Shown here one piece after another: positions 1 through 64,000 of a stretch of 64,000 nucleotides of DNA. The notes under the pieces are model-generated. The model did no database searches and had not been told where the DNA came from. It worked only from the letters and a program-made list of their open reading frames with translations. Each line of letters starts with the position of its first letter. Position 1 is the stretch's first letter. A program made the position numbers and the translations under genes. Source of the stretch: Isosphaera pallida ATCC 43644 (GTDB lineage: Bacteria; Planctomycetota; Planctomycetia; Isosphaerales; Isosphaeraceae); assembly GCF_000186345.1 (NCBI RefSeq), contig NC_014962.1:2418001-2482000 (forward strand), given 5' to 3'.

Positions 1-1813
1 GACCCACCACGATCAGCGTCAACGAAACCGCCTGGAACCAGTACCACAACCCCAAAAAGTCGATCGACGGCTTGGTCAACACCGAGGCGAATCGGAACTC
101 TTTAATCCATCTCTTGTGCAGCAGGTATTCGAAGATCCAACGCGAATAGACCACGGCGGTCAGCATGTTCCAGATCAGACCCAGGATCAGGGTGATGGCG
201 AACCCTTTGATTTCCTCGGTGCCCAGGTAGAGCAAAATCAAGCCCGCGAAAATCGTGGTCAGGTTGGCGTCCAGGATGGTGGACCACGCCCGGTCGAAGC
301 CGCTGCGGACCTGCTGCGCCAAGCCGGCCCCCCGGTTCTTCTCTTCGCGGATGCGCTCGAAAATGAGAATGTTGGCATCCACCGCCATGCCGATGGTCAG
401 CGCCAGACCGGCCAGACCCGGCAGGGTGAAGGTGGCCTGTCCCAGCGACATCGCCGCCAGCAGCAGCAGCATGTTGAGCGCCAGGGCGAAAACCGCGATC
501 ACGCCCGCATAGCGACCGTAGTAGAAGATCATGAAGATCGGCACCAGCAGCATCGATACGAAGATCGCCCGCACCCCTTTGTTGATCGTATCCTCGCCCA
601 AGGTGGGACCGATTGTTTCCTCGAAGAGCGGGTTGGGGTCGAGAGTCGCAGGGAGGCTGCCGGAGCGGAGGATGTCGATGAGGTATTTGATTTCGGCGTT
701 GCTGAAGCCGTTTTGGCCACCGGAGATGATACCGCGGTCCTTGATGACGGCGTTGAGGAATGGGGCCGACATCACTACGTTGTCCAGCACGATGGCCAGC
801 ATGTAGCGAAAACGCCCGTCCTCCTTGGGCTGATACTGGCGGGTTAATTCGCCGAACCGCCGCGCTCCAGCTGTGTTGAAGCTGAACCCGACCGCGTTCT
901 TGAGTTGGTCGTCGATCTCTTGACGAACTGAACGCAGATATTCGCCGGTGACGTTGTAGCGATCCCGCTTAGCGAGGATGAAGAACTCCTCATGGCCGGG
1001 GCCCCGCTGCACGCGACGCACGTAGGGGCTTTGCGGGTCGGACGGGTCCGGCGTGGTGGACATTTCGCTGGGGATGTAGCGAAGTTCATAACTCGTCACC
1101 TTCTCGAACGGGATGGTTCCCTTGACGGTGAAGGTGTTGGAGGAGTTGCGCAGGATGGCGAATTCCTGAGTCTCGGCGCGGGTGGAGCCTGGTCGTGTGC
1201 CGGTGATGCGGAGTTTGGCCTTGCCGGCGTAGGCGTTGCGGACCAGGTTCTTGGAGAGGTCGGTGAGGGTCGTCGAGGTGTGGGAGACTCCTTCGCCCGA
1301 GCCGGTGAGTTGCTCGCCGAGCTTGACGAACAAGTAATTGCTGCGAAGGCGGGGTAGGACCGCTTCGTTGCGGTCGGCCTCAAGCGCTTCGATCTGGGAG
1401 CGGTCGTCGCGGCGGTTGGCTAGAATGCGGAACTCTAGCGAGCCCACGTCGGTCATTCGCCGTTTGATGTCCTCGACTTCCTCGGGGGTGGCGCGGGGCA
1501 GGAGGATTTCCAGACGGTTTTCGCCGGCCGAGCGGATCGTGATGTCCTTGAGGCCGTCGGGGTTGAGCCGTTGTTTGAGCGAAACAATCAGGTCGTCCAG
1601 ACTGCCGGGGGCCGCCGAGCCGCTGGGCGTGGCGTTGGGGTCGTCCGCGGCCGGGTCGAGGCTGCCGGAATCGACCGTTGCCTGGTAAACCAGGATCGTG
1701 CCGCCGGAGAGATCGATCCCCAGCTTGAGTCGTTCCTCGGGGGGATAAATCAACCAAGCGGCTAGCAGGGCCGACAGGGCGATGACGGTCAAACGCGATC
1801 CGTGGTGTTTCAT
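1..1813 (-). CDS. secDF: SecD-SecF fusion, protein translocase accessory subunit (partial, 3' end outside window)
   Basis: Inner-membrane accessory subunit of the Sec translocon that uses the proton gradient to pull exported proteins through. 604 codons are visible. The N terminus has one membrane segment followed by the SecD signature KLGIDLSGG. A large exported domain follows, then several membrane segments including the conserved ANILIFERIREE. After the last SecD helix the frame continues into FRFASVLTKPSIDFLG, which is the usual start of SecF, so SecD and SecF are one polypeptide here. The ATG at 1813 gives a normal SecD start (MKHHGSRLTVIAL). It lies downstream of tgt and yajC on the same strand, a common bacterial order. 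The family call is firm; the completeness of the SecF half cannot be seen. Confidence 0.93.
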   Translation of the reverse strand, partial: MKHHGSRLTVIALSALLAAWLIYPPEERLKLGIDLSGGTILVYQATVDSGSLDPAADDPNATPSGSAAPGSLDDLIVSLKQRLNPDGLKDITIRSAGENRLEILLPRATPEEVEDIKRRMTDVGSLEFRILANRRDDRSQIEALEADRNEAVLPRLRSNYLFVKLGEQLTGSGEGVSHTSTTLTDLSKNLVRNAYAGKAKLRITGTRPGSTRAETQEFAILRNSSNTFTVKGTIPFEKVTSYELRYIPSEMSTTPDPSDPQSPYVRRVQRGPGHEEFFILAKRDRYNVTGEYLRSVRQEIDDQLKNAVGFSFNTAGARRFGELTRQYQPKEDGRFRYMLAIVLDNVVMSAPFLNAVIKDRGIISGGQNGFSNAEIKYLIDILRSGSLPATLDPNPLFEETIGPTLGEDTINKGVRAIFVSMLLVPIFMIFYYGRYAGVIAVFALALNMLLLLAAMSLGQATFTLPGLAGLALTIGMAVDANILIFERIREEKNRGAGLAQQVRSGFDRAWSTILDANLTTIFAGLILLYLGTEEIKGFAITLILGLIWNMLTAVVYSRWIFEYLLHKRWIKEFRFASVLTKPSIDFLGLWYWFQAVSLTLIVVG

Positions 1814-2033
1814 GGCGGCAGCGAGGCGGTCCGGTTTGGGTCAATCCGTTGGGATGCGGTCCGGCGGGTGGCGGGGCGATCCCTCGTCGGAACAGAACAA
1901 AGAACAAGCAACGAGGAACTTGTCGGATGAAACGAAAAGACCAATCGCTCAATCGGTCGAGCTCATGGGCCGGTGCGTTCTCAGGAAAGGAGCCAATCCG
2001 TTCGCATCGGCTGGCCGCGGCTGGCCGGAGGGG

Positions 2034-2441
2034 TCATGACGACGGGGAGACTGATTGCGGTTTGGACTCGGCGGGCGAGGCTTCGGTGTGCGGCTTCGCA
2101 ACCGGACTATTGGCCGATTGGAGGACTTTAGCGATCGAGGCCCGTGAGAAGCTGACCTTGATTTTGCCTTCGTCATCGAGCTTGAGGACGATTTTGTCCT
2201 CGCCGGCGGGGGCGGAGACCACCGTGCCGTAAATGCCGCCCACGGTCAGCACCTTGTCGTTCTTTTTGAGGGCGGCGAGTTGGGCAAGGCGCTCCTTCTC
2301 CTGGCGACGTTGCGGCGCAATGATCAGGGCATAAAACAACACCATGACCAGCAGCCAGGGAATCATGAAGGTCAATAAGCTGGACGTGGCGGCGGGTTGT
2401 TGCTGGGCGACCAGAATGAGGCCGAAGCCGAGGCCGAACAT
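2034..2441 (-). CDS. yajC: YajC, preprotein translocase subunit
   Basis: Small single-span membrane protein of the SecDF-YajC complex. The 135-residue product starts MFGLGFGLILVAQQQ, has one membrane segment (TFMIPWLLVMVLFYALII), then the conserved basic boundary APQRRQEKERL and the soluble domain with DKVLTVGGIYGTV. The C-terminal 25 residues are rich in Ser, Pro and Ala and are not part of the family core. The frame stays open upstream to 2750, but that part has no family similarity, so the ATG at 2441 is preferred. It sits between tgt and secDF on the same strand. Confidence 0.92.
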   Translation of the reverse strand: MFGLGFGLILVAQQQPAATSSLLTFMIPWLLVMVLFYALIIAPQRRQEKERLAQLAALKKNDKVLTVGGIYGTVVSAPAGEDKIVLKLDDEGKIKVSFSRASIAKVLQSANSPVAKPHTEASPAESKPQSVSPSS

Positions 2442-2724
2442 GTGGGAACCATCCCAATTGGCTGAAGGTGGTGGAAGCGGATCCATCCAAGCCGGCGCGC
2501 CCAAATCCGAGCGGATTCCAGTTTGGTTCGGAGCGAAGGCGACGTGGCGGTGTGGAGCCGTGATTCGTGGCGAAGCCAACCGCCATCGAAGGGGCGTGGC
2601 GTTGGAGTCGGTCAAACCAACCCTTGAGACCACGCGACAGGTTCCGAAGGCCGGCTGGCGGGGCAATCGACTCGCGCCCAGGCGTCCACAGATGGAGTGG
2701 ATCGCCCTTTGCCAAGCAGCTAGC

Positions 2725-3903
2725 TTAGCTTTCCGACCCGAGTGCGGCAAGTCGATCTCGTTGGAACTGGACGTAACGGCCTTCAGAAATCGCCCGCCTC
2801 ATGTCGCGGGTCAAGCGGTGGAGGAAGGCCAAGTTGTGCAGCGAGGCCAGGATTGGCCCGAGCATCTCGCCGGCGATGAACAGGTGGCGGAGGTAGGCGC
2901 GGCTGAAGGCGCGGCAGGCGGGGCAGTCGCACCCCTCTTCGATTGGTCGGGGATCGCGGGCGTGGCGGGCGTTACGCAGCCGAACCTGGCCCCGCGCGGT
3001 CATACAGGTGGCGTTGCGGCCATTGCGGGTGGGCCACACGCAGTCGAACAGATCGATGCCAGCGGCTACCGCGTCCAAAAGGTCTTCGGGGCGTCCCACT
3101 CCCATGAGGTAGCGAGGTTGATTCCAGGGCAACGGGTGGACCGCCCCTTCAAGAGCCCGACGAATCTCTTCGGGTCCCTCGCCTACGCTGACTCCGCCCA
3201 CCGCGTAGCCGGGAAAGCCGATCTCCACCAGAGCCTGGGCGCACTCGGCACGCAAGTCGGCGTGAGGCCCCCCCTGGGTGATGCCGAACAGCGCTTGGTC
3301 AGAACGGGTGTGCGCCTCGCGGCAACGCCGAGCCCAACGGATCGTCCGCGCCGTTGCCTCGGCAATGGTTTCCTTCGAGGCGGGCAACGCTGGGCAGTGA
3401 TCCAAACACATCGCCACATCTGCACCCAGACGCTCCTGAATCCGAACTGCGGATTCCGGGGTCAGTTCCAAACGGCGGCCATCGAGGTGGGAGCGGAAGA
3501 CCACCCCCGACTCGCTGAGCTTGGCCTTCTCGGCCAAACTGAAGACTTGGAAACCGCCCGAATCTGTTAGGATCGGGCGGTCCCACGCCATGAACCGGTG
3601 AAGGCCTCCGAGTTCCTCGATGATCGCCTCGCCGGGGCGCAGTGCTAGGTGGTAGGTGTTGGCCAGCAACATGGTCGAGCCAACCGACCGAAGCTGGTCG
3701 GGCATCAACCCCTTGACGGTCGCCTGTGTGCCCACCGGCATGAAGGCCGGGGTCTCGACCACCCCGTGCGGCGTGGTTAACCGTCCCACCCGCGCCGAAC
3801 ACCCCCTGTCGGCGGCTCGCACCTCGAAACGGATCGCGCCGTGCTCAAACCGGGTCGGACGCCCCAGGGAATCGGTGGCGTTAAGGCCGTCGCGGTCAAT
3901 CAT
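2725..3903 (-). CDS. tgt: tRNA-guanine transglycosylase
   Basis: Exchanges guanine-34 for the queuosine precursor preQ1 in tRNAs with GUN anticodons. The 392-residue product has the usual family length. Visible features are DSGGFQVFSL (residues 114-123, substrate pocket), the catalytic stretch DLFDCVWPTRNGRN with the presumed nucleophile Asp287, and a C-terminal zinc site Cys325, Cys327, Cys330 and His356 with normal spacing. The start ATG overlaps the stop of the upstream TPR-alphaCTD gene by eight bases, suggesting translational coupling. yajC and secDF follow on the same strand. queC for the same pathway is about 48 kb away in this window. Confidence 0.96.
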   Translation of the reverse strand: MIDRDGLNATDSLGRPTRFEHGAIRFEVRAADRGCSARVGRLTTPHGVVETPAFMPVGTQATVKGLMPDQLRSVGSTMLLANTYHLALRPGEAIIEELGGLHRFMAWDRPILTDSGGFQVFSLAEKAKLSESGVVFRSHLDGRRLELTPESAVRIQERLGADVAMCLDHCPALPASKETIAEATARTIRWARRCREAHTRSDQALFGITQGGPHADLRAECAQALVEIGFPGYAVGGVSVGEGPEEIRRALEGAVHPLPWNQPRYLMGVGRPEDLLDAVAAGIDLFDCVWPTRNGRNATCMTARGQVRLRNARHARDPRPIEEGCDCPACRAFSRAYLRHLFIAGEMLGPILASLHNLAFLHRLTRDMRRAISEGRYVQFQRDRLAALGSES

Positions 3904-5242
3904 TCTTGAGCTTGAGGCCCAATTCGCTCAGCTTGTCGCGGACTTCGTTGAGCGACGTCACACCAAAGTTCTTGCACTCGAGGAGTTGATCTTGGGTGTG
4001 GGCAATGAGTTCGCCCACCGTGGTGATTCCTAGCTTATTCATGCATTTGCGGGCTCGGACCGAGAGGTTCAGCTCGGTGATCGGCATCGCAAGCTTAGCG
4101 CGTTCTTCGGGCGAGATCGGCTCGTCAACCGGTTCCACGGCCACTTTGAAGCCACCCGCCTCACCGTTCTCGATCGCCATACCCAGCCTGAGCGACTTGG
4201 CCTCCATCATCGCCTTGATTTCGGTGAGCGAGGTCTCGCCAAAATTCTTGGAGCTGAGCAGCTGACTCTCGGTGATCCGGGTCAGGTCGCCGAGGGTGCG
4301 AATCCCCATTTTCTTGAGGCAGTTGCGACTGCGCACGGAAAGCTCGAAGTCGGTGACCGGAATCTCCAAGACCTGCCGAAGATGGTCGTAACGCCGTTCG
4401 GCCTCCTCGTCGTAGTACATCTCCTTGCTGGCCCGCACATCCTTGAGGTAGAGCCGAGCTCGAGGGTGGTTGGGGTAGATGTCCAACACCCTTCGAAAGC
4501 ACTGTTCGGCCTCGCGGTACTTTTCCTCGTCCTCATAGAGAATACCGAGGTTGATCAGCGCGCCCAGGGGAACCGGCGGCTTTTGAACGCAGCGTTGGTA
4601 GAGTTCGCGAGCGGTCTCGTCGTTGCCTGCCAGGTCGTTAAGATAGGCCAGTTGAAAAAGTGCTCCCGAGTGGTCCTTGTCAAGTTTAAGCGCGGTCTCA
4701 AAGGCTTCGGCGGCCTCCGCCATCAACCCTTCCTCGACCAGCAGACACCCACGCTGATGGTGGTATTCCGCGATCGACTGAGCGCGATCCTTGAGCTTGT
4801 CGAGCAGTTCGCGGGCTTGATCGGACTCACCCAGCCGGCGCAGAGCGCCGGCGCGGTGGAGTTGGGACTTGTCAGCGAGGTAGCCGAGTTCGGCGGCGGC
4901 TCCGAACGCCTGGGCAGCTTCACGGAACCGTTGCTGACACTCCAGGGCCAAACCGCGGTAGTAGTGGGCCAAGCCCACCTCCCCAGCCTTCTCCAGGTGG
5001 CCGATTCCCAGGCTGTAGCGACCCAGCAAAACCTGGGCGACGCCCAACCGGAGATGAATGTCGGGACTCATCGACTGGGCGTGCTTGGTTTGCATTGCCG
5101 CGACGGCTTCACGCAGGGTGCTGTAGCGCGATGGATCGCGGCTGAGGGCCTCAAGCAGATCGGCCACCGCCGATTGGTCGAAGGGGTCGCGGTCCAACAA
5201 CATCCGCACGTCGGTCGTGAATTTCATGGCGCTGGTGGCCAT
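3896..5242 (-). CDS. TPR protein with two RNA polymerase alpha-CTD-like domains
   Basis: The 448-residue product begins with tetratricopeptide-type helices (about residues 60-270) and ends with two copies of a module that resembles the C-terminal domain of the RNA polymerase alpha subunit (about 294-354 and 386-448). Copy one reads ELSVRSRNCLKKMGIRTLGDL and later NFGETSLTEIK. Copy two reads NLSVRARKCMNKLGITTVGEL and NFGVTSLNEV. The arginine matching E. coli alpha Arg265 is kept in both, the asparagine matching Asn268 only in copy one, and the lysine matching Lys298 is Thr in both. The alpha N-terminal dimerisation domain is absent, so it is not rpoA. It overlaps tgt by eight bases. A role in recruiting polymerase or binding DNA is inference. 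Confidence 0.85.
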   Translation of the reverse strand: MATSAMKFTTDVRMLLDRDPFDQSAVADLLEALSRDPSRYSTLREAVAAMQTKHAQSMSPDIHLRLGVAQVLLGRYSLGIGHLEKAGEVGLAHYYRGLALECQQRFREAAQAFGAAAELGYLADKSQLHRAGALRRLGESDQARELLDKLKDRAQSIAEYHHQRGCLLVEEGLMAEAAEAFETALKLDKDHSGALFQLAYLNDLAGNDETARELYQRCVQKPPVPLGALINLGILYEDEEKYREAEQCFRRVLDIYPNHPRARLYLKDVRASKEMYYDEEAERRYDHLRQVLEIPVTDFELSVRSRNCLKKMGIRTLGDLTRITESQLLSSKNFGETSLTEIKAMMEAKSLRLGMAIENGEAGGFKVAVEPVDEPISPEERAKLAMPITELNLSVRARKCMNKLGITTVGELIAHTQDQLLECKNFGVTSLNEVRDKLSELGLKLKND

Positions 5243-5427
5243 CGTCTACCTTCTCCCACTCCGCATCGACCGTCGTTGCCCCGACGGCAACCATCGTTCG
5301 TCCACTTTAACAACCTCGCCCCAATTCGGCAACCGAGCGTGGACCCGGGCGACTGGACGCGGACACGAGCAGAGGGTGTTGCGAGGGGAAACCCACGGCT
5401 CGCCGGGCGAAGCGTCACGGGCGCGGG

Positions 5428-6663
5428 TCAATCCTCATAAAACTCTTCAGGCCGCGCGATCTTCTGGAGCGAGGCGGCGTAGACCACTCCCAAGGTGGGC
5501 GCGGTTCGCAAGCGGGATTCGAGGCGGCGACGGCGTCGCCAACGAGCGCGCAGCCACATCGCCCCCAACCAACTGCTCGCCGGCCATGACAGTAGAATCA
5601 CCGGCTCCAACCAACCAGGCTCTAGCCAAGCCAGGGGGGTCAGGAGGCCGAACCAAATTCCCAGGAAAACAAATTTTCGTCTGATCAACAACCCGCTCCA
5701 AAACCATCCCACACTCAAAAGCGGGGCTGCAACGAGGACGACCACCCGGCCGTCGTAGTCGAACGCGGTTCGGAAAAACTGGTCGAATCCCGCCGCCGCT
5801 ACAATCAGCGTGCCGATCGCGGCCCACCCCCCCCAAAACAGAATCGCCAGGGCTCGGGTCTCCTCAAGGGGATCCACCTCGTCCTCCTCCTCGTCCTCCT
5901 CAATCGCTTCCAGGTCGAATTCGGGCGTGTCTTGGGTTGGAGTTCCCGCGGTGGCATTCTGGCGTTCGGAAGCTGATTCGACGGTTTGGCGCAAGGGCGA
6001 AGTTCCCATCGGTTCGCTCTGCGCCTCGCCCTGATGATGGGTTGGCGGGGCCGAACTCCAGGCGGTATTCGCATTCGCCCCGGAAGCCTCAGCCACGCGT
6101 TCGGTGGAGCAGGGCGGAGCAGGAGCGGATCTCAGCGAAACGGACGCATTGGTGCGCCGCCCGGCCCACCAAAGGATCAACGGCCCGCCAAGCCAGCCGA
6201 ACGACCAGGCCACCAAGGCCGCGACGGTCTCGAAACGAGTTTGGTCAGGCAGGGCACGAATCAGACACCAGATCAGGAGCCCCCAAACTTGAATCCCCCC
6301 CCATGCCATCAAAACCCAGTCCCAGACATGGTGTCGCGCCCAGTCGTCCAACGTGTGAATCGCCGTGGATTGCCCGCCTTCTTGAGTGTCGGGATCGTTG
6401 ATTGGTGTGACTGGCGCGTGATTCCAGTCGAGGATTGGACCCGGCGACGCGCTGGCGTGAGCCGAGCGGGGGAAACTCGGCCGAACCGGCGACAGGGAGG
6501 ACCAGTGGCGAAGTGTCAACTCCACCACATGCGGCTCTCTCGAACGTTCGCGTTTTGGTTGGGAACGAGGCACTTTCCAGGCCGCCTGCGACCAGTGGAT
6601 GCCGCTCATCGGAGGACGCTTACGGGGGCGTCGTCGCCGCCGCTTCCAGTTCCACCACATCAA
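5428..6663 (-). CDS. Predicted polytopic membrane protein, function unknown
   Basis: 411 residues with an Arg/Pro-rich N terminus and about six hydrophobic segments: roughly residues 108-135 and 145-168, then four after residue 270 (ALAILFWGGWAAIGTLIVAA onward). The two blocks are separated by a hydrophilic linker ending in a very acidic stretch (EAIEEDEEEDEVD). The C terminus is basic (ARWRRRRRLESRLR) and probably cytoplasmic. I recognise no family. The ATG at 6663 is the first in frame, but a later start cannot be excluded because the first 60 residues look low in complexity. It lies 185 bases upstream of the TPR-alphaCTD gene on the same strand. Confidence 0.65.
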   Translation of the reverse strand: MMWWNWKRRRRRPRKRPPMSGIHWSQAAWKVPRSQPKRERSREPHVVELTLRHWSSLSPVRPSFPRSAHASASPGPILDWNHAPVTPINDPDTQEGGQSTAIHTLDDWARHHVWDWVLMAWGGIQVWGLLIWCLIRALPDQTRFETVAALVAWSFGWLGGPLILWWAGRRTNASVSLRSAPAPPCSTERVAEASGANANTAWSSAPPTHHQGEAQSEPMGTSPLRQTVESASERQNATAGTPTQDTPEFDLEAIEEDEEEDEVDPLEETRALAILFWGGWAAIGTLIVAAAGFDQFFRTAFDYDGRVVVLVAAPLLSVGWFWSGLLIRRKFVFLGIWFGLLTPLAWLEPGWLEPVILLSWPASSWLGAMWLRARWRRRRRLESRLRTAPTLGVVYAASLQKIARPEEFYED

Positions 6664-7131
6664 GACCGCCCTCGAAGCCTACGATCAACGACCTTCCTGG
6701 GTTTCGCCACGCCCGGGTCGGTTCCCTCCGATTTTCCTCGCCTGGTCTTCCGAATCGTCCTATTGAGTTAAGATGAGAAGTAGGCTCCATTCGCCGGCCG
6801 GGTCCGCGAACGCGAATGATTGTGTCTCCCCCTTGCCAAAGAGGCAATTGGTTTCCGAGCCACTGGCCGCGCTCAGCCGCTGGAATCCCGAGAACTGGTG
6901 CGATGGTCTCCCCGAGCTACTCAATCGAACTCACCGTTTTCGAATTTCGGGAGAATGGATGAAACGGTGGCGACGTCCATGTTTCCAGACAATCGCGATG
7001 CGGACAAGTTCGCCGAAAGCACAAACCCTCTTCGATCTTGAACCCTCGTGAACCCTCCGGCGACTAGATTAGGAGTCGATTGACGTTTCCCCTCGTCGCC
7101 ACTTGCGACGCCATCAGAATCCGCCCACGGT
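6664..7131. other. Intergenic region between divergent genes
   Basis: 468 bases between the membrane protein gene (minus) and the kinase gene (plus). It must hold both promoters, but I see no convincing -35/-10 pair, repeat or RNA gene. The ATG of the kinase at 7132 has no good Shine-Dalgarno sequence. Confidence 0.5.
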
Positions 7132-9558
7132 ATGACGATCCGCGACCGCAACCACCAACTGCTGATGGGATGCCTGGCTCACCGTTTGGGCTTTCTGGAC
7201 CGGCGCGCGCTAGAACGGGAACTGGTCGCCTGGACCGCCGACCCGTCCGAATCGCTCTGCCAACGCCTGGTTCGAACGGGGCGAATCGACGAGACAATCA
7301 CACCGTTGCTGGACCGGCTGCTCACTCACTTGCTGGAACAACACAGCCACGATTTGGGAGAATGCTTCGCCGCTTTGGAACTGCCCAGTGGTCTTCAGCG
7401 CGATTTGGAGCGTCTGGTCAGCAACCCGACCCTCACCCCGACTGCGTATCCCCCCAGTTCCCCGGCGACCTTGGAACTCACTCTTGAACCATCCCGGGAC
7501 TCGGACGATTCCTGCGCGAACCTGGTTCTAGAGGAGGATTGCGTTGAGGATTCGATCCTCGAGCGGCTTCTGGTCGATGAACCGACTGCCGCCTTTCGCG
7601 TCGTGGCTGCCTCGCTGGAACAAGCCCTCACCAAACGGCCCGAGGATGCTCGCGTGCGTCTCAACCTGGCGCGCGGCATGGCCACCGCCGCTTGGATTCT
7701 CAATCTGCTGGACCGCCCCGAGGAGGCGCTGACCGAACTCAGACAGGCCCTGGGCCATTATCGCTACCTCGCCAACCGTCATCCTCAGTCACCCCTTCCT
7801 TACGAAGGGATGTTCTGGTGTCATCGGCTTATGGAACGGATCGCCCGGCGGTTGGAGCGTCCCGAGGACGCCCGTTTGGCGCGTCGCTCCGCTTTGCAAT
7901 GCCAGGCTCAAGCACTAGATCGGTTCCTGGCCCGTCACCGTCAAACCCGCGATCGCGACGCGGAGCGAATCGGCCCCTCGTCCCAATCTCCCCCCTCCTC
8001 CTCGCCCGACGTTCCCCCTGGCGGCCACCCCACCGAACTTGGCTCGTCCTGGGAAACGTTGTTGACCCTCAACGAGCAGGGCGCGACGGTGGTGGCTCCC
8101 CCTTGCGTTGAAACCCAGGGTGAACTGGCTCGGCTCCAAGCCGAGTTAGAATTGGTAGACGACCACCAAACCCTCTCCCACCTGGTCTCCGACCAACCGA
8201 CGACCAGCCACGTTCCGTTTGACCAGAGCGGGTTGGACCCCGAGTCCCGTGACGCCCCCAAGTCCTTGGCGAGCAAGAGCAATCCGCTCGACACGACCGC
8301 GTCGCCGAAGTCCGAGTCCCTCACGGGGGAAAGCACACTTCGGCCCGCCATCAAACCCACGATCGTGATCCGGTCCCGTCCGCGGCGGGCGGCCGCGCCC
8401 GGCGCGTCTTCCAACGTCCCCTCGGAGGTTTCGGATGCCTCCTCGCCCGGTCAGGAGGACGCCTCGCACGATTGGCCTCATGGTTGGCGTTATCAGGTGT
8501 TGGGCATCATCTCAAGCGGAGGCGCGGGACGTATTCTCAAAGCCGAGGACCGCGACCTAGGCCGCCAGGTCGCCATCAAGGAGATGCAACCCCACCTGGC
8601 CGGGGATAGCCTGGCCCGCGCCCGCTTCCAAATGGAGGCCGAAATCACTGCCGGCCTTGATCACGCTGGGGTTGTTCCCGTCTTCGACCGTGGCCACACC
8701 CGCGACGGACGCCCATTTTACGTCATGCGCCTCCTTGCCGGCGAAACCTTCCGCGCCGTGGTCGATCGCCTCCATCAAACCGAGTTCAACAGCCACGATC
8801 GTCGGTTCCGACGTCTGCTCAATCACTTGGTCAGCGCGTGTCAGACCGTCCACTACGCCCATACCCGAGGCGTCATGCACCGCGACCTCAAACCCGAGAA
8901 TCTCATGGTGTGCGCGCCCAACGAGCTGATCGTGATTGACTGGGGTCTGGCCAAGCTGCTAGGGCCGCTTCAACCCATGGCCCACGCGGATCGAGACCCG
9001 GCCGGATCTCGCCTGGAGGTTTCCCCCAACCTCCTTGTCCCCGCCGACGCCAGCCAAGTTGAAAGCGACTCTTGGAGCCGGACGCTCGATCCCCGACCGA
9101 TCCGTCCCGCCTCGATCGCCTCGATTGGCAACACCGTGTTCGACCGCGCGGTGGGAACGCCTCAATACATGAGTCCCGAACAGGCTCAAGGACGGATCGA
9201 CCTGTTGGGTCCCGCGTCGGACGTGTTCAGTTTGGGGGCGACCCTTTGGTATCTCCTAACCGGTGGTCCTCTTTACGATTTCCAAGACCTGGATTTGATG
9301 CTCGACCAAGCCGCTCGCGGCGGCCCGCCCTCTCGTCATCCCGACCCGCGACGAATCGACCCAGCCCTCACCGCTATCGCTCTTCAAGCCCTCGACCCCG
9401 CCATCGACGCCCGACCCCGATCAGCCAAAGCTCTGGCCGAAGCGCTGGAGGATTGGCTCTGGTCCACAGGCCGCGCTCCAGCTCACGGCGTCGCCGCTCC
9501 CAGCTCGGGTGGTCATCGCTCCTTCAAGCCTCGCACCGCCGGACGACGCAGAGGTTGA
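7132..9558 (+). CDS. Hanks-type Ser/Thr protein kinase with planctomycete N-terminal module
   Basis: 808 residues. Residues 1-90 (MTIRDRNHQLLMGCLAHRLG onward, with LVRTGRID) look like a module I recall from planctomycete kinases, followed by TPR-like helices (about 150-270) and a Pro/Ser-rich linker. The kinase domain starts at about residue 454. Lys483 in VAIKEM is the ATP-anchoring lysine, HRDLKPEN lies at 583-590, and the metal-binding motif is DWG (603-605) in place of DFG. The glycine loop is IISSGGAGRI. A GTPQYMSPEQA activation-segment end is present. No membrane segment is seen, so it is probably cytoplasmic. No partner gene is adjacent. Activity is likely but the substrate is unknown. 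Confidence 0.9.
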   Translation: MTIRDRNHQLLMGCLAHRLGFLDRRALERELVAWTADPSESLCQRLVRTGRIDETITPLLDRLLTHLLEQHSHDLGECFAALELPSGLQRDLERLVSNPTLTPTAYPPSSPATLELTLEPSRDSDDSCANLVLEEDCVEDSILERLLVDEPTAAFRVVAASLEQALTKRPEDARVRLNLARGMATAAWILNLLDRPEEALTELRQALGHYRYLANRHPQSPLPYEGMFWCHRLMERIARRLERPEDARLARRSALQCQAQALDRFLARHRQTRDRDAERIGPSSQSPPSSSPDVPPGGHPTELGSSWETLLTLNEQGATVVAPPCVETQGELARLQAELELVDDHQTLSHLVSDQPTTSHVPFDQSGLDPESRDAPKSLASKSNPLDTTASPKSESLTGESTLRPAIKPTIVIRSRPRRAAAPGASSNVPSEVSDASSPGQEDASHDWPHGWRYQVLGIISSGGAGRILKAEDRDLGRQVAIKEMQPHLAGDSLARARFQMEAEITAGLDHAGVVPVFDRGHTRDGRPFYVMRLLAGETFRAVVDRLHQTEFNSHDRRFRRLLNHLVSACQTVHYAHTRGVMHRDLKPENLMVCAPNELIVIDWGLAKLLGPLQPMAHADRDPAGSRLEVSPNLLVPADASQVESDSWSRTLDPRPIRPASIASIGNTVFDRAVGTPQYMSPEQAQGRIDLLGPASDVFSLGATLWYLLTGGPLYDFQDLDLMLDQAARGGPPSRHPDPRRIDPALTAIALQALDPAIDARPRSAKALAEALEDWLWSTGRAPAHGVAAPSSGGHRSFKPRTAGRRRG

Positions 9559-9976
9559 TCCCTGCCCTTGCCCCAACCACACCCGCAAACCAACACGGTT
9601 CGTCCCGACGGAGTCGCCGGGGTTGCCGCTCCCCGGTCGCGGTCGCCGCGGCACCGAGGCGTCGTGCCTCACCCGCCTCGCGGCTTCCAACGGCGATTTG
9701 GTCAACCGCCTCGAAGTTCGATTCGGCCCCTCGGGCGCGGCCTCCCTGCGATCAACCCGCGTCCCCGTCGCCGCTGGACGCGGAGGCCGTCGGGGCTGGA
9801 CGCGGAGGCCGTCGGGTCGAGCGATCTCGGCCTTCCACGCCGTGTCCCGTTCCACTCCACCCTGTCCAACCGGCGTTTGCCCAACCAGTCCAAAACGCTC
9901 CCACCGAGCGATCAGCCGCAACTCGCCCCCGCCGCATCGAACGCCGACGGCGGCGACGCCGACAGTAGATCCCTCA
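9559..9976. other. Intergenic region between convergent genes
   Basis: 418 bases between the end of the kinase gene (plus) and the end of a minus-strand gene. It is GC-rich and has open frames in several registers, but none resembles a protein family. It contains a perfect 22-base tandem duplication, annotated separately. No clear terminator hairpin was found. Confidence 0.45.
9773..9816. repeat. Perfect 22-base direct tandem duplication
   Basis: The 22-base unit beginning GCTGGACGCGGAGG occurs twice without mismatch at 9773-9794 and 9795-9816. It lies in non-coding sequence. The lack of divergence points to a recent slippage or copying event. Confidence 0.9.
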
Positions 9977-10717
9977 TCAAACCCAATTGGAGATCGCTTT
10001 GACCACGGCCTCGCCCAAGGGAGTGATGCTGTATTTAAGACGCTCGTAGCAGGCGACCAGCCCCATGTCGAGCAACCGAAACAGCGAGTTCAAACGCACT
10101 CCTACCAACGCCGGATCCTCGTCGGGATCGATGCCCGGATGGTTCAACGGCCCGGCGGTGGCCTCGGTAAGCATCTCGTAGCTCTCGTAATCCAACCGAT
10201 CGGTGATCTGACGCACCGCCATCGATCGGGTCAACTCCAGTTCGGCCAACGCTTCCCGAATCGCATCCACCACCAGCACCCGAGCGTGGTCGGGATGATT
10301 CTCCGGATCGTACCAACGGGTCCGAGCCGTCGTATTCTCGAACGCGAAATCCGACTGGTCCGATCGGAAAATTAATACCTCACCGGGCTGACGCGCTGAA
10401 TGGGCCATCCCCAACCCATAAAACACCTGGGCGTTGCGGAAACTATACTGACGGTTCCCTTCGGCAAAGCGGTGAATTTCCGTCACATCCGCAAAAATCA
10501 GCTTATGCGTCGCAATCGCTAAGCTCAGATCTGCGACGGTGGAATCCTTGAGCCGCTTGGGGTCCAACCGGGTCGGCACCAGGCCAGCCTCGCGAATGGC
10601 TGGATCGATCACTTTGATCCAACGCGCTTCAAAACGGGGAGCGTGGGGAATGATCCCAAAGACCTTGTTATCCCTCGGGAAAGGGGGAAAGAGCGAAAAC
10701 ACCATCGCGGGATTCAT
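9977..10717 (-). CDS. Nucleoside 2-deoxyribosyltransferase/TIR-like domain protein with C-terminal winged helix
   Basis: 246 residues from the ATG at 10717, which has GGAG eleven bases upstream. The N-terminal half has the pattern of nucleotide-binding deoxyribosyltransferase-like (distantly TIR-like) domains: an opening strand VFGIIPHAPRFEARW, a middle GLVPTRLDP, then ADV followed by RNAQVFYGLGMAHS, matching the usual ADLTGRNPNVFYELGIAHA block. The C-terminal part (RLNSLFRLLDMGLVACYERLKY, then ITPLGEAVVKAI) looks like a winged helix-turn-helix. Relatives of such domains hydrolyse nucleotides or act as sensors in defence systems, but nothing next to this gene shows that role. The frame is open further upstream to 10864 with no family similarity. 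Confidence 0.62.
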   Translation of the reverse strand: MNPAMVFSLFPPFPRDNKVFGIIPHAPRFEARWIKVIDPAIREAGLVPTRLDPKRLKDSTVADLSLAIATHKLIFADVTEIHRFAEGNRQYSFRNAQVFYGLGMAHSARQPGEVLIFRSDQSDFAFENTTARTRWYDPENHPDHARVLVVDAIREALAELELTRSMAVRQITDRLDYESYEMLTEATAGPLNHPGIDPDEDPALVGVRLNSLFRLLDMGLVACYERLKYSITPLGEAVVKAISNWV

Positions 10718-11099
10718 GGCCGGCGACTCTCCGGAGGGCCGACGCGCGCCGATCCATCGGAAGCGCGCCCGCGCGGGGCGGGGTGATTCAACCTTACCTT
10801 CACCAAACCCAAATTGGATCGAATGCCCAAAGACCATCAACCAGAGACGAGACGATCGTTCCATGATCGGCCAACCTGGTTGAACGCATCGCCACTCTTG
10901 GCAACCCCAATGTTCGTTGCCGTTCTGGAAAATCCAAACCGAAACGCGACTTGAACGCTCCTCACCGGGGTGGATGATCCGCGTGGGGAACGGGAAAACC
11001 TTAGAACCCGCAGCCGCGTTGTCAATTCACATTCACAAAGTGAGGGACAATTCGAAGGATGGTCCCCCTCCGCGCGGGGCGGACCGCGGAAAAGCGGGG
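10718..11099. other. Intergenic region
   Basis: 382 bases between two minus-strand genes. GC-rich stretches containing CGCGCGGGGCGG occur near both ends (about 10771 and 11078). No gene, RNA or convincing promoter is seen. Confidence 0.4.
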
Positions 11100-12410
11100 T
11101 CACTCGGGAGAGCTGGAGGACGAGGAAGCTTCCGGGGTGGCGTTGGTTTGATCCTCAAGCAGGTTGACAATCGGAGTGGTTTGACGCAATCGTTCGAGGA
11201 GTCGCCGGGACTCTTGCTGAAGTTTGGCCTGAAAGAGCCGCTCGCGCAGTTGGTCTTGAACGTCGGAGAAGGGTTGAAATCCGGCTTGGGTTCGGGATTC
11301 GAGTTGAATGACGTGAACTCCGTCTTCGGATTCCACCAGAACCGGCGGGCTTGGCGGCGTCATGGCAGCGAGAGCCTGGTTGACCTCGCGACGGTTATAG
11401 CCCTCGGGAGTGGTTTCCCAGCGTCCGCCGTCCGACGCGGTGACTCCGTGCGACTCCGTGCGCGCAATGTGGGCGAAGTCCTCGCCGTGTTGGAGGCGCT
11501 CTAGCCAATTGCGGGCCAGGCCAGCAGCGGCCTCCCGGCCACCCACGCGGGCGGGGTCAGCCAGCAACTCGCGCCAAACCAGACGGGCCTCGCGGCGGAA
11601 TTGCTCGCGGCGCTGCTGGTAATCGGCCAGCATTTCGGGAAGATCAACCTGGAGTCGAGGACCGAGGGTCATTCGGAGGTACTCGGTGGTGATGACCTTG
11701 ACCCGATAGTCCTCAAGCTCCTGGTCCAGGTCACGGCCTTGACGCTTCATCCACTCCTTGAGTTCGACAAGGGTCTCCACCCCGGCCTCGCGGAGAAGAC
11801 TTGGAGCCTCCTCAGCTTCCCAACGCTGGTTAGCGAACTCACTGATCTTGGCCCACTGTTCGGGGGTTTTGAGGACGCGGCGGGCTTCCTGCAAAATCAG
11901 TTCCCGGTCAATCCGCTCGTTCAGCACCATCTTTTCAACCTGAAGCCGCTCCTCGGGCGTCAAGGTCGCCAGAGAAACGCCGTTTTGTTGAGCAAAGCGG
12001 TCGATCTCATGGTCCAATTCACCGCGGGTAATCACCGCGTCGCCCACCCGTGCGGCGAGGGTCGAGTCGGAGCGGCTCAACACCCGTCCACCCTTTGACA
12101 CGTCGGCGATCAGGCCGGGATCGATTCGAAGCGCTTGGGGATCGGTGGGCGGCGACCCCGCCACGGAGGGGGAGGAAGTCGCTTCAGAACGGAAATCCTC
12201 ACGACCCGCAAACCAAGCGCGAGTCAGGGGCTGGGACACTGACTCGGGCCAGGGAGAAGACATCTCGGGTGAACGCTTGGCGACAAACCCTCCCTGAATT
12301 CCACAACCCGAAACGAGCGCTAACGCGAGCGTCGTCGCAACCGCCTCCCGTCTCCAATCTGGTTGTCCCGCCCTAAGCGGGCTGGACACCTGAGCGGCGA
12401 TCCAGAACAT
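11100..12410 (-). CDS. Lipoprotein with parvulin-type peptidyl-prolyl isomerase domain (SurA/PrsA-like)
   Basis: 436 residues. The N terminus carries a hydrophobic stretch ending in the lipobox LVSGC, so the mature protein is probably lipid-anchored outside the cytoplasmic membrane. A SurA-like helical region follows (VGDAVITRGELDHEIDRF, with EKMVLNERIDRELILQEA), then a rotamase-like domain around residues 290-400 with FAHIARTESHG, DGGRWE and VLVESEDGVHVIQLESR. The tail is a run of serines. The family folds exported proteins. Some active-site positions could not be checked by eye, so catalysis is uncertain while a chaperone role is likely. Confidence 0.82.
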   Translation of the reverse strand: MFWIAAQVSSPLRAGQPDWRREAVATTLALALVSGCGIQGGFVAKRSPEMSSPWPESVSQPLTRAWFAGREDFRSEATSSPSVAGSPPTDPQALRIDPGLIADVSKGGRVLSRSDSTLAARVGDAVITRGELDHEIDRFAQQNGVSLATLTPEERLQVEKMVLNERIDRELILQEARRVLKTPEQWAKISEFANQRWEAEEAPSLLREAGVETLVELKEWMKRQGRDLDQELEDYRVKVITTEYLRMTLGPRLQVDLPEMLADYQQRREQFRREARLVWRELLADPARVGGREAAAGLARNWLERLQHGEDFAHIARTESHGVTASDGGRWETTPEGYNRREVNQALAAMTPPSPPVLVESEDGVHVIQLESRTQAGFQPFSDVQDQLRERLFQAKLQQESRRLLERLRQTTPIVNLLEDQTNATPEASSSSSSPE

Positions 12411-13082
12411 AGGCCGAACGCCCTCCGGAGGGTCACGACATCAAGAACCTGAGAAGAACCCGAGTCCAAACTGTCCCGCAGGCTAGCCCGAGCCTCCCCA
12501 ACCGACAAGATCAATGTCAACCCGTCTGGTGTGGCGAGAAATCAAGCTCGCCGCGCGCTGTCGGGCCTGAATGATGGGACATTCACCCGGCGCGGGGGAA
12601 AACCTCAGCGCGCCGCGGGAAACCATCAACAGTTTTCGCCGCGGATCGCAACCGAATCGCTCCTGGTTCCTGTTCCACACTGCATGAGGGAATGATGAAG
12701 TGGATGGTCGGTTGAGTTAGGTCGGGAGTTCGGTTACGCTTAGTTCGACTTGACGCCGATCACATGGGGAGAGAGGGCGGTTCGAGCGCGTCCCATCGAC
12801 TCGTTTGACCAACGCGCCTTGAGGATCATCTCGGTTCGTACCTGACCTAACCGCGGACGAGTGATGTTGGCGTCTTGGGCGTCGTCGTTCCAAATTTCGT
12901 CGTGGTGGTTTTTCCCACCGTCACACAATCAAGTGGGTCCCGTCACTGCCTTGGAAGCGCGATTGACTGATCCTCTCACACGACCGCCTGGCGAATCGAA
13001 AGGCGTCGAGGGTGCGGATTGCTTCCAGCGGGGAATGAACGGGATGGTCATCCCTACGAGTTTATTCATCGGAGCGTCCGTC
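12411..13082. other. Intergenic region upstream of the first DUF1559 gene
   Basis: 672 bases between divergent genes. An open frame runs through the last 220 bases into the DUF1559 gene, but its residues look random compared with the prepilin start, so I treat it as leader. No RNA gene or clear promoter was recognised. Confidence 0.45.
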
Positions 13083-14147
13083 ATGTCGTTTACGTCGTTG
13101 AATTCGCCGAGATTCGCGGGTCGGTCGCTTCATGGCGGTCGATCCGGTTTCACCCTGATTGAACTCCTTGTGGTCATTGCGATCATCGCGGTGCTGATCG
13201 CCCTGTTGCTGCCAGCGGTCCAGGCGGCGCGGGAGGCAGCCCGCCGCGCCCAGTGCGTCAACAACCTCAAGCAGATGGGTCTAGGGTTGCACAATTATGA
13301 AAGCGGCAACGGCAGCTTTCCGCCAGGCCGAGTCTGGGCCTTGTTGCCCAATGGCAGCTATCCCCAGATTTTCTCGGGCGCTCAGAACACCCCGTGGTTC
13401 GTGTTGATGTTAGGCTTCATGGAACAGCAGCCACTAGCTAACGCCTTCAACTATCAACTCGGGTCCGAGGGTCCGTTCACCCCACTACCCGCCGGGTTCT
13501 TCGCCAACAGCACCGTGGCCGCCACCAAAATACCCTGGTTCCAGTGCCCCAGCGACCGCGAAGTTCTGTTCCAGATCAACCCAGCCTACGCCGGCGGCGT
13601 GTTGAGCGGGCCTCGAATGACCAAGGGCAACTACGCCACCTCCTGGGGCAACACCAACTGGCGGCAGCGCGACATCACCGGCCCGGCCGGCCTGGTTCCC
13701 TACCGCCGTTCAGCCTTCGGCCATTTGACCACCCGCATCGCCGACGTCACCGACGGCACCAGCAACACCGTCTTCGCCGCTGAGGTGCTTCAAGGCGCTC
13801 AGTTCGACGTGCGCGGCGTGGTCTGGTCCAGCGTCCCCGGAGGCGCGTCGTTCATGACCCGCTTCGCCCCCAACCAAACCCGCGATTACATCAACCTCAT
13901 TCAACAAGGCGACTTCCTTAATCAGGTGATTTTCTGCGTCAACGAGCCGTTGCAGCAACTGCCCTGCGTCGGCGGCGCGGGTGACAACGAGGCGTTCGCC
14001 GGGTCGCGCAGCCGTCACCCCGGCGGGGTCAACGTGCTGTTCGGAGATGGCTCAGTGCGGTTCATCAAGAACACCATCAACCATCTGACCTGGTTGGATC
14101 TCAACACCATCGCCGGAGGCGAAGTCATCAGCGCTGACGCTCTGTGA
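13083..14147 (+). CDS. DUF1559 prepilin-like protein
   Basis: 354 residues from the ATG at 13083, which has GGAG eight bases upstream. A type IV prepilin cleavage/methylation segment begins at [14 protein letters not shown] and runs into [24 protein letters not shown]. The C-terminal planctomycete motif is present as [18 protein letters not shown], and the protein ends [11 protein letters not shown]1559 proteins are greatly expanded in planctomycetes and are thought to be surface or pseudopilin-like; individual roles are unknown. A very long hairpin follows 100 bases downstream. The second copy at 22371 shares the N-terminal block. Confidence 0.93.
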
Positions 14148-14247
14148 CGCGATTGGGCCGCGGGGAATGGAGTCGGAACAGTCCAACCCCAACTAGACTC
14201 CTAGTGCTCCCCTTTCCTTGACTCAACCACGACCCAACCAAAAGTCG

Positions 14248-14295
14248 CAACGAGGGGGCGATTCCTCCCACAAGGGGGGGATCGTTCCCTCGTTG
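14248..14295. terminator. 22-base-pair bidirectional terminator hairpin
   Basis: Arms 14248-14269 and 14274-14295 pair over 22 positions, four of them G:U wobbles, around an ACAA loop. It sits between two convergent genes. There is no plus-strand T tract. On the minus strand the hairpin is followed by ACTTTTGGTT. Confidence 0.75.
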
Positions 14296-14299
14296 CAAG

Positions 14300-14746
14300 T
14301 TAAGCTTGCGATTCGCCGCAGGCGCGCCGGGCAGCGATCTCGAAGGGGTTGTCGAAATAGCAGTGACGACCACGCAGGGAAACCCATAAGCTCGCAGTGA
14401 GATACGCTGGGATGAACAACGGTCCCCAACGTTCCGCCTGACGAACATGGGCCTGTTCATGGTCGCGGCAGATTGCCAGGACTTCCGCACTGTCACCCAC
14501 GATGACATGTCCCAACGTCATCGCGCCGAAGCGGCAGGTCCGGGCCATCCAGCGCGAGAAGCCGCCGTAGAACTCCAACGCGCCCCGTTCCACCTGGACC
14601 CGTCCCCCGGTGGCGAGGGTCAGCACGCCCGCGACCAGACCGACCAGAGAGGTGGGCGCGACCCAGAGGTATGCCAACGCCCAATGCCAGCGGGAACGCG
14701 GCCCCGGATCGAACGGGCGAACAGAGAGCGCTGGGATTCGTCTCAT
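14300..14746 (-). CDS. Small membrane-associated protein with a DHEQAH motif, function unknown
   Basis: 148 residues from the ATG at 14746, chosen because GGAG lies eight bases upstream; the frame continues upstream without family similarity. One or two hydrophobic segments lie near the N terminus (WHWALAYLWVAPTSLVGLVAGVLTLATGG). The middle has the distinctive CRDHEQAHVRQAERWGPLF, then ASLWVSLRGRHCYFDNPFE. The HExxH-like DHEQAH could bind metal, but I do not know an established function. Convergent with the DUF1559 gene. Confidence 0.6.
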   Translation of the reverse strand: MRRIPALSVRPFDPGPRSRWHWALAYLWVAPTSLVGLVAGVLTLATGGRVQVERGALEFYGGFSRWMARTCRFGAMTLGHVIVGDSAEVLAICRDHEQAHVRQAERWGPLFIPAYLTASLWVSLRGRHCYFDNPFEIAARRACGESQA

Positions 14747-14958
14747 GGAGGATTCTCCATTGAGGAAACGCTGGGGACAAGGCGAGCGTCTTGGGCGAAT
14801 CCAACCGCCGCCCCCAGCGTCACGACAAGAACCCAAAGCTAGCGCAACGGCAGCAGGGATGACCCGCACCGTTCCGCCAGTTCAAGCCGAAGGCCGGCTC
14901 CTTGCCAAGAGGGAGACCCTCCCAAAGGGCAACGCGCCGCCGCTTTGTTCAATTCGCG

Positions 14959-15729
14959 TTAGTCACGGATCAGCGCTTTGATTTGTGAAGGCACTTCAAA
15001 GTCAGAATCCTTAAGGACGTTAAATTCTACGGTTTCTATGATGAAGGTCTGGGTGATTGGTCCAATGCGAGTATCAACGTTCGTGGCGATTTTTTGGCCG
15101 TCGAACTCTTTATAGTTGCCGACGACCACGGTGATATCCAGTTCGCCCATTGGGGTTTCACTCTTGGTGATGACCCCGGTCAGCAAGCCGGAGGCGACCG
15201 AGAAGAACCGGGTCTCGGTCTTGCCGGTTTCCTTACGGGTCATTTCGAGCTTGTGGCATTTCTCGCCTTCGAAGTCCACGACCCCCTGATTTTTGATTTC
15301 TTTGTAGTCGTCCAGCTTGAAGAGGTCGGAGTCGTAGTCGGCCTGAACTTTCAGTTCCTCAAGTTCCTTGCCTTGGATGAGACGGGGACCGTTGATTGGA
15401 TCGGAGGCCCAGCCGATCTTACCGTCGAAACCGTTTTCGACCCGGCCGACGCCGGGCAGATCGATCAGCAATAGGAAGCGGTTGGGAGCCGCGGCTCGGA
15501 TCTCCAGCGAACCTTCCAGCCCTTGACCCGCGATCACAAACTTGCCCTTGGACAAGGTCGAGCGGTGTTTCTTGACGACCTCCTCGCCGCCGGCGGCCTC
15601 CACCGCCCGCTTGAGGATGGCCTCGACTTCAGCTTGCGGCTTCTCTTGAGCCGACACAAAACGCGGAACCGCCACCAGCGCCGCCACCATTAGCAACGCC
15701 ATTGGGATACGAAGACCAGTCATAAACAT
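14959..15729 (-). CDS. Exported LolA-like outer-membrane lipoprotein-sorting family protein
   Basis: 256 residues with a signal peptide (LRIPMALLMVAALVAVPRFVSAQ, Ala-X-Ala-like cleavage near SAQ). The mature part shows the LolA/DUF620-type pattern: an early helix EVEAILKRAVEAAGGEEVVKKH, then strands with KFVIAGQGLEGSLEIRAAAPNRF, VENGFDGKIGWA, and late VVGNYKEFDGQKIATNVDTRIG. Planctomycetes encode many such exported proteins of unclear role. No localisation partner such as LolB is adjacent. The family call is moderately firm. Confidence 0.72.
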   Translation of the reverse strand: MFMTGLRIPMALLMVAALVAVPRFVSAQEKPQAEVEAILKRAVEAAGGEEVVKKHRSTLSKGKFVIAGQGLEGSLEIRAAAPNRFLLLIDLPGVGRVENGFDGKIGWASDPINGPRLIQGKELEELKVQADYDSDLFKLDDYKEIKNQGVVDFEGEKCHKLEMTRKETGKTETRFFSVASGLLTGVITKSETPMGELDITVVVGNYKEFDGQKIATNVDTRIGPITQTFIIETVEFNVLKDSDFEVPSQIKALIRD

Positions 15730-15958
15730 AAATCGTCTCGCCTCACAACGGATAAGAACTTAGGGAACGGGAGGAGTGGAAACGTGGATGCCTCTCTCCA
15801 AGATCGAATTGCATCGAATCAAGTCGAACGCGAACCTCGGAGGGTGGAAGAAGCAGGTGCGCCACGACGGGCCAGCCAGGGGAAATGACAGGAACGGGAG
15901 GGTGTTCTGAAGAAGCAGGGTTGGTCAAATTGAAGCGAGCCGGCTGGAGCATGGCGGC

Positions 15959-17410
15959 TCAGCGGTTGGACGGGATAGGGGGATTGGGGAATGCGGCGGA
16001 GTTGGGGGAGTTGGCAGTGTCGGCATCGATCCACTTCAACGCGGCTTGAAGGGGGGGATCGATTCCATCGAGCAGCGCGGAGCGGTCCAGAGGCACCAGG
16101 TGGTCGGGGATCACGCCTTGCCCCTCCAAGCGGCGGCCGTCGGGCAGGGTGTAATCAGCGATGGCGTGTTGCAGCACGTCGCCGCTGGCGAGTTTGCGCA
16201 TCAGGGAGGGCAGCGCCATGCCTTGGGTGGGTTCACCGAAGATTTGCGCTCGGCCCACCTGTTGCATCCCGCCGGCGAAAATTTCCGAGGTACTGAGCGA
16301 AGAGGGGTCGGTTAAGATGGCCAGTTTGCCTTGGAATGGTTCGACCCGCTCGCCGTTGGCGTTGACCCTGCGGGGGTTGACGCGGAAATTGATCTTGCCC
16401 GAACGCATCGTCATCACGCCGAGCAATACCGGTTCGCTGAGGAAGTGGCCGCCCAGCCCCATCGCCATGCCGCCAATCCCGCCAGGGTTGCCCCGCAGGT
16501 CGATGATGATGCCGTCGTAGTCGCGGAAGCGGTCGATCGCGGCGTCGAACTGCGAGGCCACTGGAATCAGCCAGATGTTAAAGCGGATCAGGCCGACGCG
16601 CTTGCCCGATTCTGTCCTCAAGTCCTCGGTTTCCAACCGCACCACGGTGGGAGGCAGATTGCCCAGCCGCGCGACAACCCCCTTGGGCGCGACCCGCTCG
16701 ACCTGAACTTCGACCGGCCGATCGTCTCCATCGAGGCACGTCAAGGTGACAATCCGGCCCACCCCTCCCCTGAGTTTGCCGGTGATTAACCGTTGCGCCA
16801 CGATCTTTTTGAGTTCATCTGAGGATTCCTTGCGCGTCTGGACGGCCTCAAGCAGTTTGGCGATCGGCTTGCCGTCAATGGCGGCGATCAGCCAACCCGG
16901 CCTGATTCCCGCCCGGGCCGCCGGCCCATCGGTCTCGACCCGCGTCACCAGGGCTTCGTTCCGATCATCGGTCAGACGGATCTCCAGACCAATCACACCG
17001 TTGCCGTTGGCCGAGGCATCCTGCTCGACCCGGTCGAGCGAATTCGCAACCTCAGCCGGGATCAAACCAAAGTGCGACTCCCCAAGACGGTCGATCAACT
17101 CGGCCACGATCTTGGAAAATTCGTCGTTGGTGCGGGCCTCCTCGATCCGAGGACGCAGCTCGCGGTTGGCCTTGTCCCAATCGACCCCATTCATGTTGGG
17201 ATCATAGTGGGTGTCGCGGATCACCCGCCAGATCTCGTCGAAGGTTTCCCGCGCCTTGTTCACATCAAAGCGCGGGGTATGGGGCGTGGTCGGAGGATCA
17301 TCAGACATCGAGTCCGCGCCCAGGCTGAAACCGACCAGGGCGGCGGAACCCGCAAGGGTCGCAACCAGTTGTCCCACACGCCTGCGCCAAGGATCCACGA
17401 AACACCTCAT
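15959..17410 (-). CDS. Exported S41-family (C-terminal processing peptidase-like) protein with PDZ domain; catalytic lysine replaced
   Basis: 483 residues from the ATG at 17410. A hydrophobic N terminus (VGQLVATLAGSAALVGFSLGAD) suggests export. A helical N domain is followed by a PDZ domain (VIGLEIRLTDDRNEALVTRV, then PAARAGIRPGWLIAAIDG) and the S41 core with IIIDLRGNPGG. The serine of the STSEIFAGG motif is about residue 373. In Ser-Lys members the lysine lies 25 residues later, but this position is methionine here (GEPTQGM). It may use the Ser-His chemistry of the tricorn-like branch or be inactive. The frame is open further upstream to 17746 without family similarity. Confidence 0.85.
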   Translation of the reverse strand: MRCFVDPWRRRVGQLVATLAGSAALVGFSLGADSMSDDPPTTPHTPRFDVNKARETFDEIWRVIRDTHYDPNMNGVDWDKANRELRPRIEEARTNDEFSKIVAELIDRLGESHFGLIPAEVANSLDRVEQDASANGNGVIGLEIRLTDDRNEALVTRVETDGPAARAGIRPGWLIAAIDGKPIAKLLEAVQTRKESSDELKKIVAQRLITGKLRGGVGRIVTLTCLDGDDRPVEVQVERVAPKGVVARLGNLPPTVVRLETEDLRTESGKRVGLIRFNIWLIPVASQFDAAIDRFRDYDGIIIDLRGNPGGIGGMAMGLGGHFLSEPVLLGVMTMRSGKINFRVNPRRVNANGERVEPFQGKLAILTDPSSLSTSEIFAGGMQQVGRAQIFGEPTQGMALPSLMRKLASGDVLQHAIADYTLPDGRRLEGQGVIPDHLVPLDRSALLDGIDPPLQAALKWIDADTANSPNSAAFPNPPIPSNR

Positions 17411-17690
17411 ATGAAAGTCGTGAATGACGTGAAACAGACGGAATCCGAATGAGTGGAAGGGAGTGATTTCGGGTCGCGGCGATCGCCCTGCTCCAACCCG
17501 CGACTGGCTCGGTCGGGAAGGAACCGAGCTTGGAGCATCTTGCGTCAGGCATTCCTTCTTCGCAAGATAGCCTATCGCAACCGGAAAACCAAGGGCGGGG
17601 TGTGGGAGGGTGGTTGTTTTACCATCCCGCCGCCTCGCCGTCTCGTTCTGGTAGGTCTTGAACCCACCTGCGCATCTCGGGGAGTAGGTT

Positions 17691-18134
17691 GTGAGTTTGG
17701 AACTTTTCAGCGACACGTTTGAAGTCAACACGCCGGGACGAGGCACCTTTGAACTGACCGACCAGGTGAGGGCGCTGATTCGTCGCGTGGGCTTAGCGCA
17801 AGGCTTGGCGCATCTCTTCGTTCATCATACCAGCGCCTCGCTCATCATCTGCGAGAACGCCGACCCGACCGTGAGACGCGACCTAGAGACCTTTGCGGCC
17901 TCGCTCGCGCCCGACGGCGATCCCCGCTGGCTTCATTGCGACGAAGGTCCTGACGACATGGCCGCCCACCTTCGGGCCATCTTCACCGGCTTTGGCCTGT
18001 GGGTGCCGATCCGTCGGGGCGATTGCGATCTGGGAACCTGGCAGGGGATCTACCTTTGGGAGCATCGAGCCCGTCCGCACCGTCGCCGCGTCACCTTGAC
18101 TATGTTAGGCACTCGGGAACGATCCGACACCTGA
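17691..18134 (+). CDS. YjbQ family protein (UPF0047)
   Basis: 147 residues from a GTG start with GGGGAG shortly upstream. Conserved family features are HHTSASL, ENADPTVRRDLE, DMAAHLRAIF and the final GTWQGIYLWEHR. Members form trimers with a metal site and have been linked to thiamine-phosphate synthase side activity; the physiological role is uncertain. Full length for the family. It runs convergently toward the ceramidase-like gene, 46 bases apart. Confidence 0.92.
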   Translation: MSLELFSDTFEVNTPGRGTFELTDQVRALIRRVGLAQGLAHLFVHHTSASLIICENADPTVRRDLETFAASLAPDGDPRWLHCDEGPDDMAAHLRAIFTGFGLWVPIRRGDCDLGTWQGIYLWEHRARPHRRRVTLTMLGTRERSDT

Positions 18135-18180
18135 CCGGATGAATCGAGGTCGCGCGATTCGAGGGTGGTCTGTCTGATCC

Positions 18181-19587
18181 TCAACGATCCAACCGGTTCC
18201 AAACCTGCTCGATCCCCTGAAAGATCGTCTCCTCAACCGTCTCGGCCCACGGCGAGGGGAGGCCATAATAAACCATCGCGCCGACGCCCTCGTAGCCGCC
18301 TTCCAGCAGGACCCGGCGGGAGGGGATGTAGGCCATGACATCCTGACAGTAGGCCGCGACCCAGACCGAGTCGCTTCCACGTTCTTTTTTGAGCCGCAAG
18401 GCGTAATCCACCACAACCTCGCCACCCAAAAACACCCAGGTCAACCCGCCTAGCCTCCAGGCGGCAATCGGGTAGGGATAACTTGTCTCCAAGCGCCCCT
18501 CCCGATCTAGACGGTCGAGCAAGGCCCGGGCGCGAGCCGCTTCAAAGCGGTTGGTCGAAGAGGCCAGCTCCTCCCAATGAGCGCGGTCGGGAACCTTGGC
18601 GAAGTCGAGACGCACCGTGGTCGCGGCGGTGGCGAGTCGGTCCTCGGGGCCAAGACGGGTCAACGGTCCTTGGAGGGTCCGATCAACCGCGTCGGCCAAC
18701 TGGCGGCCGTAATCCTCAGCCAACGCGCGGGAACGTCGGGGCAGGGGATTTTGGTCGCCGCCGCAGCCGGCGAAGAAGAGCGCTATGGTGCCGGGATGAC
18801 GCCGTTCGAGTTCGAGCTGAGCAAACCCGGCGTAGTCGCCCGACCATTCGTAGCCGTCCAGTGTGGTGCAATGACAGGCATACCCCATGACCACCGCCGC
18901 CAGACCACCCGAACCCCGATCGACCCGCAAGGTGGGCACCGCGTGATCGACTGGACCTTTGAGCTGTCCCTGGGCCCGAAGCGTGGGCACATCCCGTTCG
19001 GGGTTCTCGCGGCGGTTGACCGCGAAGCTCGCCTCGCCGATCCCCCAGGAAATCTGGCAGGGCTCCAGCGCCTCGACGGCTTGTCGGGACACCTGGATTA
19101 TCCGTCGAGTCAAGTCGCGGGTGTAATCCTCGACTGCCTTGCGGTCGGCCTCTCCCAAAGGGTACATCGTGATGAGGTTGGTACCAACCACCGGGCCGGA
19201 GTGGGTATGCGAACAAGCGAGAATCACCTCGTCGAACCCGACCCCGGTGGTTTGGGCGATCTCCTCGCGCAGCGGCTCAGTCAGGTCGCGGCTTACGCCG
19301 CAAAGGTCGAGGGTCACCAACAAGACCCGCTTGCCGTGGGGCGACTCGATCGCCAACCCTTTCACCCAAAGCTCGTGTTGCTTGCCCTGGGCGGGTCGGT
19401 TGCGGGCGGCGTAACCTGCCATCCAAACCGGTCCTTCCGGCGTGATGGCGACCCGAGCCGTTCCCACCTTCCACTCCCCGGGAGGGTCGCCTGCCCAAAC
19501 CATGCCCCAACCGAGAATTCCTAACGCCGCGAGAGTCGAACCAACCAGCCGAAACCACGTGACACCGCAAATGACGGGGCGAAGCAT
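18181..19587 (-). CDS. Exported neutral/alkaline ceramidase-like protein
   Basis: 468 residues with a signal-like N terminus (LVGSTLAALGILGWGMVWA). The metal-binding pattern of the ceramidase N-terminal family is visible: CSHTHSGP, GYACHCTTL, and a later GGDQNP. In characterised ceramidases the nucleophile serine lies in a GDxSPN motif, but here the matching stretch is GGDQNP. The substrate is therefore open, and amidohydrolase activity on sphingolipids should not be assumed. This GDQNP form is common among planctomycete homologues in my recollection. It is next to yjbQ and divergent from birA, with no obvious pathway link. Confidence 0.82.
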   Translation of the reverse strand: MLRPVICGVTWFRLVGSTLAALGILGWGMVWAGDPPGEWKVGTARVAITPEGPVWMAGYAARNRPAQGKQHELWVKGLAIESPHGKRVLLVTLDLCGVSRDLTEPLREEIAQTTGVGFDEVILACSHTHSGPVVGTNLITMYPLGEADRKAVEDYTRDLTRRIIQVSRQAVEALEPCQISWGIGEASFAVNRRENPERDVPTLRAQGQLKGPVDHAVPTLRVDRGSGGLAAVVMGYACHCTTLDGYEWSGDYAGFAQLELERRHPGTIALFFAGCGGDQNPLPRRSRALAEDYGRQLADAVDRTLQGPLTRLGPEDRLATAATTVRLDFAKVPDRAHWEELASSTNRFEAARARALLDRLDREGRLETSYPYPIAAWRLGGLTWVFLGGEVVVDYALRLKKERGSDSVWVAAYCQDVMAYIPSRRVLLEGGYEGVGAMVYYGLPSPWAETVEETIFQGIEQVWNRLDR

Positions 19588-19715
19588 GACGACTCCTCCG
19601 GGCGAGTGAATGAGTCAACGGCGGTGCAACGAACCACGGTGGTCCCTGGTTCCACCGTCCCCCCCACGCCGTCAGCATACCTTACCCCTAACTTGTCCGC
19701 GAGCCTCCTACCACC

Positions 19716-20576
19716 GTGATTCCCTCCAACCCCGCCGTCCCTCCTCAACCCGATCTTCACAACCATCCTCGACCAGCGCTGGAGGCAACCCCATCCTGCT
19801 CCTGGCTAGGCGCGTCGATCGACCTCCGAGAGGTCGATTCGACCAATGCCTTCATCCGCCGTCTGCTGGAAGGAGACCATCAGGGACTTTGGCCGCTTCC
19901 CGTGGCGGTCTGGACGGGTCGCCAACGCGCGGGCAAAGGCCGCGGGACTAACTTCTGGTGGTCCGACGCGGGAACCCTAACCTTCACCGTCGCGCTCGAT
20001 CCGGCTGCGCAGCGGCTGAGGCTTGACCACTTACCCCGCCTGGCGTTGGCTTGCGCAGTGGCGATTGTCGATGTGGTAGAGCCACTAGCCCCACAGGCGC
20101 GCTGGACGATTCGCTGGCCCAACGATGTGGAAGCCAACAACTTGAAAGTCGCCGGCATCTTGCCCGAACGATTCGCTACCCCGTGCGGCGATCGACTCGC
20201 CCTGGGAGTCGGACTCAACGTCTCAACCAATTGGAACCACGCCCCTGAGTCGGTGCGCCGAATGGCAGCTTCGGTGGAGTCAATCCGTGGAACCGTGCTG
20301 GCCGATCAAGAGCGACGCGACCTAGCGTCCCGACTCTTGGAACGCCTGGTCGCGCGGCTGACTCAACTCGCGGACGATCACCCCGACCTGGCCGAACGTT
20401 GGGATCAACTCGACCAACTCAAAGGAAACCGGGTGCGGATCCGTCAAGGGGAACGTGTTCTCGAAGGCGTCGGTGGGGGGATCGACCCCACGGGAGCTCT
20501 CCGTCTCCTTACCGCCGACGGCTCGATTCAGTCAATCGTCGGCGGCGTGGTGGAACGCAACCCACCCCACGGTTGA
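19716..20576 (+). CDS. birA: Biotin--[acetyl-CoA-carboxylase] ligase
   Basis: 286 residues from a GTG start. Attaches biotin to carboxylase carrier domains. The catalytic loop reads TGRQRAGKGRG (usual GRGRxGR), followed by WPNDVEANNLKVAGIL, matching the KWPND...KxxGIL block. A C-terminal SH3-like domain is visible (GNRVRIRQGERVLEGVGGGI). There is no N-terminal helix-turn-helix, so it is the monofunctional type without DNA-binding repression. It ends 76 bases before a convergent small lipoprotein gene. Confidence 0.93.
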   Translation: MIPSNPAVPPQPDLHNHPRPALEATPSCSWLGASIDLREVDSTNAFIRRLLEGDHQGLWPLPVAVWTGRQRAGKGRGTNFWWSDAGTLTFTVALDPAAQRLRLDHLPRLALACAVAIVDVVEPLAPQARWTIRWPNDVEANNLKVAGILPERFATPCGDRLALGVGLNVSTNWNHAPESVRRMAASVESIRGTVLADQERRDLASRLLERLVARLTQLADDHPDLAERWDQLDQLKGNRVRIRQGERVLEGVGGGIDPTGALRLLTADGSIQSIVGGVVERNPPHG

Positions 20577-20652
20577 CCGCCGCCGTGACACGATCCGACC
20601 ACCAACGGCAGCGCAGAACCATCGTCGAGCGCGTGGGCAGCCACCGTTCGAA

Positions 20653-20853
20653 TCAACGCCCCTTCTTGGGAACAACCCCGCCCGCCGTGCTCTCCTCCTC
20701 GTCGATTTGGGCATCCTCAGCCTGAATCGCCTTTTTCTGCTCCTCCGTGAGGGTATCGAACTTCTTGACCTCCACCGGGCCGGAGTTGCCTCCACACCCC
20801 GCGACAAACATCCCCAAAACGACGACCAAGCCTGAAAATAATCGCACGAACAT
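20653..20853 (-). CDS. Small lipoprotein, function unknown
   Basis: 66 residues. A short signal (MFVRLFSGLVVVLGMFVAGC) ends in a canonical lipobox with the lipidated cysteine followed by GGN. The mature peptide is charged and mostly helical (LTEEQKKAIQAEDAQIDEEE). Such tiny lipoproteins are common in planctomycetes. The clean signal and defined stop support a real gene. Confidence 0.72.
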   Translation of the reverse strand: MFVRLFSGLVVVLGMFVAGCGGNSGPVEVKKFDTLTEEQKKAIQAEDAQIDEEESTAGGVVPKKGR

Positions 20854-21481
20854 TGATTGATTATCTCTCGCTGGGTTCGGTTTCTAGTCGCCGGTGGACA
20901 ATGGTATCCGCGCATTGTCAAAGCAGTCGGCGACATGACTTAGGGCTACCGGTAGTGTAGCGGAAAATTTTAAGATCGCGCAAAGAAATGAAAAAACTCT
21001 TGTGAAACCATCCTGAGACACCGCGCTTTGGAATGATTAGCCACACGTGGCGAAGCCGAAAATACGGTGGTTTCGAGATGTGCGACCGTGGTTTCTCAAC
21101 TTCGAGGCGTTTCAAGCCAGAGACCACCTGCTGGACGATGGGAGCGCATCTGATTATCTTAGAAACGCCTACCCAACCGATCCTTGACGCTCATGGACCA
21201 GTTTCAGGCACAACACGCCGGTTGCGGCTTGCCCGACATGCTGGTCGCGGATCGTCTAAGGACAACATTCGCCTTGGTGCCAACCCACCCGACGAAGCTT
21301 CACACCGTCTTCATCCCATCATAACCGCTGGTCACAATGGTGTTCGCGGGTGGAGTCACCTGTCCGATTCCCCTGAGGCGATCGGGCGACTTGGCTCACG
21401 GACGGTTGGTTTGTGGTCACGTGTAGGACGTTGATCTTTTCCCGTTCTCCCGAATTTCCTCTCTTCGAGGTTTCAACGCCG
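20854..21481. other. Intergenic region
   Basis: 628 bases between divergent lipoprotein genes, noticeably AT-richer than its surroundings around 20960-21010 (GGAAAATTTTAAG, GAAATGAAAAAAC). No gene, tRNA or repeat was recognised. It presumably holds both promoters. Confidence 0.45.
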
Positions 21482-22177
21482 ATGTGGTTCCGGTGGGTTT
21501 CGGTCACGCTTGCGATTCCAACGCTGATTGGCTTTGGTTGCGAAAACTCGACGCCTTCCTCTGTCGTTTCGGCTTCTAACACTTCTACCGCCGACAGCTC
21601 GGACCAAGGAGCCACGTCGCCGGTCTCGGCCGAGGGCGTGGTTTCCTCCGATCCTCCCGCCGTCGTGGCCGAGGGGCAAGTGGAGCATCCGCTGTATCGC
21701 AGTTGGGCCGCCCATCCGGTGGGTACCGAATTGGTCTTCAAATCTAAGCAAATGTTCAAGAACAAAACCAAGGAGTTGGAGATTCGCCACAAATTGGTCG
21801 AGCTCACCCCCGACAAGGCGGTGGTGTCACGTCTGGAGTTCGATCCGGAGGTCAACACCCGTCCCCAATCGATGGATGACACCATTCGGCGCAATTTCCC
21901 CTTGTTGCCCGGCGTCAGCCCCGAGGATGTGGGCAAACCCCGCAACGCGATTGCGCAGGGGGAGGAGGTCGTTACCATCGGCGATCAGGAGTTCAAAACG
22001 GTTTGGTTCGACACTAAAGGACGCACCGAGGGCGGGCATGAATCGATCACCCGCACTTGGATGTGCGACGAAGTTCCCGGTCGGTTGGTTCGCGCTCGAA
22101 TCACTGTCGCGGCTCTTCAGTTCGAGGACGATCAAGTTCTTGTTGAAATCAAACGTCCCCAAGTGGACGGCAAGTGA
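21482..22177 (+). CDS. Putative lipoprotein, function unknown
   Basis: 231 residues from the ATG at 21482. The N terminus MWFRWVSVTLAIPTLIGFGC is a signal ending in a lipobox-like GFGC. A Ser/Thr-rich spacer follows, then a folded-looking domain with HPLYRSWAAHPVGTELVFKSK, KNKTKELEIRHKLVELTPDK, FKTVWFDTKGR and ITRTWMCDEVPGRLVRA. The last block resembles stretches in planctomycete proteins of unknown function that measure or bind something at the surface, but I cannot name a family. It lies upstream of a DUF1559 gene on the same strand, 193 bases away. Confidence 0.68.
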   Translation: MWFRWVSVTLAIPTLIGFGCENSTPSSVVSASNTSTADSSDQGATSPVSAEGVVSSDPPAVVAEGQVEHPLYRSWAAHPVGTELVFKSKQMFKNKTKELEIRHKLVELTPDKAVVSRLEFDPEVNTRPQSMDDTIRRNFPLLPGVSPEDVGKPRNAIAQGEEVVTIGDQEFKTVWFDTKGRTEGGHESITRTWMCDEVPGRLVRARITVAALQFEDDQVLVEIKRPQVDGK

Positions 22178-22370
22178 ACCGTGGAGGTTGGTCGTCCCCC
22201 GAATGATGCGTTGAGTTCAGGTTGCGACGCGAGACGGGGCAGAACGGCCAAACTTCACGTCAATTTCACAAGCTGTTATTCATTTCTTCGACACCGTTGA
22301 CTAGGATGTTCGCAACCGGCTTGGTTGATCCAAGTCGTGCGAGTTGGTTCCCCACAACGAGGCTTTCCAA

Positions 22371-23495
22371 ATGAGTTTCTTGTCTCGAGTCCGCCGGCGT
22401 TCCGGCTTCACCCTGATCGAACTTCTGGTGGTCATCGCCATCATCGCAGTCCTGATCGCTCTGTTGCTCCCGGCTGTCCAGGCTGCTCGCGAGGCCGCCC
22501 GTCGCGCCCAATGTGTCAACAACCTCAAGCAAATCGGCTTGGGCACGATGAACTTTGAAAGCGCCTACGGCTACCTGCCTCCCGGTCCTTTTGATGGTCA
22601 CCCACAGGCGGTAGACGCCTCGGGCAATCCCGCTCCGAATGGTCGCATTTATACCGAGGTTTTGGGTCAGGACTACGAGGGCGTCTCGACCTGCTGCCGT
22701 GCGGCCCACCCAGATGGTTACAACCAGTTCTTCCGCATTCTGCCGTTCATGGAGCAAACGGCTCTCTACAACGTCGCCAACTTCCAAGCTCCTCCGATTT
22801 GGCCGATTCCCGGTGGTGTGGATTGGGCGGGTGAGGATACCATTTCGTTCCCGGCGATCGCCACGTTCTACTGCCCTTCGCGTCGTGGTCCTACCCTTTA
22901 CGGCAATCCTGGGCGCAGCCGCAATGACTACGCCGGTTGCGCTGGGTTTTTCCGTGGTCAGTGGTACGAGTGCTTCCAAGGTGACTTCAACACTACCTTG
23001 TTCGTTCCGCCGCCCCCCAACGGTCTGATTCCGATCGCCAATGAGCGGAGCCAGGAAAATCAGGGTGATGTCGGTGGCCGCAAGGGTGCGTTTTTGCATG
23101 GTCGTTTCAAGCGTCGTTTGTCTGACTTCATCGACGGCACCTCCAACTCGATCATGTTCTCTGAGAAGGGTTTGCCCCCCACCCGCCACGGCCTTGACGG
23201 CGGCGACAACGAGCGTTGGCAAAACTCCGGCTGGGACGAGGATTGTATTCGCTGGCACTTCGTTCCTCGATCCGACGCTCAAGCTGCCGCTCTCAACAAC
23301 ATTTGCACCGGTGGTGATGGCCGTGCTGGCGGAAACCTCTGGCGGCGTTACTTCGGCTCTTCCCACGCTGGTGGTCTCAACGCCTGCATGGGTGATGGCT
23401 CGGTGAAGTTTATCAAGTTCACGGTGGATCCCAACACCTTCCGTCGCCTTTGCGTGATCGACGACAACGAGCCGATTTCCGCCGACGCGCTGTGA
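22371..23495 (+). CDS. DUF1559 prepilin-like protein (second copy)
   Basis: 374 residues from the ATG at 22371 with GAGG eight bases upstream. The segment from [11 protein letters not shown] to CVNNLKQ is identical in protein sequence to the copy at 13083, yet the codons differ at many third positions. The C terminus again has a [10 protein letters not shown] block and ends PISADAL. The middle ([28 protein letters not shown]) follows the DUF1559 pattern. A strong terminator hairpin follows. An antisense frame that spans the gene is a shadow. Confidence 0.93.
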
Positions 23496-23539
23496 TGCCG
23501 TCGGAATGACTCGTCTCGACAGTGCGCCAACAATGAAAC

Positions 23540-23586
23540 CACCGTGGTCGTCCATGCGGGCGGCCACGGTGTTGTTGTTATGTTTC
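23540..23586 (+). terminator. Intrinsic terminator of the DUF1559 gene
   Basis: Arms 23540-23553 and 23558-23571 form a 14-pair stem with two G:T wobbles around an ATGC loop, followed by the T-rich run TTGTTGTTATGTTTC. It lies 45 bases after the stop codon. Confidence 0.85.
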
Positions 23587-23682
23587 CTTCTCTGGAACGA
23601 ATAACATGATCGAGTAGATGGACTTTCTTTTAGTTTTGGGAGACAATCGAGCCGCGTGCGACCTTTCTTCCCACCATCGAGC

Positions 23683-24675
23683 CTAGCTGGTGATGCCTTT
23701 TGTGAGTCGCATGAACGCCGTTTCCAAATTGATCTCATCTTCACGGAATAAGGTCAATTCAAAGCCGTTTTCAATCAAGCGACGGGCGAGATCGCTGAAC
23801 CGCTCCACTTCAGGACGGAGCTTGACCATCAGATAATCCGGCCTCTCCTGAACCTCCTCGACTTCGGGCTGACGTTCGAGGAAATCAGCGGCCTCCTTCC
23901 TGCGTTCGGCGACGTTGATGTTGAGGACGATCGTGGTCCGCACTTGCTTCATCACGTCGGTGACAGCCCCGTTGACGATCAACACGCCCTGTTCGATGAT
24001 ACCAATTTTGTTACAAATGTCGGCAAGTTCGGGAAGGATGTGGGACGAGACCAAGATGGTCTTGCCCATCTTCTGCAACTCCTTGAGAACGCCGCGAATT
24101 TCGATCCGGGCGCGGGGGTCGAGGCCAGAGGCTGGCTCGTCGAGCAGCAGCACCTGGGGATTGTGCAGCAAAACCCGGGCGAGTCCCAGGCGCTGGGTCA
24201 TCCCGCGCGAGAGGCTGGTGACCATCGCGTCCCGCTTGTAGGTGAGATCGACCAGGTTCAGCACTTCGTCGCAGATTTTCTTACGCTTGGCCCCCTTGAT
24301 GCGATAAGCGGCGGCGAAGAATTCGAGATACTCGATGACCTTCATATCGTCGTACACGCCGAAGAAGTCCGGCATGTAGCCGATGGCGCGACGGATTTCC
24401 TTGGCTCCCGTGTAGATCGAATATCCGCAGACCGACGCCTCGCCCCAGGAGGGGTTGAGCAAGGTGGCCAGAATCCGCATGGTGGTGGTTTTGCCGGCTC
24501 CGTTGGGGCCGATGAAGCCGTAAACGTCACCACGATGGAGAGTGAGGTTGAGCCGGTTGAGGGCAAACAATTCGCCGTATTTTTTAGTCAGGTCATGGGT
24601 GTGAATCATCGGCTCGTCGGCCGTGCTGGAAGCCGCCTGAGTCCCGGGGGCGGTTTCGAGTTGAGTTACGCTCAT
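23683..24675 (-). CDS. ABC transporter ATP-binding protein
   Basis: 330 residues from the ATG at 24675. Visible motifs are Walker A GPNGAGKTT, signature LSRGMTQRLGLAR, Walker B VLLLDEPASGLDP, and the H-loop in ILVSSHILPELAD. A C-terminal domain of about 90 residues follows the ATPase core, as in ABC-2 type exporters. An alternative ATG at 24831 overlaps the stop of the upstream membrane-protein gene as ATGA, which would add 52 residues lacking ABC similarity; coupling would favour it, family fit favours 24675. No permease gene follows. Confidence 0.9.
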   Translation of the reverse strand: MSVTQLETAPGTQAASSTADEPMIHTHDLTKKYGELFALNRLNLTLHRGDVYGFIGPNGAGKTTTMRILATLLNPSWGEASVCGYSIYTGAKEIRRAIGYMPDFFGVYDDMKVIEYLEFFAAAYRIKGAKRKKICDEVLNLVDLTYKRDAMVTSLSRGMTQRLGLARVLLHNPQVLLLDEPASGLDPRARIEIRGVLKELQKMGKTILVSSHILPELADICNKIGIIEQGVLIVNGAVTDVMKQVRTTIVLNINVAERRKEAADFLERQPEVEEVQERPDYLMVKLRPEVERFSDLARRLIENGFELTLFREDEINLETAFMRLTKGITS

Positions 24676-24827
24676 ATACTCAGGTTCCCGAGGAGGTTGT
24701 GGTCGAAGGCCGACGAAAGAAAGAAGCAGGGTGGGAAACGAGTGCGTTCCAACGGCAAACCAAGCGCTGAGACTTAGGCCGTGGGCGACGTCGCGGGGTC
24801 TGTTCGCAATCCACGCCTGGATTCTAT

Positions 24828-27104
24828 TCAAGGTGGGGTTGCGACGGGGGCGGGCAGGAGGATTCGCACGAAGCTCGACTCGAAGAACTTGGCCCCGGGT
24901 GACGGTTCCAGGTCCAGACGGGTGGAGGGCGTGTCGATCTCGGCAAGCAGGATTGGCCGGCCGAGTTTCAGATGGGCGCTGAGATCGAGCGCTCGCAACG
25001 AACCGTTGGTCAGGAGGCGGTTGCGCACCTCGATGGAGTCGTAGAAGGTCAAGTTCGTCACCAGGGGACCACGTTCTCTTCGCGCGTGGTCGGCGGAATC
25101 AACGCTGTAATACCGACTGAACTGGGCTGAAATTTCTCCCAGCGCGCCTTGAAGCAATCGGATGGAGCGGTCGGGTTCGATCGACACGGTGCCGCCTGGG
25201 GGAATGTCTTGATTGATCACATACACCTTGTCGCGATAAAACAGTTTGGGATCCTTGAAGACGCGGGGCGAGAGGTTGGTGAGGGTTCCTTGTAGATTTT
25301 GGGTGTCGCCGCGAAGGTCGGCTTGGATGAGGGGAGTCGGGATCGAGCCGGTCCAGGTGGCCATCAAAGCCCGGCTGCTCCACATGGCGATGCGGAATCC
25401 TTCCATCCGCGAGGGGTTGCCGTTGGCGAAGTAGCGGTATTCCCGGCTGGAGAAGGCGAGGCGATTGGGGTTGTTCATCCCCGCGTAGCCTCCCTCGGCC
25501 GCGCCGAACCAGGTTACGATCGAATTGCCCTGGGTAGGCGGAGCCGGCGGAATGACGGTTGGATCTGGCTCGTTCAAGGGCAGGGGGGTGATGCCCGCGT
25601 TGTAATCTTGATTGATGGGACTGAAGATGTTCATGAGGCTGAAGCCGCGGGTCATGCCGGTTTCCTGATCAACATCCGCAATGTCGATTTGATTGATCAG
25701 CAGATCGGTTCCCTTAATTTGATACGCGACGAGATAGGCTCCGACGCTCACGATCAGGACAATTGTGGGGAAGGTGATCCAGGTGAGCTCCAGGCGCTTG
25801 AGCACATTCTTGAGAAAGAAGTAGTCGCCGGGACCGATCAGGAGGACATACACGAACACGAAAAAGGCGACCCAGCCGAAGGGCACCAGAGTGACGCCGG
25901 GGAACTGGTCCAGTAGGCTTCGGGCCAGGGTGGAGAGGTCGGTTTGGTTGTAGCTGGCGAACGCTTGGGAAAGGTCCTGGGTATCGACCCGCGGCGGCGC
26001 GAGACCTAACACGGTTTTCCAGAATCCCGAACGTCCGCTCCATGAGGCGAATGGCTCGTTACCGACGCTCAGCGCGGTGACAGTGACCACGCCGAAACCG
26101 GCCGCGCCCCTGACGATCATGGGACCGGCGGCGGTGGGGTCCAGCACCACGACTTGACGATCGCGGGCCAGGGTCAGCTGAGCCACCGGCACACCTTGCC
26201 TTCCCTGAACCACCAGAGGGGTGCGGGAGCCGACCAGCGCCTCCAAGGCTCCGAAGTCCGACAGGGTGATGGTGCCGTTGGGTTGGGCAGGTAACAGACC
26301 CTCACCGACCAAGAAGCTGTCCCGCACCCCGGTCCAATTGGTTCCCACCGCCACCACCAATCGTCCGCCGCGCCGAACCCATTGCTTGACCGCCTCCGCC
26401 GAGCCGCGGAGGGTTGCCATCGCCTGGGCGTCCTCAGCGTTGACCACCAAGGTGTCCAAACCATCCAAACCGATCGCGTCGGCGGGCAGTCCGTCGGGAC
26501 GCAGACGCACCGTGACCCAAAACGGCAACGGCTGACTGACTCCCGAATTCACTTGGGGAACTTCCTCGCCGGCGGTCGGGCGACCCGCTTCTTCGATCCC
26601 TGACGCGGCTCCCAGCACTCCAATGAACAGCTGATTACCAATCACCGGCTCGATCTTGCTGAGGCTCTCCTGAGGAATCGGAATCCGAATCGGCCGCCGG
26701 GAACCTTCCGGCACTAATTCAAACCGTGGCTCGAATTGAGGATTTCCTGGGCGAACGTACATCTGATAGGTGACTTGCTGCCTGCGTTCAAGGAGGACAT
26801 TCCGATCGACGGCGGTTGGGGTTTCGTCGTCATCGGGAACGATGACGGTCAGGGTGCCCCGCCAACCGTCATTCCCGGCCTGGAGGGTGATCCAAACCGG
26901 AGTCCACGCGCCGACTCGGAATTTTTCCTCGAAACCAACCCGCAGATTGACCACCTCCAGGGGAGGCAATTCGGATTGAGCGAGGACGCGGCGCGTTGCA
27001 CCACCGATTCCCAACGAACCGAGTTCGACACTCAGGACGCAAACCACCGCGATTCCCAAAGCCGCCGTTCGTCGCCAACCACCCTGACCTGATGAATGCA
27101 TCAT
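24828..27104 (-). CDS. Large exported/membrane protein associated with an ABC ATPase, function unknown
   Basis: 758 residues. A signal-like N terminus (AALGIAVVCVLSVELGSLGIGG) precedes a large extracytoplasmic part, which includes a glutamine-amidotransferase-like fold hint (GLDTLVVNAEDAQAMATLRG, WVRRGGRLVVAVGTNW). Two membrane segments lie near the middle (VPFGWVAFFVFVYVLLIGPG and WITFPTIVLIVSVGAYLVAYQ), then a second large domain. The layout resembles the GldG-like partners of ABC-2 systems, which is inference. It directly precedes the ABC ATPase with a possible ATGA overlap, so the two probably work together. Confidence 0.72.
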   Translation of the reverse strand: MMHSSGQGGWRRTAALGIAVVCVLSVELGSLGIGGATRRVLAQSELPPLEVVNLRVGFEEKFRVGAWTPVWITLQAGNDGWRGTLTVIVPDDDETPTAVDRNVLLERRQQVTYQMYVRPGNPQFEPRFELVPEGSRRPIRIPIPQESLSKIEPVIGNQLFIGVLGAASGIEEAGRPTAGEEVPQVNSGVSQPLPFWVTVRLRPDGLPADAIGLDGLDTLVVNAEDAQAMATLRGSAEAVKQWVRRGGRLVVAVGTNWTGVRDSFLVGEGLLPAQPNGTITLSDFGALEALVGSRTPLVVQGRQGVPVAQLTLARDRQVVVLDPTAAGPMIVRGAAGFGVVTVTALSVGNEPFASWSGRSGFWKTVLGLAPPRVDTQDLSQAFASYNQTDLSTLARSLLDQFPGVTLVPFGWVAFFVFVYVLLIGPGDYFFLKNVLKRLELTWITFPTIVLIVSVGAYLVAYQIKGTDLLINQIDIADVDQETGMTRGFSLMNIFSPINQDYNAGITPLPLNEPDPTVIPPAPPTQGNSIVTWFGAAEGGYAGMNNPNRLAFSSREYRYFANGNPSRMEGFRIAMWSSRALMATWTGSIPTPLIQADLRGDTQNLQGTLTNLSPRVFKDPKLFYRDKVYVINQDIPPGGTVSIEPDRSIRLLQGALGEISAQFSRYYSVDSADHARRERGPLVTNLTFYDSIEVRNRLLTNGSLRALDLSAHLKLGRPILLAEIDTPSTRLDLEPSPGAKFFESSFVRILLPAPVATPP

Positions 27105-27226
27105 CGCGTCAATCTCGTTGTGGAATCAACCAAATCCTCGCCCGCCGCCCGCTACAATCAACAAAACCCTCGCCGCCTCGACGGATGCCGCCGCCAACCA
27201 AGTCGAAACCACTCATGAAGACGAGG

Positions 27227-27589
27227 TTACGGCTTGACCGAGGCGTGACAACCACAGGGGATCGAACGACAGGCCGGACACCCCTGGCCGTACTTGGCGA
27301 GAACCGCCGCTTCCAAATCGACGCTCCGGATGTTGGCCAAGGACGCCAACCACGCCAACACGTCGGCCATCTCTAGCGCCAGTTCGTCTTGGGTGCCAGA
27401 CCTCAATGCTGCGGCGAGTTCGCCGAATTCCTCGGTGAGCCAAAGGAACGTAGCCGCGTCGCCGCGGGCCTGATCCTTGGAACCAAAAGCCGCTCGGATG
27501 AACGATTGGAATCCACGCAACGTCACCACCGAGTCGCTCGGCGGCCAAGCGGAATTGGTTCGCGTCCGCGTGTCCTGCGACTGTTCCAC
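27227..27589 (-). CDS. MazG-like nucleotide pyrophosphohydrolase with C-terminal cysteine cluster
   Basis: 120 residues. All-alpha NTP pyrophosphohydrolase pattern: WLTEEFGELAAAL gives the first acidic helix and ELALEMADVLAWLASLA the second, supplying the Glu/Asp residues that bind magnesium. The tail CPACRSIPCGC holds four cysteines and may bind zinc. The family removes pyrophosphate from non-canonical or damaged nucleotides. It is much shorter than two-domain MazG. A longer frame in another register covers the same bases but lacks family similarity. Confidence 0.8.
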   Translation of the reverse strand: MEQSQDTRTRTNSAWPPSDSVVTLRGFQSFIRAAFGSKDQARGDAATFLWLTEEFGELAAALRSGTQDELALEMADVLAWLASLANIRSVDLEAAVLAKYGQGCPACRSIPCGCHASVKP

Positions 27590-27824
27590 GACGTTGCCAC
27601 CTCATCGCAGCCTCTAGAGCCCTCTCCCACTGCATTCATCATAATCCCCTTCTCTGGGGATTGCCAACCTGTTGCGCGAGGGGTGGATTGGGGGGGACGT
27701 GATCGAGGGAGAGGACCAGACCCCAAGAGCGGCCCAATCAAACCAACTCATGCTGATCCTTCTTTCATGTCCACTCGGATCGTCCAGTTACCGATCTTCC
27801 CTTTCCCTTTTGGATTTGGATGTC

Positions 27825-28379
27825 TCAAGAACCTTTGGGGCGGAAGGCGGTCAACTGGGCGGGGTCGGTGGTCAAGTAAGGGCCGCCGATCAGGTCCAAG
27901 CAATAGGGAAGGGCCGGCATGACCGCGTCGAGGCATTCGTCGATGGCTTTCGGCTGGCCCGGCAGATTGATGATCAGCGAACGTCCCCGCAGACCGGCGA
28001 GTTGTCGTGAGAGGATCGCGGTGGGCACCTTGAGCAACGAGGCGGCCCGCATCGCTTCTCCAAAACCGGGCATCAGTCGGTCACAAACCGCCTCCGTCGC
28101 CTCGGGAGTCACGTCGCGCGGGGCCGGTCCTGTCCCTCCGGTGGTGACTACCAACCCGCACCCCTCGCGGTCACACAGGTCGATCAGGGCTGCTTCGATG
28201 GCGGGGCGTTCATCGGGAACGATTCGGCGGACTGCCTGCCACGGCGAGGTCAGAACCCGCTCGAAATAGGCGACCACGGCCGGGCCGCCCCGGTCCTCGT
28301 ATTCGCCCCGACTGGCTCGATCCGACACGGTCAGAACTCCGATCCGCGCCAACGCGGTGGAAGATGAATCAGCACTCAT
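27825..28379 (-). CDS. MogA/MoaB family molybdenum cofactor biosynthesis protein
   Basis: 184 residues from the ATG at 28379. Binds molybdopterin and adenylylates it before molybdenum insertion. The family features VLTVSDRASRGEYEDRGGP, TTGGTGPAPRDVTPEAT and LINLPGQPKAIDECL are present. MogA and MoaB cannot be separated by eye. No other molybdenum cofactor gene lies nearby. It starts 17 bases after the end of the glycosyltransferase gene on the same strand, so the two are probably co-transcribed. Confidence 0.93.
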   Translation of the reverse strand: MSADSSSTALARIGVLTVSDRASRGEYEDRGGPAVVAYFERVLTSPWQAVRRIVPDERPAIEAALIDLCDREGCGLVVTTGGTGPAPRDVTPEATEAVCDRLMPGFGEAMRAASLLKVPTAILSRQLAGLRGRSLIINLPGQPKAIDECLDAVMPALPYCLDLIGGPYLTTDPAQLTAFRPKGS

Positions 28380-28396
28380 ATGAAATGATCTCAAAA

Positions 28397-29812
28397 TCAA
28401 GGAGAAATTGATGATGAGCAGGAGTCGGAGTCGAGGAATCGCGGGTCGATGTGGCGTCGCCGGGCGCGAGCCGAAGCGCGGACGCGGGCAATCGCCTCGG
28501 ACCATTGATCGGGCAGGCGGCTTAGGTCAAACGCGGCTCGGGCAAAAGCCGGACCCGACTGGGCCAGACGATGCCTCAGTGGTTCGTCTTCGATCAAACG
28601 AATCAACGCCTCGGCCAGCGCCTGGGGATCGTTGGGCGGAACGGTCACACAGGTCTCGTGGACACGATAAGCCTGTTGGGACGCAACTTGGTCCCAACCG
28701 GGGTTGCGATCCAACCCGGCGGCTTCCGCCGCGCCGCCGAGGCCGGGCGTCACCACCGGCAGACCCAACGCCAGAGCTTCGGCGACGACTCTGCCGAAGG
28801 GTTCGGGGCGGGTGCTGGCGTGAACCACTACGTCAAGGTCGTCGAACACCTTGGCGGGGTTGTCGATGTGTCCCCTGAAGCGAACCGACGGACGACCGGG
28901 TTGACCCAAGCCCAGTTGGTCGGCGAGTTGTTCCAGTTCGCCGCGACTCCACTGCGACTGCGGGTTGCGATAGATCGGTCCTCCCACCACCACCCCCTCA
29001 ACCCGTTCGACCACACGACTGGGCAAGGCGGCCAACGCCTTCAAGAAAACCTCGTGGCCCTTCCAACGCGCGTAAGTCGCCACGAGACCAATCCGCACCC
29101 GAGCCCCACTGCCCCCGTCCCCACCGACCTCGCGGCCCGCAGTCCGCGCCGAACTTGCGCCCCAACTCGACGTATGGTTCGAGGGGGAATGGCGTCCTTC
29201 TCCCAAGAGTCGTTCCAGGTCAATCGGGTTGACGATGGGAAGTATCGGCACATGAGCCGGAGGATTCAACGCGCGCTGGACCTGCCGCGCCACGAAGTGG
29301 GAACACGTGACCACACCGAAGCCCCCAGGGTGGCGTGAAGCCAAGCTCACAGCCCGTCGCAATAGGGGCGTGGTGAGCGGACGGATCGAGGGATCGTCGT
29401 GCATCCACCAGATGAGACTTGATGCCGAGGGAATCGCGCCGACGGCCAGAAGGTGAGTTTTCAGGTCGAGCGTGACCACCGCCGCAGGAGTCCGCTCGTG
29501 CCAGACGCGGTGAAGGGCGCGGCGATGACTCCAGGCCGCCCCGAGGGTGAGGAGAGCGCGTTTGAGCGTGGTCCAACGTCCGAGGAAGTGGGAGGCGGTC
29601 ATGGCGTCGCCCAGTTGAGCGAGGCGGTTGGGGGGCGTGATCGATTGTGGCACCAGTCCTCGCTCTCGAATCAAGTCAGCGAGTTGCCCTGAACCGCCCA
29701 GAATCACGTCGAGGCGGGCTCCGGTCACGCCCGCGGCGACCAGGTCGGCCAGACAAAGCTCAGCGCCGCCTGCCGAGGCCGAGGCGGTTGTAAGAATCAC
29801 GAGGGGTTCCAA
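28397..29812 (-). CDS. Glycosyltransferase family 4 (GT-B) protein
   Basis: 471 residues. The N-terminal domain starts LVILTTASASAGGAELCLADL, typical of GT4 enzymes. The C-terminal domain has RIGLVATYARWKGHEVFLKAL and the nucleotide-sugar binding block STRPEPFGRVVAEALALGLPVV with the EPFG...E motif. A low-complexity loop near residues 215-240 (HTSSWGASSARTAGREVGGD) separates the domains. The acceptor is unknown. It follows the kinase gene by 119 bases and precedes the MogA/MoaB gene. Confidence 0.88.
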   Translation of the reverse strand: MEPLVILTTASASAGGAELCLADLVAAGVTGARLDVILGGSGQLADLIRERGLVPQSITPPNRLAQLGDAMTASHFLGRWTTLKRALLTLGAAWSHRRALHRVWHERTPAAVVTLDLKTHLLAVGAIPSASSLIWWMHDDPSIRPLTTPLLRRAVSLASRHPGGFGVVTCSHFVARQVQRALNPPAHVPILPIVNPIDLERLLGEGRHSPSNHTSSWGASSARTAGREVGGDGGSGARVRIGLVATYARWKGHEVFLKALAALPSRVVERVEGVVVGGPIYRNPQSQWSRGELEQLADQLGLGQPGRPSVRFRGHIDNPAKVFDDLDVVVHASTRPEPFGRVVAEALALGLPVVTPGLGGAAEAAGLDRNPGWDQVASQQAYRVHETCVTVPPNDPQALAEALIRLIEDEPLRHRLAQSGPAFARAAFDLSRLPDQWSEAIARVRASARARRRHIDPRFLDSDSCSSSISP

Positions 29813-29931
29813 GAGACTTCGTTCCCAACCCGGTGGCGTGGTGGGCTTGGCGGCGGATCGGATTTCGTCGGCGGTCGAACGACCAACGCCCTCCCACTCG
29901 GATCGAACGGATCGGTTTCGATGCGACGAAG

Positions 29932-32160
29932 TTACGAGCCGGTGGGTGGTGGCACCGTTCTAATGGTTGAGGTGTGAACGGCCTCGAACATCCGGGTCAA
30001 TTCGGGGGGGGGATCGGTCAACACGATCCCAACCTGGAACTGGCCGTCCGAACGGGGCAGACAGTGGATGATCCGGGCCCGATGCGGCTCGTAACCCGCG
30101 GCTAAGCGGATCAGAACGTCGGACGCAACCAACTTGCGAGGGCTAATCAGATTCATCGCCTTGCGCGACACCCGCACCACTTTGCATTCCAGGTCGTAAG
30201 CGTCGTCGTGGCCGGGGTGAACAGTCATGGTGACCGTGCCGCCGACCGTTTTCATCTCGCTCGTGACTGATCCACGCGCCACCCCACCCTGAGTTTGGTC
30301 GGTGACGGCGGGTGTGGAACTTGGGTAGGACGCGGCCGCCGGCTTTGGCGGAGTGGGCGGCGGAACCGCCGGCGGAGCCGGCGCGGCGGACTCGACCACA
30401 ACCGCCGACGGGGACGAAACCGGCCTAGGCGGCTCAACAAGGGTGGGGAGGGGAAGCGGCGACTTGGACTGCGGCTCAGCCGCGGTGGTGGAGGACGGCG
30501 TCAATGCCGACGCGACCGGGGCAGGCGAATCGCTTTGAACGGGGGGAGCGGGCGCGGGGGGCGGAGCAGGGGAGGGGGATTGCGTCGCAACCGTCTCGGA
30601 TGCGGCTTTGGCTTCGGACTGCGGCGCAACCCAAGTGGGAGACGACAATGCGTCCCGGATGGGGTCGAACGAGGTCTGCGCCGGAGGGTTGATCGTCTGA
30701 CCGTTTGAGGGATCGCCCCATTCGCCAACGGCTCGCGCAACGTGGGTGCCGACGACAGGCGACGAACCTGGAGAGTCCGAGGTGGGATCGGCTGAACCCG
30801 AACGTCGCTCGCTGAACGTCGAAGGGTCGAACGGAATGAGCAGCAACGAATCTTTGAGCAATCGCAGAATGTGGTCGGCTTGGTCGCGTAGTTCGGTGGT
30901 GGCGTGACGGCTTCCTTGATAGAGGATCGTCAGATCGACCCGACAGGAGGAGGTGGTTTGGGAGGCGGTCGGCGGAGCGGGCGTGGCGATCAAATCGACA
31001 ATCAAGCAGTCTTCTTTCTTGAGAAAACGATCGAGCCAACCGCCGCGCTGTTCGAACCGGAGCTTGACTCGTCCGGTCTGCTCCTCCAGGATTTTGGCGT
31101 TCCAGCGATCGAGCCAACCGCGAATCTCGCCCAGAAGTTCCTCGGCGCTAAGGGGAGAGGAGAGCCGCACGGCGATCAACGTGGTCGCCGGGCGGATCGC
31201 GGGTAGACTCCCTGAGGAACCGGTCCCGGCGACCAAGTCGTTGGCCGCAACGGCTCCGCGGACGCCGCTTGTTCCCCGGTTGGCGGCCGCCAATTGGGAC
31301 AAGACCTCGTAGCTGAACGCTGCGCATGACTCGAAACGGTGAGCCGGGTCGTGCGACATTGCCTTGAGGATTGCCCTGGAGACGGCCCGCGGAATTGAGG
31401 GAACCAAATCCGACGGCGACGTGGGCGGTCCGCTCATCTGCTTAATCAAAATGGCCGCCGCGGTCGCCCCCTCGAACGGCAACCGACCGGTCAAGAGGTC
31501 GTAGGCCGTCACCGCCAAGGAGTATTGATCCGACGCCGGGCCGCAGGGTTCGCCTTTGATCAGCTCAGGAGCCATGTACTCCGGAGTTCCCAGCGCGGTG
31601 CCGGGACGGGTCAATCCCCGTTTGTCTTGATCCTCGGCAATAGCGTTGACCGCCTTGACCACGCCGAAGTCGCCGAGATAGGCATTGCCGTGGGCGTCGA
31701 ACAGGATGTTGGCCGGCTTCACGTCGCGGTGGACGTAGTTCATCCGATGGATGAAGTCGAGCGCTTCAGAAATGGATTGCAGCCATTCCTTGAGGCTCTC
31801 CACCGCCAGAGGAATCCGGGTGTCGTTGGGGCCACGCGCTCGGTCCTCCAGACTGCCGCCGGAGAGAAACTGCATGACGGCGAAGGGAATGTCCCGATGA
31901 TCCCCTACGTCGATGATCCGCACAATGTGGGGATGAGCCAGTTGCACCAACGACCGAATTTCCTCGGCGAACCGTTCGGCCACGTCGCCGGTGCCCAGCA
32001 GTTCGGGTCGGGGGGCTTTGACCACGACATCGACTTGAAGATTGCGGTCGCGGGCTTGGTAGACGTGCCCCATGCCCCCTTCGCCGAGCTTGGCGGTCAC
32101 GAGATACCGCCCCCCGGCGAGTTTGGAACCGACCCAGTCATTGGCCGTCATGATTGACAC
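29932..32160 (-). CDS. Hanks-type Ser/Thr protein kinase with Pro/Ala-rich linker and PilZ-like C-terminal domain
   Basis: 742 residues from a GTG at 32160, chosen because GGGAGG lies six bases upstream; the ATG three codons later is too far from it. The kinase domain is complete: GEGGMG loop (26-31), Lys48, HRD at 144-146 within HRDVKPAN, DFG at 164-166, and GTPEYMAPE. A Pro/Ala/Ser-rich linker runs from about 480 to 610. The last 110 residues (TVTMTVHPGHDDAYDLECKV, then RVSRKAMNLISP and GYEPHRARIIHCLPR) resemble PilZ but lack clear RxxxR and DxSxxG cyclic-di-GMP motifs. It lies downstream of the ABC-phosphatase fusion on the same strand. Confidence 0.9.
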   Translation of the reverse strand: MSIMTANDWVGSKLAGGRYLVTAKLGEGGMGHVYQARDRNLQVDVVVKAPRPELLGTGDVAERFAEEIRSLVQLAHPHIVRIIDVGDHRDIPFAVMQFLSGGSLEDRARGPNDTRIPLAVESLKEWLQSISEALDFIHRMNYVHRDVKPANILFDAHGNAYLGDFGVVKAVNAIAEDQDKRGLTRPGTALGTPEYMAPELIKGEPCGPASDQYSLAVTAYDLLTGRLPFEGATAAAILIKQMSGPPTSPSDLVPSIPRAVSRAILKAMSHDPAHRFESCAAFSYEVLSQLAAANRGTSGVRGAVAANDLVAGTGSSGSLPAIRPATTLIAVRLSSPLSAEELLGEIRGWLDRWNAKILEEQTGRVKLRFEQRGGWLDRFLKKEDCLIVDLIATPAPPTASQTTSSCRVDLTILYQGSRHATTELRDQADHILRLLKDSLLLIPFDPSTFSERRSGSADPTSDSPGSSPVVGTHVARAVGEWGDPSNGQTINPPAQTSFDPIRDALSSPTWVAPQSEAKAASETVATQSPSPAPPPAPAPPVQSDSPAPVASALTPSSTTAAEPQSKSPLPLPTLVEPPRPVSSPSAVVVESAAPAPPAVPPPTPPKPAAASYPSSTPAVTDQTQGGVARGSVTSEMKTVGGTVTMTVHPGHDDAYDLECKVVRVSRKAMNLISPRKLVASDVLIRLAAGYEPHRARIIHCLPRSDGQFQVGIVLTDPPPELTRMFEAVHTSTIRTVPPPTGS

Positions 32161-32507
32161 GCTCGGCCTCCCTCGGCCGCCGCCGCCCCACGATCCGGGC
32201 TGTCCGTCCCCGAACCAAGCCGCGCCGGGTCAAAACCATCTGACCATGCGGAAAAAAACCATCGGGCGGTCGATGATTCGATCCGCGTCCATTCCAACCA
32301 CACACCACCATCATACCCCGCCTTCCCCGGTCGGTTAAAGACCCGGTTGCGCCAGGAGGTCCCCATCCCCTCAACCCCTAAGGGGAATGTCTCAATCGGA
32401 GCCGATGCCGATGAAGTTGCGATTTCCCAACCGGAAATCCCCCGTTGAGGGTGTAGTACCCGGTGGCGACGTCGTCAATTGCCTCCCTATCTTACTTGTG
32501 AAAAGAG
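32161..32507. other. Intergenic region upstream of the kinase
   Basis: 347 bases between two minus-strand genes. No gene or clear promoter is seen. The Shine-Dalgarno GGGAGG for the kinase lies in its first bases. Confidence 0.45.
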
Positions 32508-34019
32508 TCATTCCGCCAGGGCGACGCGAGAATCGCCCTCCCAGACCGGACAAATCGGGTTGGAGTCCCGACCTAAACGCCGTGCCAACTCGTCGAGAAA
32601 GGTAACCTGAGTGAGAGATTGAACATACTTGGGTTCAACCTGACGAACCCGTTCCAGAGCCTCCAACGCGCTGGCTCCTTGATAGATCAAATACGCCGCC
32701 AGCATCATTCCGGTGCGACCCAACCCGCCTCGGCAATGCAGGGCCACGACTTCGCCGGCGTCGAGGCGGTGTTTTAAGTCTTCGAGGAAGGTCAAGCCAT
32801 CTTCCAGACAGGGCGCTCCCATGTCGGGCATAGGCAGTGTCAGGCCACGGATGCCGTGCCGCGCCAGGTCGTTGGATGCGATGGGCGGGGTTTCGGCGGT
32901 CAAGCAGACCAGGGTGGTGATTCCCAATCCGGCCAGGCCGGCCAGGTCCTCCTCCAACTCCACCAACAGACCGGGTTTGGAGGTTCCGGCCAGACGTCCC
33001 GGATAGAGCCAGCGGAAGCCGCTGGGAGGACGGAGCGAGCCGGGGCGGCGGGCCTGCTCGCGGATCTCCCGGACTTCGCTGGGCAGCGCGGGGGGCGGGG
33101 GTTGGTTGGGATCGAGCATGTCGGGGTCGGCGTCGGCGGCGACCACCTGGCAACATCCGGTGCGGACATAGTCCGCGGCCTCAGGGCACGCGGGCGACTC
33201 GAAAAACTCTTCGGTCGGTTGATCAGCCAACACCCGACCGCCCCCGATCAGTAACACCCGCCCCCCCTGGGCCAACCGTCGTGCGTGGTCCAAGCGATGT
33301 GTCACCACCACCACGCAGCGCCGTTGTCCCTCAGCTCGGATGAAGTCAATGAGCGGATCGGCCTCCTGGTCCTCCAGACCGTCAGTGGGTTCGTCCAAGC
33401 AGACCACCGCGGGGTCAACTGGGGTGAGCCGGGCCAGGGCCAAACGACGTTGTTGACCCAGGCTCAATTCGACGACCTGATCCTCCAGACGCGCGGCCAG
33501 ATCGTCCTGTCCTAAGTGAAGCAAAAGGTCGCGGACTCGCTCGGCCGCCTCGCGGGGACTCAGGGCGTGGCGATCGGGAAACAGCATGGCGGCGTTGCGG
33601 GCCACGGTCGAGGCCAGTAACCGCAGCTTTTGCGCGACCAACATTGGCCGACTGGTTTCGCCCTGGTCCTCCGCCGTGTTGGACACGTCCAACAGCGCGT
33701 CGCGGTACCAGACCCGGCCCCAGGTCTTGAAGTTCACGATGGAGGCGTTGATGCCGCACAGGGTCCGCACCAGGGTGGACTTTCCCGAGGAACCTGGTCC
33801 CACCACTGCGATCACGCCACGATCAGGCCAGGACAAGGTGATGTCCACCAACGCCACCCGATCCCCGTAGGCGGCACCGAAGCGTTCCAAGCGTAACGAC
33901 GAACGTAATGACGAGCCTTCCATCAACAAGTCCGACGAACCATTCACCATCCCGGAGGGAACACCCCCACCGTTGGAACTCCTCAGCGGAGCGGGTCGAT
34001 TCCCGGCGACTTCCTCCAT
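32508..34019 (-). CDS. ABC-type ATPase fused to a dual-specificity protein phosphatase
   Basis: 503 residues from the ATG at 34019, chosen for GGAGG eight bases upstream. The first half is an ABC ATPase: Walker A GPGSSGKST (about 74-82), signature LSLGQQRRLALARL, Walker B VVCLDEPTDGLED and H-loop VVVTHRLDHARRLA. The second half is a cysteine phosphatase: WLYPGRLAGT, GITTLVCLTAE, a general-acid loop PMPDMGAP, and HCRGGLGRTG with Cys429 and Arg435. There is no frameshift between them. No membrane segments or permease are visible, so it is not an obvious transporter. It lies between two kinase genes on the same strand, suggesting control of phosphorylation; that role is inference. Confidence 0.88.
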   Translation of the reverse strand: MEEVAGNRPAPLRSSNGGGVPSGMVNGSSDLLMEGSSLRSSLRLERFGAAYGDRVALVDITLSWPDRGVIAVVGPGSSGKSTLVRTLCGINASIVNFKTWGRVWYRDALLDVSNTAEDQGETSRPMLVAQKLRLLASTVARNAAMLFPDRHALSPREAAERVRDLLLHLGQDDLAARLEDQVVELSLGQQRRLALARLTPVDPAVVCLDEPTDGLEDQEADPLIDFIRAEGQRRCVVVVTHRLDHARRLAQGGRVLLIGGGRVLADQPTEEFFESPACPEAADYVRTGCCQVVAADADPDMLDPNQPPPPALPSEVREIREQARRPGSLRPPSGFRWLYPGRLAGTSKPGLLVELEEDLAGLAGLGITTLVCLTAETPPIASNDLARHGIRGLTLPMPDMGAPCLEDGLTFLEDLKHRLDAGEVVALHCRGGLGRTGMMLAAYLIYQGASALEALERVRQVEPKYVQSLTQVTFLDELARRLGRDSNPICPVWEGDSRVALAE

Positions 34020-34266
34020 TCTCCGACCCTCCGGCCAACCCTGCAAGGATAAGGCGAACCCTTCGGAGTCGCTTGAACTCAAGGGAGCCGAGCCGGTTCT
34101 ATTGCCGCCTGGTGGCGACGCTCGGCGCGAGGGCCAAGCGGATTTCGGCCCCTGGCGCAAACTCATCCTGGACCAACAACGCTAGGTTCGCGCCACGACT
34201 CAACGCCACCCCTATTCGTCGCCGGAGTGGTCCGATTCAGAGGAACAAGTCCTCAATCCGCCAAGC

Positions 34267-35322
34267 TCATCGAAGCGCCCACAAAATGCCCACGACCACC
34301 AAACCCAAGCCCACCAAGCCCATCAACATGACGGGCATCATGTTGGCTCCCACCGGCGCGCCGGCAGTCAAGGTGGACCCGCTGGCCAGCGGGTCGAGAG
34401 TTGGGGCCGTCGAGGCGGTCGAGGCCGATGGCATGCGTTGGACGGCGGCGGGAATCCGGTCGGGGCGTTCCACCGCCTCGCGGAACAAGCGGGCCAACTC
34501 GCTGGCCGACTGAGGACGATCCTTGGGATCTTTGGCCATCGCCATCCGCACCACCGCCTCGACTCCCGGACCCACCACGTTGGCCGCGCCTCGCTCCGAG
34601 AACCAGGGAATCGGGTCGTTCACGTGCGCCACCATCGTCGCGTAGTCGTTAGGACGCTCGAATGGCACCACCCCGGTCAGCAAGGTGTAGAGAGTCACCC
34701 CCAGCGAGTAAATGTCCGACTGCTTGTCAATCGGCTTGCCCATCGCCTGCTCGGGACTCATGTAGGCCGGCGTGCCCACGCTGACCCCCGCCGCGGTCAA
34801 CGCCGCGCCCGCTTTGCCCGAGTTTTCCGAAATGATCTTGGCCAAACCAAAATCGAGAATCTTGACCACTTCGCGCCCAGTCGTTGGGTCGGTGTGCAAC
34901 ATCAGGTTGCTGGGATTGATGTCCCGGTGAACCACGTTGCGCGCGTGGGCCGTGTCAATCGCTCCGGCGATCTGATCCAACAAGTCGGCCACCTTGGACG
35001 CCGGGAACCGACCCACCTCGCGCAACTTCTGCCCTAGGGTCTGCCCCTTGAGCAACTCCATCGCAAAGTAGTGGAAGCGGTTGGGCGTCAGCCCGGTTTG
35101 GATCACCTTCACGATGTTGGGGTGTTCCAACGTCTTGAGCAACTTGAACTCCTGCACGAACCGCGACTCCAGCTTCTCGCTGGCGCTGGTCCAGGGACGC
35201 AGAACCTTGACCGCCACCTCCTGACCGGTCTCCTTGTCCACCCCGCGATAGACCCAGGCCCGTTCATTCTTGTTGATCTCGGATTCAATGACGAATCGAT
35301 TGTCAAACTCGGTGTTCACCAT
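34267..35322 (-). CDS. Ser/Thr protein kinase-like protein with abnormal nucleotide loop and C-terminal membrane anchor
   Basis: 351 residues. The kinase fold is clear: Lys39 in VAVKVL, the catalytic loop VHRDINPSNLML with Asp134, DFG at 157-159, and GTPAYMSPEQA. Two positions are unusual. The glycine-rich loop reads EINKNERAWVYRG with none of the usual glycines, and the lysine after HRDL is asparagine (HRDINP). A single membrane helix near the C terminus (MMPVMLMGLVGLGLVVVGILWAL) leaves almost nothing outside, so it is tail-anchored. GAGG lies about ten bases before the start. It may be active with altered ATP handling or a pseudokinase. Confidence 0.9.
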   Translation of the reverse strand: MVNTEFDNRFVIESEINKNERAWVYRGVDKETGQEVAVKVLRPWTSASEKLESRFVQEFKLLKTLEHPNIVKVIQTGLTPNRFHYFAMELLKGQTLGQKLREVGRFPASKVADLLDQIAGAIDTAHARNVVHRDINPSNLMLHTDPTTGREVVKILDFGLAKIISENSGKAGAALTAAGVSVGTPAYMSPEQAMGKPIDKQSDIYSLGVTLYTLLTGVVPFERPNDYATMVAHVNDPIPWFSERGAANVVGPGVEAVVRMAMAKDPKDRPQSASELARLFREAVERPDRIPAAVQRMPSASTASTAPTLDPLASGSTLTAGAPVGANMMPVMLMGLVGLGLVVVGILWALR

Positions 35323-35913
35323 CGGGAGAAGTCCTCGACTCGCTTCGTCCGAAGTGGCGACGCCACCCGGAAGACCATGCCTTCAATCAGCCGGGGTCGA
35401 TTCGATGAGGTGATCCGCGTGAGCCGTCTCGAGTCGTCATAACTTGACGCCCCCGACTCGACTTGACTTGACTTGACTTGACCCAACCCGACTTCGACGC
35501 CGGCCACCCGAGGCGACCACCAGCGCATCCGCTGTGGATCATGCCAGCCAGGCCGATCGGGATTCGGTTGCCATCCCATCCCCATCTTGACTCAACCGCC
35601 CGCGGTTCGCCCCGTCCTCTTCGAGACGAAGAGTCCGCAACCAGACCGCAACACGCGAGTCTTCGACCGAACCACTCCACCGCGCGACTCCGAACGAGCC
35701 GACGCCGCCGCGCCAAACCCATCCGCGCCGCCCACCTCGAACGGTCGCAATGACCGTGACAAGGAGCTCCGCCCGATCCCGATCGGGTCGGACACCCTTA
35801 CCATAGGACCAATTTTGACCTCACTCACTCGACGAAGTCAGTTTGGAACTCAAGAAAACGAAATCGCCTTCCCTTAAATCGTGATAATGTCATGGATTTC
35901 GACAAAAATTCGC
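35323..35913. other. Intergenic region with a pentanucleotide repeat
   Basis: 591 bases between two minus-strand genes. Apart from the ACTTG repeat annotated separately, nothing recognisable is seen. The final 60 bases are AT-richer. Confidence 0.45.
35461..35482. repeat. Pentanucleotide microsatellite (ACTTG) x4.4
   Basis: Four perfect ACTTG copies plus AC, about 140 bases upstream of the kinase start. Short repeats of this kind can change in number by slippage; here it is non-coding. Confidence 0.85.
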
Positions 35914-36894
35914 CTAGTTCGAGACCGACTTGGTTCCAACCGGCGAGGAATCGGCACGACGTTGCGCCACCCAGACCTGGGCCACGTCCCGATGGGAAAC
36001 CGGCCCGAATTTCAGAGTGGCATCAAAGCCTGCCCGATCTAGCACCTCGTTCAAGTCCAGACCGAACTCGGTGAAGACTGGCCAGCCCCAGTCTCCTCCA
36101 GGGTGATACAGCAGCGCAAGCTCGTCCAGAGCCTCAAGTTTCCCCGAGGGGCTCAAACGCGCTCGTGCGACGGTCTTGGCCTGGTCGGGACGCTGCGGAA
36201 CCGTGAACACATGCCACCCCCCTGGGCGCAAAACCCGCCGCAGTTCTGCCCAGGCTTGGTTGAGGTCAGGCACATGCTCGAGGGTTTCGGAAGTCACCAC
36301 CATATCAAGCGACCCGGTGTCTAGATTCAGACGGGTCAGGTCCTCCCGGCGGATGGTGGGATCGTCGGTCCGGGACGGCTCGTATTCGCAACGCAACACG
36401 TGGGGACCGGCGTGCCGGGCCGCGATCCAATCCACGCCGGGTATTGCGTTGAACAACGCGATCCGCCAACACCGCGAGTCGGCTCGGCTCCACCAATCGT
36501 CGAGACAGCGGATCGTGGGATCAGGGGGCGCGAGCAAGTCCAGAATCACGCGGGCCAGACGCCGCGCCCGCAGGTTGGACCCGCACACGCCGCAAAAGCC
36601 GCTTTCCTTCTCGACGAAGGCACGGGTCAATTCGGGGGACAAATTCCAAAGGCGAACCAGCGCCGGAGCCATTAGGCGAGGCTCTAGGGGACGTGGACCG
36701 AACGACCCGCACACGTCGCAACGGTCGATTCGACCGCGGACCCACGCCTCAACCGTCGCTGTGAGCCGACGTCCGCGATGGACCAACGCGCTGTAACCCG
36801 AAACCAACCAAGCGTTCGCCACGCCTCGGAGGTTTCTGGACGGCATCGACAACGTTGCCGGAGTCTCGGAAGAGGACGAGGGGGTGACGGTCAT
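35914..36894 (-). CDS. Class I SAM-dependent methyltransferase with an N-terminal zinc-ribbon-like segment
   Basis: 326 residues. An N-terminal region with two CxxC pairs (CDVCG and CGVCG) could bind zinc. The methyltransferase core ends with the class I features LDTGSLDMVVTSETLEHVPD and ELRRVLRPGGWHVFTVPQ. The glycine-rich SAM motif is degenerate (LFNAIPGVDWIAARHAGPHV). The substrate is unknown; similar proteins often act in cell-surface sugar pathways. No Shine-Dalgarno stands out before the ATG at 36894, so the start is uncertain. The short gap to the Nudix gene is rich in TTCAATTCGAT-like repeats. Confidence 0.78.
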   Translation of the reverse strand: MTVTPSSSSETPATLSMPSRNLRGVANAWLVSGYSALVHRGRRLTATVEAWVRGRIDRCDVCGSFGPRPLEPRLMAPALVRLWNLSPELTRAFVEKESGFCGVCGSNLRARRLARVILDLLAPPDPTIRCLDDWWSRADSRCWRIALFNAIPGVDWIAARHAGPHVLRCEYEPSRTDDPTIRREDLTRLNLDTGSLDMVVTSETLEHVPDLNQAWAELRRVLRPGGWHVFTVPQRPDQAKTVARARLSPSGKLEALDELALLYHPGGDWGWPVFTEFGLDLNEVLDRAGFDATLKFGPVSHRDVAQVWVAQRRADSSPVGTKSVSN

Positions 36895-36983
36895 CGGTCA
36901 ATTTAGTTCAATTCAAAGCGGTTCGATTTGGTTCAATTCGATCTGATCCAATCCGATCCAAGACAGGTTAGGACGGGGTGGGT

Positions 36984-37649
36984 TCACTCCGTGGGTTGGG
37001 CGTGGGGTTGGGTTTGCCGCCAAAGCGCTTCGGCTAGCAAGGCGCAGACGCTCAGAGCGTCGGTGATCTCCCCCCGGCCCAGCATCGCCATCGCCTCCTC
37101 GAAGCCGACCCGCCGCGCGACCAGACGCTCGGTCCCCTCGGGGGCGCTGGGACCGGGCGTCAATCCGGTGGCCCGAAAAATCCAACCAACCTCGTTGGTG
37201 ACCGAGTTGGACAGATGAAGGGTTCCGAGTCCCGGCATCGGTTCGATCCGCGTGGCGGTCAATCCGGTTTCCTCAGCGAGTTCGCGGCGGGCGGTCTCGC
37301 GGGGGTCCTCCCCTTCGGGTCCGCCTCCCTCAGGAATCTCCCAGGAGGGGTGGTCGAAGGTGTAGCGCCATTGACCAACCAGCCAGATCGAGCCGTCCTC
37401 CTCAACCGGCAGCACTCCCACAGCCTGATTTTTGAACCGCACCACCCCATAGATTCCTGGCGCGCCGTCGGGTCGAAGGACCCGATCCTCGACCACTTCG
37501 ATCCACGGGTTCTCATAGATTGACCGTCGCTCCAACGTGGTCCAGGGGTTGACCTCCAGCGGACCGGGTTGGGCTTGGCTGTCCGGGTTGCTTTGACCCA
37601 GGGAATCCTCATCGTCGCGGGAGGGTCGAGGGGCGAGCTGGTTCGTCAT
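36984..37649 (-). CDS. Nudix hydrolase, ADP-ribose pyrophosphatase-like
   Basis: 221 residues from the ATG at 37649. A perfect Nudix box is present, with Gly, five residues, Glu, seven residues, then RELAEETGL. It is preceded by VRFKNQAVGVLPVEEDGSIW and WRYTFDHPSWEIPEGG, typical of the ADP-ribose/NUDT5 branch. It cleaves nucleoside diphosphates linked to another group; ADP-ribose is the likeliest substrate. It starts 13 bases after sucD ends on the same strand, so co-transcription with sucCD is likely. Confidence 0.9.
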   Translation of the reverse strand: MTNQLAPRPSRDDEDSLGQSNPDSQAQPGPLEVNPWTTLERRSIYENPWIEVVEDRVLRPDGAPGIYGVVRFKNQAVGVLPVEEDGSIWLVGQWRYTFDHPSWEIPEGGGPEGEDPRETARRELAEETGLTATRIEPMPGLGTLHLSNSVTNEVGWIFRATGLTPGPSAPEGTERLVARRVGFEEAMAMLGRGEITDALSVCALLAEALWRQTQPHAQPTE

Positions 37650-37662
37650 CGGACGCTTGCAC

Positions 37663-38547
37663 TCAAGCGTTGAGGACCGACTGGAGGGTGGTTCCCATGT
37701 CGGCGGGGCTGCGGGCGACTTTGATGCCGGCCGCTTCGAGGGCAGCGATCTTGTCGGACGCCTTGCCTGAACCTCCCGAGATGATCGCCCCGGCATGTCC
37801 CATTCGCTTGCCGGGAGGCGCGGTTTGACCGGCGATGAAGGCGGCCAGCGGCTTGGTAAAGCCGCCTGACTTGACGAATGCTGCGGCCCTCTCCTCCGCG
37901 TCGCCGCCGATCTCGCCCATCATGATGACTGCGTCGGTGTCTGGGTCCTCCTGGAACATCCGCAACACCTCCACAAAGCTGGTACCATTGACCGGATCGC
38001 CGCCGATCCCCACGCAGGTCGATTGGCCAATCCCCAGCGTGGTCAATTGCCAAACCGCCTCGTAGGTCAAAGTGCCCGAACGCGACACCACCCCTACCCG
38101 TCCCGGCTGGTGAATGTAGCCCGGCATGATGCCAATCTTGCACTGACCCGGCGTGATCACCCCCGGACAATTCGGACCAATCAACCGAACCTGGGGATGG
38201 TGCGCCTGCAAATAAGCCACCGCGCGGGCCATGTCTAGCACCGGAATCCCCTCGGTGATGGCGACAATGAGCGCGATCCCCGCGTCGGCCGCTTCCAGAA
38301 TCGCGTCAGCCGCGCCGGAAGGCGGCACGAAGATCATCGTGGCGTTGGCCCCAACCTTAGCCACCGCCTCGTGGCACGAGTCGAACACCGGCACGTCGCC
38401 CAGCGTGGTCTGCCCTCCCTTGCCGGGCGTAACCCCGCCCACCAACTTGGTGCCGTAGGCGCGACATTGCTCCGAATGGAACGCCCCTGACTTCCCAGTG
38501 ATCCCCTGACAAATCAACCGTGTCTCGGCATTGACCAGAATCGACAT
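37663..38547 (-). CDS. sucD: Succinyl-CoA synthetase alpha subunit
   Basis: 294 residues from the ATG at 38547. With sucC it interconverts succinyl-CoA and succinate with phosphorylation of a nucleoside diphosphate. The CoA-binding start [20 protein letters not shown], the phosphohistidine loop [10 protein letters not shown] and the [10 protein letters not shown] block are all present. Normal family length. It follows sucC after 154 bases and precedes the Nudix gene by 13 bases. Confidence 0.97.
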
Positions 38548-38701
38548 GATGAAGCGAGCCCAAGTGTGGCGTATGGTGGGGATTGCGACCCGCCGTCGCA
38601 ACCCGGGTGGGTAAGATGGTAAAGACATAAGGCAAGGCAAGGCGGGTCGCGGTGCATCGCCGCCGGCTCGACCGCGACTCTAAGGTTCCCTCGACTTGGG
38701 T

Positions 38702-39970
38702 TCAGGTTTGGCCCTTGGCGGCTGCGACTACCTTTTGAGCCGCGTCGGTCAAACCGTCGGCGGTGATGATCGGACGACCTGATTGTTCCAACAGTGCCTT
38801 GCCCTCCTTGACGTTGGTCCCTTCCAGACGAACCACTAACGGCAGGTTGAACTGCAATTCGTCGTAGGCGGCCAACAATGCCCCCGCGATTGTGTCGCAT
38901 CGCATGATGCCGCCAAAAATGTTCACCAGCACCGCCTTGACCCGCGGCGAAGCCAGCAAAATCCGGAAGCCCTCCTGCACCTGCTCCTTGCTGGCCCCAC
39001 CGCCAACGTCCAAGAAGTTGGCCGGAGCGCCGCCGTGATACTTGATGATGTCCATTGTGGACATCGCCAAACCGGCCCCGTTGACCAGACAGGCAATGTC
39101 GCCGTCCAAACTCACATAGGACAACCCCGCCTGAGCTGCTCGCAACTCCGCTGGATCCTCCTCCTGCACATCCCGCATCGCGGCAATCTCGGGATGACGA
39201 AATAACGCATTATCGTCAAAGCTGATCTTGGCATCCAACGCCAGCACTTGGTGGTCCTTGGTAACGATCAGCGGGTTGATTTCAGCCAGCGCCACATCCT
39301 TGTCCAGAAACAAATCGACCAACGCGGCCAGGAATTTCTGACCGTTCTTGGCCGCTGCGCCAGTCAGTCCCAGGGCGCGAGCGACCTTGCGGGCCTGGAA
39401 GTCACGCAGACGCAGCCCCACGTCGATCGGCTCGCGGTGAATCTTCTCCGGGGTTTGAGCCGCGACGGTCTCGATGTCTACCCCGCCCTCGGTCGAGGCG
39501 ATCAACACCGGACACTTAAGGGTGCGGTCCACGGTCATCCCGAGATACAGTTCCCGGTCAATGTCGTGGCCGACTGTCACCAACACAGTGTGAACTGGGC
39601 TGCCGCTGGGTCCAGTCTGATAGGTGACCAGAGTGGCCCCCAGCAACCCCTCGGCCACCTGGCGGGCTTCCTCGCGGCTGCGGACCAGCTTGACCCCACG
39701 CCTGACCCCTTCAGGTGCCGCAGCCCGCCCGCAGGCGATCTCGTAAGCGGTGGCCAGATCAGCCACCGGATTGGATGGGTCCGACGGCTTGACCGCCACA
39801 CCCTTACCCCGACCCCCAGCGTGAACCTGAGCCTTGACGACCATCAACCCGCCGCCCAACACGTCGTAAATCCGGGCGGCCTCCTCGGCGCTGGTCGCCG
39901 GTTCGCCCGCGGGCACCGCCGCTCCGGCCGCCTTGAGCAACGCCTTGGCCTGATACTCGTGAATATTCAT
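38702..39970 (-). CDS. sucC: Succinyl-CoA synthetase beta subunit
   Basis: 422 residues from the ATG at 39970 ([16 protein letters not shown]). ATP-grasp enzyme of the tricarboxylic acid cycle. Visible motifs are [21 protein letters not shown] and [11 protein letters not shown]. It is about 30 residues longer than the E. coli protein, with small insertions such as [20 protein letters not shown]-like loops and an Ala-rich end. sucD follows on the same strand. The frame is open upstream, but the extra residues have no family match. Confidence 0.96.
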
Positions 39971-40575
39971 GATGTGGCGTTCATGCGATCGTTGAGGAAG
40001 ACGATCCCCCCGCGCAAGGCCGCGCCTCGACGTCTCGTCCGGTCGGACACGCTCGGCGGTTGGTGAAACTTCGACCCATCCGGGCCGGATTCTATCATGT
40101 CCCTCCCGTCGCGCAAAGCGACCGGCCCCCCCGCCTAGCGATCGTCGCCGCGCCACGCCCAACCTAGCGTCCTCCCTCACCAGCCCATCGGACTTTGGAT
40201 GCGTGGCTCGGAGGGATTGTCGGGTTGGGCGGTGGAGACTGAGAGGGAAGAGACGCCGACGAAGTGCTTGAGGCTCTCCCTCTTCCTGGGCTGGTCGTAA
40301 GGGTTAAAGATGATGGAGTCCTGGGGATGCACTTGGCCAAGGGGTCCCTCCCGACCATTCAGGGCATGCCACGACGGAATGATCGACCAGGTCGATCAGA
40401 TTAAGATGCAAAAGGATCGAAGGAAGCCCAAGGAATTCCTCAAAAAAGGGAGTTGCGGTTAGAGCTGGACTGACGGGGGTTAGATGAGGTGGGTGGTGGT
40501 GGGGATGAGGATGAGAGCGGTTGATCTCGATTTGGGCAGAGGATTAAGTGGATAGGCGTTCAATAGGTCATTGGA
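39971..40575. other. Intergenic region upstream of sucC
   Basis: 605 bases between sucC and the end of a minus-strand glycosyltransferase gene. No convincing gene, tRNA or repeat was seen. The sucC promoter should lie in the first part. Confidence 0.45.
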
Positions 40576-41877
40576 TCAGATGAGGTTGAGCAAGCGAAGG
40601 TAGAGGTGGGCGAACTGGTCAAGCATGGCGTCGAGACGATAGGCGCGGCGGACGTGTTCGCGTCCAGCGCGGCCGAGGCGGGCGGCGAGGTCGGGATCGG
40701 CCATGAGGGTTCGCAGGGCGCGGGCGAGTTCAGTCACGTCGCGTGGAGGGACGACCAAGCCGGTGCGGAGATGCTCCACGAGTTCGGCGTTGCCGGGGAC
40801 GCGGGTGACGATCACTGGTTTACCCAGCGCCATGGCCTCCAGCACGACGTTGGGCAATCCTTCATACAACGAGGGCAGGACCAGCACATCCGAGGCGGCG
40901 ATCAGGGCGATGGCATCGTCACGGTGGCCGGTGAATCTCAGCACGCCGGGTTGTGGCGGGGCCGCTTGGGGGTTGGAGTCGGGGTTGAATGGTTGGCCTA
41001 AGAGCTGGAAGGCGGCGGCCTGGCGAAGCAGGGCGTCGCGGTCGGGACCATCGCCCACGATCAAGGTTTTGAGGCGGGGGTGGCCGTGCTGGAGCAGGTC
41101 GGCCGCTTTGACGAGGTCACCGACCGCCTTTTGGGGGGCGAGGCGACCGACAAACACCGCGACGAATGCAGAGGGCTCCCAGCCAAAGCTAGCGCGGATC
41201 GCGGCCGGGTCGATCGGCGGAGGTTCCAAAGGACCAATGCCGGAGTCAATCCGCACAAGTTTGGAAGGGTCGATGCCTTGGTCGCGGTAGAAATCGACCA
41301 CCGCCTGGGAGTTGCCCACGATGGCGTGGGTCCAGGCGGCTAGGCGGCGGTCGATGGCCAGTTCGCGTGGCGTTTTCCAGTGATCGGCCGCCATTTCGGT
41401 GGCGATGACGACTGGGGTTTTGGCCAGATGGGCGGCGACCCGTCCGTAACAGTTCGCCGCGAACAACCAGGTTTGCACGATGTCGTAGCGTGCGCGTTGA
41501 AGAAGTCTAGTGAGGCGGGCCAGGGCGAGCGGGTCGAATTTATGACGTTTGTGGAAGTGGTGGACCGGGATTCCGCCGGCCTTGAGGTCGGCCTCCAGAG
41601 GTCCCGAGCGGGTCAACACCGCGACTTCGACGGCGAAGCGGTCGCGGGGTAACCCCAGGGCCAGCAGGGTCATTTGTTTCTCCGCGCCGGAGCGGTCCAG
41701 GGTAGGGATGACCTGAAGAACCTTAAGGGGTCGGGACGGATCGGGCGGGGCCGGGGCGGTCACGGGCGACGGTTCCAATGGGGATGCGAGTTGAAATGGG
41801 TGGGGGTGCGTGGTTTCATTGGCGTCGTGATGATGAGAGAACGGGATCGTGGATTGCCGCGGCGCGGAGGCGGGCAC
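40576..41877 (-). CDS. Glycosyltransferase family 4 protein
   Basis: 433 residues. The core begins KVLQVIPTLDRSGAEKQMTLL and has FVAVFVGRLAPQKAVGDLVKA and the sugar-nucleotide block LPSLYEGLPNVVLEAMALGKPVI with the E-x7-E pair. The first 50 residues are Pro/His-rich and not conserved. Its start overlaps the end of the upstream membrane protein gene by 62 bases; a GTG at 41763 would remove the overlap and is an alternative start. Likely transfers a sugar to an envelope glycan or lipid. Confidence 0.87.
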   Translation of the reverse strand: MPASAPRQSTIPFSHHHDANETTHPHPFQLASPLEPSPVTAPAPPDPSRPLKVLQVIPTLDRSGAEKQMTLLALGLPRDRFAVEVAVLTRSGPLEADLKAGGIPVHHFHKRHKFDPLALARLTRLLQRARYDIVQTWLFAANCYGRVAAHLAKTPVVIATEMAADHWKTPRELAIDRRLAAWTHAIVGNSQAVVDFYRDQGIDPSKLVRIDSGIGPLEPPPIDPAAIRASFGWEPSAFVAVFVGRLAPQKAVGDLVKAADLLQHGHPRLKTLIVGDGPDRDALLRQAAAFQLLGQPFNPDSNPQAAPPQPGVLRFTGHRDDAIALIAASDVLVLPSLYEGLPNVVLEAMALGKPVIVTRVPGNAELVEHLRTGLVVPPRDVTELARALRTLMADPDLAARLGRAGREHVRRAYRLDAMLDQFAHLYLRLLNLI

Positions 41878-44299
41878 GGCGTCGGCGTTGATCAGCCCGC
41901 GCGCCGAGGAAGGCAGAGAGGGCGTAGAATAGCGCGGCCAGCGCGATCAGGCCGTCGAAGCCGATGAGCAGCGAAGCGTTTTCAGTCAGTCCGCCCAGCA
42001 CGATGCCCGCGACGTTGGAACCGAAGTCGGTCTCCGGCTGGGTTGAGCGGGCGAAGCAGAGCGAGAAGACGACGCCGGCAAATAGAATCGGGCCGAAGAC
42101 CACCGCGCAGGCCGCCAGGGTACGCCAGGGGTCGGCCAAGGACAGGAAGGCGCTGGTGGGGATGATAAGGTTGAGACCCAAGGCAGCGAACAAGCCGACA
42201 TACCAGCCGCCCAGGGCAGGACCACGTTTGAGGTCGGCGCTGGTGTCGGCATGGGCTGAGGCGGAGTCGCCCCGCAGACGCATCGCCAGCAGGTTGGCGG
42301 CCAGGACCATCACCAATACGGCTGCGAAGACGATCGAATTGACCAGCCAGGTGGAGCCAAACACCAAAGCGAGTTGGACCACGCCCTTGGTTTCCAACAA
42401 CATGAAGCCTGCTCCGAGGAAGAACATACGTCCATCCAATCCGGGGTTGAAACGGGAACGGGCAGGGTTGGTCTGGTGGGGATGGGAGCGAGGGGGCGGG
42501 TCTGAGGAGGTGGGGGCGGGTCCAAAGAGGGTCTGGGGCGCGACCAGGGCGGCCACGCCCAAGGAGAGCAGGGCCACCAGCGCCATACCGCGTAGGTTGA
42601 GCCAAGGGATGGAGGCGTCGCGGAGGTAGAGGAAGGGCCAGTCGTCCGTGGCGGCGCGTTGGGTGGTGCGTCCGACCAAACGGGAGGGTGCCACGCGGGT
42701 CCAGCCACCCGGTCCTACCTGGTCGGTCTTAGGGGGGGTGGGGCCAAAGCCGTTGAGTTGCTTTTGGATGGGGAGATTGGGGGTGGACCAGAACGAGCCG
42801 TCCCGCTCGAAGCGCTCGGCGATAGCCTGGGCCGCGCCTCCGGCCAGAATGATGGTGAAGAATCCAACCTGGCTGCCCTCGGGGATTTCCTCCTGGTGGG
42901 GTAGCGAGAGGATCAGCGGGTCCTGGCCGTCGAACGTTTGGCGGATCATGCCGTCGAGTCGGGAGATGATCCAACCTTGACGGAAGAAGTTGGACATGAC
43001 CAGCAGGCCGTCGGGCTGGAGGCGCTGGCGGGCTTCGCGGAAGGATTCGAGGGTGAAGAGATAGCTTTCTAGGCGCAGGTTGGAGTAGCTCGAATGGAGC
43101 GCGAGGGAATCGACTAGGGCAAAGACGATGGTGTCGTAGCGTTCTTGGGAACGCTTGAGGAAGCCACGGCCATCGTCCACCACAACGCGAACGCGGGGAT
43201 CGTCGTAGGGGCGATTGGGGTGATGATCGCGTCCCACGCCCAGCAGCACGCGGTCGATCTCGACGACATCGACGGCTTGGGCTCCCATTTCCAAGGCGGC
43301 GGCCACGTCGTTGCCTGAGCCTCCGCCGATAATGAGGACCCGGCCCGGCCCGCCCGCGCCTGCGTCGCGTCTTAGAAGGTAGGGCAGCGAGTAGCGTTGA
43401 CCGGCAGCTTGGATGTTTTCCATCGTCTGATGGCCAATGTTGTTGGTTTTGATGAGTCCGGTGTCGGGGTGGAGTTCGACGCGGTAGTAGGGGGACCAGG
43501 CAACGAGGGCACCAGGTTGCTTTTGGGCGTGTGACCCGTAGGCGGCCAGCCCCAGGACTGCGGCCAGCAGCGCAGGCTGGATCCATCCCCGAAGCGAACG
43601 GAGGGAGCTTTCGGGCTTGGAGGGCTGGGCCAGTTTGAGCCAGGCTCCGCCGAAGACGGCGAACCAGACGACCGGCGAGGTCCCCAGAGCGCTCAGCAGG
43701 GTAAAGAGCAGGATGCCGGCCAGCGAGCCCAGCAGGTCGGCGGTGTAGGCGGCTAGGCGGTTGGGGATGGCAGCGAAGGCCAGGCCCATCACGCGGCCCG
43801 GCCCAGCGAAGGCCAGCGCCAGCAGCGCGAAGACGACCGCGGCAGCCAGTTCGATGGGAATCTCGGGAACCGATTGGCCCGCGCCCGCCTTGGCCTGGTC
43901 TTCAGCGCCGAAATAGACATGTTGGGGATTGGACGCATTGGAACCGACCTCCACCGACCAGCGTTGGGCCTGGAATTCCCCCTGGCTCCAGACCGCCAAC
44001 AGCATCGCCGCGACCAGCGCTGGCAGGCTCCAGCGCGACCAGTCGCGTGTTCCCCGCGCGGCCATGAGGCCAACTGACATCCCCAGAACGCAGGCCATCA
44101 ACACCAGGTTGGTGAAGAAGGTCAAGAAAGGGACGGTCGCGCCGAACCAACGGATGCAGGCCAACTCCAGGCCGAGCAAGGTGCCCGCGGCCCACGCCAA
44201 GCGCACCCGCGGCCTGGGGGGGGGTTGGGGTTGGGAGGCGTCCCCTTTGATCATTCCCGGCGGCGACTTTATGCCCACTTGATCGACTCCTCGCGTCAT
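41816..44299 (-). CDS. Polytopic membrane protein with spermidine-synthase-like domain
   Basis: 827 residues from the ATG at 44299; ATGs at 44386 and 44254 are alternatives. About six helices in the first third, then a cytosolic domain with the Rossmann pattern of spermidine synthases: RVLIIGGGSGNDVAAALEMG, VDVVEIDRVLLGVGR, VVVDDGRGFLKRSQERYDTIV. About six further helices follow (GAGFMLLETKGVVQLALVFG onward). The spermidine-synthase signature is only partial and aminopropyltransferase activity is unproven. Such fused membrane forms are frequent in planctomycetes and other environmental bacteria. It precedes the glycosyltransferase gene on the same strand. Confidence 0.83.
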   Translation of the reverse strand: MTRGVDQVGIKSPPGMIKGDASQPQPPPRPRVRLAWAAGTLLGLELACIRWFGATVPFLTFFTNLVLMACVLGMSVGLMAARGTRDWSRWSLPALVAAMLLAVWSQGEFQAQRWSVEVGSNASNPQHVYFGAEDQAKAGAGQSVPEIPIELAAAVVFALLALAFAGPGRVMGLAFAAIPNRLAAYTADLLGSLAGILLFTLLSALGTSPVVWFAVFGGAWLKLAQPSKPESSLRSLRGWIQPALLAAVLGLAAYGSHAQKQPGALVAWSPYYRVELHPDTGLIKTNNIGHQTMENIQAAGQRYSLPYLLRRDAGAGGPGRVLIIGGGSGNDVAAALEMGAQAVDVVEIDRVLLGVGRDHHPNRPYDDPRVRVVVDDGRGFLKRSQERYDTIVFALVDSLALHSSYSNLRLESYLFTLESFREARQRLQPDGLLVMSNFFRQGWIISRLDGMIRQTFDGQDPLILSLPHQEEIPEGSQVGFFTIILAGGAAQAIAERFERDGSFWSTPNLPIQKQLNGFGPTPPKTDQVGPGGWTRVAPSRLVGRTTQRAATDDWPFLYLRDASIPWLNLRGMALVALLSLGVAALVAPQTLFGPAPTSSDPPPRSHPHQTNPARSRFNPGLDGRMFFLGAGFMLLETKGVVQLALVFGSTWLVNSIVFAAVLVMVLAANLLAMRLRGDSASAHADTSADLKRGPALGGWYVGLFAALGLNLIIPTSAFLSLADPWRTLAACAVVFGPILFAGVVFSLCFARSTQPETDFGSNVAGIVLGGLTENASLLIGFDGLIALAALFYALSAFLGARADQRRRRARLRAAAIHDPVLSSSRRQ

Positions 44300-44547
44300 C
44301 TCAGCTTCGGCGGCTCGACGACCGGACGGGAGCAAGCCGGCGGGCCGGGTCGTCTCGTCCCTACGCCGAATCTTAATCGGCGTCATGTTGGCGTGAAGTC
44401 TTGGCGGAGATCTTGGCGGCCCAATTGTGCGGTTCCCAAGTCCGTGCGTCCACGGAGCGGCAGGGGGTTGCGCCAAGTGTCTCGGCGGAGATAGTCGTCG
44501 GCAATGAGATCAGTGAAATAACGTTTCATCAAAGAGACCATCATCTA

Positions 44548-45696
44548 TCAATTTGACATGAGTGTCGCTGCGCCTTTGGTGGCGTCCATGTGCTGCATGA
44601 TGATTTTGATGACCGACATCAGGGGGACGGCCAGAACCATGCCCACCGGACCCCAGACCCAGGCCCAAAACCCCAGGGAGATGATGACCAGCGAGGGGCT
44701 CAGGTCGAGACGGCGTCCAGTTAGGATCGGTTCGACGACATAGCCCACGACGTTGTGGACCACGAACAGAATCAGGGCGATTTGAATAGCGGGGCCGGTG
44801 GTGTCGAACTTGATGAGAGCCAACATGGTGGGCAGGACAATCGCAACCAAGCTTCCCAGATAGGGCACGAAGTTGAGGAAGAAGGCCAGCATTCCCCAAA
44901 CGAGCGGGTCGTCCAGCTGGTACCAATGGGCCGTCAGGGTCGTCGCCACGCCGACGATCGCGCTAACGAAGGTTTTGACCCAGAGATAACCACTCACCGC
45001 TTGGTTGATTTCGGAAAGCACTCGCCGGGTCTCCGACGCGCGTTCGGGGGTCATGGCTTCGTCGATGCGACGGCGAAGGCCGCCGCTTTCGGCCATGAGG
45101 AAGATCAGGTAGATCACTACCACCACCGCGTTGGAAACCAGCTTGAAACCGGTTTCGAGCGCCGAGCGGACCAAGCCGAGGTTGCGTTCCAAGAGCGGAC
45201 GATCATCCGCCAGCATCGCCGCCAGCCCCTCGCGGATTGCGCCGGGCAGACGCTCCGACTCAGACCAGCGCTGCAGCTTATCGTTCAAGATGCCGAGATA
45301 TTGAGGCATCTTGGTGGAAAGGTCGGCCAGACCGACCTGAAGCACGGCCGCCAGCATGAGGATGGTCAGTCCCAAGCCCGACAGCGTAACGGTGATGGCC
45401 AGCCAGGTGGGCAACCCTTTGTCGGTCAGCCATTGACGGATCGGGTTCAGGAGATAGGTCAAGAAGACCGCTGTGACGATTTGTTGGATGAGTCCAGCGA
45501 ACTCGCGCAACAGATAAACGCTTGCGACCAACACGATCAGCCCGGCGGCCAACGCCATGAGGGTGTGGCGGAATCCTTCCATTTGGTCGGTGGTCACTCC
45601 TGACCAACCCGACACCCCAGCGACGCCCGTGGACACGATGGGGGATGACGCTGGGCGGGGACATTCCTGGGAAGCCACGGGTGGCGACTCGCTCAT
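44548..45696 (-). CDS. AI-2E family transporter (UPF0118)
   Basis: 382 residues with about eight membrane segments. Family features include YLLREFAGLIQQIVTAVFLTYLLNPI, LADLSTKMPQYLGILNDKLQ and VTTLTAHWYQLDDPLVWGMLAFFLNFVPYLGSLVAIVLP, and the end DLSPSLVIISLGFWAWVWGPVGMVLAVPL. Some members export autoinducer-2, others are sodium/proton antiporters, so the substrate is open. It is divergent from mutL. An alternative start lies at the ATG of MEGFRHTLMAL. Confidence 0.9.
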   Translation of the reverse strand: MSESPPVASQECPRPASSPIVSTGVAGVSGWSGVTTDQMEGFRHTLMALAAGLIVLVASVYLLREFAGLIQQIVTAVFLTYLLNPIRQWLTDKGLPTWLAITVTLSGLGLTILMLAAVLQVGLADLSTKMPQYLGILNDKLQRWSESERLPGAIREGLAAMLADDRPLLERNLGLVRSALETGFKLVSNAVVVVIYLIFLMAESGGLRRRIDEAMTPERASETRRVLSEINQAVSGYLWVKTFVSAIVGVATTLTAHWYQLDDPLVWGMLAFFLNFVPYLGSLVAIVLPTMLALIKFDTTGPAIQIALILFVVHNVVGYVVEPILTGRRLDLSPSLVIISLGFWAWVWGPVGMVLAVPLMSVIKIIMQHMDATKGAATLMSN

Positions 45697-46205
45697 GGGA
45701 TGAATCAGGTGGCGAAACGAGATGGGTTGGCCGACCAGAGTGACATCCCCCGCGATCCACGGAGGTTGGACATTCTCGAACCAGGATTGTCCCGAGACGG
45801 TGGTGGAGAGTCAACCGGGGTCAAACGGTTGCTGGAATTTCTTGCTTGAGACGCGGGTTAGAATTGCACCTGGGGGAGGAGATCGTCTTGGTTTTAGGGA
45901 TGGATGTGATTCAATGGGTTAGGAGGGGTGGGCACAATTGGCGTGGCTTCGCTCCATGACGCGGATTCTGCGCTCTTGACTCTCGCCGGCTACAATGGAA
46001 TGGGGATGGCGGTGGACTGACAGCGCGTGGTTGTGGCTTGGAGGACGAATCGGATTCAACCTCGAAGCAGTTGCTCCAACCAGACCGGAAAATCGCTTCG
46101 CTCTCGATTGACGGCGTGTTCCGCGTCATCGAGAGCATGGTGCGCAACCACTCATTCGCTTTGAGTTGGATTTTGACTTGAATTGAGAAGGGGGGGACCG
46201 CGACG
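45697..46205. other. Intergenic region between divergent AI-2E and mutL genes
   Basis: 509 bases. Antisense frames extend from mutL into it but show no family similarity. AGAAGGGGGGG just before 46206 serves as the mutL ribosome-binding site. No other feature is seen. Confidence 0.45.
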
Positions 46206-48305
46206 ATGGGGATCATACGAGAACTGAGTCCCTCGGTGATCAACCAGATCGCGGCCGGCGAAGTCGTCGAACGACCTGCCAGCGTCGTTAAGGAGTTGCT
46301 GGAAAACGCCATTGACGCCGGGGCCGACCGGATCGAGATTGCTGTTGAACGCGGTGGCAAGGATCTGATTCGCGTGGTGGACAACGGCAAAGGGATTGCC
46401 CCCGACGATCTGCCTCTCGCTTTCCGCCCCCACGCGACCAGCAAGCTCCGCGAGGCCGACGATCTGCAACGGATCGCCACCCTAGGCTTCCGCGGCGAAG
46501 CGCTCGCGGCTATTGCCGAGATTTCCAAGGTGTGCTGCGAGAGTCGCACTGCCGAGGCGGAGACCGGCTTCCGCCTGCGAATTGATGGCGGTCGGGCGGG
46601 GGCCGTCGAGCCGTGCAGCTGCCCGGTTGGCACGATCATGGAGGTCCGCCACCTCTTCTTCAACACCCCGGTGCGGCGGACCTTCCTCAAGTCCGACGCC
46701 ACCGAGGCCGGTCATGTCGCCGAAATGGTCACCAGGCTCGCCTTGGCGCATCCCTCGGTCCATTTCACCTCGCGCTCTAGCGGCAAAGTGGTGTTCGACC
46801 TGCCAGCAACCACGTGCCTGACCGACCGCATCGCCGCCCTGTTCGGCCGGGAATTGGCCGACCAATTGATTGGAGTCGAACATGATGTCCCTGGGGTTGG
46901 ACTCCGAGGATTCGTCAGCCATCCCTCGCACAGTCGGAGTTCCAGCAAGTTTCAATATCTCTTTCTCAATGGCCGCTATGTCCGCGACCGATCGCTTCAG
47001 CACGCGCTGGCTGAAGCCTATCGCGGGCTGTTGATGGTGGGACGATACCCCGTGGCCTTCCTCAACCTGGAGGTGCCGCTTGATCAGGTGGACGTCAACG
47101 TTCATCCCACCAAGATTGAAGTGCGGTTTCGAGAGGCCCATCTGATTTACTCAGCGTTGTATTCGGCCATCAAGCAGGCGTTTCTCAAGACCGACCTCCA
47201 CGCCAAACTGCAAACCCGCGTGACCGCGTTCCAGGTGGGGTCCACCAGCGTCGCGCCCGCTTTGGACTGGCCCACCCGCGCCTCGGTGTCCGACTGGTTT
47301 TCGGTCCCTGAGGAGGCTGCTGGTTCGTCCGTGGCGGCCCCCGCGCCTTGCAGCTCCGGCTCTACCTCCGAGGCGGTTGATTCGCTCCGGCCGACTCGTC
47401 AAGCGTGGGGATGGAGTTGGTCTGGCGACCAAGCCGCGATGGCCTCGGGCACCGCTGGCGTGTTGGAACGCAATGGCTTGGACGCGCCCCTCGCGTCTGG
47501 TCCCAACCAACTGCAAGCCTCCCCCGCTCCCACGTCAACCTTCGGGCTCCGCTCGTCCGAGCCGTTGGCTCGAAGGGTAGACTTGCCGTTCGCCGCCGAG
47601 TCGGAGGCAGAGGGTCGCAGGTCCAACTCGGACAGAGTTCCAATCCGTTCCATCCCGACTTCGACTTCGCCGCCCGTGTCTGCCTCCGGCACTGGACATT
47701 CAACCGACTCAACACGTCATGCTTCGTCGGCTAGCCACCCCCGCGCTTTGCAGTTCCACGACAGCTATCTGGTGGCCGAAACTCCCGAAGGGTTGATGGT
47801 CATCGATCAGCACGCCCTTCACGAACGAATCCTTTTCGAGGAGTTCAAGGAGCGTCTAGAACGGGGCGGAGTCGAGTCACAACGGCTGTTGATTCCCGAG
47901 ACGGTCGAATTGACCCCTGCCGAGGCGGCCGCCCTCACCGAGCGACTCGACCTGCTGGCCAAGCTGGGTATCGAACTGAGCGGCTTTGGTGGCTCGACAG
48001 TGTTGGTTCATGCCCTGCCCGCTCAACTCAAGCACGTCGAAGCCGATCGCCTCGTGCGTGATCTAGCCGACCATCTCCTGCAACGCCCTCTGCCACCCAC
48101 TCCCGAGGGCCTCATGATGGATCTGTTGAACATGATGGCGTGCAAAGCGGCGATCAAGGCTGGCCAAAAGCTTTCGCCCGACGAGATCGACGCCCTTTTA
48201 GAACGTCGTCACCTCGCGCGCGACTCCCATCATTGCCCCCACGGCCGTCCTACTGTCCTTCTGCTCACTAAGAGCGATTTGGAGAAACAGTTCGGACGAG
48301 TGTAA
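46206..48305 (+). CDS. mutL: DNA mismatch repair protein MutL
   Basis: 699 residues. The N-terminal GHKL ATPase is complete: LLENAIDAG, VVDNGKGI and TLGFRGEAL. A long linker rich in Ser, Ala and Pro (about residues 350-500) is not conserved. The C-terminal domain has DQHALHERILFEE, which fits the endonuclease motif DQHA-x2-E-x4-E, plus ACKAAIKAG and HCPHGRP. These identify a nicking MutL, as expected in organisms lacking MutH. mutS is not in this window. Confidence 0.97.
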   Translation: MGIIRELSPSVINQIAAGEVVERPASVVKELLENAIDAGADRIEIAVERGGKDLIRVVDNGKGIAPDDLPLAFRPHATSKLREADDLQRIATLGFRGEALAAIAEISKVCCESRTAEAETGFRLRIDGGRAGAVEPCSCPVGTIMEVRHLFFNTPVRRTFLKSDATEAGHVAEMVTRLALAHPSVHFTSRSSGKVVFDLPATTCLTDRIAALFGRELADQLIGVEHDVPGVGLRGFVSHPSHSRSSSKFQYLFLNGRYVRDRSLQHALAEAYRGLLMVGRYPVAFLNLEVPLDQVDVNVHPTKIEVRFREAHLIYSALYSAIKQAFLKTDLHAKLQTRVTAFQVGSTSVAPALDWPTRASVSDWFSVPEEAAGSSVAAPAPCSSGSTSEAVDSLRPTRQAWGWSWSGDQAAMASGTAGVLERNGLDAPLASGPNQLQASPAPTSTFGLRSSEPLARRVDLPFAAESEAEGRRSNSDRVPIRSIPTSTSPPVSASGTGHSTDSTRHASSASHPRALQFHDSYLVAETPEGLMVIDQHALHERILFEEFKERLERGGVESQRLLIPETVELTPAEAAALTERLDLLAKLGIELSGFGGSTVLVHALPAQLKHVEADRLVRDLADHLLQRPLPPTPEGLMMDLLNMMACKAAIKAGQKLSPDEIDALLERRHLARDSHHCPHGRPTVLLLTKSDLEKQFGRV

Positions 48306-48372
48306 TCTGAGTGGGCAAGTCGGGGGTGTTCCTTCCACAAGGGAACCGAATGTTTTGGCTCTCGTCATCGGC

Positions 48373-49236
48373 TCAGACCCTCGATGGGTGGTGGTCGAGA
48401 ATCTCGAGGCCGTCGAGAGCCAGATCGGGTAGGACGAGGGGCTCGCAAGGCAACCCCCGCGCGAGAGGATCGGTGGGGTCACGGAGCAAGGGAGCCAAGC
48501 GGAACGCATCGCCGCCGGTAAGGATCACCCAGGGGGTTGGGGAGGGATCAGGATGGTGACGGGCGATCAGATGAAGAATCGCGCCCGCGGTGCCGTGGAG
48601 CAGACCGGCCTGGAGCGCCGGGAGGGTCGAGTCGCCCCAAGGAGCCGGGATGGTTGAAGAGGGCAAGGCGTGGTCATCGGGATGACTGGTCGGTTTGTCG
48701 AAGTCGTGGAGCGGCGGGAGTTGGCCAGTGAGTCGATGGAGGGCTTCGGCGGCGACCCGCAAACCCGGCCCGATCGCGCCTCCGGTCCAGACGCCTCGGG
48801 CGTCGATGCGTTCGACCACCAAGGCCGTGCCGCAAGACACCACTGCGCCGGGACCGCGGCCTTGAGCGTAATTCAAGGCCGCGAGGACCTGCAAGCCGCG
48901 ATCGGCCCCAGTGGCCTCTGGTCGAGTCAACTCGTGAGGAATCGGCAGATCAACACAGGAACGAATCCATCGCACTTGGGCGTCGGGACAATGGTGACGC
49001 AGCCAGGACTCCAGACGTTGGGCCGCAGTCGGGTTGACCGTGGCGATCTGCCAAGCGACCGGACGGGGCATTCGGGGATCGCTCCAGGTGGTGGTCCAGA
49101 CCGTGATGTCGTCGGCTGGCAGACTCAAAACCTGGGAGGTTGGGGCGTCGCGGGGTTCGAGAAGACGCCAGCGGCACTTGATCCGACTGTTGCCCAAATC
49201 AACCTGCACGCGTGCCAGCGGCGGTTCGCCGCTCAT
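48373..49236 (-). CDS. coaX: Type III pantothenate kinase
   Basis: 287 residues. First step of coenzyme A synthesis, using the acetate-kinase-like fold. Visible are the phosphate loop VDLGNSRIKCRW, TGADRGLQVLAALN with the catalytic aspartate of GADR, SCGTALVV and GGAIGPGL. The stretch after the GTA motif reads VVERID where a shorter spacing to Asp is typical. Its start overlaps the stop of obg as ATGA, implying translational coupling. The last gene of the probable rpmA-obg-coaX group. Confidence 0.88.
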   Translation of the reverse strand: MSGEPPLARVQVDLGNSRIKCRWRLLEPRDAPTSQVLSLPADDITVWTTTWSDPRMPRPVAWQIATVNPTAAQRLESWLRHHCPDAQVRWIRSCVDLPIPHELTRPEATGADRGLQVLAALNYAQGRGPGAVVSCGTALVVERIDARGVWTGGAIGPGLRVAAEALHRLTGQLPPLHDFDKPTSHPDDHALPSSTIPAPWGDSTLPALQAGLLHGTAGAILHLIARHHPDPSPTPWVILTGGDAFRLAPLLRDPTDPLARGLPCEPLVLPDLALDGLEILDHHPSRV

Positions 49237-50453
49237 CGCGCGGGGTCTCCTGCTGCGGTCGGTTCGGTGGCAAGGTCAGCGTGAGGGGACGCAGGCGACT
49301 CGGGCACGATTGGTTCTTCTTGATCCAAGGAGGCGGGTTCCATTGTGTTCAATGGTGGTTGGGATGGCCCGTCGTAAGGGGGCAGGTCGGCGATCCGGGC
49401 AGGATCGAAGCGGACCGGGAGGGCGGCTTCCGTCTCGGCGGTCGGTTCGTCCTGGTCGGCGGCGACTTCGTTCAGACGTTCGACAATCCGGTTGAGCAAG
49501 GGGGGCAGTCCCTGACCAGTGACCGAGGAGACGCCAAACACCTCGCGGTCGGGCCCCAACGCAGCGCGGAACCGTTCCAAGACATCGCTAGGGGCGGCGT
49601 CCAGCTTGGTCAAGACAACGAGTTCGGGACGCTCGGCCAAACGCGCGGAGTACCGCGCGACTTCGTCGCGGATCAAATGATAGTTGGCCACCGGGTCGGT
49701 GCCGTCCAAAGGGGCGGCTTCGACAAGATGGACCAGCAGCTTGGTTCGTTCCACATGGCGCAGGAATTCGTGGCCCAATCCATGACCCGCGTGAGCGCCT
49801 TCAATCAGGCCAGGGATGTCAGCCATGACGAAGGCCCGTTCATGATCGAGTCGAACTAAGCCGAGATTAGGATATTTGGTGGTGAAGGGATAATCGGCAA
49901 TCTCGGGGCGAGCGCGGGAGACGCGTGACAGCAGGGTTGATTTGCCGGCGTTGGGTAGGCCAAGGAGGCCCACGTCGGCAATGACCTGGAGCTCCAGAAT
50001 CAGCCAGCGTTCCTCGCCGGGCTTGCCGAGTTCGCGGATGCGGGGGGCGCGGTTGGTGGCGGATTTGAAATAGTGGTTGCCTCGTCCTCCTCGTCCTCCC
50101 CGCGCCACGACAACCCAATCGCCAACCCGTTTGAGGTCGCGGAGGACCAGGTTACGATCACGGTCCTTGACGATGGTGCCGGGAGGCACCGGGATAATGA
50201 GGGGAGGGGCTGAGGCCCCGTGTTTGGTTTTGCCGGAACCGTGTCCGCCGCGTTGGGCCTTCCAGTGGCGTTGGTGGGTCAGGTGGGCGAGGTTGGTGAG
50301 TCCCTCGACGGCCTCGATGATGACATGGCCACCGTGGCCGCCGTCGCCGCCGTCAGGTCCGCCCCGCGGCACATACTTTTCCTTGCGGAAGCTGACGACC
50401 CCCTGGCCACCGTCTCCTCCCTTGACATACAGGATCGCCCGATCGCTGAACAT
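49233..50453 (-). CDS. obg: Obg/CgtA family ribosome-associated GTPase
   Basis: 406 residues from the ATG at 50453 (MFSDRAILYVKGGDGGQGVV). The glycine-rich Obg fold is followed by a G domain: LLGLPNAGKST (G1), DIPGLIEGAH (G3) and VVLTKLD (G4, Thr in place of the usual Asn). The C-terminal extension is acidic and Pro-rich instead of an OCT domain. Needed for large-subunit assembly. coaX overlaps its stop by four bases. Confidence 0.96.
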   Translation of the reverse strand: MFSDRAILYVKGGDGGQGVVSFRKEKYVPRGGPDGGDGGHGGHVIIEAVEGLTNLAHLTHQRHWKAQRGGHGSGKTKHGASAPPLIIPVPPGTIVKDRDRNLVLRDLKRVGDWVVVARGGRGGRGNHYFKSATNRAPRIRELGKPGEERWLILELQVIADVGLLGLPNAGKSTLLSRVSRARPEIADYPFTTKYPNLGLVRLDHERAFVMADIPGLIEGAHAGHGLGHEFLRHVERTKLLVHLVEAAPLDGTDPVANYHLIRDEVARYSARLAERPELVVLTKLDAAPSDVLERFRAALGPDREVFGVSSVTGQGLPPLLNRIVERLNEVAADQDEPTAETEAALPVRFDPARIADLPPYDGPSQPPLNTMEPASLDQEEPIVPESPASPHADLATEPTAAGDPAR

Positions 50454-50994
50454 GATGGCCAACCTCAGCCGAGGGCCCCACCACACCAATCGGGTGGCGG
50501 GCGACACGGCGCAATGAAAACCGAAACTCAAACTCAAACGCTCTGCCGGGATCGTGAGTGACTGGGCCGCCTGGCTTGCAGCCCAACCGGAGAAGCAAGG
50601 GAGAAGAGGGAGGATCTTGGTTGGGAAGTCAAATGGCACCAGGAGGGAAATCGGCAGTAGAGTCGAGCGGGAACGGCCCAAGCCGCTCCCGCCAATCGAC
50701 GTTCAGAAACGCTGGTCTAGCTCGAATCGGATCAACCAGCTCTAACTCGCGTCGACAAGCAAGCAAACTGTCGCGTCACCAAATGGGATGCGCCACGCCG
50801 AATTAATCATACGGTATGAGCGCCTCAAGCGGGATTCGGCTCTCTCCGCGTTTGTCGATCGGTTAGGGATACACGAGCGCCCCGCGGCCAGGACGATTCG
50901 GTGTCCAACGAGCAACGATCCCCGATTGATCCAGTGACGTTCCGGCTAAACCAACCCTCAAGATATCTTATCTTCTCTCACTCATTGGCTTCGC
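50454..50994. other. Intergenic region between rpmA and obg
   Basis: 541 bases between two minus-strand genes, longer than usual for this gene pair. A small palindrome CATACGGTATG lies at 50808-50818, next to a TATGAT on the minus strand, possibly part of an obg promoter. No gene was recognised. Confidence 0.45.
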
Positions 50995-51014
50995 TTAATT
51001 CAGTTCAGTGAGAG
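50975..51014 (-). terminator. Possible hairpin spanning the rpmA stop codon
   Basis: Eight-base arms CTCTCACT (50975-50982) and AGTGAGAG (51007-51014) pair around a 24-base loop that contains the stop codon. No T tract follows, so a terminator role is weakly supported. Confidence 0.3.
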
Positions 51015-51252
51015 GGATGATGTTGATGCGTCGTCCACCCTGGTCGAACTTTACATGGCCCTCGACTAAGGCGAAGATCGTATAGTCGCGGCCCAAGCCG
51101 ACGTTGCGGCCTGGCCTCCAGCGCGTACCCCGTTGGCGGCAAATGATGCTGCCCGCCTTGGCGTACTGGCCGCCGTAGAGCTTGATGCCTAGGTATTTCG
51201 GTTGGGAATCCCGTCCGTTGCGGCTCGAACCCTGACCCTTCTTGTGCGCCAT
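50995..51252 (-). CDS. rpmA: 50S ribosomal protein L27
   Basis: 85 residues from the ATG at 51252 ([22 protein letters not shown]). The conserved [32 protein letters not shown] block is intact. The mature N terminus begins AHKKG with no cleavable leader of the Firmicutes type. rplU (L21), which usually lies immediately upstream, is absent here. obg follows downstream after a long gap. Confidence 0.97.
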
Positions 51253-51577
51253 TGCGTTTTCCCTTAGAACAAGCATCACGACGGATGACATTCGACTGTC
51301 AATCGTCAGCAGAGAGATCGATTGACCGAACTTCGCTCGACCAAGGTGATCGCAACCCCTAACGTGGGGATCACCCGACTCAAGCCAGGTGGAAAACCGA
51401 TCTCGCCTCACGCGTCGTCAAGCCCCATGATACCCCGAAGACAATCGGTTCGGCAAGGGCGGGAATCCCCTTCCGCGTGCGGCCGGCGTGGCGGGGCTGG
51501 CGACTCAACCCGCGACGAGACGACCACGATGGGGTGCCGACGTTCCTTTCTTCGGGTGGATTGGAGGTCCAAGGACC
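51253..51577. other. Intergenic region between divergent rpmA and queC
   Basis: 325 bases. No rplU frame, riboswitch or tRNA was recognised. A Shine-Dalgarno GGAGG lies near the queC end. Confidence 0.5.
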
Positions 51578-52318
51578 ATGAGTGATGGAGCCAGCGGGAA
51601 GTCCCTTCCATCCAAGCGTCTGGACGTTCCAGTGGTGGTGCTGCTAAGCGGGGGGTTAGATTCGACCACGGTTCTAGCCGAGGCGGTCTCCAAGTATTCC
51701 ATGCCTCATGCCCTGACGATTCATTACGGCCAACGTCACCAAATTGAACGCGAAGCCGCTCGAAGGGTGGCTCGCGCCTTCAACGTTGTGCGGCATGTCG
51801 AGCTCGAAGTGGATCTTCGAGCCTTTGGTCGAAGCGCATTGACCGACGACCTGGAGGTCCCCAAAGACCGTTCCGACACCGAAATCGCCCGAGGGATTCC
51901 AATCACCTATGTTCCCGCCCGCAACACCATCTTCCTCTCCTTGGCGCTGGCGTTCGCCGAGTCGATCGGCTCGACTGACCTGTTTGTGGGGGTCAACTGC
52001 GTGGACTATTCCGGCTATCCCGACTGTCGCCCCGAGTATCTCCGAGCGTTCGAGGCGCTGGCTAACCTCGCTACCAAGGTCGGCGTCGAAGGCACGGGAC
52101 GATTCCGCGTCCACGCCCCCTTCCTCCACGCCACCAAGGCCGACATCATCCGCCGGGGTCTGGAGTTGGGGGTCGATTACAGCTTGACTCACAGTTGCTA
52201 CGACCCCGACGACCAAGGCCGCGCGTGTGGTCGTTGCGACTCCTGTCGCTTGCGTCTGGCCGCCTTTCGGCAGGTAGGCCGACCTGATCCCGCCCCTTAC
52301 CAACCCGGCGCAGTGTGA
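51578..52318 (+). CDS. queC: 7-cyano-7-deazaguanine synthase
   Basis: 246 residues from the ATG at 51578, preceded by TTGGAGGTCC. Makes preQ0 from 7-carboxy-7-deazaguanine in the queuosine pathway that ends with tgt, also present in this window. The PP-loop [31 protein letters not shown] and the zinc-binding cysteines in [18 protein letters not shown] are all present. Full length. Other queuosine genes such as queD, queE and queF are not nearby. Confidence 0.96.
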
Positions 52319-52658
52319 TCCGGCCCCCGCCCGTCAAGTTCGCCGTGCTTCGGTCAAGGACGCCATTTCGCGCTCAACCAATCGTCATTCTTCAATGCTT
52401 TGAGTCCGGCTGGTTCGTCGGTATCGCTCTCAGGAATCGTCGGAATCGTCCGCTCGCCGACAGGTCGGCGGAGCCGGTTCGCTCACCGCTCCACCACCAT
52501 TTTCCCTCGTTCAGGTTCTGGTGACCGATTTCCTCGTGTTCGGTTCGCAAAATCGGAGCCGTCATTCGATTCCTTGGCCCAAATCGGGGTGTTCCCCGGC
52601 GATGTTCCGTTCCTCGTTTTCCCTCCCAACTTTCATACTGAATTAGACAGAAAGAAAT
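52319..52658. other. Intergenic region between queC and the LRR gene
   Basis: 340 bases. A perfect 7+7 inverted repeat CGCCGACAGGTCGGCG lies at 52455-52470; its role is unknown. No gene is seen. Confidence 0.5.
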
Positions 52659-53495
52659 ATGACCGACGCGGACGCTCTCAAATTGATTCTCCGAGCCGAA
52701 TCCCTGGGCTCGACCTCACTTGACCTAGGACGCAACCGCCTCAGCCGCATCCCCGCCGAAATCGGTCGATGTGTCAAGTTAACGCGGTTGATTCTGCGCG
52801 GCAACCGCCTCGCCGAGTTGCCGAGCGAACTGGCCAAGCTCACCAAGCTCAGTGAACTCGACTTGAGTTCCAATCAGCTGACTCAACTTCCTGCCGTCGT
52901 CACCCGACTACACGGACTGACCGTTTTGGATCTTCACTCCAACCGCTTGACTCAACTCCCGGCCGAGTTTGGACAATTGACCAAGTTGATTCGACTCAAC
53001 CTTCAGGGGAACCAGCTCAGGCGGTTGCCCGCCGAAATTGGTAAATTGACGAAATTGATGGAACTCAACCTTCACCACAACAAACTGGAGGCGCTGCCGC
53101 CAGAGATTGGCAAGTTGACCGCGGTAGTCAAACTCTATTTGAGACAGAATCGGTTGAGGTCGTTGCCGCCTGAAATCGGTAAAATGGTTGCGCTTTGTTG
53201 GCTGAATTTGTACAACAACGAATTGACGTCATTGCCGCCCGAAATCGGCAAGCTGCGGCAGTTGGTCAAGCTGAACCTCGCTGCCAACCGGTTGACCACG
53301 TTACCCCCGGAAATCGGTCAATTGACTCGGTTGGGAACGTTGGACCTTTCCCACAACCCGTTGGAACACCTCCCCCCCCAGTTGTCCCAACTGAGTGGTC
53401 TGCGGCAAATCCTGGCCGACGGTCTTGATCCCGCGATCCTGCCCGGATCATTGAGCGAACTGGTTCGCGTGGGGTTCCGAAACACGTTGGATTGA
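52659..53495 (+). CDS. Leucine-rich repeat protein
   Basis: 278 residues made almost entirely of ten 23-residue repeats on the plan LxxLxLxxNxLxxLPxEIGxL, for example LNLHHNKLEALPPEIGKL. There is no signal peptide, GTPase, kinase or membrane segment, so it is an isolated protein-binding solenoid, probably cytosolic. The repeats resemble those of LRR domains in ROCO-type and plant-type proteins. The DNA of the middle repeats (GGTAAATTGACGAAATTGAT and similar) is AT-richer than the neighbours, which could mean recent acquisition. Confidence 0.9.
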   Translation: MTDADALKLILRAESLGSTSLDLGRNRLSRIPAEIGRCVKLTRLILRGNRLAELPSELAKLTKLSELDLSSNQLTQLPAVVTRLHGLTVLDLHSNRLTQLPAEFGQLTKLIRLNLQGNQLRRLPAEIGKLTKLMELNLHHNKLEALPPEIGKLTAVVKLYLRQNRLRSLPPEIGKMVALCWLNLYNNELTSLPPEIGKLRQLVKLNLAANRLTTLPPEIGQLTRLGTLDLSHNPLEHLPPQLSQLSGLRQILADGLDPAILPGSLSELVRVGFRNTLD

Positions 53496-53831
53496 CAGAT
53501 TGTTTGATTGGTCGGCCAGGAACGGAGCACCTCGACTGGACCGACTCGACTCACCGATCGCTCCCCAAACCGCCGTGAACACCCAGGGCGTGCCGCATGC
53601 ACGAACTGCAGAGGCGGGGCGTCGGGTTCCACTCGAATCTGAAGCGGCGCGGGGGACGAAATCGAACCGACTCCAGCGCGACAGCACGTCATCGGGTTGT
53701 CGCTTCGCTCAAGCGACATGGACCTCCACCGGATTGGCTCCTACATCATATGATGATCATAACCCAAGCTCTTGAGCGGGGTTCCCGGAACTTGCCCGCC
53801 GACAGCCAACACCGACGAAGTCAACCCAGGT
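53496..53831. other. Intergenic region between convergent LRR and NfeD genes
   Basis: 336 bases. Overlapping open frames occur in all registers without similarity to any family. No terminator hairpin was recognised. Confidence 0.4.
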
Positions 53832-54542
53832 TCAGTCGAGATTGAAATCGGAGAGGGGCCGACGCGGTTGGGGTTGAGCTTGAGTAGAAGGGGATTGTTC
53901 GGGTGGCGCGGCCGTGGTTTGGTTGGTGGTGGCAGTCCCGTCCGGATTTCGAGGGGATTCGGCGTGCGAATCCAGGTCGAGATCGCCGTGGATCAGTTGA
54001 CTCATCATCGTCTCGTCAACTTGACGGACGATGAGTTGACAACCGCGTGTTCCCACGGCCCGCACGAGCTTGCCTGCGGGCACCAGACCTTCCTCAGCCA
54101 GAGCATCGAGCCTTCGGTTGTTGAATTCCACTGCTCCCGAGGGTCGCAACGGCGTGAGGGTTTTACCGTACTCGCCCACCAGGCGATCCAGTCTGAGCGA
54201 ACGTTCCGACTCCCTGAAGGATTCGGCGTCGGGTTCCTCCTCGTCTTCGCCGGGAGGCGCGAGGATCATTCGACGGCCTAACGGGGTGCGGGGCCACATA
54301 TAGATCATGAACGAGACGACGAACGGAAGAACGATCGCCATCGTCAACATAAACGTCAGGCCCAGCGACGTCGAGTAGGAAAAGGCGTGCCAGAGCGAGA
54401 GGCCCAGAAACGTCAGGGCGGCCAAGCCGATCAGGCCACCCGAGGGAATAAACACCTCCGCCATCAGCATGAGGAAGCCGAGGGTCAGGAAGATCGTCGG
54501 CCAGAGCAGGTGGGCGGGGAGCATGGCGAGGTTTCCGGTCAA
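53832..54542 (-). CDS. NfeD-like membrane protein (short form)
   Basis: 236 residues; an ATG at 54524 is an alternative start. Two or three membrane segments lie in the first 80 residues (LWPTIFLTLGFLMLMAEVFIPSGGLIGLAALTFLG), with the AEVFIPSGG turn typical of NfeD. A soluble OB-fold-like domain follows (VGEYGKTLTPLRPSGAVEFNNRRLDAL, then VRAVGTRGCQLIV). The tail is Pro/Gln-rich. It follows the large NfeD gene on the same strand, 250 bases downstream. Confidence 0.82.
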   Translation of the reverse strand: MTGNLAMLPAHLLWPTIFLTLGFLMLMAEVFIPSGGLIGLAALTFLGLSLWHAFSYSTSLGLTFMLTMAIVLPFVVSFMIYMWPRTPLGRRMILAPPGEDEEEPDAESFRESERSLRLDRLVGEYGKTLTPLRPSGAVEFNNRRLDALAEEGLVPAGKLVRAVGTRGCQLIVRQVDETMMSQLIHGDLDLDSHAESPRNPDGTATTNQTTAAPPEQSPSTQAQPQPRRPLSDFNLD

Positions 54543-54792
54543 TCAAGCGGTCGGGCTGAAGACTCGAGATTCGCTTCGAATCAAGTTGAACAACAATCTC
54601 GATTAATCCGATTTCGCGTCGAGGATTGGACCTGGTTGGGGAGGGATCGCGGCGGGGGGGGGGTTGATTTGGGTGTCACTGTCGTTGTCCCGACGTGTCG
54701 GGAGGGAGGGAACTGGAACGCCCGAACCCAACCACGCCTTCCTGTGCGACGCGACCTTCCGGGCGTTCCCTCAACTGGGTTTGGGGGTTGGT

Positions 54793-57087
54793 TTAGACTG
54801 GGCGAACGATCACTTTGAAGCCGCGCACCTCGACCACCTCGATTGCTTGGCCGGGTTCGATGTAACGTCCGTCGGCATCGACGTCAATCAGGATGTCACC
54901 GAAGCGGGCTTTGCCTAATGGTCTCAAGGGGGTAGTCGCTCGTCCCACTTGACCAACCAGAGTCAACAGGGATGGATCGCTGATGACGGGGATCGGTTTG
55001 TCCGGTCCGACGAGTTCGGGATCGAACGGTTCGGGGTCACGGCCGAGGACCATTTTGTTTAGGACGGGAATCCGGTGCACGTATTTGACGAACAGGACCG
55101 CGCCGATCGCCACCGCGGCCATTGTCCCGACCACGCCGGTCAAGGTGTCGCGCAGTTCGCGGTATTCGGCGGTGTCACTGGGCCAGATGAAGGTATGGCT
55201 GGCCATAATGATGCTGAGGAGCATCAGGACTAATCCGGTCGCGCCGAAGACCGCGACGCCGGGGAAGATGAACAACTCCATCAAAAGGCAGAGCAACCCG
55301 ACCACGAAGAGGATGATTTCTAGGCCGGTGGCGGTTCCACCCAGGTAGTGGCTCCAGAAGAAGAGTAGGAAGGCCAGCAGCGAGGTGATCGCAGGAATGC
55401 CTACCCCTGGCAGCTTGAGTTCCACCACCAGCATGAAGAGTCCCACGAACAGCAGGACTGCGCTCATGAAGGGGGTGGTCAGGAAGGTGACGAGTGAATC
55501 GACCCAGGTGGGGGATTGGCGGGGTACGGCTTGGCCGGAGAGGCCCAGATGGGTTAGCAGCGTCTCGTCGTTTTCCGCCTTCGCGCTGGCGAGGTTGACC
55601 GCCACCGCCTCTTCGGCGCTCAGACCCAGCACGTCGCCGGCTTTGTGCCAGGGGCCTTGCACCGCGTAGCGCTGGGGTTGGGCTTGAGCCGCCGATTCTT
55701 CCAGGATGACCACTGCCCCGGTGTCGTTGTCCTTTGCCTGCACCAAGGTGATGCCGGGATCGACCATTGCTCGGGCGATGGCGGGATTGTGGCCGTTCTG
55801 CTTGGCCAGGGTCTCCAGACGATCGGCCAGGAGATTGATTTCGGCGTCGCTTAGATCGGTGCCGCTGCCGTTGCGCCGGGTTTGATGCGAGCGGATGTCG
55901 CCCAGGCGGGCTCCGGTCCGCATCACAATCTCGTCGCAGGCGAAGACCGGCAGCGTCGCCACGTTGACCGCTTCGTGGACGTAGGCGACTGTCCGTGCCT
56001 CGCCAAGTTGGGCGATGGTGTCGGCCAGGGTGTCGGCGGCCGTGATCATGCCTCCGTTGCTGTCGAACTCGAAGAGGAAGAGGTTGTGACCAGCCTGACG
56101 GGCCTGAAGGATCCGTCGCCGCAACGAGTCGGCCGACATGGTGGTGATCATCCCGCGCACGTCGATCCAGACGGGATTGAGCTTGCCGAGTTGAGATGGA
56201 TCGTTGAGCGCCAGTTGGTTGTCGAGGCGGTAGAGGGCCTGAAGTTGACGGGGATCGTCGATGGTTCGCTTGGAGACGCGCCAATCGGCAGCGAGTTCAG
56301 CGGTGAGAACGCCTTTGCCGCCGGGCGGCCAGGCGGTGGTTTGCTCGCGGATATCGGGGTGGGTTTGGCGGAAGGCCTCCAGGTCACGGGCGAACACAAA
56401 GTGGGAGACCCCGTCAGCGGTAATGACCCGTCGCAGGTCTTCCTCGGGCGAGAGTAAACCCAGAATCAGACCTCGGTCGATCACTCCGTCGCGGGCCAGC
56501 AGCGACGCCAGGCTCTCCTTCTCGTCGGGCGGCAGAATCTCGCCCGGCGGCACCACGGGGCCGATCGCGCCGGCAGGCCCCATCACCAGTTCGTCACCCG
56601 CCAAGGCCGCAAGCGCGGCGTAGCCGGTGAGCGGTTCGGCGACATAGACCACCCGGAAGCGGGCTTGGGCCGTTTGGCGACTGATCAAACGGATCAGGTC
56701 ACGCGCCGTGCCCAGACTGGTTTGGCCCGGCGGGGTACCTCTGGAGGCTATCTCGAAGATCAGCGTGGGCCGACGACCCGCGGCCGACTCGGTGTTGAGG
56801 TAGTCGCGCACCACGGCGGAGAGGTCTTGCAAGGTCTGGGTGGTGATGGGTTCGGCCACCAGGAAGCGGCGACCGGGATTACCTGCCTCGCCCTTGGCGG
56901 CGGCTTTGTCCTCTTGAGCCAAGGCCGACGACCACGCCAACGCCATCCCAATCCAAGTTGATATCAATATTGAAACGAGGCCGTTCCACCGACCAACCCC
57001 GATTCCCAATCCACCCTTGAATCGAGCCGATCCCGGTCGATCCTTCCCGATCGAACCGACACGACGTGAAGGCGACGGCGACAACAT
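54793..57087 (-). CDS. NfeD-family membrane protein with degenerate ClpP-like protease domains
   Basis: 764 residues. A signal segment (NGLVSILISTWIGMALAWSSALAQ) is followed by two regions resembling ClpP-class NfeD proteases, then about five membrane helices and a C-terminal OB-fold domain (RATTPLRPLGKARFGDILIDV). In the family, the nucleophile serine precedes an Ala-Gly about ten residues ahead of Asp-Glu. Here the matching positions are glycine in the first region (LTGYAALAALAGDE) and asparagine in the second (AVNVATLPVFACDE), so proteolysis is doubtful. It may act as a scaffold with the short NfeD protein downstream. Confidence 0.82.
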   Translation of the reverse strand: MLSPSPSRRVGSIGKDRPGSARFKGGLGIGVGRWNGLVSILISTWIGMALAWSSALAQEDKAAAKGEAGNPGRRFLVAEPITTQTLQDLSAVVRDYLNTESAAGRRPTLIFEIASRGTPPGQTSLGTARDLIRLISRQTAQARFRVVYVAEPLTGYAALAALAGDELVMGPAGAIGPVVPPGEILPPDEKESLASLLARDGVIDRGLILGLLSPEEDLRRVITADGVSHFVFARDLEAFRQTHPDIREQTTAWPPGGKGVLTAELAADWRVSKRTIDDPRQLQALYRLDNQLALNDPSQLGKLNPVWIDVRGMITTMSADSLRRRILQARQAGHNLFLFEFDSNGGMITAADTLADTIAQLGEARTVAYVHEAVNVATLPVFACDEIVMRTGARLGDIRSHQTRRNGSGTDLSDAEINLLADRLETLAKQNGHNPAIARAMVDPGITLVQAKDNDTGAVVILEESAAQAQPQRYAVQGPWHKAGDVLGLSAEEAVAVNLASAKAENDETLLTHLGLSGQAVPRQSPTWVDSLVTFLTTPFMSAVLLFVGLFMLVVELKLPGVGIPAITSLLAFLLFFWSHYLGGTATGLEIILFVVGLLCLLMELFIFPGVAVFGATGLVLMLLSIIMASHTFIWPSDTAEYRELRDTLTGVVGTMAAVAIGAVLFVKYVHRIPVLNKMVLGRDPEPFDPELVGPDKPIPVISDPSLLTLVGQVGRATTPLRPLGKARFGDILIDVDADGRYIEPGQAIEVVEVRGFKVIVRPV

Positions 57088-57459
57088 GCGGCTTCTCCCG
57101 ATGCCAAACGACCGCGCGGATCGAACCTACTTTGACCAATCAATCCGACCGTGGCCGGCCTTAACCTCACCACAACCCAACCCTCTCCCTTCAACTCAAC
57201 CCGTTGCTCGCGATGCCGGCCTCCCAGCACGTGGTCTTGGCCAGACCATGCCAGGTACTCGGATTCCGAGAAAGGACCGTTTATTGGCGGTCCACGGTGG
57301 TGAATAGTCTCTGGAACAGGGGTCGAGATCGTGGAACTCAATCGAGATTGTAGAAGTTACTGGGGCCGATCGTCAAACTTGAGCTTGATTCAATCCCACT
57401 TCCCATTCGGCGAGGCGGGCATCGTGTCCCGCTCATTCGAGTTCCGGCCTGGCAGCCCC
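57088..57459. other. Intergenic region upstream of the NfeD gene and tRNA-His
   Basis: 372 bases of divergent promoter territory. No gene was recognised. The tRNA promoter is annotated separately. Confidence 0.45.
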
Positions 57460-57488
57460 TTGACTTCCCCCAGAACCGTCGTTAAGCT
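57460..57488 (+). promoter_or_regulatory. Predicted sigma-70-type promoter of tRNA-His
   Basis: TTGACT (57460-57465) and TAAGCT (57483-57488) are separated by 17 bases, and the tRNA starts 15 bases after the -10. The -35 matches five of six consensus bases; the -10 is weaker. Confidence 0.45.
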
Positions 57489-57502
57489 TCGGACGCGAAG
57501 AT

Positions 57503-57576
57503 GGTGCGTGTGGCCTAGCGGTTAAGGCACCAGATTGTGGATCTGGGTATCGCGGGTTCGAATCCCGTCACGCACC
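57503..57576 (+). tRNA. tRNA-His (GTG anticodon)
   Basis: A complete cloverleaf. The acceptor GTGCGTG (57504-57510) pairs with CACGCAC (57569-57575). The extra G at 57503 opposite C at 57576 is the position -1 pair specific to tRNA-His. The anticodon loop TTGTGGA gives GTG at 57537-57539, and the T arm contains GGGTTCGAATCCC. CCA is not encoded. A promoter lies before it and a terminator after it. Confidence 0.98.
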
Positions 57577-57607
57577 CTTCCGTCGCTGCCACCCATGCCC
57601 GCCCGAT

Positions 57608-57642
57608 CCCACCGGTTTTCCGATCCGGTGGGTTGTTTATTT
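57608..57642 (+). terminator. Intrinsic terminator after tRNA-His
   Basis: Eight-pair GC-rich stem, CCCACCGG (57608-57615) with CCGGTGGG (57625-57632), nine-base loop, followed by TTGTTTATTT. Confidence 0.85.
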
Positions 57643-57701
57643 CCTCGGCATCACGCGACGTGGTTGGGTCGTCTGTTTGGGTTCGACTCACTCCATCAGT
57701 A

Positions 57702-59954
57702 TCAATGGTTAGAACGCCAATCGGCGAATCCCAAGTTGCCCGCCTCGTCCTTGGCGCGAAGGCGGACCCAACGCGGGGGGGCGTGGGGGTCTAACGGCAG
57801 AACCACCTCGATGGTCTTGCGATCATAAAGGCCGGTCGTGGGAAAGAGGGGTTGCCAGGGGCCGCCATCGAGCGCTGCTTCGACACCGACAATTCGGCTG
57901 GAGGCATCCCGAACGACAATACGCAGAGCGTCGCGGTTGGTGTCTTGAGCTTGGGGTTGGACCAGGGGGGCGTCGAAGTCGATCATCAAGGGAGGGCCGA
58001 CCAACACGGTCTCAAACGCCTCGGCGGCCGGGTTGGCCGCGCGGTCGTCGGCGGTCACTCGGAAACGGTAGCGGCCCGAGGCCACGGTTGCGGGGTCCCA
58101 GGTGAACTTGGGTTCGTTGAGCGGGGCATCGCGGCGGGTCAGTTCCACCGCGTCGGAGTCCGGATCGCCCTCGCGGACCAAAAAGACCCGAAAGCGAAGG
58201 GGATCGTCGTTGGGGTCGGACGCCTTCCACTTGAGTTCGAGGCTGCCGGGATTGATTCCTCCAACTCGTCGAGGATGATCGAGCGACTCCAACGCGGGTG
58301 GTTGGTTGAGCGTCTGGTACGAGACGGTCACGCTGTGAATCTGGGGTGTTTGTGAAGGGTCGCGGGTGGCGAGGGTCAGACGCCATTGCAGGAAGCGCCA
58401 AGGGGCGGTGGTGGCTTGGGCGAAGGTAGCCGGGTCGCTCCAGGCGGTCCAGGTGGCGTCGGGCTCAGCGGTGCGTCCCACGCGGACCTCGACGGCGATC
58501 TCGGTTCCCTCCGGTTGGACGGCGTCGAGTTCGACCCGCCCTAACCGGGCGGGCAACTTGGCGTCGAATACGCCGGACTCGATCCGCCCAGTTTGGCGAT
58601 GGTGGGGAGTGAGGAGCGCCATCAGGGGCGGATCGCCCGCGGCGACCAGAACGGCCCCCTCCCCGGCGTGAGTTAGGGCAGTCACGGCTTCGCGGTCGAA
58701 GCGGGCTAGCAGCGTGGCCGAGGCGGGGTCTGGCTCTGAGGTTGTTGCGGAGTCGCCGATCGTGCGGGGTCTCAGTTCTAAAAGCCGTCCCTCGGGACGC
58801 AACCCCACCAGCAGCGCCGCGTCCTCCCCCTGACCGTGCTGGATCAAGGCATGAACCAGGAATGATCCCTTGAGTCGCTCCCGAGCGGCCGAGCGGCCTT
58901 GGGGGTCGAGTTGGACCACCACGTTGGTCGCGGCGTTGAGATCGGCGGTGTTGGTGTTGGGCGGCGAGGAGGCGGCGCTGCTGGTGGGTCCGCCCTCGAC
59001 CCCGGCGGTGCCGGCGTAGAGTTGGCCGTCGGGACCGAAGCTCAGGGCGTGGATCTCAGTTCGGGACGCTTGATGCAAAATCTCGAACGTTGATTCACCG
59101 GGAGCTAGCCGGGCGACCACCCCCGCGCCGTCGGTACCCACGACGACGCCGCCCGCAGGGTCAGCGATGATGCTCAGGAGGTGACGGCGGGGCAGGGCGG
59201 CAACCTTTTCCCAAACGGCTTTTTCGGGAAGCGGGTCAGCCACGCGGCGGTACAGCCCCCCTTCGGGACCGGTGGCGGCCCAGAGGGTCCCCGCTTTGTC
59301 AAAGGCGAGTCCCCACACATAACTCACCGGGGGGGCGATCAACTCGGTCCGCGGTGGACGAGCGGTGACCTCGACCACTTTGCCGTGGGGTCCGGTGCCC
59401 ACCCAAACCGTGCCGTCGGGTCCGACCGCCAAATCAAGAGCTTGGAGGTCGCCGGTCTCGACCGTCTCGGTCCAACCGTTCTCGGGGAGGGGGCCCGCGA
59501 CCGAAACCGGAGGATGAACGAAGACTCGGCCCGCCGAGCCGGTCGCGGCGAAGACCCGGCCATCCCCGCCCACGGCCAACGCCCAGATCGGCCCCTCCTC
59601 CGGCGCGGACATGCGGCGGATGCGCGGGGCCAGCCTCACCGATCCCTCCGCGGTGGCGACCACCCCCTCAAGCCTGGTCGTTCTCCAAGCGGAGGCCTGC
59701 TCAGTTTTCCAAAAGCGGGGATCGCCGCCGGTCGCCTCGATCGCGTGCGTTAATATCATCATTCCAAATCCAAATCCGATCCCACGGCATAGCCATCTCC
59801 GTGGGACAAAACGACGGGCCCGATCAGCAGCGACGCGGTTCACGATCGGCGAACTCCTTGGCGAATGGTGGGAAAAACGACCAACCGGACCTGGATGCTC
59901 CGGGTTGGACAATGAGGGTGAGACCACAACCGGCGCGTGGAGAGCGGTGGTCAC
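57702..59954 (-). CDS. Exported beta-propeller-like protein with C-terminal immunoglobulin-like domains, function unknown
   Basis: 750 residues. A hydrophobic stretch near residue 57 (CRGIGFGFGMMILTHAIEATGG) may be a signal or anchor. Residues about 110-450 repeat short blades such as IWALAVGGDGRVFAATGSAGRV and LDLAVGPDGTVWVGTGPHGKV, as in propellers of ligand-binding or sensor proteins. The C-terminal third has beta-sandwich-like stretches (LELKWKASDPNDDPLRFRVF, SGRYRFRVTADDRA, RWVRLRAKDEAGN) that look fibronectin-like. The exact family is not recognised. It converges on tRNA-His. Confidence 0.7.
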   Translation of the reverse strand: MTTALHAPVVVSPSLSNPEHPGPVGRFSHHSPRSSPIVNRVAADRARRFVPRRWLCRGIGFGFGMMILTHAIEATGGDPRFWKTEQASAWRTTRLEGVVATAEGSVRLAPRIRRMSAPEEGPIWALAVGGDGRVFAATGSAGRVFVHPPVSVAGPLPENGWTETVETGDLQALDLAVGPDGTVWVGTGPHGKVVEVTARPPRTELIAPPVSYVWGLAFDKAGTLWAATGPEGGLYRRVADPLPEKAVWEKVAALPRRHLLSIIADPAGGVVVGTDGAGVVARLAPGESTFEILHQASRTEIHALSFGPDGQLYAGTAGVEGGPTSSAASSPPNTNTADLNAATNVVVQLDPQGRSAARERLKGSFLVHALIQHGQGEDAALLVGLRPEGRLLELRPRTIGDSATTSEPDPASATLLARFDREAVTALTHAGEGAVLVAAGDPPLMALLTPHHRQTGRIESGVFDAKLPARLGRVELDAVQPEGTEIAVEVRVGRTAEPDATWTAWSDPATFAQATTAPWRFLQWRLTLATRDPSQTPQIHSVTVSYQTLNQPPALESLDHPRRVGGINPGSLELKWKASDPNDDPLRFRVFLVREGDPDSDAVELTRRDAPLNEPKFTWDPATVASGRYRFRVTADDRAANPAAEAFETVLVGPPLMIDFDAPLVQPQAQDTNRDALRIVVRDASSRIVGVEAALDGGPWQPLFPTTGLYDRKTIEVVLPLDPHAPPRWVRLRAKDEAGNLGFADWRSNH

Positions 59955-60366
59955 TCAGCACGTCAGCGTAGCGGATTGATCCTTGAGTAAGAAGGAATTG
60001 CCGGCACTTTCGGCTTCATCTTTATCGAAGCGAACGCGGGGGCGGCGGGCAGTGCGGGATGGGTGGCACGACGTCGTCCATCGGTACGACTAGCGCCAAC
60101 GACACGCAGTGCGTCTGGCCTGATTGACGAATCGCAACCAATCCCGCATGATTTCGGAGTGGGACCGGCTCCCGAAGAGATCCGGGAAACCTTATGATTC
60201 CTGTGAAGGACGGGGGATTGAACGGCGTTTCACCGTTCCGGGAGGTGATCCGGCCTCGCCCTCCCGATCGCGTTTTCCTCCCCCCTTTCGTGTTCGATCC
60301 CATTGGCCGAACGGACTCGAAACGAGACCTCTTCCCTTGCCAACTCCACCCCCCTTGACCGCTTCG
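59955..60366. other. Intergenic region upstream of the PIG-L gene
   Basis: 412 bases between divergent genes. The PIG-L frame is open from 60124, but residues before 60367 look random. No RNA or repeat is seen. Confidence 0.45.
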
Positions 60367-61326
60367 ATGCAAGCGGTCTTCGAACAAATGATCCGCGTGG
60401 TGCGCGACACCGGATCGCACGGTCAACTCGAAGACGTGCGCGATCGCCTCAACGCGGTGGTCAAGGACGACCGCCCTTTGACGATCCTCTGCCCTCACGC
60501 CGACGACGGTGCGATCACTGCGGCCTGTCTGCTGCACGAGTACGCGGTGCGTCGTCGGTTGCCGGTCGTCGAGGTTCTTGTCTTCGCCGGCGAGCGCAAT
60601 GTCGCGGCCCCCTGGCTCAATGATCAAAAGAAGGTGTCGGTGCGCGAAAGCGAATTCCGGCTGGAATGCAACGTGCTGGGAGCCGAGGCGGTGATCTGGG
60701 ACCTCAACGCCTACCGCAACCCTGGCTACGAGCCGGCCCCCGGCGATCTGGAAAAGGTTGCCGATTGGTTCTGCACCCGCACCCCAGGCGCGCTGATTGT
60801 GCCCCCCTCCAGCGACGCCCACCTCGCCCACCGCATGACCCGAGCCTACGCCGCCGGCGGCCTGGTTGCCGCCGGTCTGCGCGACACGTTAGTTCTCTCG
60901 GGCTGGACCCCCTGGGGGCCGCTCTCCCGCCCCAACGCCTACTTCACCTACGACGGCGAGGCCGAACGCACCAAAGAGTGGGCCATCCACTGCCACGCCT
61001 CCCAGGTTTTGCTCACCGACTACACCGAATTTTGCACCCATCTGGGACGCGCTTACGCTGCCCTCACCCGCGAATGGGCCGAAGGTCACACCATCACCGG
61101 GCGCGCCCACAAGCGCGCAAGCGAGTCGTTCGTAGGGGTCGAACTCTTCGAGATCGAAACCTACAACCCCTCCTTGTTCGACATGAACCGCGACCCTATC
61201 CAACGCGCGCTGGGAATCCTCAACGGCCAGCTGCCGGTCAACCCTGCCGACTCCTCCTGCTTGTCAAGCTCCTCCTCGCAGACAGGCAAACGCCCCGCGT
61301 CCGAGTCGCCCGTCCCGGCATCCTGA
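60367..61326 (+). CDS. PIG-L/LmbE family deacetylase
   Basis: 319 residues from the ATG at 60367; no strong Shine-Dalgarno is visible, so an earlier start is possible. Zinc-dependent N-deacetylase fold: PHADDGAI supplies the His and Asp-Asp of the usual PHPDDE motif, and PPSSDAHLAHRMTR supplies the second DxHxxH motif. Members remove acetyl groups from GlcNAc-linked substrates such as phosphatidylinositol, mycothiol or bacillithiol precursors or free sugars. nagB follows 164 bases downstream on the same strand, which suggests an amino-sugar substrate; this is inference. Confidence 0.88.
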   Translation: MQAVFEQMIRVVRDTGSHGQLEDVRDRLNAVVKDDRPLTILCPHADDGAITAACLLHEYAVRRRLPVVEVLVFAGERNVAAPWLNDQKKVSVRESEFRLECNVLGAEAVIWDLNAYRNPGYEPAPGDLEKVADWFCTRTPGALIVPPSSDAHLAHRMTRAYAAGGLVAAGLRDTLVLSGWTPWGPLSRPNAYFTYDGEAERTKEWAIHCHASQVLLTDYTEFCTHLGRAYAALTREWAEGHTITGRAHKRASESFVGVELFEIETYNPSLFDMNRDPIQRALGILNGQLPVNPADSSCLSSSSSQTGKRPASESPVPAS

Positions 61327-61490
61327 GTCGGAGGTCGCCGTGGGATGGATGTGTTGATGAACTCCAAGTCGGTTTACCGCCTAGCGCGTCGGGGTACTCA
61401 GATGATTTAGTTCGTTGGTGTGTGTGTTCTCCTTGTTGGATGTTCCTCACCGCTGTCGCGTTCCGGTTTCGCTCGCCCCGAGTTCTCCCC

Positions 61491-62318
61491 ATGCTTGAAC
61501 CGTCCATCCGTCAGGAAACCCGACATCGGGGTTTGACGCTCATTGTGGCCGCCACAGCCCACGATGCGGCTCTCACCGCGGCCCGAATCATCCAGGGAAT
61601 TGTCAACGAAGCCGATCGCCGTCACGTTAAGGCCACCCTTGGCCTAGCCACTGGCAAAACCCCTCAAGCCATTTACGCTGAGCTTGTCCGCGCCCACCGC
61701 GACGAGCGGATAAGCTTCCGTCACGTCGTCACCTACAACCTCGACGAGTATTATCCGATCTCGCCGCGCGACCCGCTCAGCTATCGGACCTACATGCATC
61801 GTCATCTCTTCGCGCAGGTTGATCTGCCACCCGAGTCGGCCCATGTGCTGGACGGCTCGGTGCCTCCGGCCTTCGCCGACGAGGCATGTCAATTTTTCGA
61901 CCGTTGGATCGACGCCGACGGCGGCCTCGACCTGCAACTGCTTGGCATCGGCCGCAACGGCCACATCGGCTTCAACGAACCCGAACCCCACCGAAGCGTC
62001 GCCGAGTTCGCCGCGTTGCCATCCCGCAAAGTCACCCTCGACGTGGTGACCCGAGCCGACGCTGCCGCCGACTTCGGCGGCAACCTCGACGCCGTCCCCA
62101 AATACGCCCTCACCGTGGGCCCTCGGGTGATCCTGGCGGCCCGGAGGATCGTCATGGTCGCCCTTGGTTCCTCCAAGGCCCGCATCGTGGCCCGTGCCCT
62201 AACCGAAGACCCCACGACCGAAGTCCCTGCCTCGCTGCTGCAACTGCCCGAAGTCGCCCCCCGGGTCACTTGGATCCTCGACCCCGACGCCGCCTCGCTG
62301 CTGCCGGACTTGACTTGA
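61491..62318 (+). CDS. nagB: Glucosamine-6-phosphate deaminase
   Basis: 275 residues from the ATG at 61491. Converts glucosamine 6-phosphate to fructose 6-phosphate and ammonia. The family features ATGKTPQAIYAELV, TYNLDEYYPISP, LLGIGRNGHIGFNEPEP and the late GPRVILAARRIVMVALGSSKA are present. Length is close to the 266 residues of E. coli. It follows the PIG-L deacetylase gene, and no nagA is visible. No upstream regulator such as NagC is seen. Confidence 0.94.
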   Translation: MLEPSIRQETRHRGLTLIVAATAHDAALTAARIIQGIVNEADRRHVKATLGLATGKTPQAIYAELVRAHRDERISFRHVVTYNLDEYYPISPRDPLSYRTYMHRHLFAQVDLPPESAHVLDGSVPPAFADEACQFFDRWIDADGGLDLQLLGIGRNGHIGFNEPEPHRSVAEFAALPSRKVTLDVVTRADAAADFGGNLDAVPKYALTVGPRVILAARRIVMVALGSSKARIVARALTEDPTTEVPASLLQLPEVAPRVTWILDPDAASLLPDLT

Positions 62319-62838
62319 CGAGACGCGATCTGAACTCGCAACCTCATGCCGGCTTCAACAGCCACCTGGCCATGATTGGGCGTGAGATGTTCACTAACTA
62401 ACGGGTTTTCCCATTCCGATCAACATGGTTGAGGTGCCGCTTAGTCGCGGATTCGTCCCCGAAACAAAGAGCGATCGACCAAGCGCAAGCACACAGCGTA
62501 ACCTACCTGGGCAGAGCCTTGGCTGCTCTTCCCAAGTGCGAGCATCTCATTGTCATCAGTCATCACCAACGAGCAAAGTCACGACACGGTGCCCAATCGA
62601 GACGGCTCCCTCATCAATGTGACCAACGCCCGGAACGGTGTGGGCTATGGGACGTGGATCGACCTCAACGGCGGATCGGACAAAGTGATGGATGACATCG
62701 TTGCGTTGGAAGCCGCCAGGGAAGAGGCGGTGGCGGTGGTCTCCTCTCCATCGCGCGCTCAATGAGCTTAGAGGGGCGGGGGCGAAGTGGGTCTTGTGAA
62801 TGCTTCGGAGCAATTGACAGACGTCATTTGGATTAAAG
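62319..62838. other. Intergenic region between nagB and ssrA
   Basis: 520 bases. A 71-codon frame from a TTG at 62550 (MSSVITNEQSHD) has no family resemblance and no good ribosome-binding site. A short hairpin TGCTTCGGAGCA lies at about 62806. No terminator is convincing. Confidence 0.4.
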
Positions 62839-63223
62839 TGGAGGCGGCGGGAATTGCACCCGCGTCCCGAAATGCATTAAGGAGGGCCTCTACGCGCGTA
62901 GCCAACCTTTGAGTTTTCGTCGCTTTTTCCCCGATTGGCGGGGGTCCAAGCGCTTAGCCCGTCGTGACGTTTAACTCGTGCCGCAACAGGCGGTTAGGCA
63001 CGAGCGATCCCGCATTGGCGAGCACCGGACAAACCCAGCGGGAGGAGGGTTCGTCACGGAGCCGTCTGCAACCGCGATCAAGCGGGGCCGCGATTAGGCG
63101 GCGAGACGGAGAGAGCTGTTGCTCTCGGCAGTTCATTTTTGATCGGCTTTTTACGAGGCCAGCCGACCAACCTCGGCGCGCCACCTCTCCTCTCAGTCAT
63201 CCGGTCGATCCTAGTTCGCCCCC
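62839..63223 (-). ncRNA. ssrA: tmRNA (transfer-messenger RNA)
   Basis: Releases stalled ribosomes and tags the nascent protein. The 5' end GGGGGCGAACTAGGATCGAC matches the usual GGGGNTGNNNNGGATTCGAC, and the 3' end CGGGACGCGGGTGCAATTCC is a tRNA-like T arm followed by CGCCTCC plus discriminator A. G1 to G7 of the 5' end pair with the 3' acceptor (seven pairs, one G:U). CCA is not encoded. The tag frame runs 63129-63097 and reads AESNSSLRLAA, followed by TAA at 63096-63094. An open frame lying over the gene is a shadow. Confidence 0.96.
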
Positions 63224-63796
63224 AATTGTCAAAGAGCCGACGACAAGTCGTCGCGTATCGTGTCGTAAGGAAGACAGTTCACCGCATCGACTGGAGAGTG
63301 TTGCGGGAGTGTGTCCTCAGCAGATTATTCGCAGCGTGGGTGTCCATCTTCAAGAGGAGCGTCGAGATTTTCTTCCCGCGCCCGATTGTGGAAACGAGGC
63401 CACGCTCCAGCGTTCCGACGCGGGGTGGCGATCTCTTGAGGAAAAAATTGGAAATCGTGGTTTACCAAATTGAAGGCTTGGGGTAGCTTGCCGCTCGCCT
63501 GGGAACGTGAGGTGGAAGGTGGGAACGGAATCACCCGTTGCCACGTCACGCCTCAATCGAGTGTTCCCGAATGCCGGTCGGTCCCACGGACCTGGGACGC
63601 TCGCGCCTTGAACCTGTTGGGGTGTCGAACCTGAACTTGAGCCGGTCACGTCTGGCCTCGCCGTGGACCCAAATCCGGCGAGGTCGCGGCGGAACTGGCA
63701 GCCAGGGTCTGACGCCCCATTCTAACCGGGCAAGGTGACGTTGACATGACATCCACGCGACCGGCCGAAGGCCATGCGATCAGGAGGATCATACCA
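63224..63796. other. Intergenic region between ssrA and the last gene
   Basis: 573 bases between divergent genes. Except for the palindrome annotated separately, no feature stands out. Open frames here have no family similarity. Confidence 0.45.
63238..63253. promoter_or_regulatory. 16-base palindrome upstream of ssrA
   Basis: CGACGACAAGTCGTCG is a perfect 7+2+7 inverted repeat, 14 bases upstream of the mature tmRNA 5' end. It may be a processing hairpin of the precursor or an operator. Confidence 0.4.
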
Positions 63797-64000
63797 ATGA
63801 CGACCACCCCACGATGGGCTTTCGGGAGATGGGCCGCGGTTGCCACCGGCTGGACTCTGGCTCTAGGCAGTTTGGGACCGGCTTGGCCAATCTCGGCGCG
63901 GGGCGACGAGATCACCACCAATCTCGACAACCAAACGGTGGCGGAAACCCTGGCGAGCGACACTGGATTCACCTACGAAACCTTTGGTGAGTTCGGTTTT
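63797..64000 (+). CDS. Exported protein, N-terminal part only (3' end outside window)
   Basis: 68 codons visible from the ATG at 63797, preceded by AGGAGG nine bases upstream. The N terminus is a signal peptide with a basic start (MTTTPRWAFGRWAAVATG), a hydrophobic core and an ISARGD cleavage-like region. The mature part begins ITTNLDNQTVAETLASDTGF. This could be the start of a surface or PEP-CTERM-type protein, but too little is visible to name a family. Confidence 0.7.
   Translation, partial: MTTTPRWAFGRWAAVATGWTLALGSLGPAWPISARGDEITTNLDNQTVAETLASDTGFTYETFGEFGF

Follow-up and report, generated by a model that had tools for sequence, protein, structure and literature searches.

What does an ABC-type ATPase do when it is joined in one chain to a Cys-phosphatase and no permease gene lies beside it? 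Such a protein is encoded in Isosphaera pallida ATCC 43644, within the 64,000-nucleotide stretch of its chromosome analysed here (the window). The first-pass annotation of this DNA saw in it either a signalling device, opposing kinases by ATP-gated dephosphorylation, or a mechanical one. We propose, with a probability of roughly 55%, that the fusion would be the soluble phosphatase arm of a cytoplasmic kinase/roadblock/phosphatase module, switched by nucleotide, and not a transporter.

The uninterrupted frame of the first-pass annotation is real, running for 552 codons when counted from its first ATG (Table 1). Its end had been placed at 34019; this is indeed an in-frame ATG (M50), but the frame extends on to the first ATG at 34166. 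Judging from codon-position GC and from the short N-termini of relatives, the real start is probably M50, which has a good ribosome-binding sequence (GGAGGG) upstream, or a later ATG; nothing in the relatives corresponds to the N-terminal 50-80 residues, which may be untranslated. An assembly error confined to one genome does not explain the fusion. The two contigs are a finished chromosome and plasmid, since the published sizes of 5,472,964 and 56,340 bp (PMC3072084) sum to the 5,529,304 bp of the assembly, and independent relatives carry the same arrangement. Chance joining is excluded because both domains are kept in one chain across four genomes.

Table 1. Features of the fusion, its domains and its candidate partners (window coordinates unless stated; residues numbered from the first ATG)
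Feature	Position	Strand	Basis or remark
ABC ATPase-phosphatase fusion	32508..34166	-	ORF, 552 aa from first ATG
ABC ATPase domain, residues 88-338	33153..33905	-	Pfam ABC_tran, TIGR00972, motif table
Walker A GPGSSGKST, residues 123-131	33774-33800	-	
Q-loop Q179		-	ABC motif
ABC signature LSLGQ, residues 234-238	33453-33467	-	
Walker B VVCLDE, residues 254-259	about 33390-33407	-	
H-loop H290, His codon	33297-33299	-	
DSP-type Cys-phosphatase domain, residues 382-531	32574..33023	-	Pfam PTP-SAK, Tc-R-P
Acid loop PMPDMGAP, residues 445-452; general acid D448 codon	32823-32825	-	
HCRGGLGRTG, residues 477-486; nucleophile Cys478 codon	32733-32735	-	
Ser/Thr kinase Kin1, C-terminal TM helix	34267..35322	-	Pkinase 159 bits; TM segment; candidate partner
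Ser/Thr kinase Kin2, 742 aa	29932..32160	-	Pkinase 154 bits; candidate partner
Roadblock-fold protein, 134 aa	chromosome 2485479-2485877 (G000:C2; L068:9480-9884)	+	I. pallida single copy, no Pfam match

The ABC half is a complete domain, with the Walker A, signature, Walker B and H-loop elements recognized at first pass all present; residues 108-261 score above the gathering cut-off of Pfam ABC_tran (64.5 bits vs 25). Its nearest curated family is PstB (TIGR00972), but at 116.4 bits against a cut-off of 343.2 it is not a PstB member, and in the tree it falls outside the PstB-like rows. Among the five members of the family described below, the residues of Walker A, Walker B (with the catalytic Glu), the Q-loop and the H-loop are invariant, whereas the signature, LSLGQ in I. 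pallida, is degraded in the other four (LEPAE, LSLCE, LPLGL and LPLGT). Because the core motifs are kept while the signature varies, nucleotide binding looks conserved, which may not hold for the composite hydrolysis site. Such a pattern is more what one expects of a nucleotide sensor than of a power-stroke pump, and the degraded signatures disfavour the mechanical device. Modelled by AlphaFold from its sequence alone, the 552-aa protein reached a pLDDT of 40, too low for use.

The lack of an adjacent permease was borne out. The fusion itself has no transmembrane segments, no multi-TM ORF occurs within about 7-10 kb on either side of it in I. pallida, and the surroundings of the fusion are free of multi-TM ORFs in four of the five genomes, the exception being a single 6-TM ORF about 4 kb away in G590 (genome designations are introduced below). 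We regard it as decidedly unlikely that the ABC half is a transporter ATPase, a PstB-like paralogue whose permease is encoded elsewhere and whose regulatory phosphatase tail tunes transport. That reading could draw on PstB being the nearest curated family, on the intact core motifs of the I. pallida protein and on another PstB-like ATPase about 46 kb away (L004), but the low PstB score, the separate position in the tree and the decayed signatures speak against it, as does the lack of a multi-TM partner near the fusion in four of the five genomes.

The phosphatase half likewise has the signature and acid loop attributed to it at first pass, set in a complete DSP/PTP-SAK domain with the acid loop preceding the CX5R motif. 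Residues 382-504 exceed the gathering score of PTP-SAK (73.9 bits vs 27) and the half matches Tc-R-P at 61.6 bits, whereas with 27.5 bits against a gathering score of 33.5 it lies outside the classical DSPc family (PF00782). The solved structure nearest in sequence is PDB 25xa. The patterns HCxxGLGRTG and PxxDM, and with them the Cys, Arg and Asp, are invariant in all five members; the nucleophile, C478 in our numbering, is C429 when counted from M50.

Whether the fusion is conserved in planctomycetes, a question posed by the first-pass annotation, can be answered in the affirmative: three other genomes (G164, G590 and G648) have the full form, and a fifth (G151) has split adjacent genes, an ABC gene followed by a phosphatase gene with one stop between them. 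The G164 fusion (38% identity) and the G151 pair were found in the phylum sample with the phosphatase half as query, and a roadblock-only query led to G590 and G648, both of which then proved to have the full fusion beside the roadblock gene. A profile built from these five members, when applied to 397 Planctomycetia and 294 phylum genomes, scored the full fusions at 665-718 bits and the G151 split pair at 291 and 272 bits, with all else at 158 bits or less. The carriers come from several classes and different genera and their spread is patchy; I. pallida is the only one among 45 Isosphaeraceae genomes, the other 44 lacking the fusion, and one of six genus-g132 genomes has it. A scan of contigs from close relatives found only ordinary ABC ATPases, and a plasmid search only PstB-like ones.

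Each half forms one clade of the five (SH-aLRT 92 for the ABC half and 98 for the phosphatase half), in trees made by a quick method, with long branches and a composition-biased G151. Given these matching clades, the simplest reading of the trees is that the pairing probably arose once and was then subject to scattered transfer or loss. We give next to no credence to an accidental fusion or decaying gene with uncoupled functions; the degenerate ABC signature of four members might suggest it, but both sets of catalytic residues are kept across several classes, and a third protein, the roadblock partner, co-occurs strictly with the fusion.

This canonical roadblock protein is the most constant partner of the ABC-PTP fusion, and the co-occurrence is strict in the five-genome sample. 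It was first met beside the ABC/phosphatase genes of G151 and G164 (131 and 135-172 aa, depending on the start), and its gene adjoins that of the fusion in four genomes out of five. In the exception, I. pallida, a distance of 33.3 kb separates the two, and the roadblock gene lies 3.5 kb past the window end, outside the DNA that the first-pass annotation could see. Among 392 phylum genomes the protein occurs in I. pallida, G151 and G164 only. Of 397 Planctomycetia, just three have the canonical form, namely I. pallida, G590 and G648, and these are the same three that have the fusion; the chance of three coinciding with three in 397 genomes is 1/C(397,3), about 1e-7 with relatedness ignored. A more divergent form follows a kinase gene in G443 and G645, which are without the fusion.

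None of seven members of the roadblock family matched Pfam Robl_LC7 at E<=5. A structural model (two phage homologues; pLDDT 71) matched 3kye (Foldseek E 5.7e-5) and 3leq (VIA Z 11.3), followed by MglB, MP1-p14 and Ragulator subunits at Z 9-11, and on this modelling the partner protein is predicted to have the roadblock/LC7 fold. In G151 the roadblock domain is found C-terminally in two separate proteins, a Ser/Thr kinase (L086:8507-10174) and the phosphatase (L043:9127-10038); these fusions are the strongest link among kinase, roadblock domain and phosphatase.

Roadblock relatives were also seen in other surroundings. On two IMG/VR phage contigs they are 50-54% identical to the I. pallida protein (L127:7995-8402 and L128:7989-8399); in L128 about 100 bp separate the gene from the start of a portal-protein gene, and L127 also carries an EAL-domain protein of the c-di-GMP phosphodiesterase family (L127:9944-10750). 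Distant members of the group occur on Ruegeria plasmids (L070, L071) among four dynamin-family genes and the genes for a Ser/Thr kinase, an FHA protein and a PP2C phosphatase. In G164 (L042:4184-7878) the ABC-PTP/roadblock genes are followed by genes for a globin, an ABC1-type atypical kinase, a bacterial-globin protein and a CDGSH-like protein.

The third component would be a Ser/Thr kinase. In I. pallida two kinase genes flank the fusion on the same strand, Kin1 at 100 bp upstream of its first ATG and Kin2 at 347 bp downstream; a promoter scan upstream of Kin2 gave a weak sigma-70-like match (32338-32310), and Kin2 possibly has its own promoter. Both kinases are plausible candidate partners. 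I. pallida has about 58 kinase-like stretches, so that adjacency alone is weak evidence. The conserved kinase neighbours looked for from the first-pass annotation did not emerge, as those present are not orthologous across genomes. The gene order is kinase, roadblock, ABC-PTP in G648 and roadblock, kinase, ABC, PTP-roadblock in G151, and no Ser/Thr kinase directly adjoins the fusion in G164 and G590. Kin1 and Kin2 were considered as orthologues of the G648 module kinase, but this found no support; I. pallida kinases at 3.23 Mb match it better. A cluster at G000:C2:3223500-3243400 (L134) has genes for a phycobilisome-family protein, a heme oxygenase, a V4R-domain protein, a ferredoxin-like protein and two Ser/Thr kinases, one resembling Kin1; such a cluster is unusual in a non-photosynthetic, phototactic bacterium.

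The standalone phosphatase relatives have a Ser/Thr kinase within 600 bp on the same strand at 12 of 18 loci. Several close relatives are included in this tally, but kinase matches in I. pallida number only about one in 95 kb, so that adjacency by chance is expected to be rare. Together with the genomic company of the fusion itself, this supports well the kinase-opposing role suggested at first pass. It also bears on the substrate. The substrates of atypical DSPs are often non-protein, and the nearest Pfam families (PTP-SAK, Tc-R-P and PTP-NADK) take their names from conflict and NAD systems, so the phosphatase might act on a small molecule or nucleic acid (a phospholipid, an RNA 5' end, or NAD/ADP-ribose phosphates) while the ABC half senses the nucleotide pool. 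We consider this unlikely in view of the kinase pairing of the standalone relatives and of the G151 roadblock domain being fused to both kinase and phosphatase.

A further possible objection is that the module is a mobile defence or conflict system, in which a kinase-phosphatase pair controls an effector and the phage roadblock homologues are decoys. The patchy spread (one of 45 Isosphaeraceae, one of six genus-g132 genomes), the two phage contigs with roadblock proteins, one of them near a portal gene, and weak PADLOC matches to MADS ATPases could all be cited for it. We find this very improbable: the PADLOC matches reflect only the general resemblance among ABC ATPases or among kinases, the module's surroundings in the five genomes showed no effector, no nuclease and no known defence gene, and the phage copies may be regulatory cargo. 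MADS anti-phage defence as such was rejected, the mad3, mad8 and mad6 matches being generic domain similarity only, and the neighbourhoods showing neither a methylase nor a specificity gene.

The reading that we prefer, a nucleotide-switched phosphatase arm, would work as follows. The ABC domain would bind ATP as a homodimer, or as a dimer on the roadblock protein, and this binding would change where the C-terminal Cys-phosphatase domain sits or how it is paired. The phosphatase would then strip phosphate set by the Ser/Thr kinase on the roadblock protein, on the kinase itself or on a bound client, with the roadblock protein serving as substrate or scaffold. Domain content, catalytic residues, shared origin, co-occurrence and neighbourhoods are demonstrated at the level of sequence, support for the module coming from a small sample of five genomes; ATP as the switch, a phosphoprotein substrate, the direction of control and the role of the roadblock protein (substrate or scaffold) are what we infer from them, with ATP-gated dephosphorylation as probably the best mechanism. 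A bolder version, which we hold only tentatively and think rather doubtful, is that of a hitherto undescribed, horizontally mobile signalling device in which the ABC nucleotide switch controls a Cys-phosphatase that resets a kinase-phosphorylated roadblock scaffold, and phage copies of the scaffold interfere with it or exploit it.

Both halves of the fusion belong to known families, and the roadblock partner family is without a Pfam entry. A literature search for ABC-phosphatase fusions, PTP-SAK, and roadblock with kinase or dynamin returned nothing relevant, which is weak evidence of novelty because most subscription journals were outside its coverage. ABC ATPases that work without a permease serve in DNA repair, translation and Fe-S assembly; a covalent fusion to a protein phosphatase, if confirmed, would add a signalling output to these roles. 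The strict company of the roadblock protein offers a testable three-part circuit (kinase, scaffold and ABC-phosphatase) and a definable new family. Control of gliding polarity is a known task of roadblock proteins, MglB among them. As I. pallida both glides and is phototactic (PMC3072084), the role of the module might be sought in motility, by analogy and only as a lead.

Comparison with known systems places the fusion among several without its coinciding with any. With the ATPases of PstB and of amino-acid importers it has the fold and core motifs in common, TIGR00972 being the best curated match; unlike them, it scores below cut-off, forms a separate clade, carries a C-terminal phosphatase, has no evident permease and has relatives with a decayed signature. 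With the PTP-SAK and Tc-R-P phosphatases (PF22784 and PF22785; solved in PDB 25xa) it has in common the whole catalytic domain, HCxxGxGRTG and the PDM acid loop, but most planctomycete relatives are of about 150-200 aa and sit beside a Ser/Thr kinase, whereas here the domain is fused to an ABC ATPase. The partner protein shares its predicted fold with the roadblock/LC7 regulators (MglB, MglC and MP1-p14/Ragulator); unlike them it has no Pfam Robl_LC7 match and adjoins kinase/ABC-phosphatase genes rather than an MglA GTPase. Finally, in bacterial Ser/Thr kinase-phosphatase operons (a kinase with PP2C, often with FHA) the writer and eraser are encoded together, as here, but in this module a Cys-phosphatase joined to an ABC ATPase takes the eraser's place, and the roadblock protein replaces FHA.
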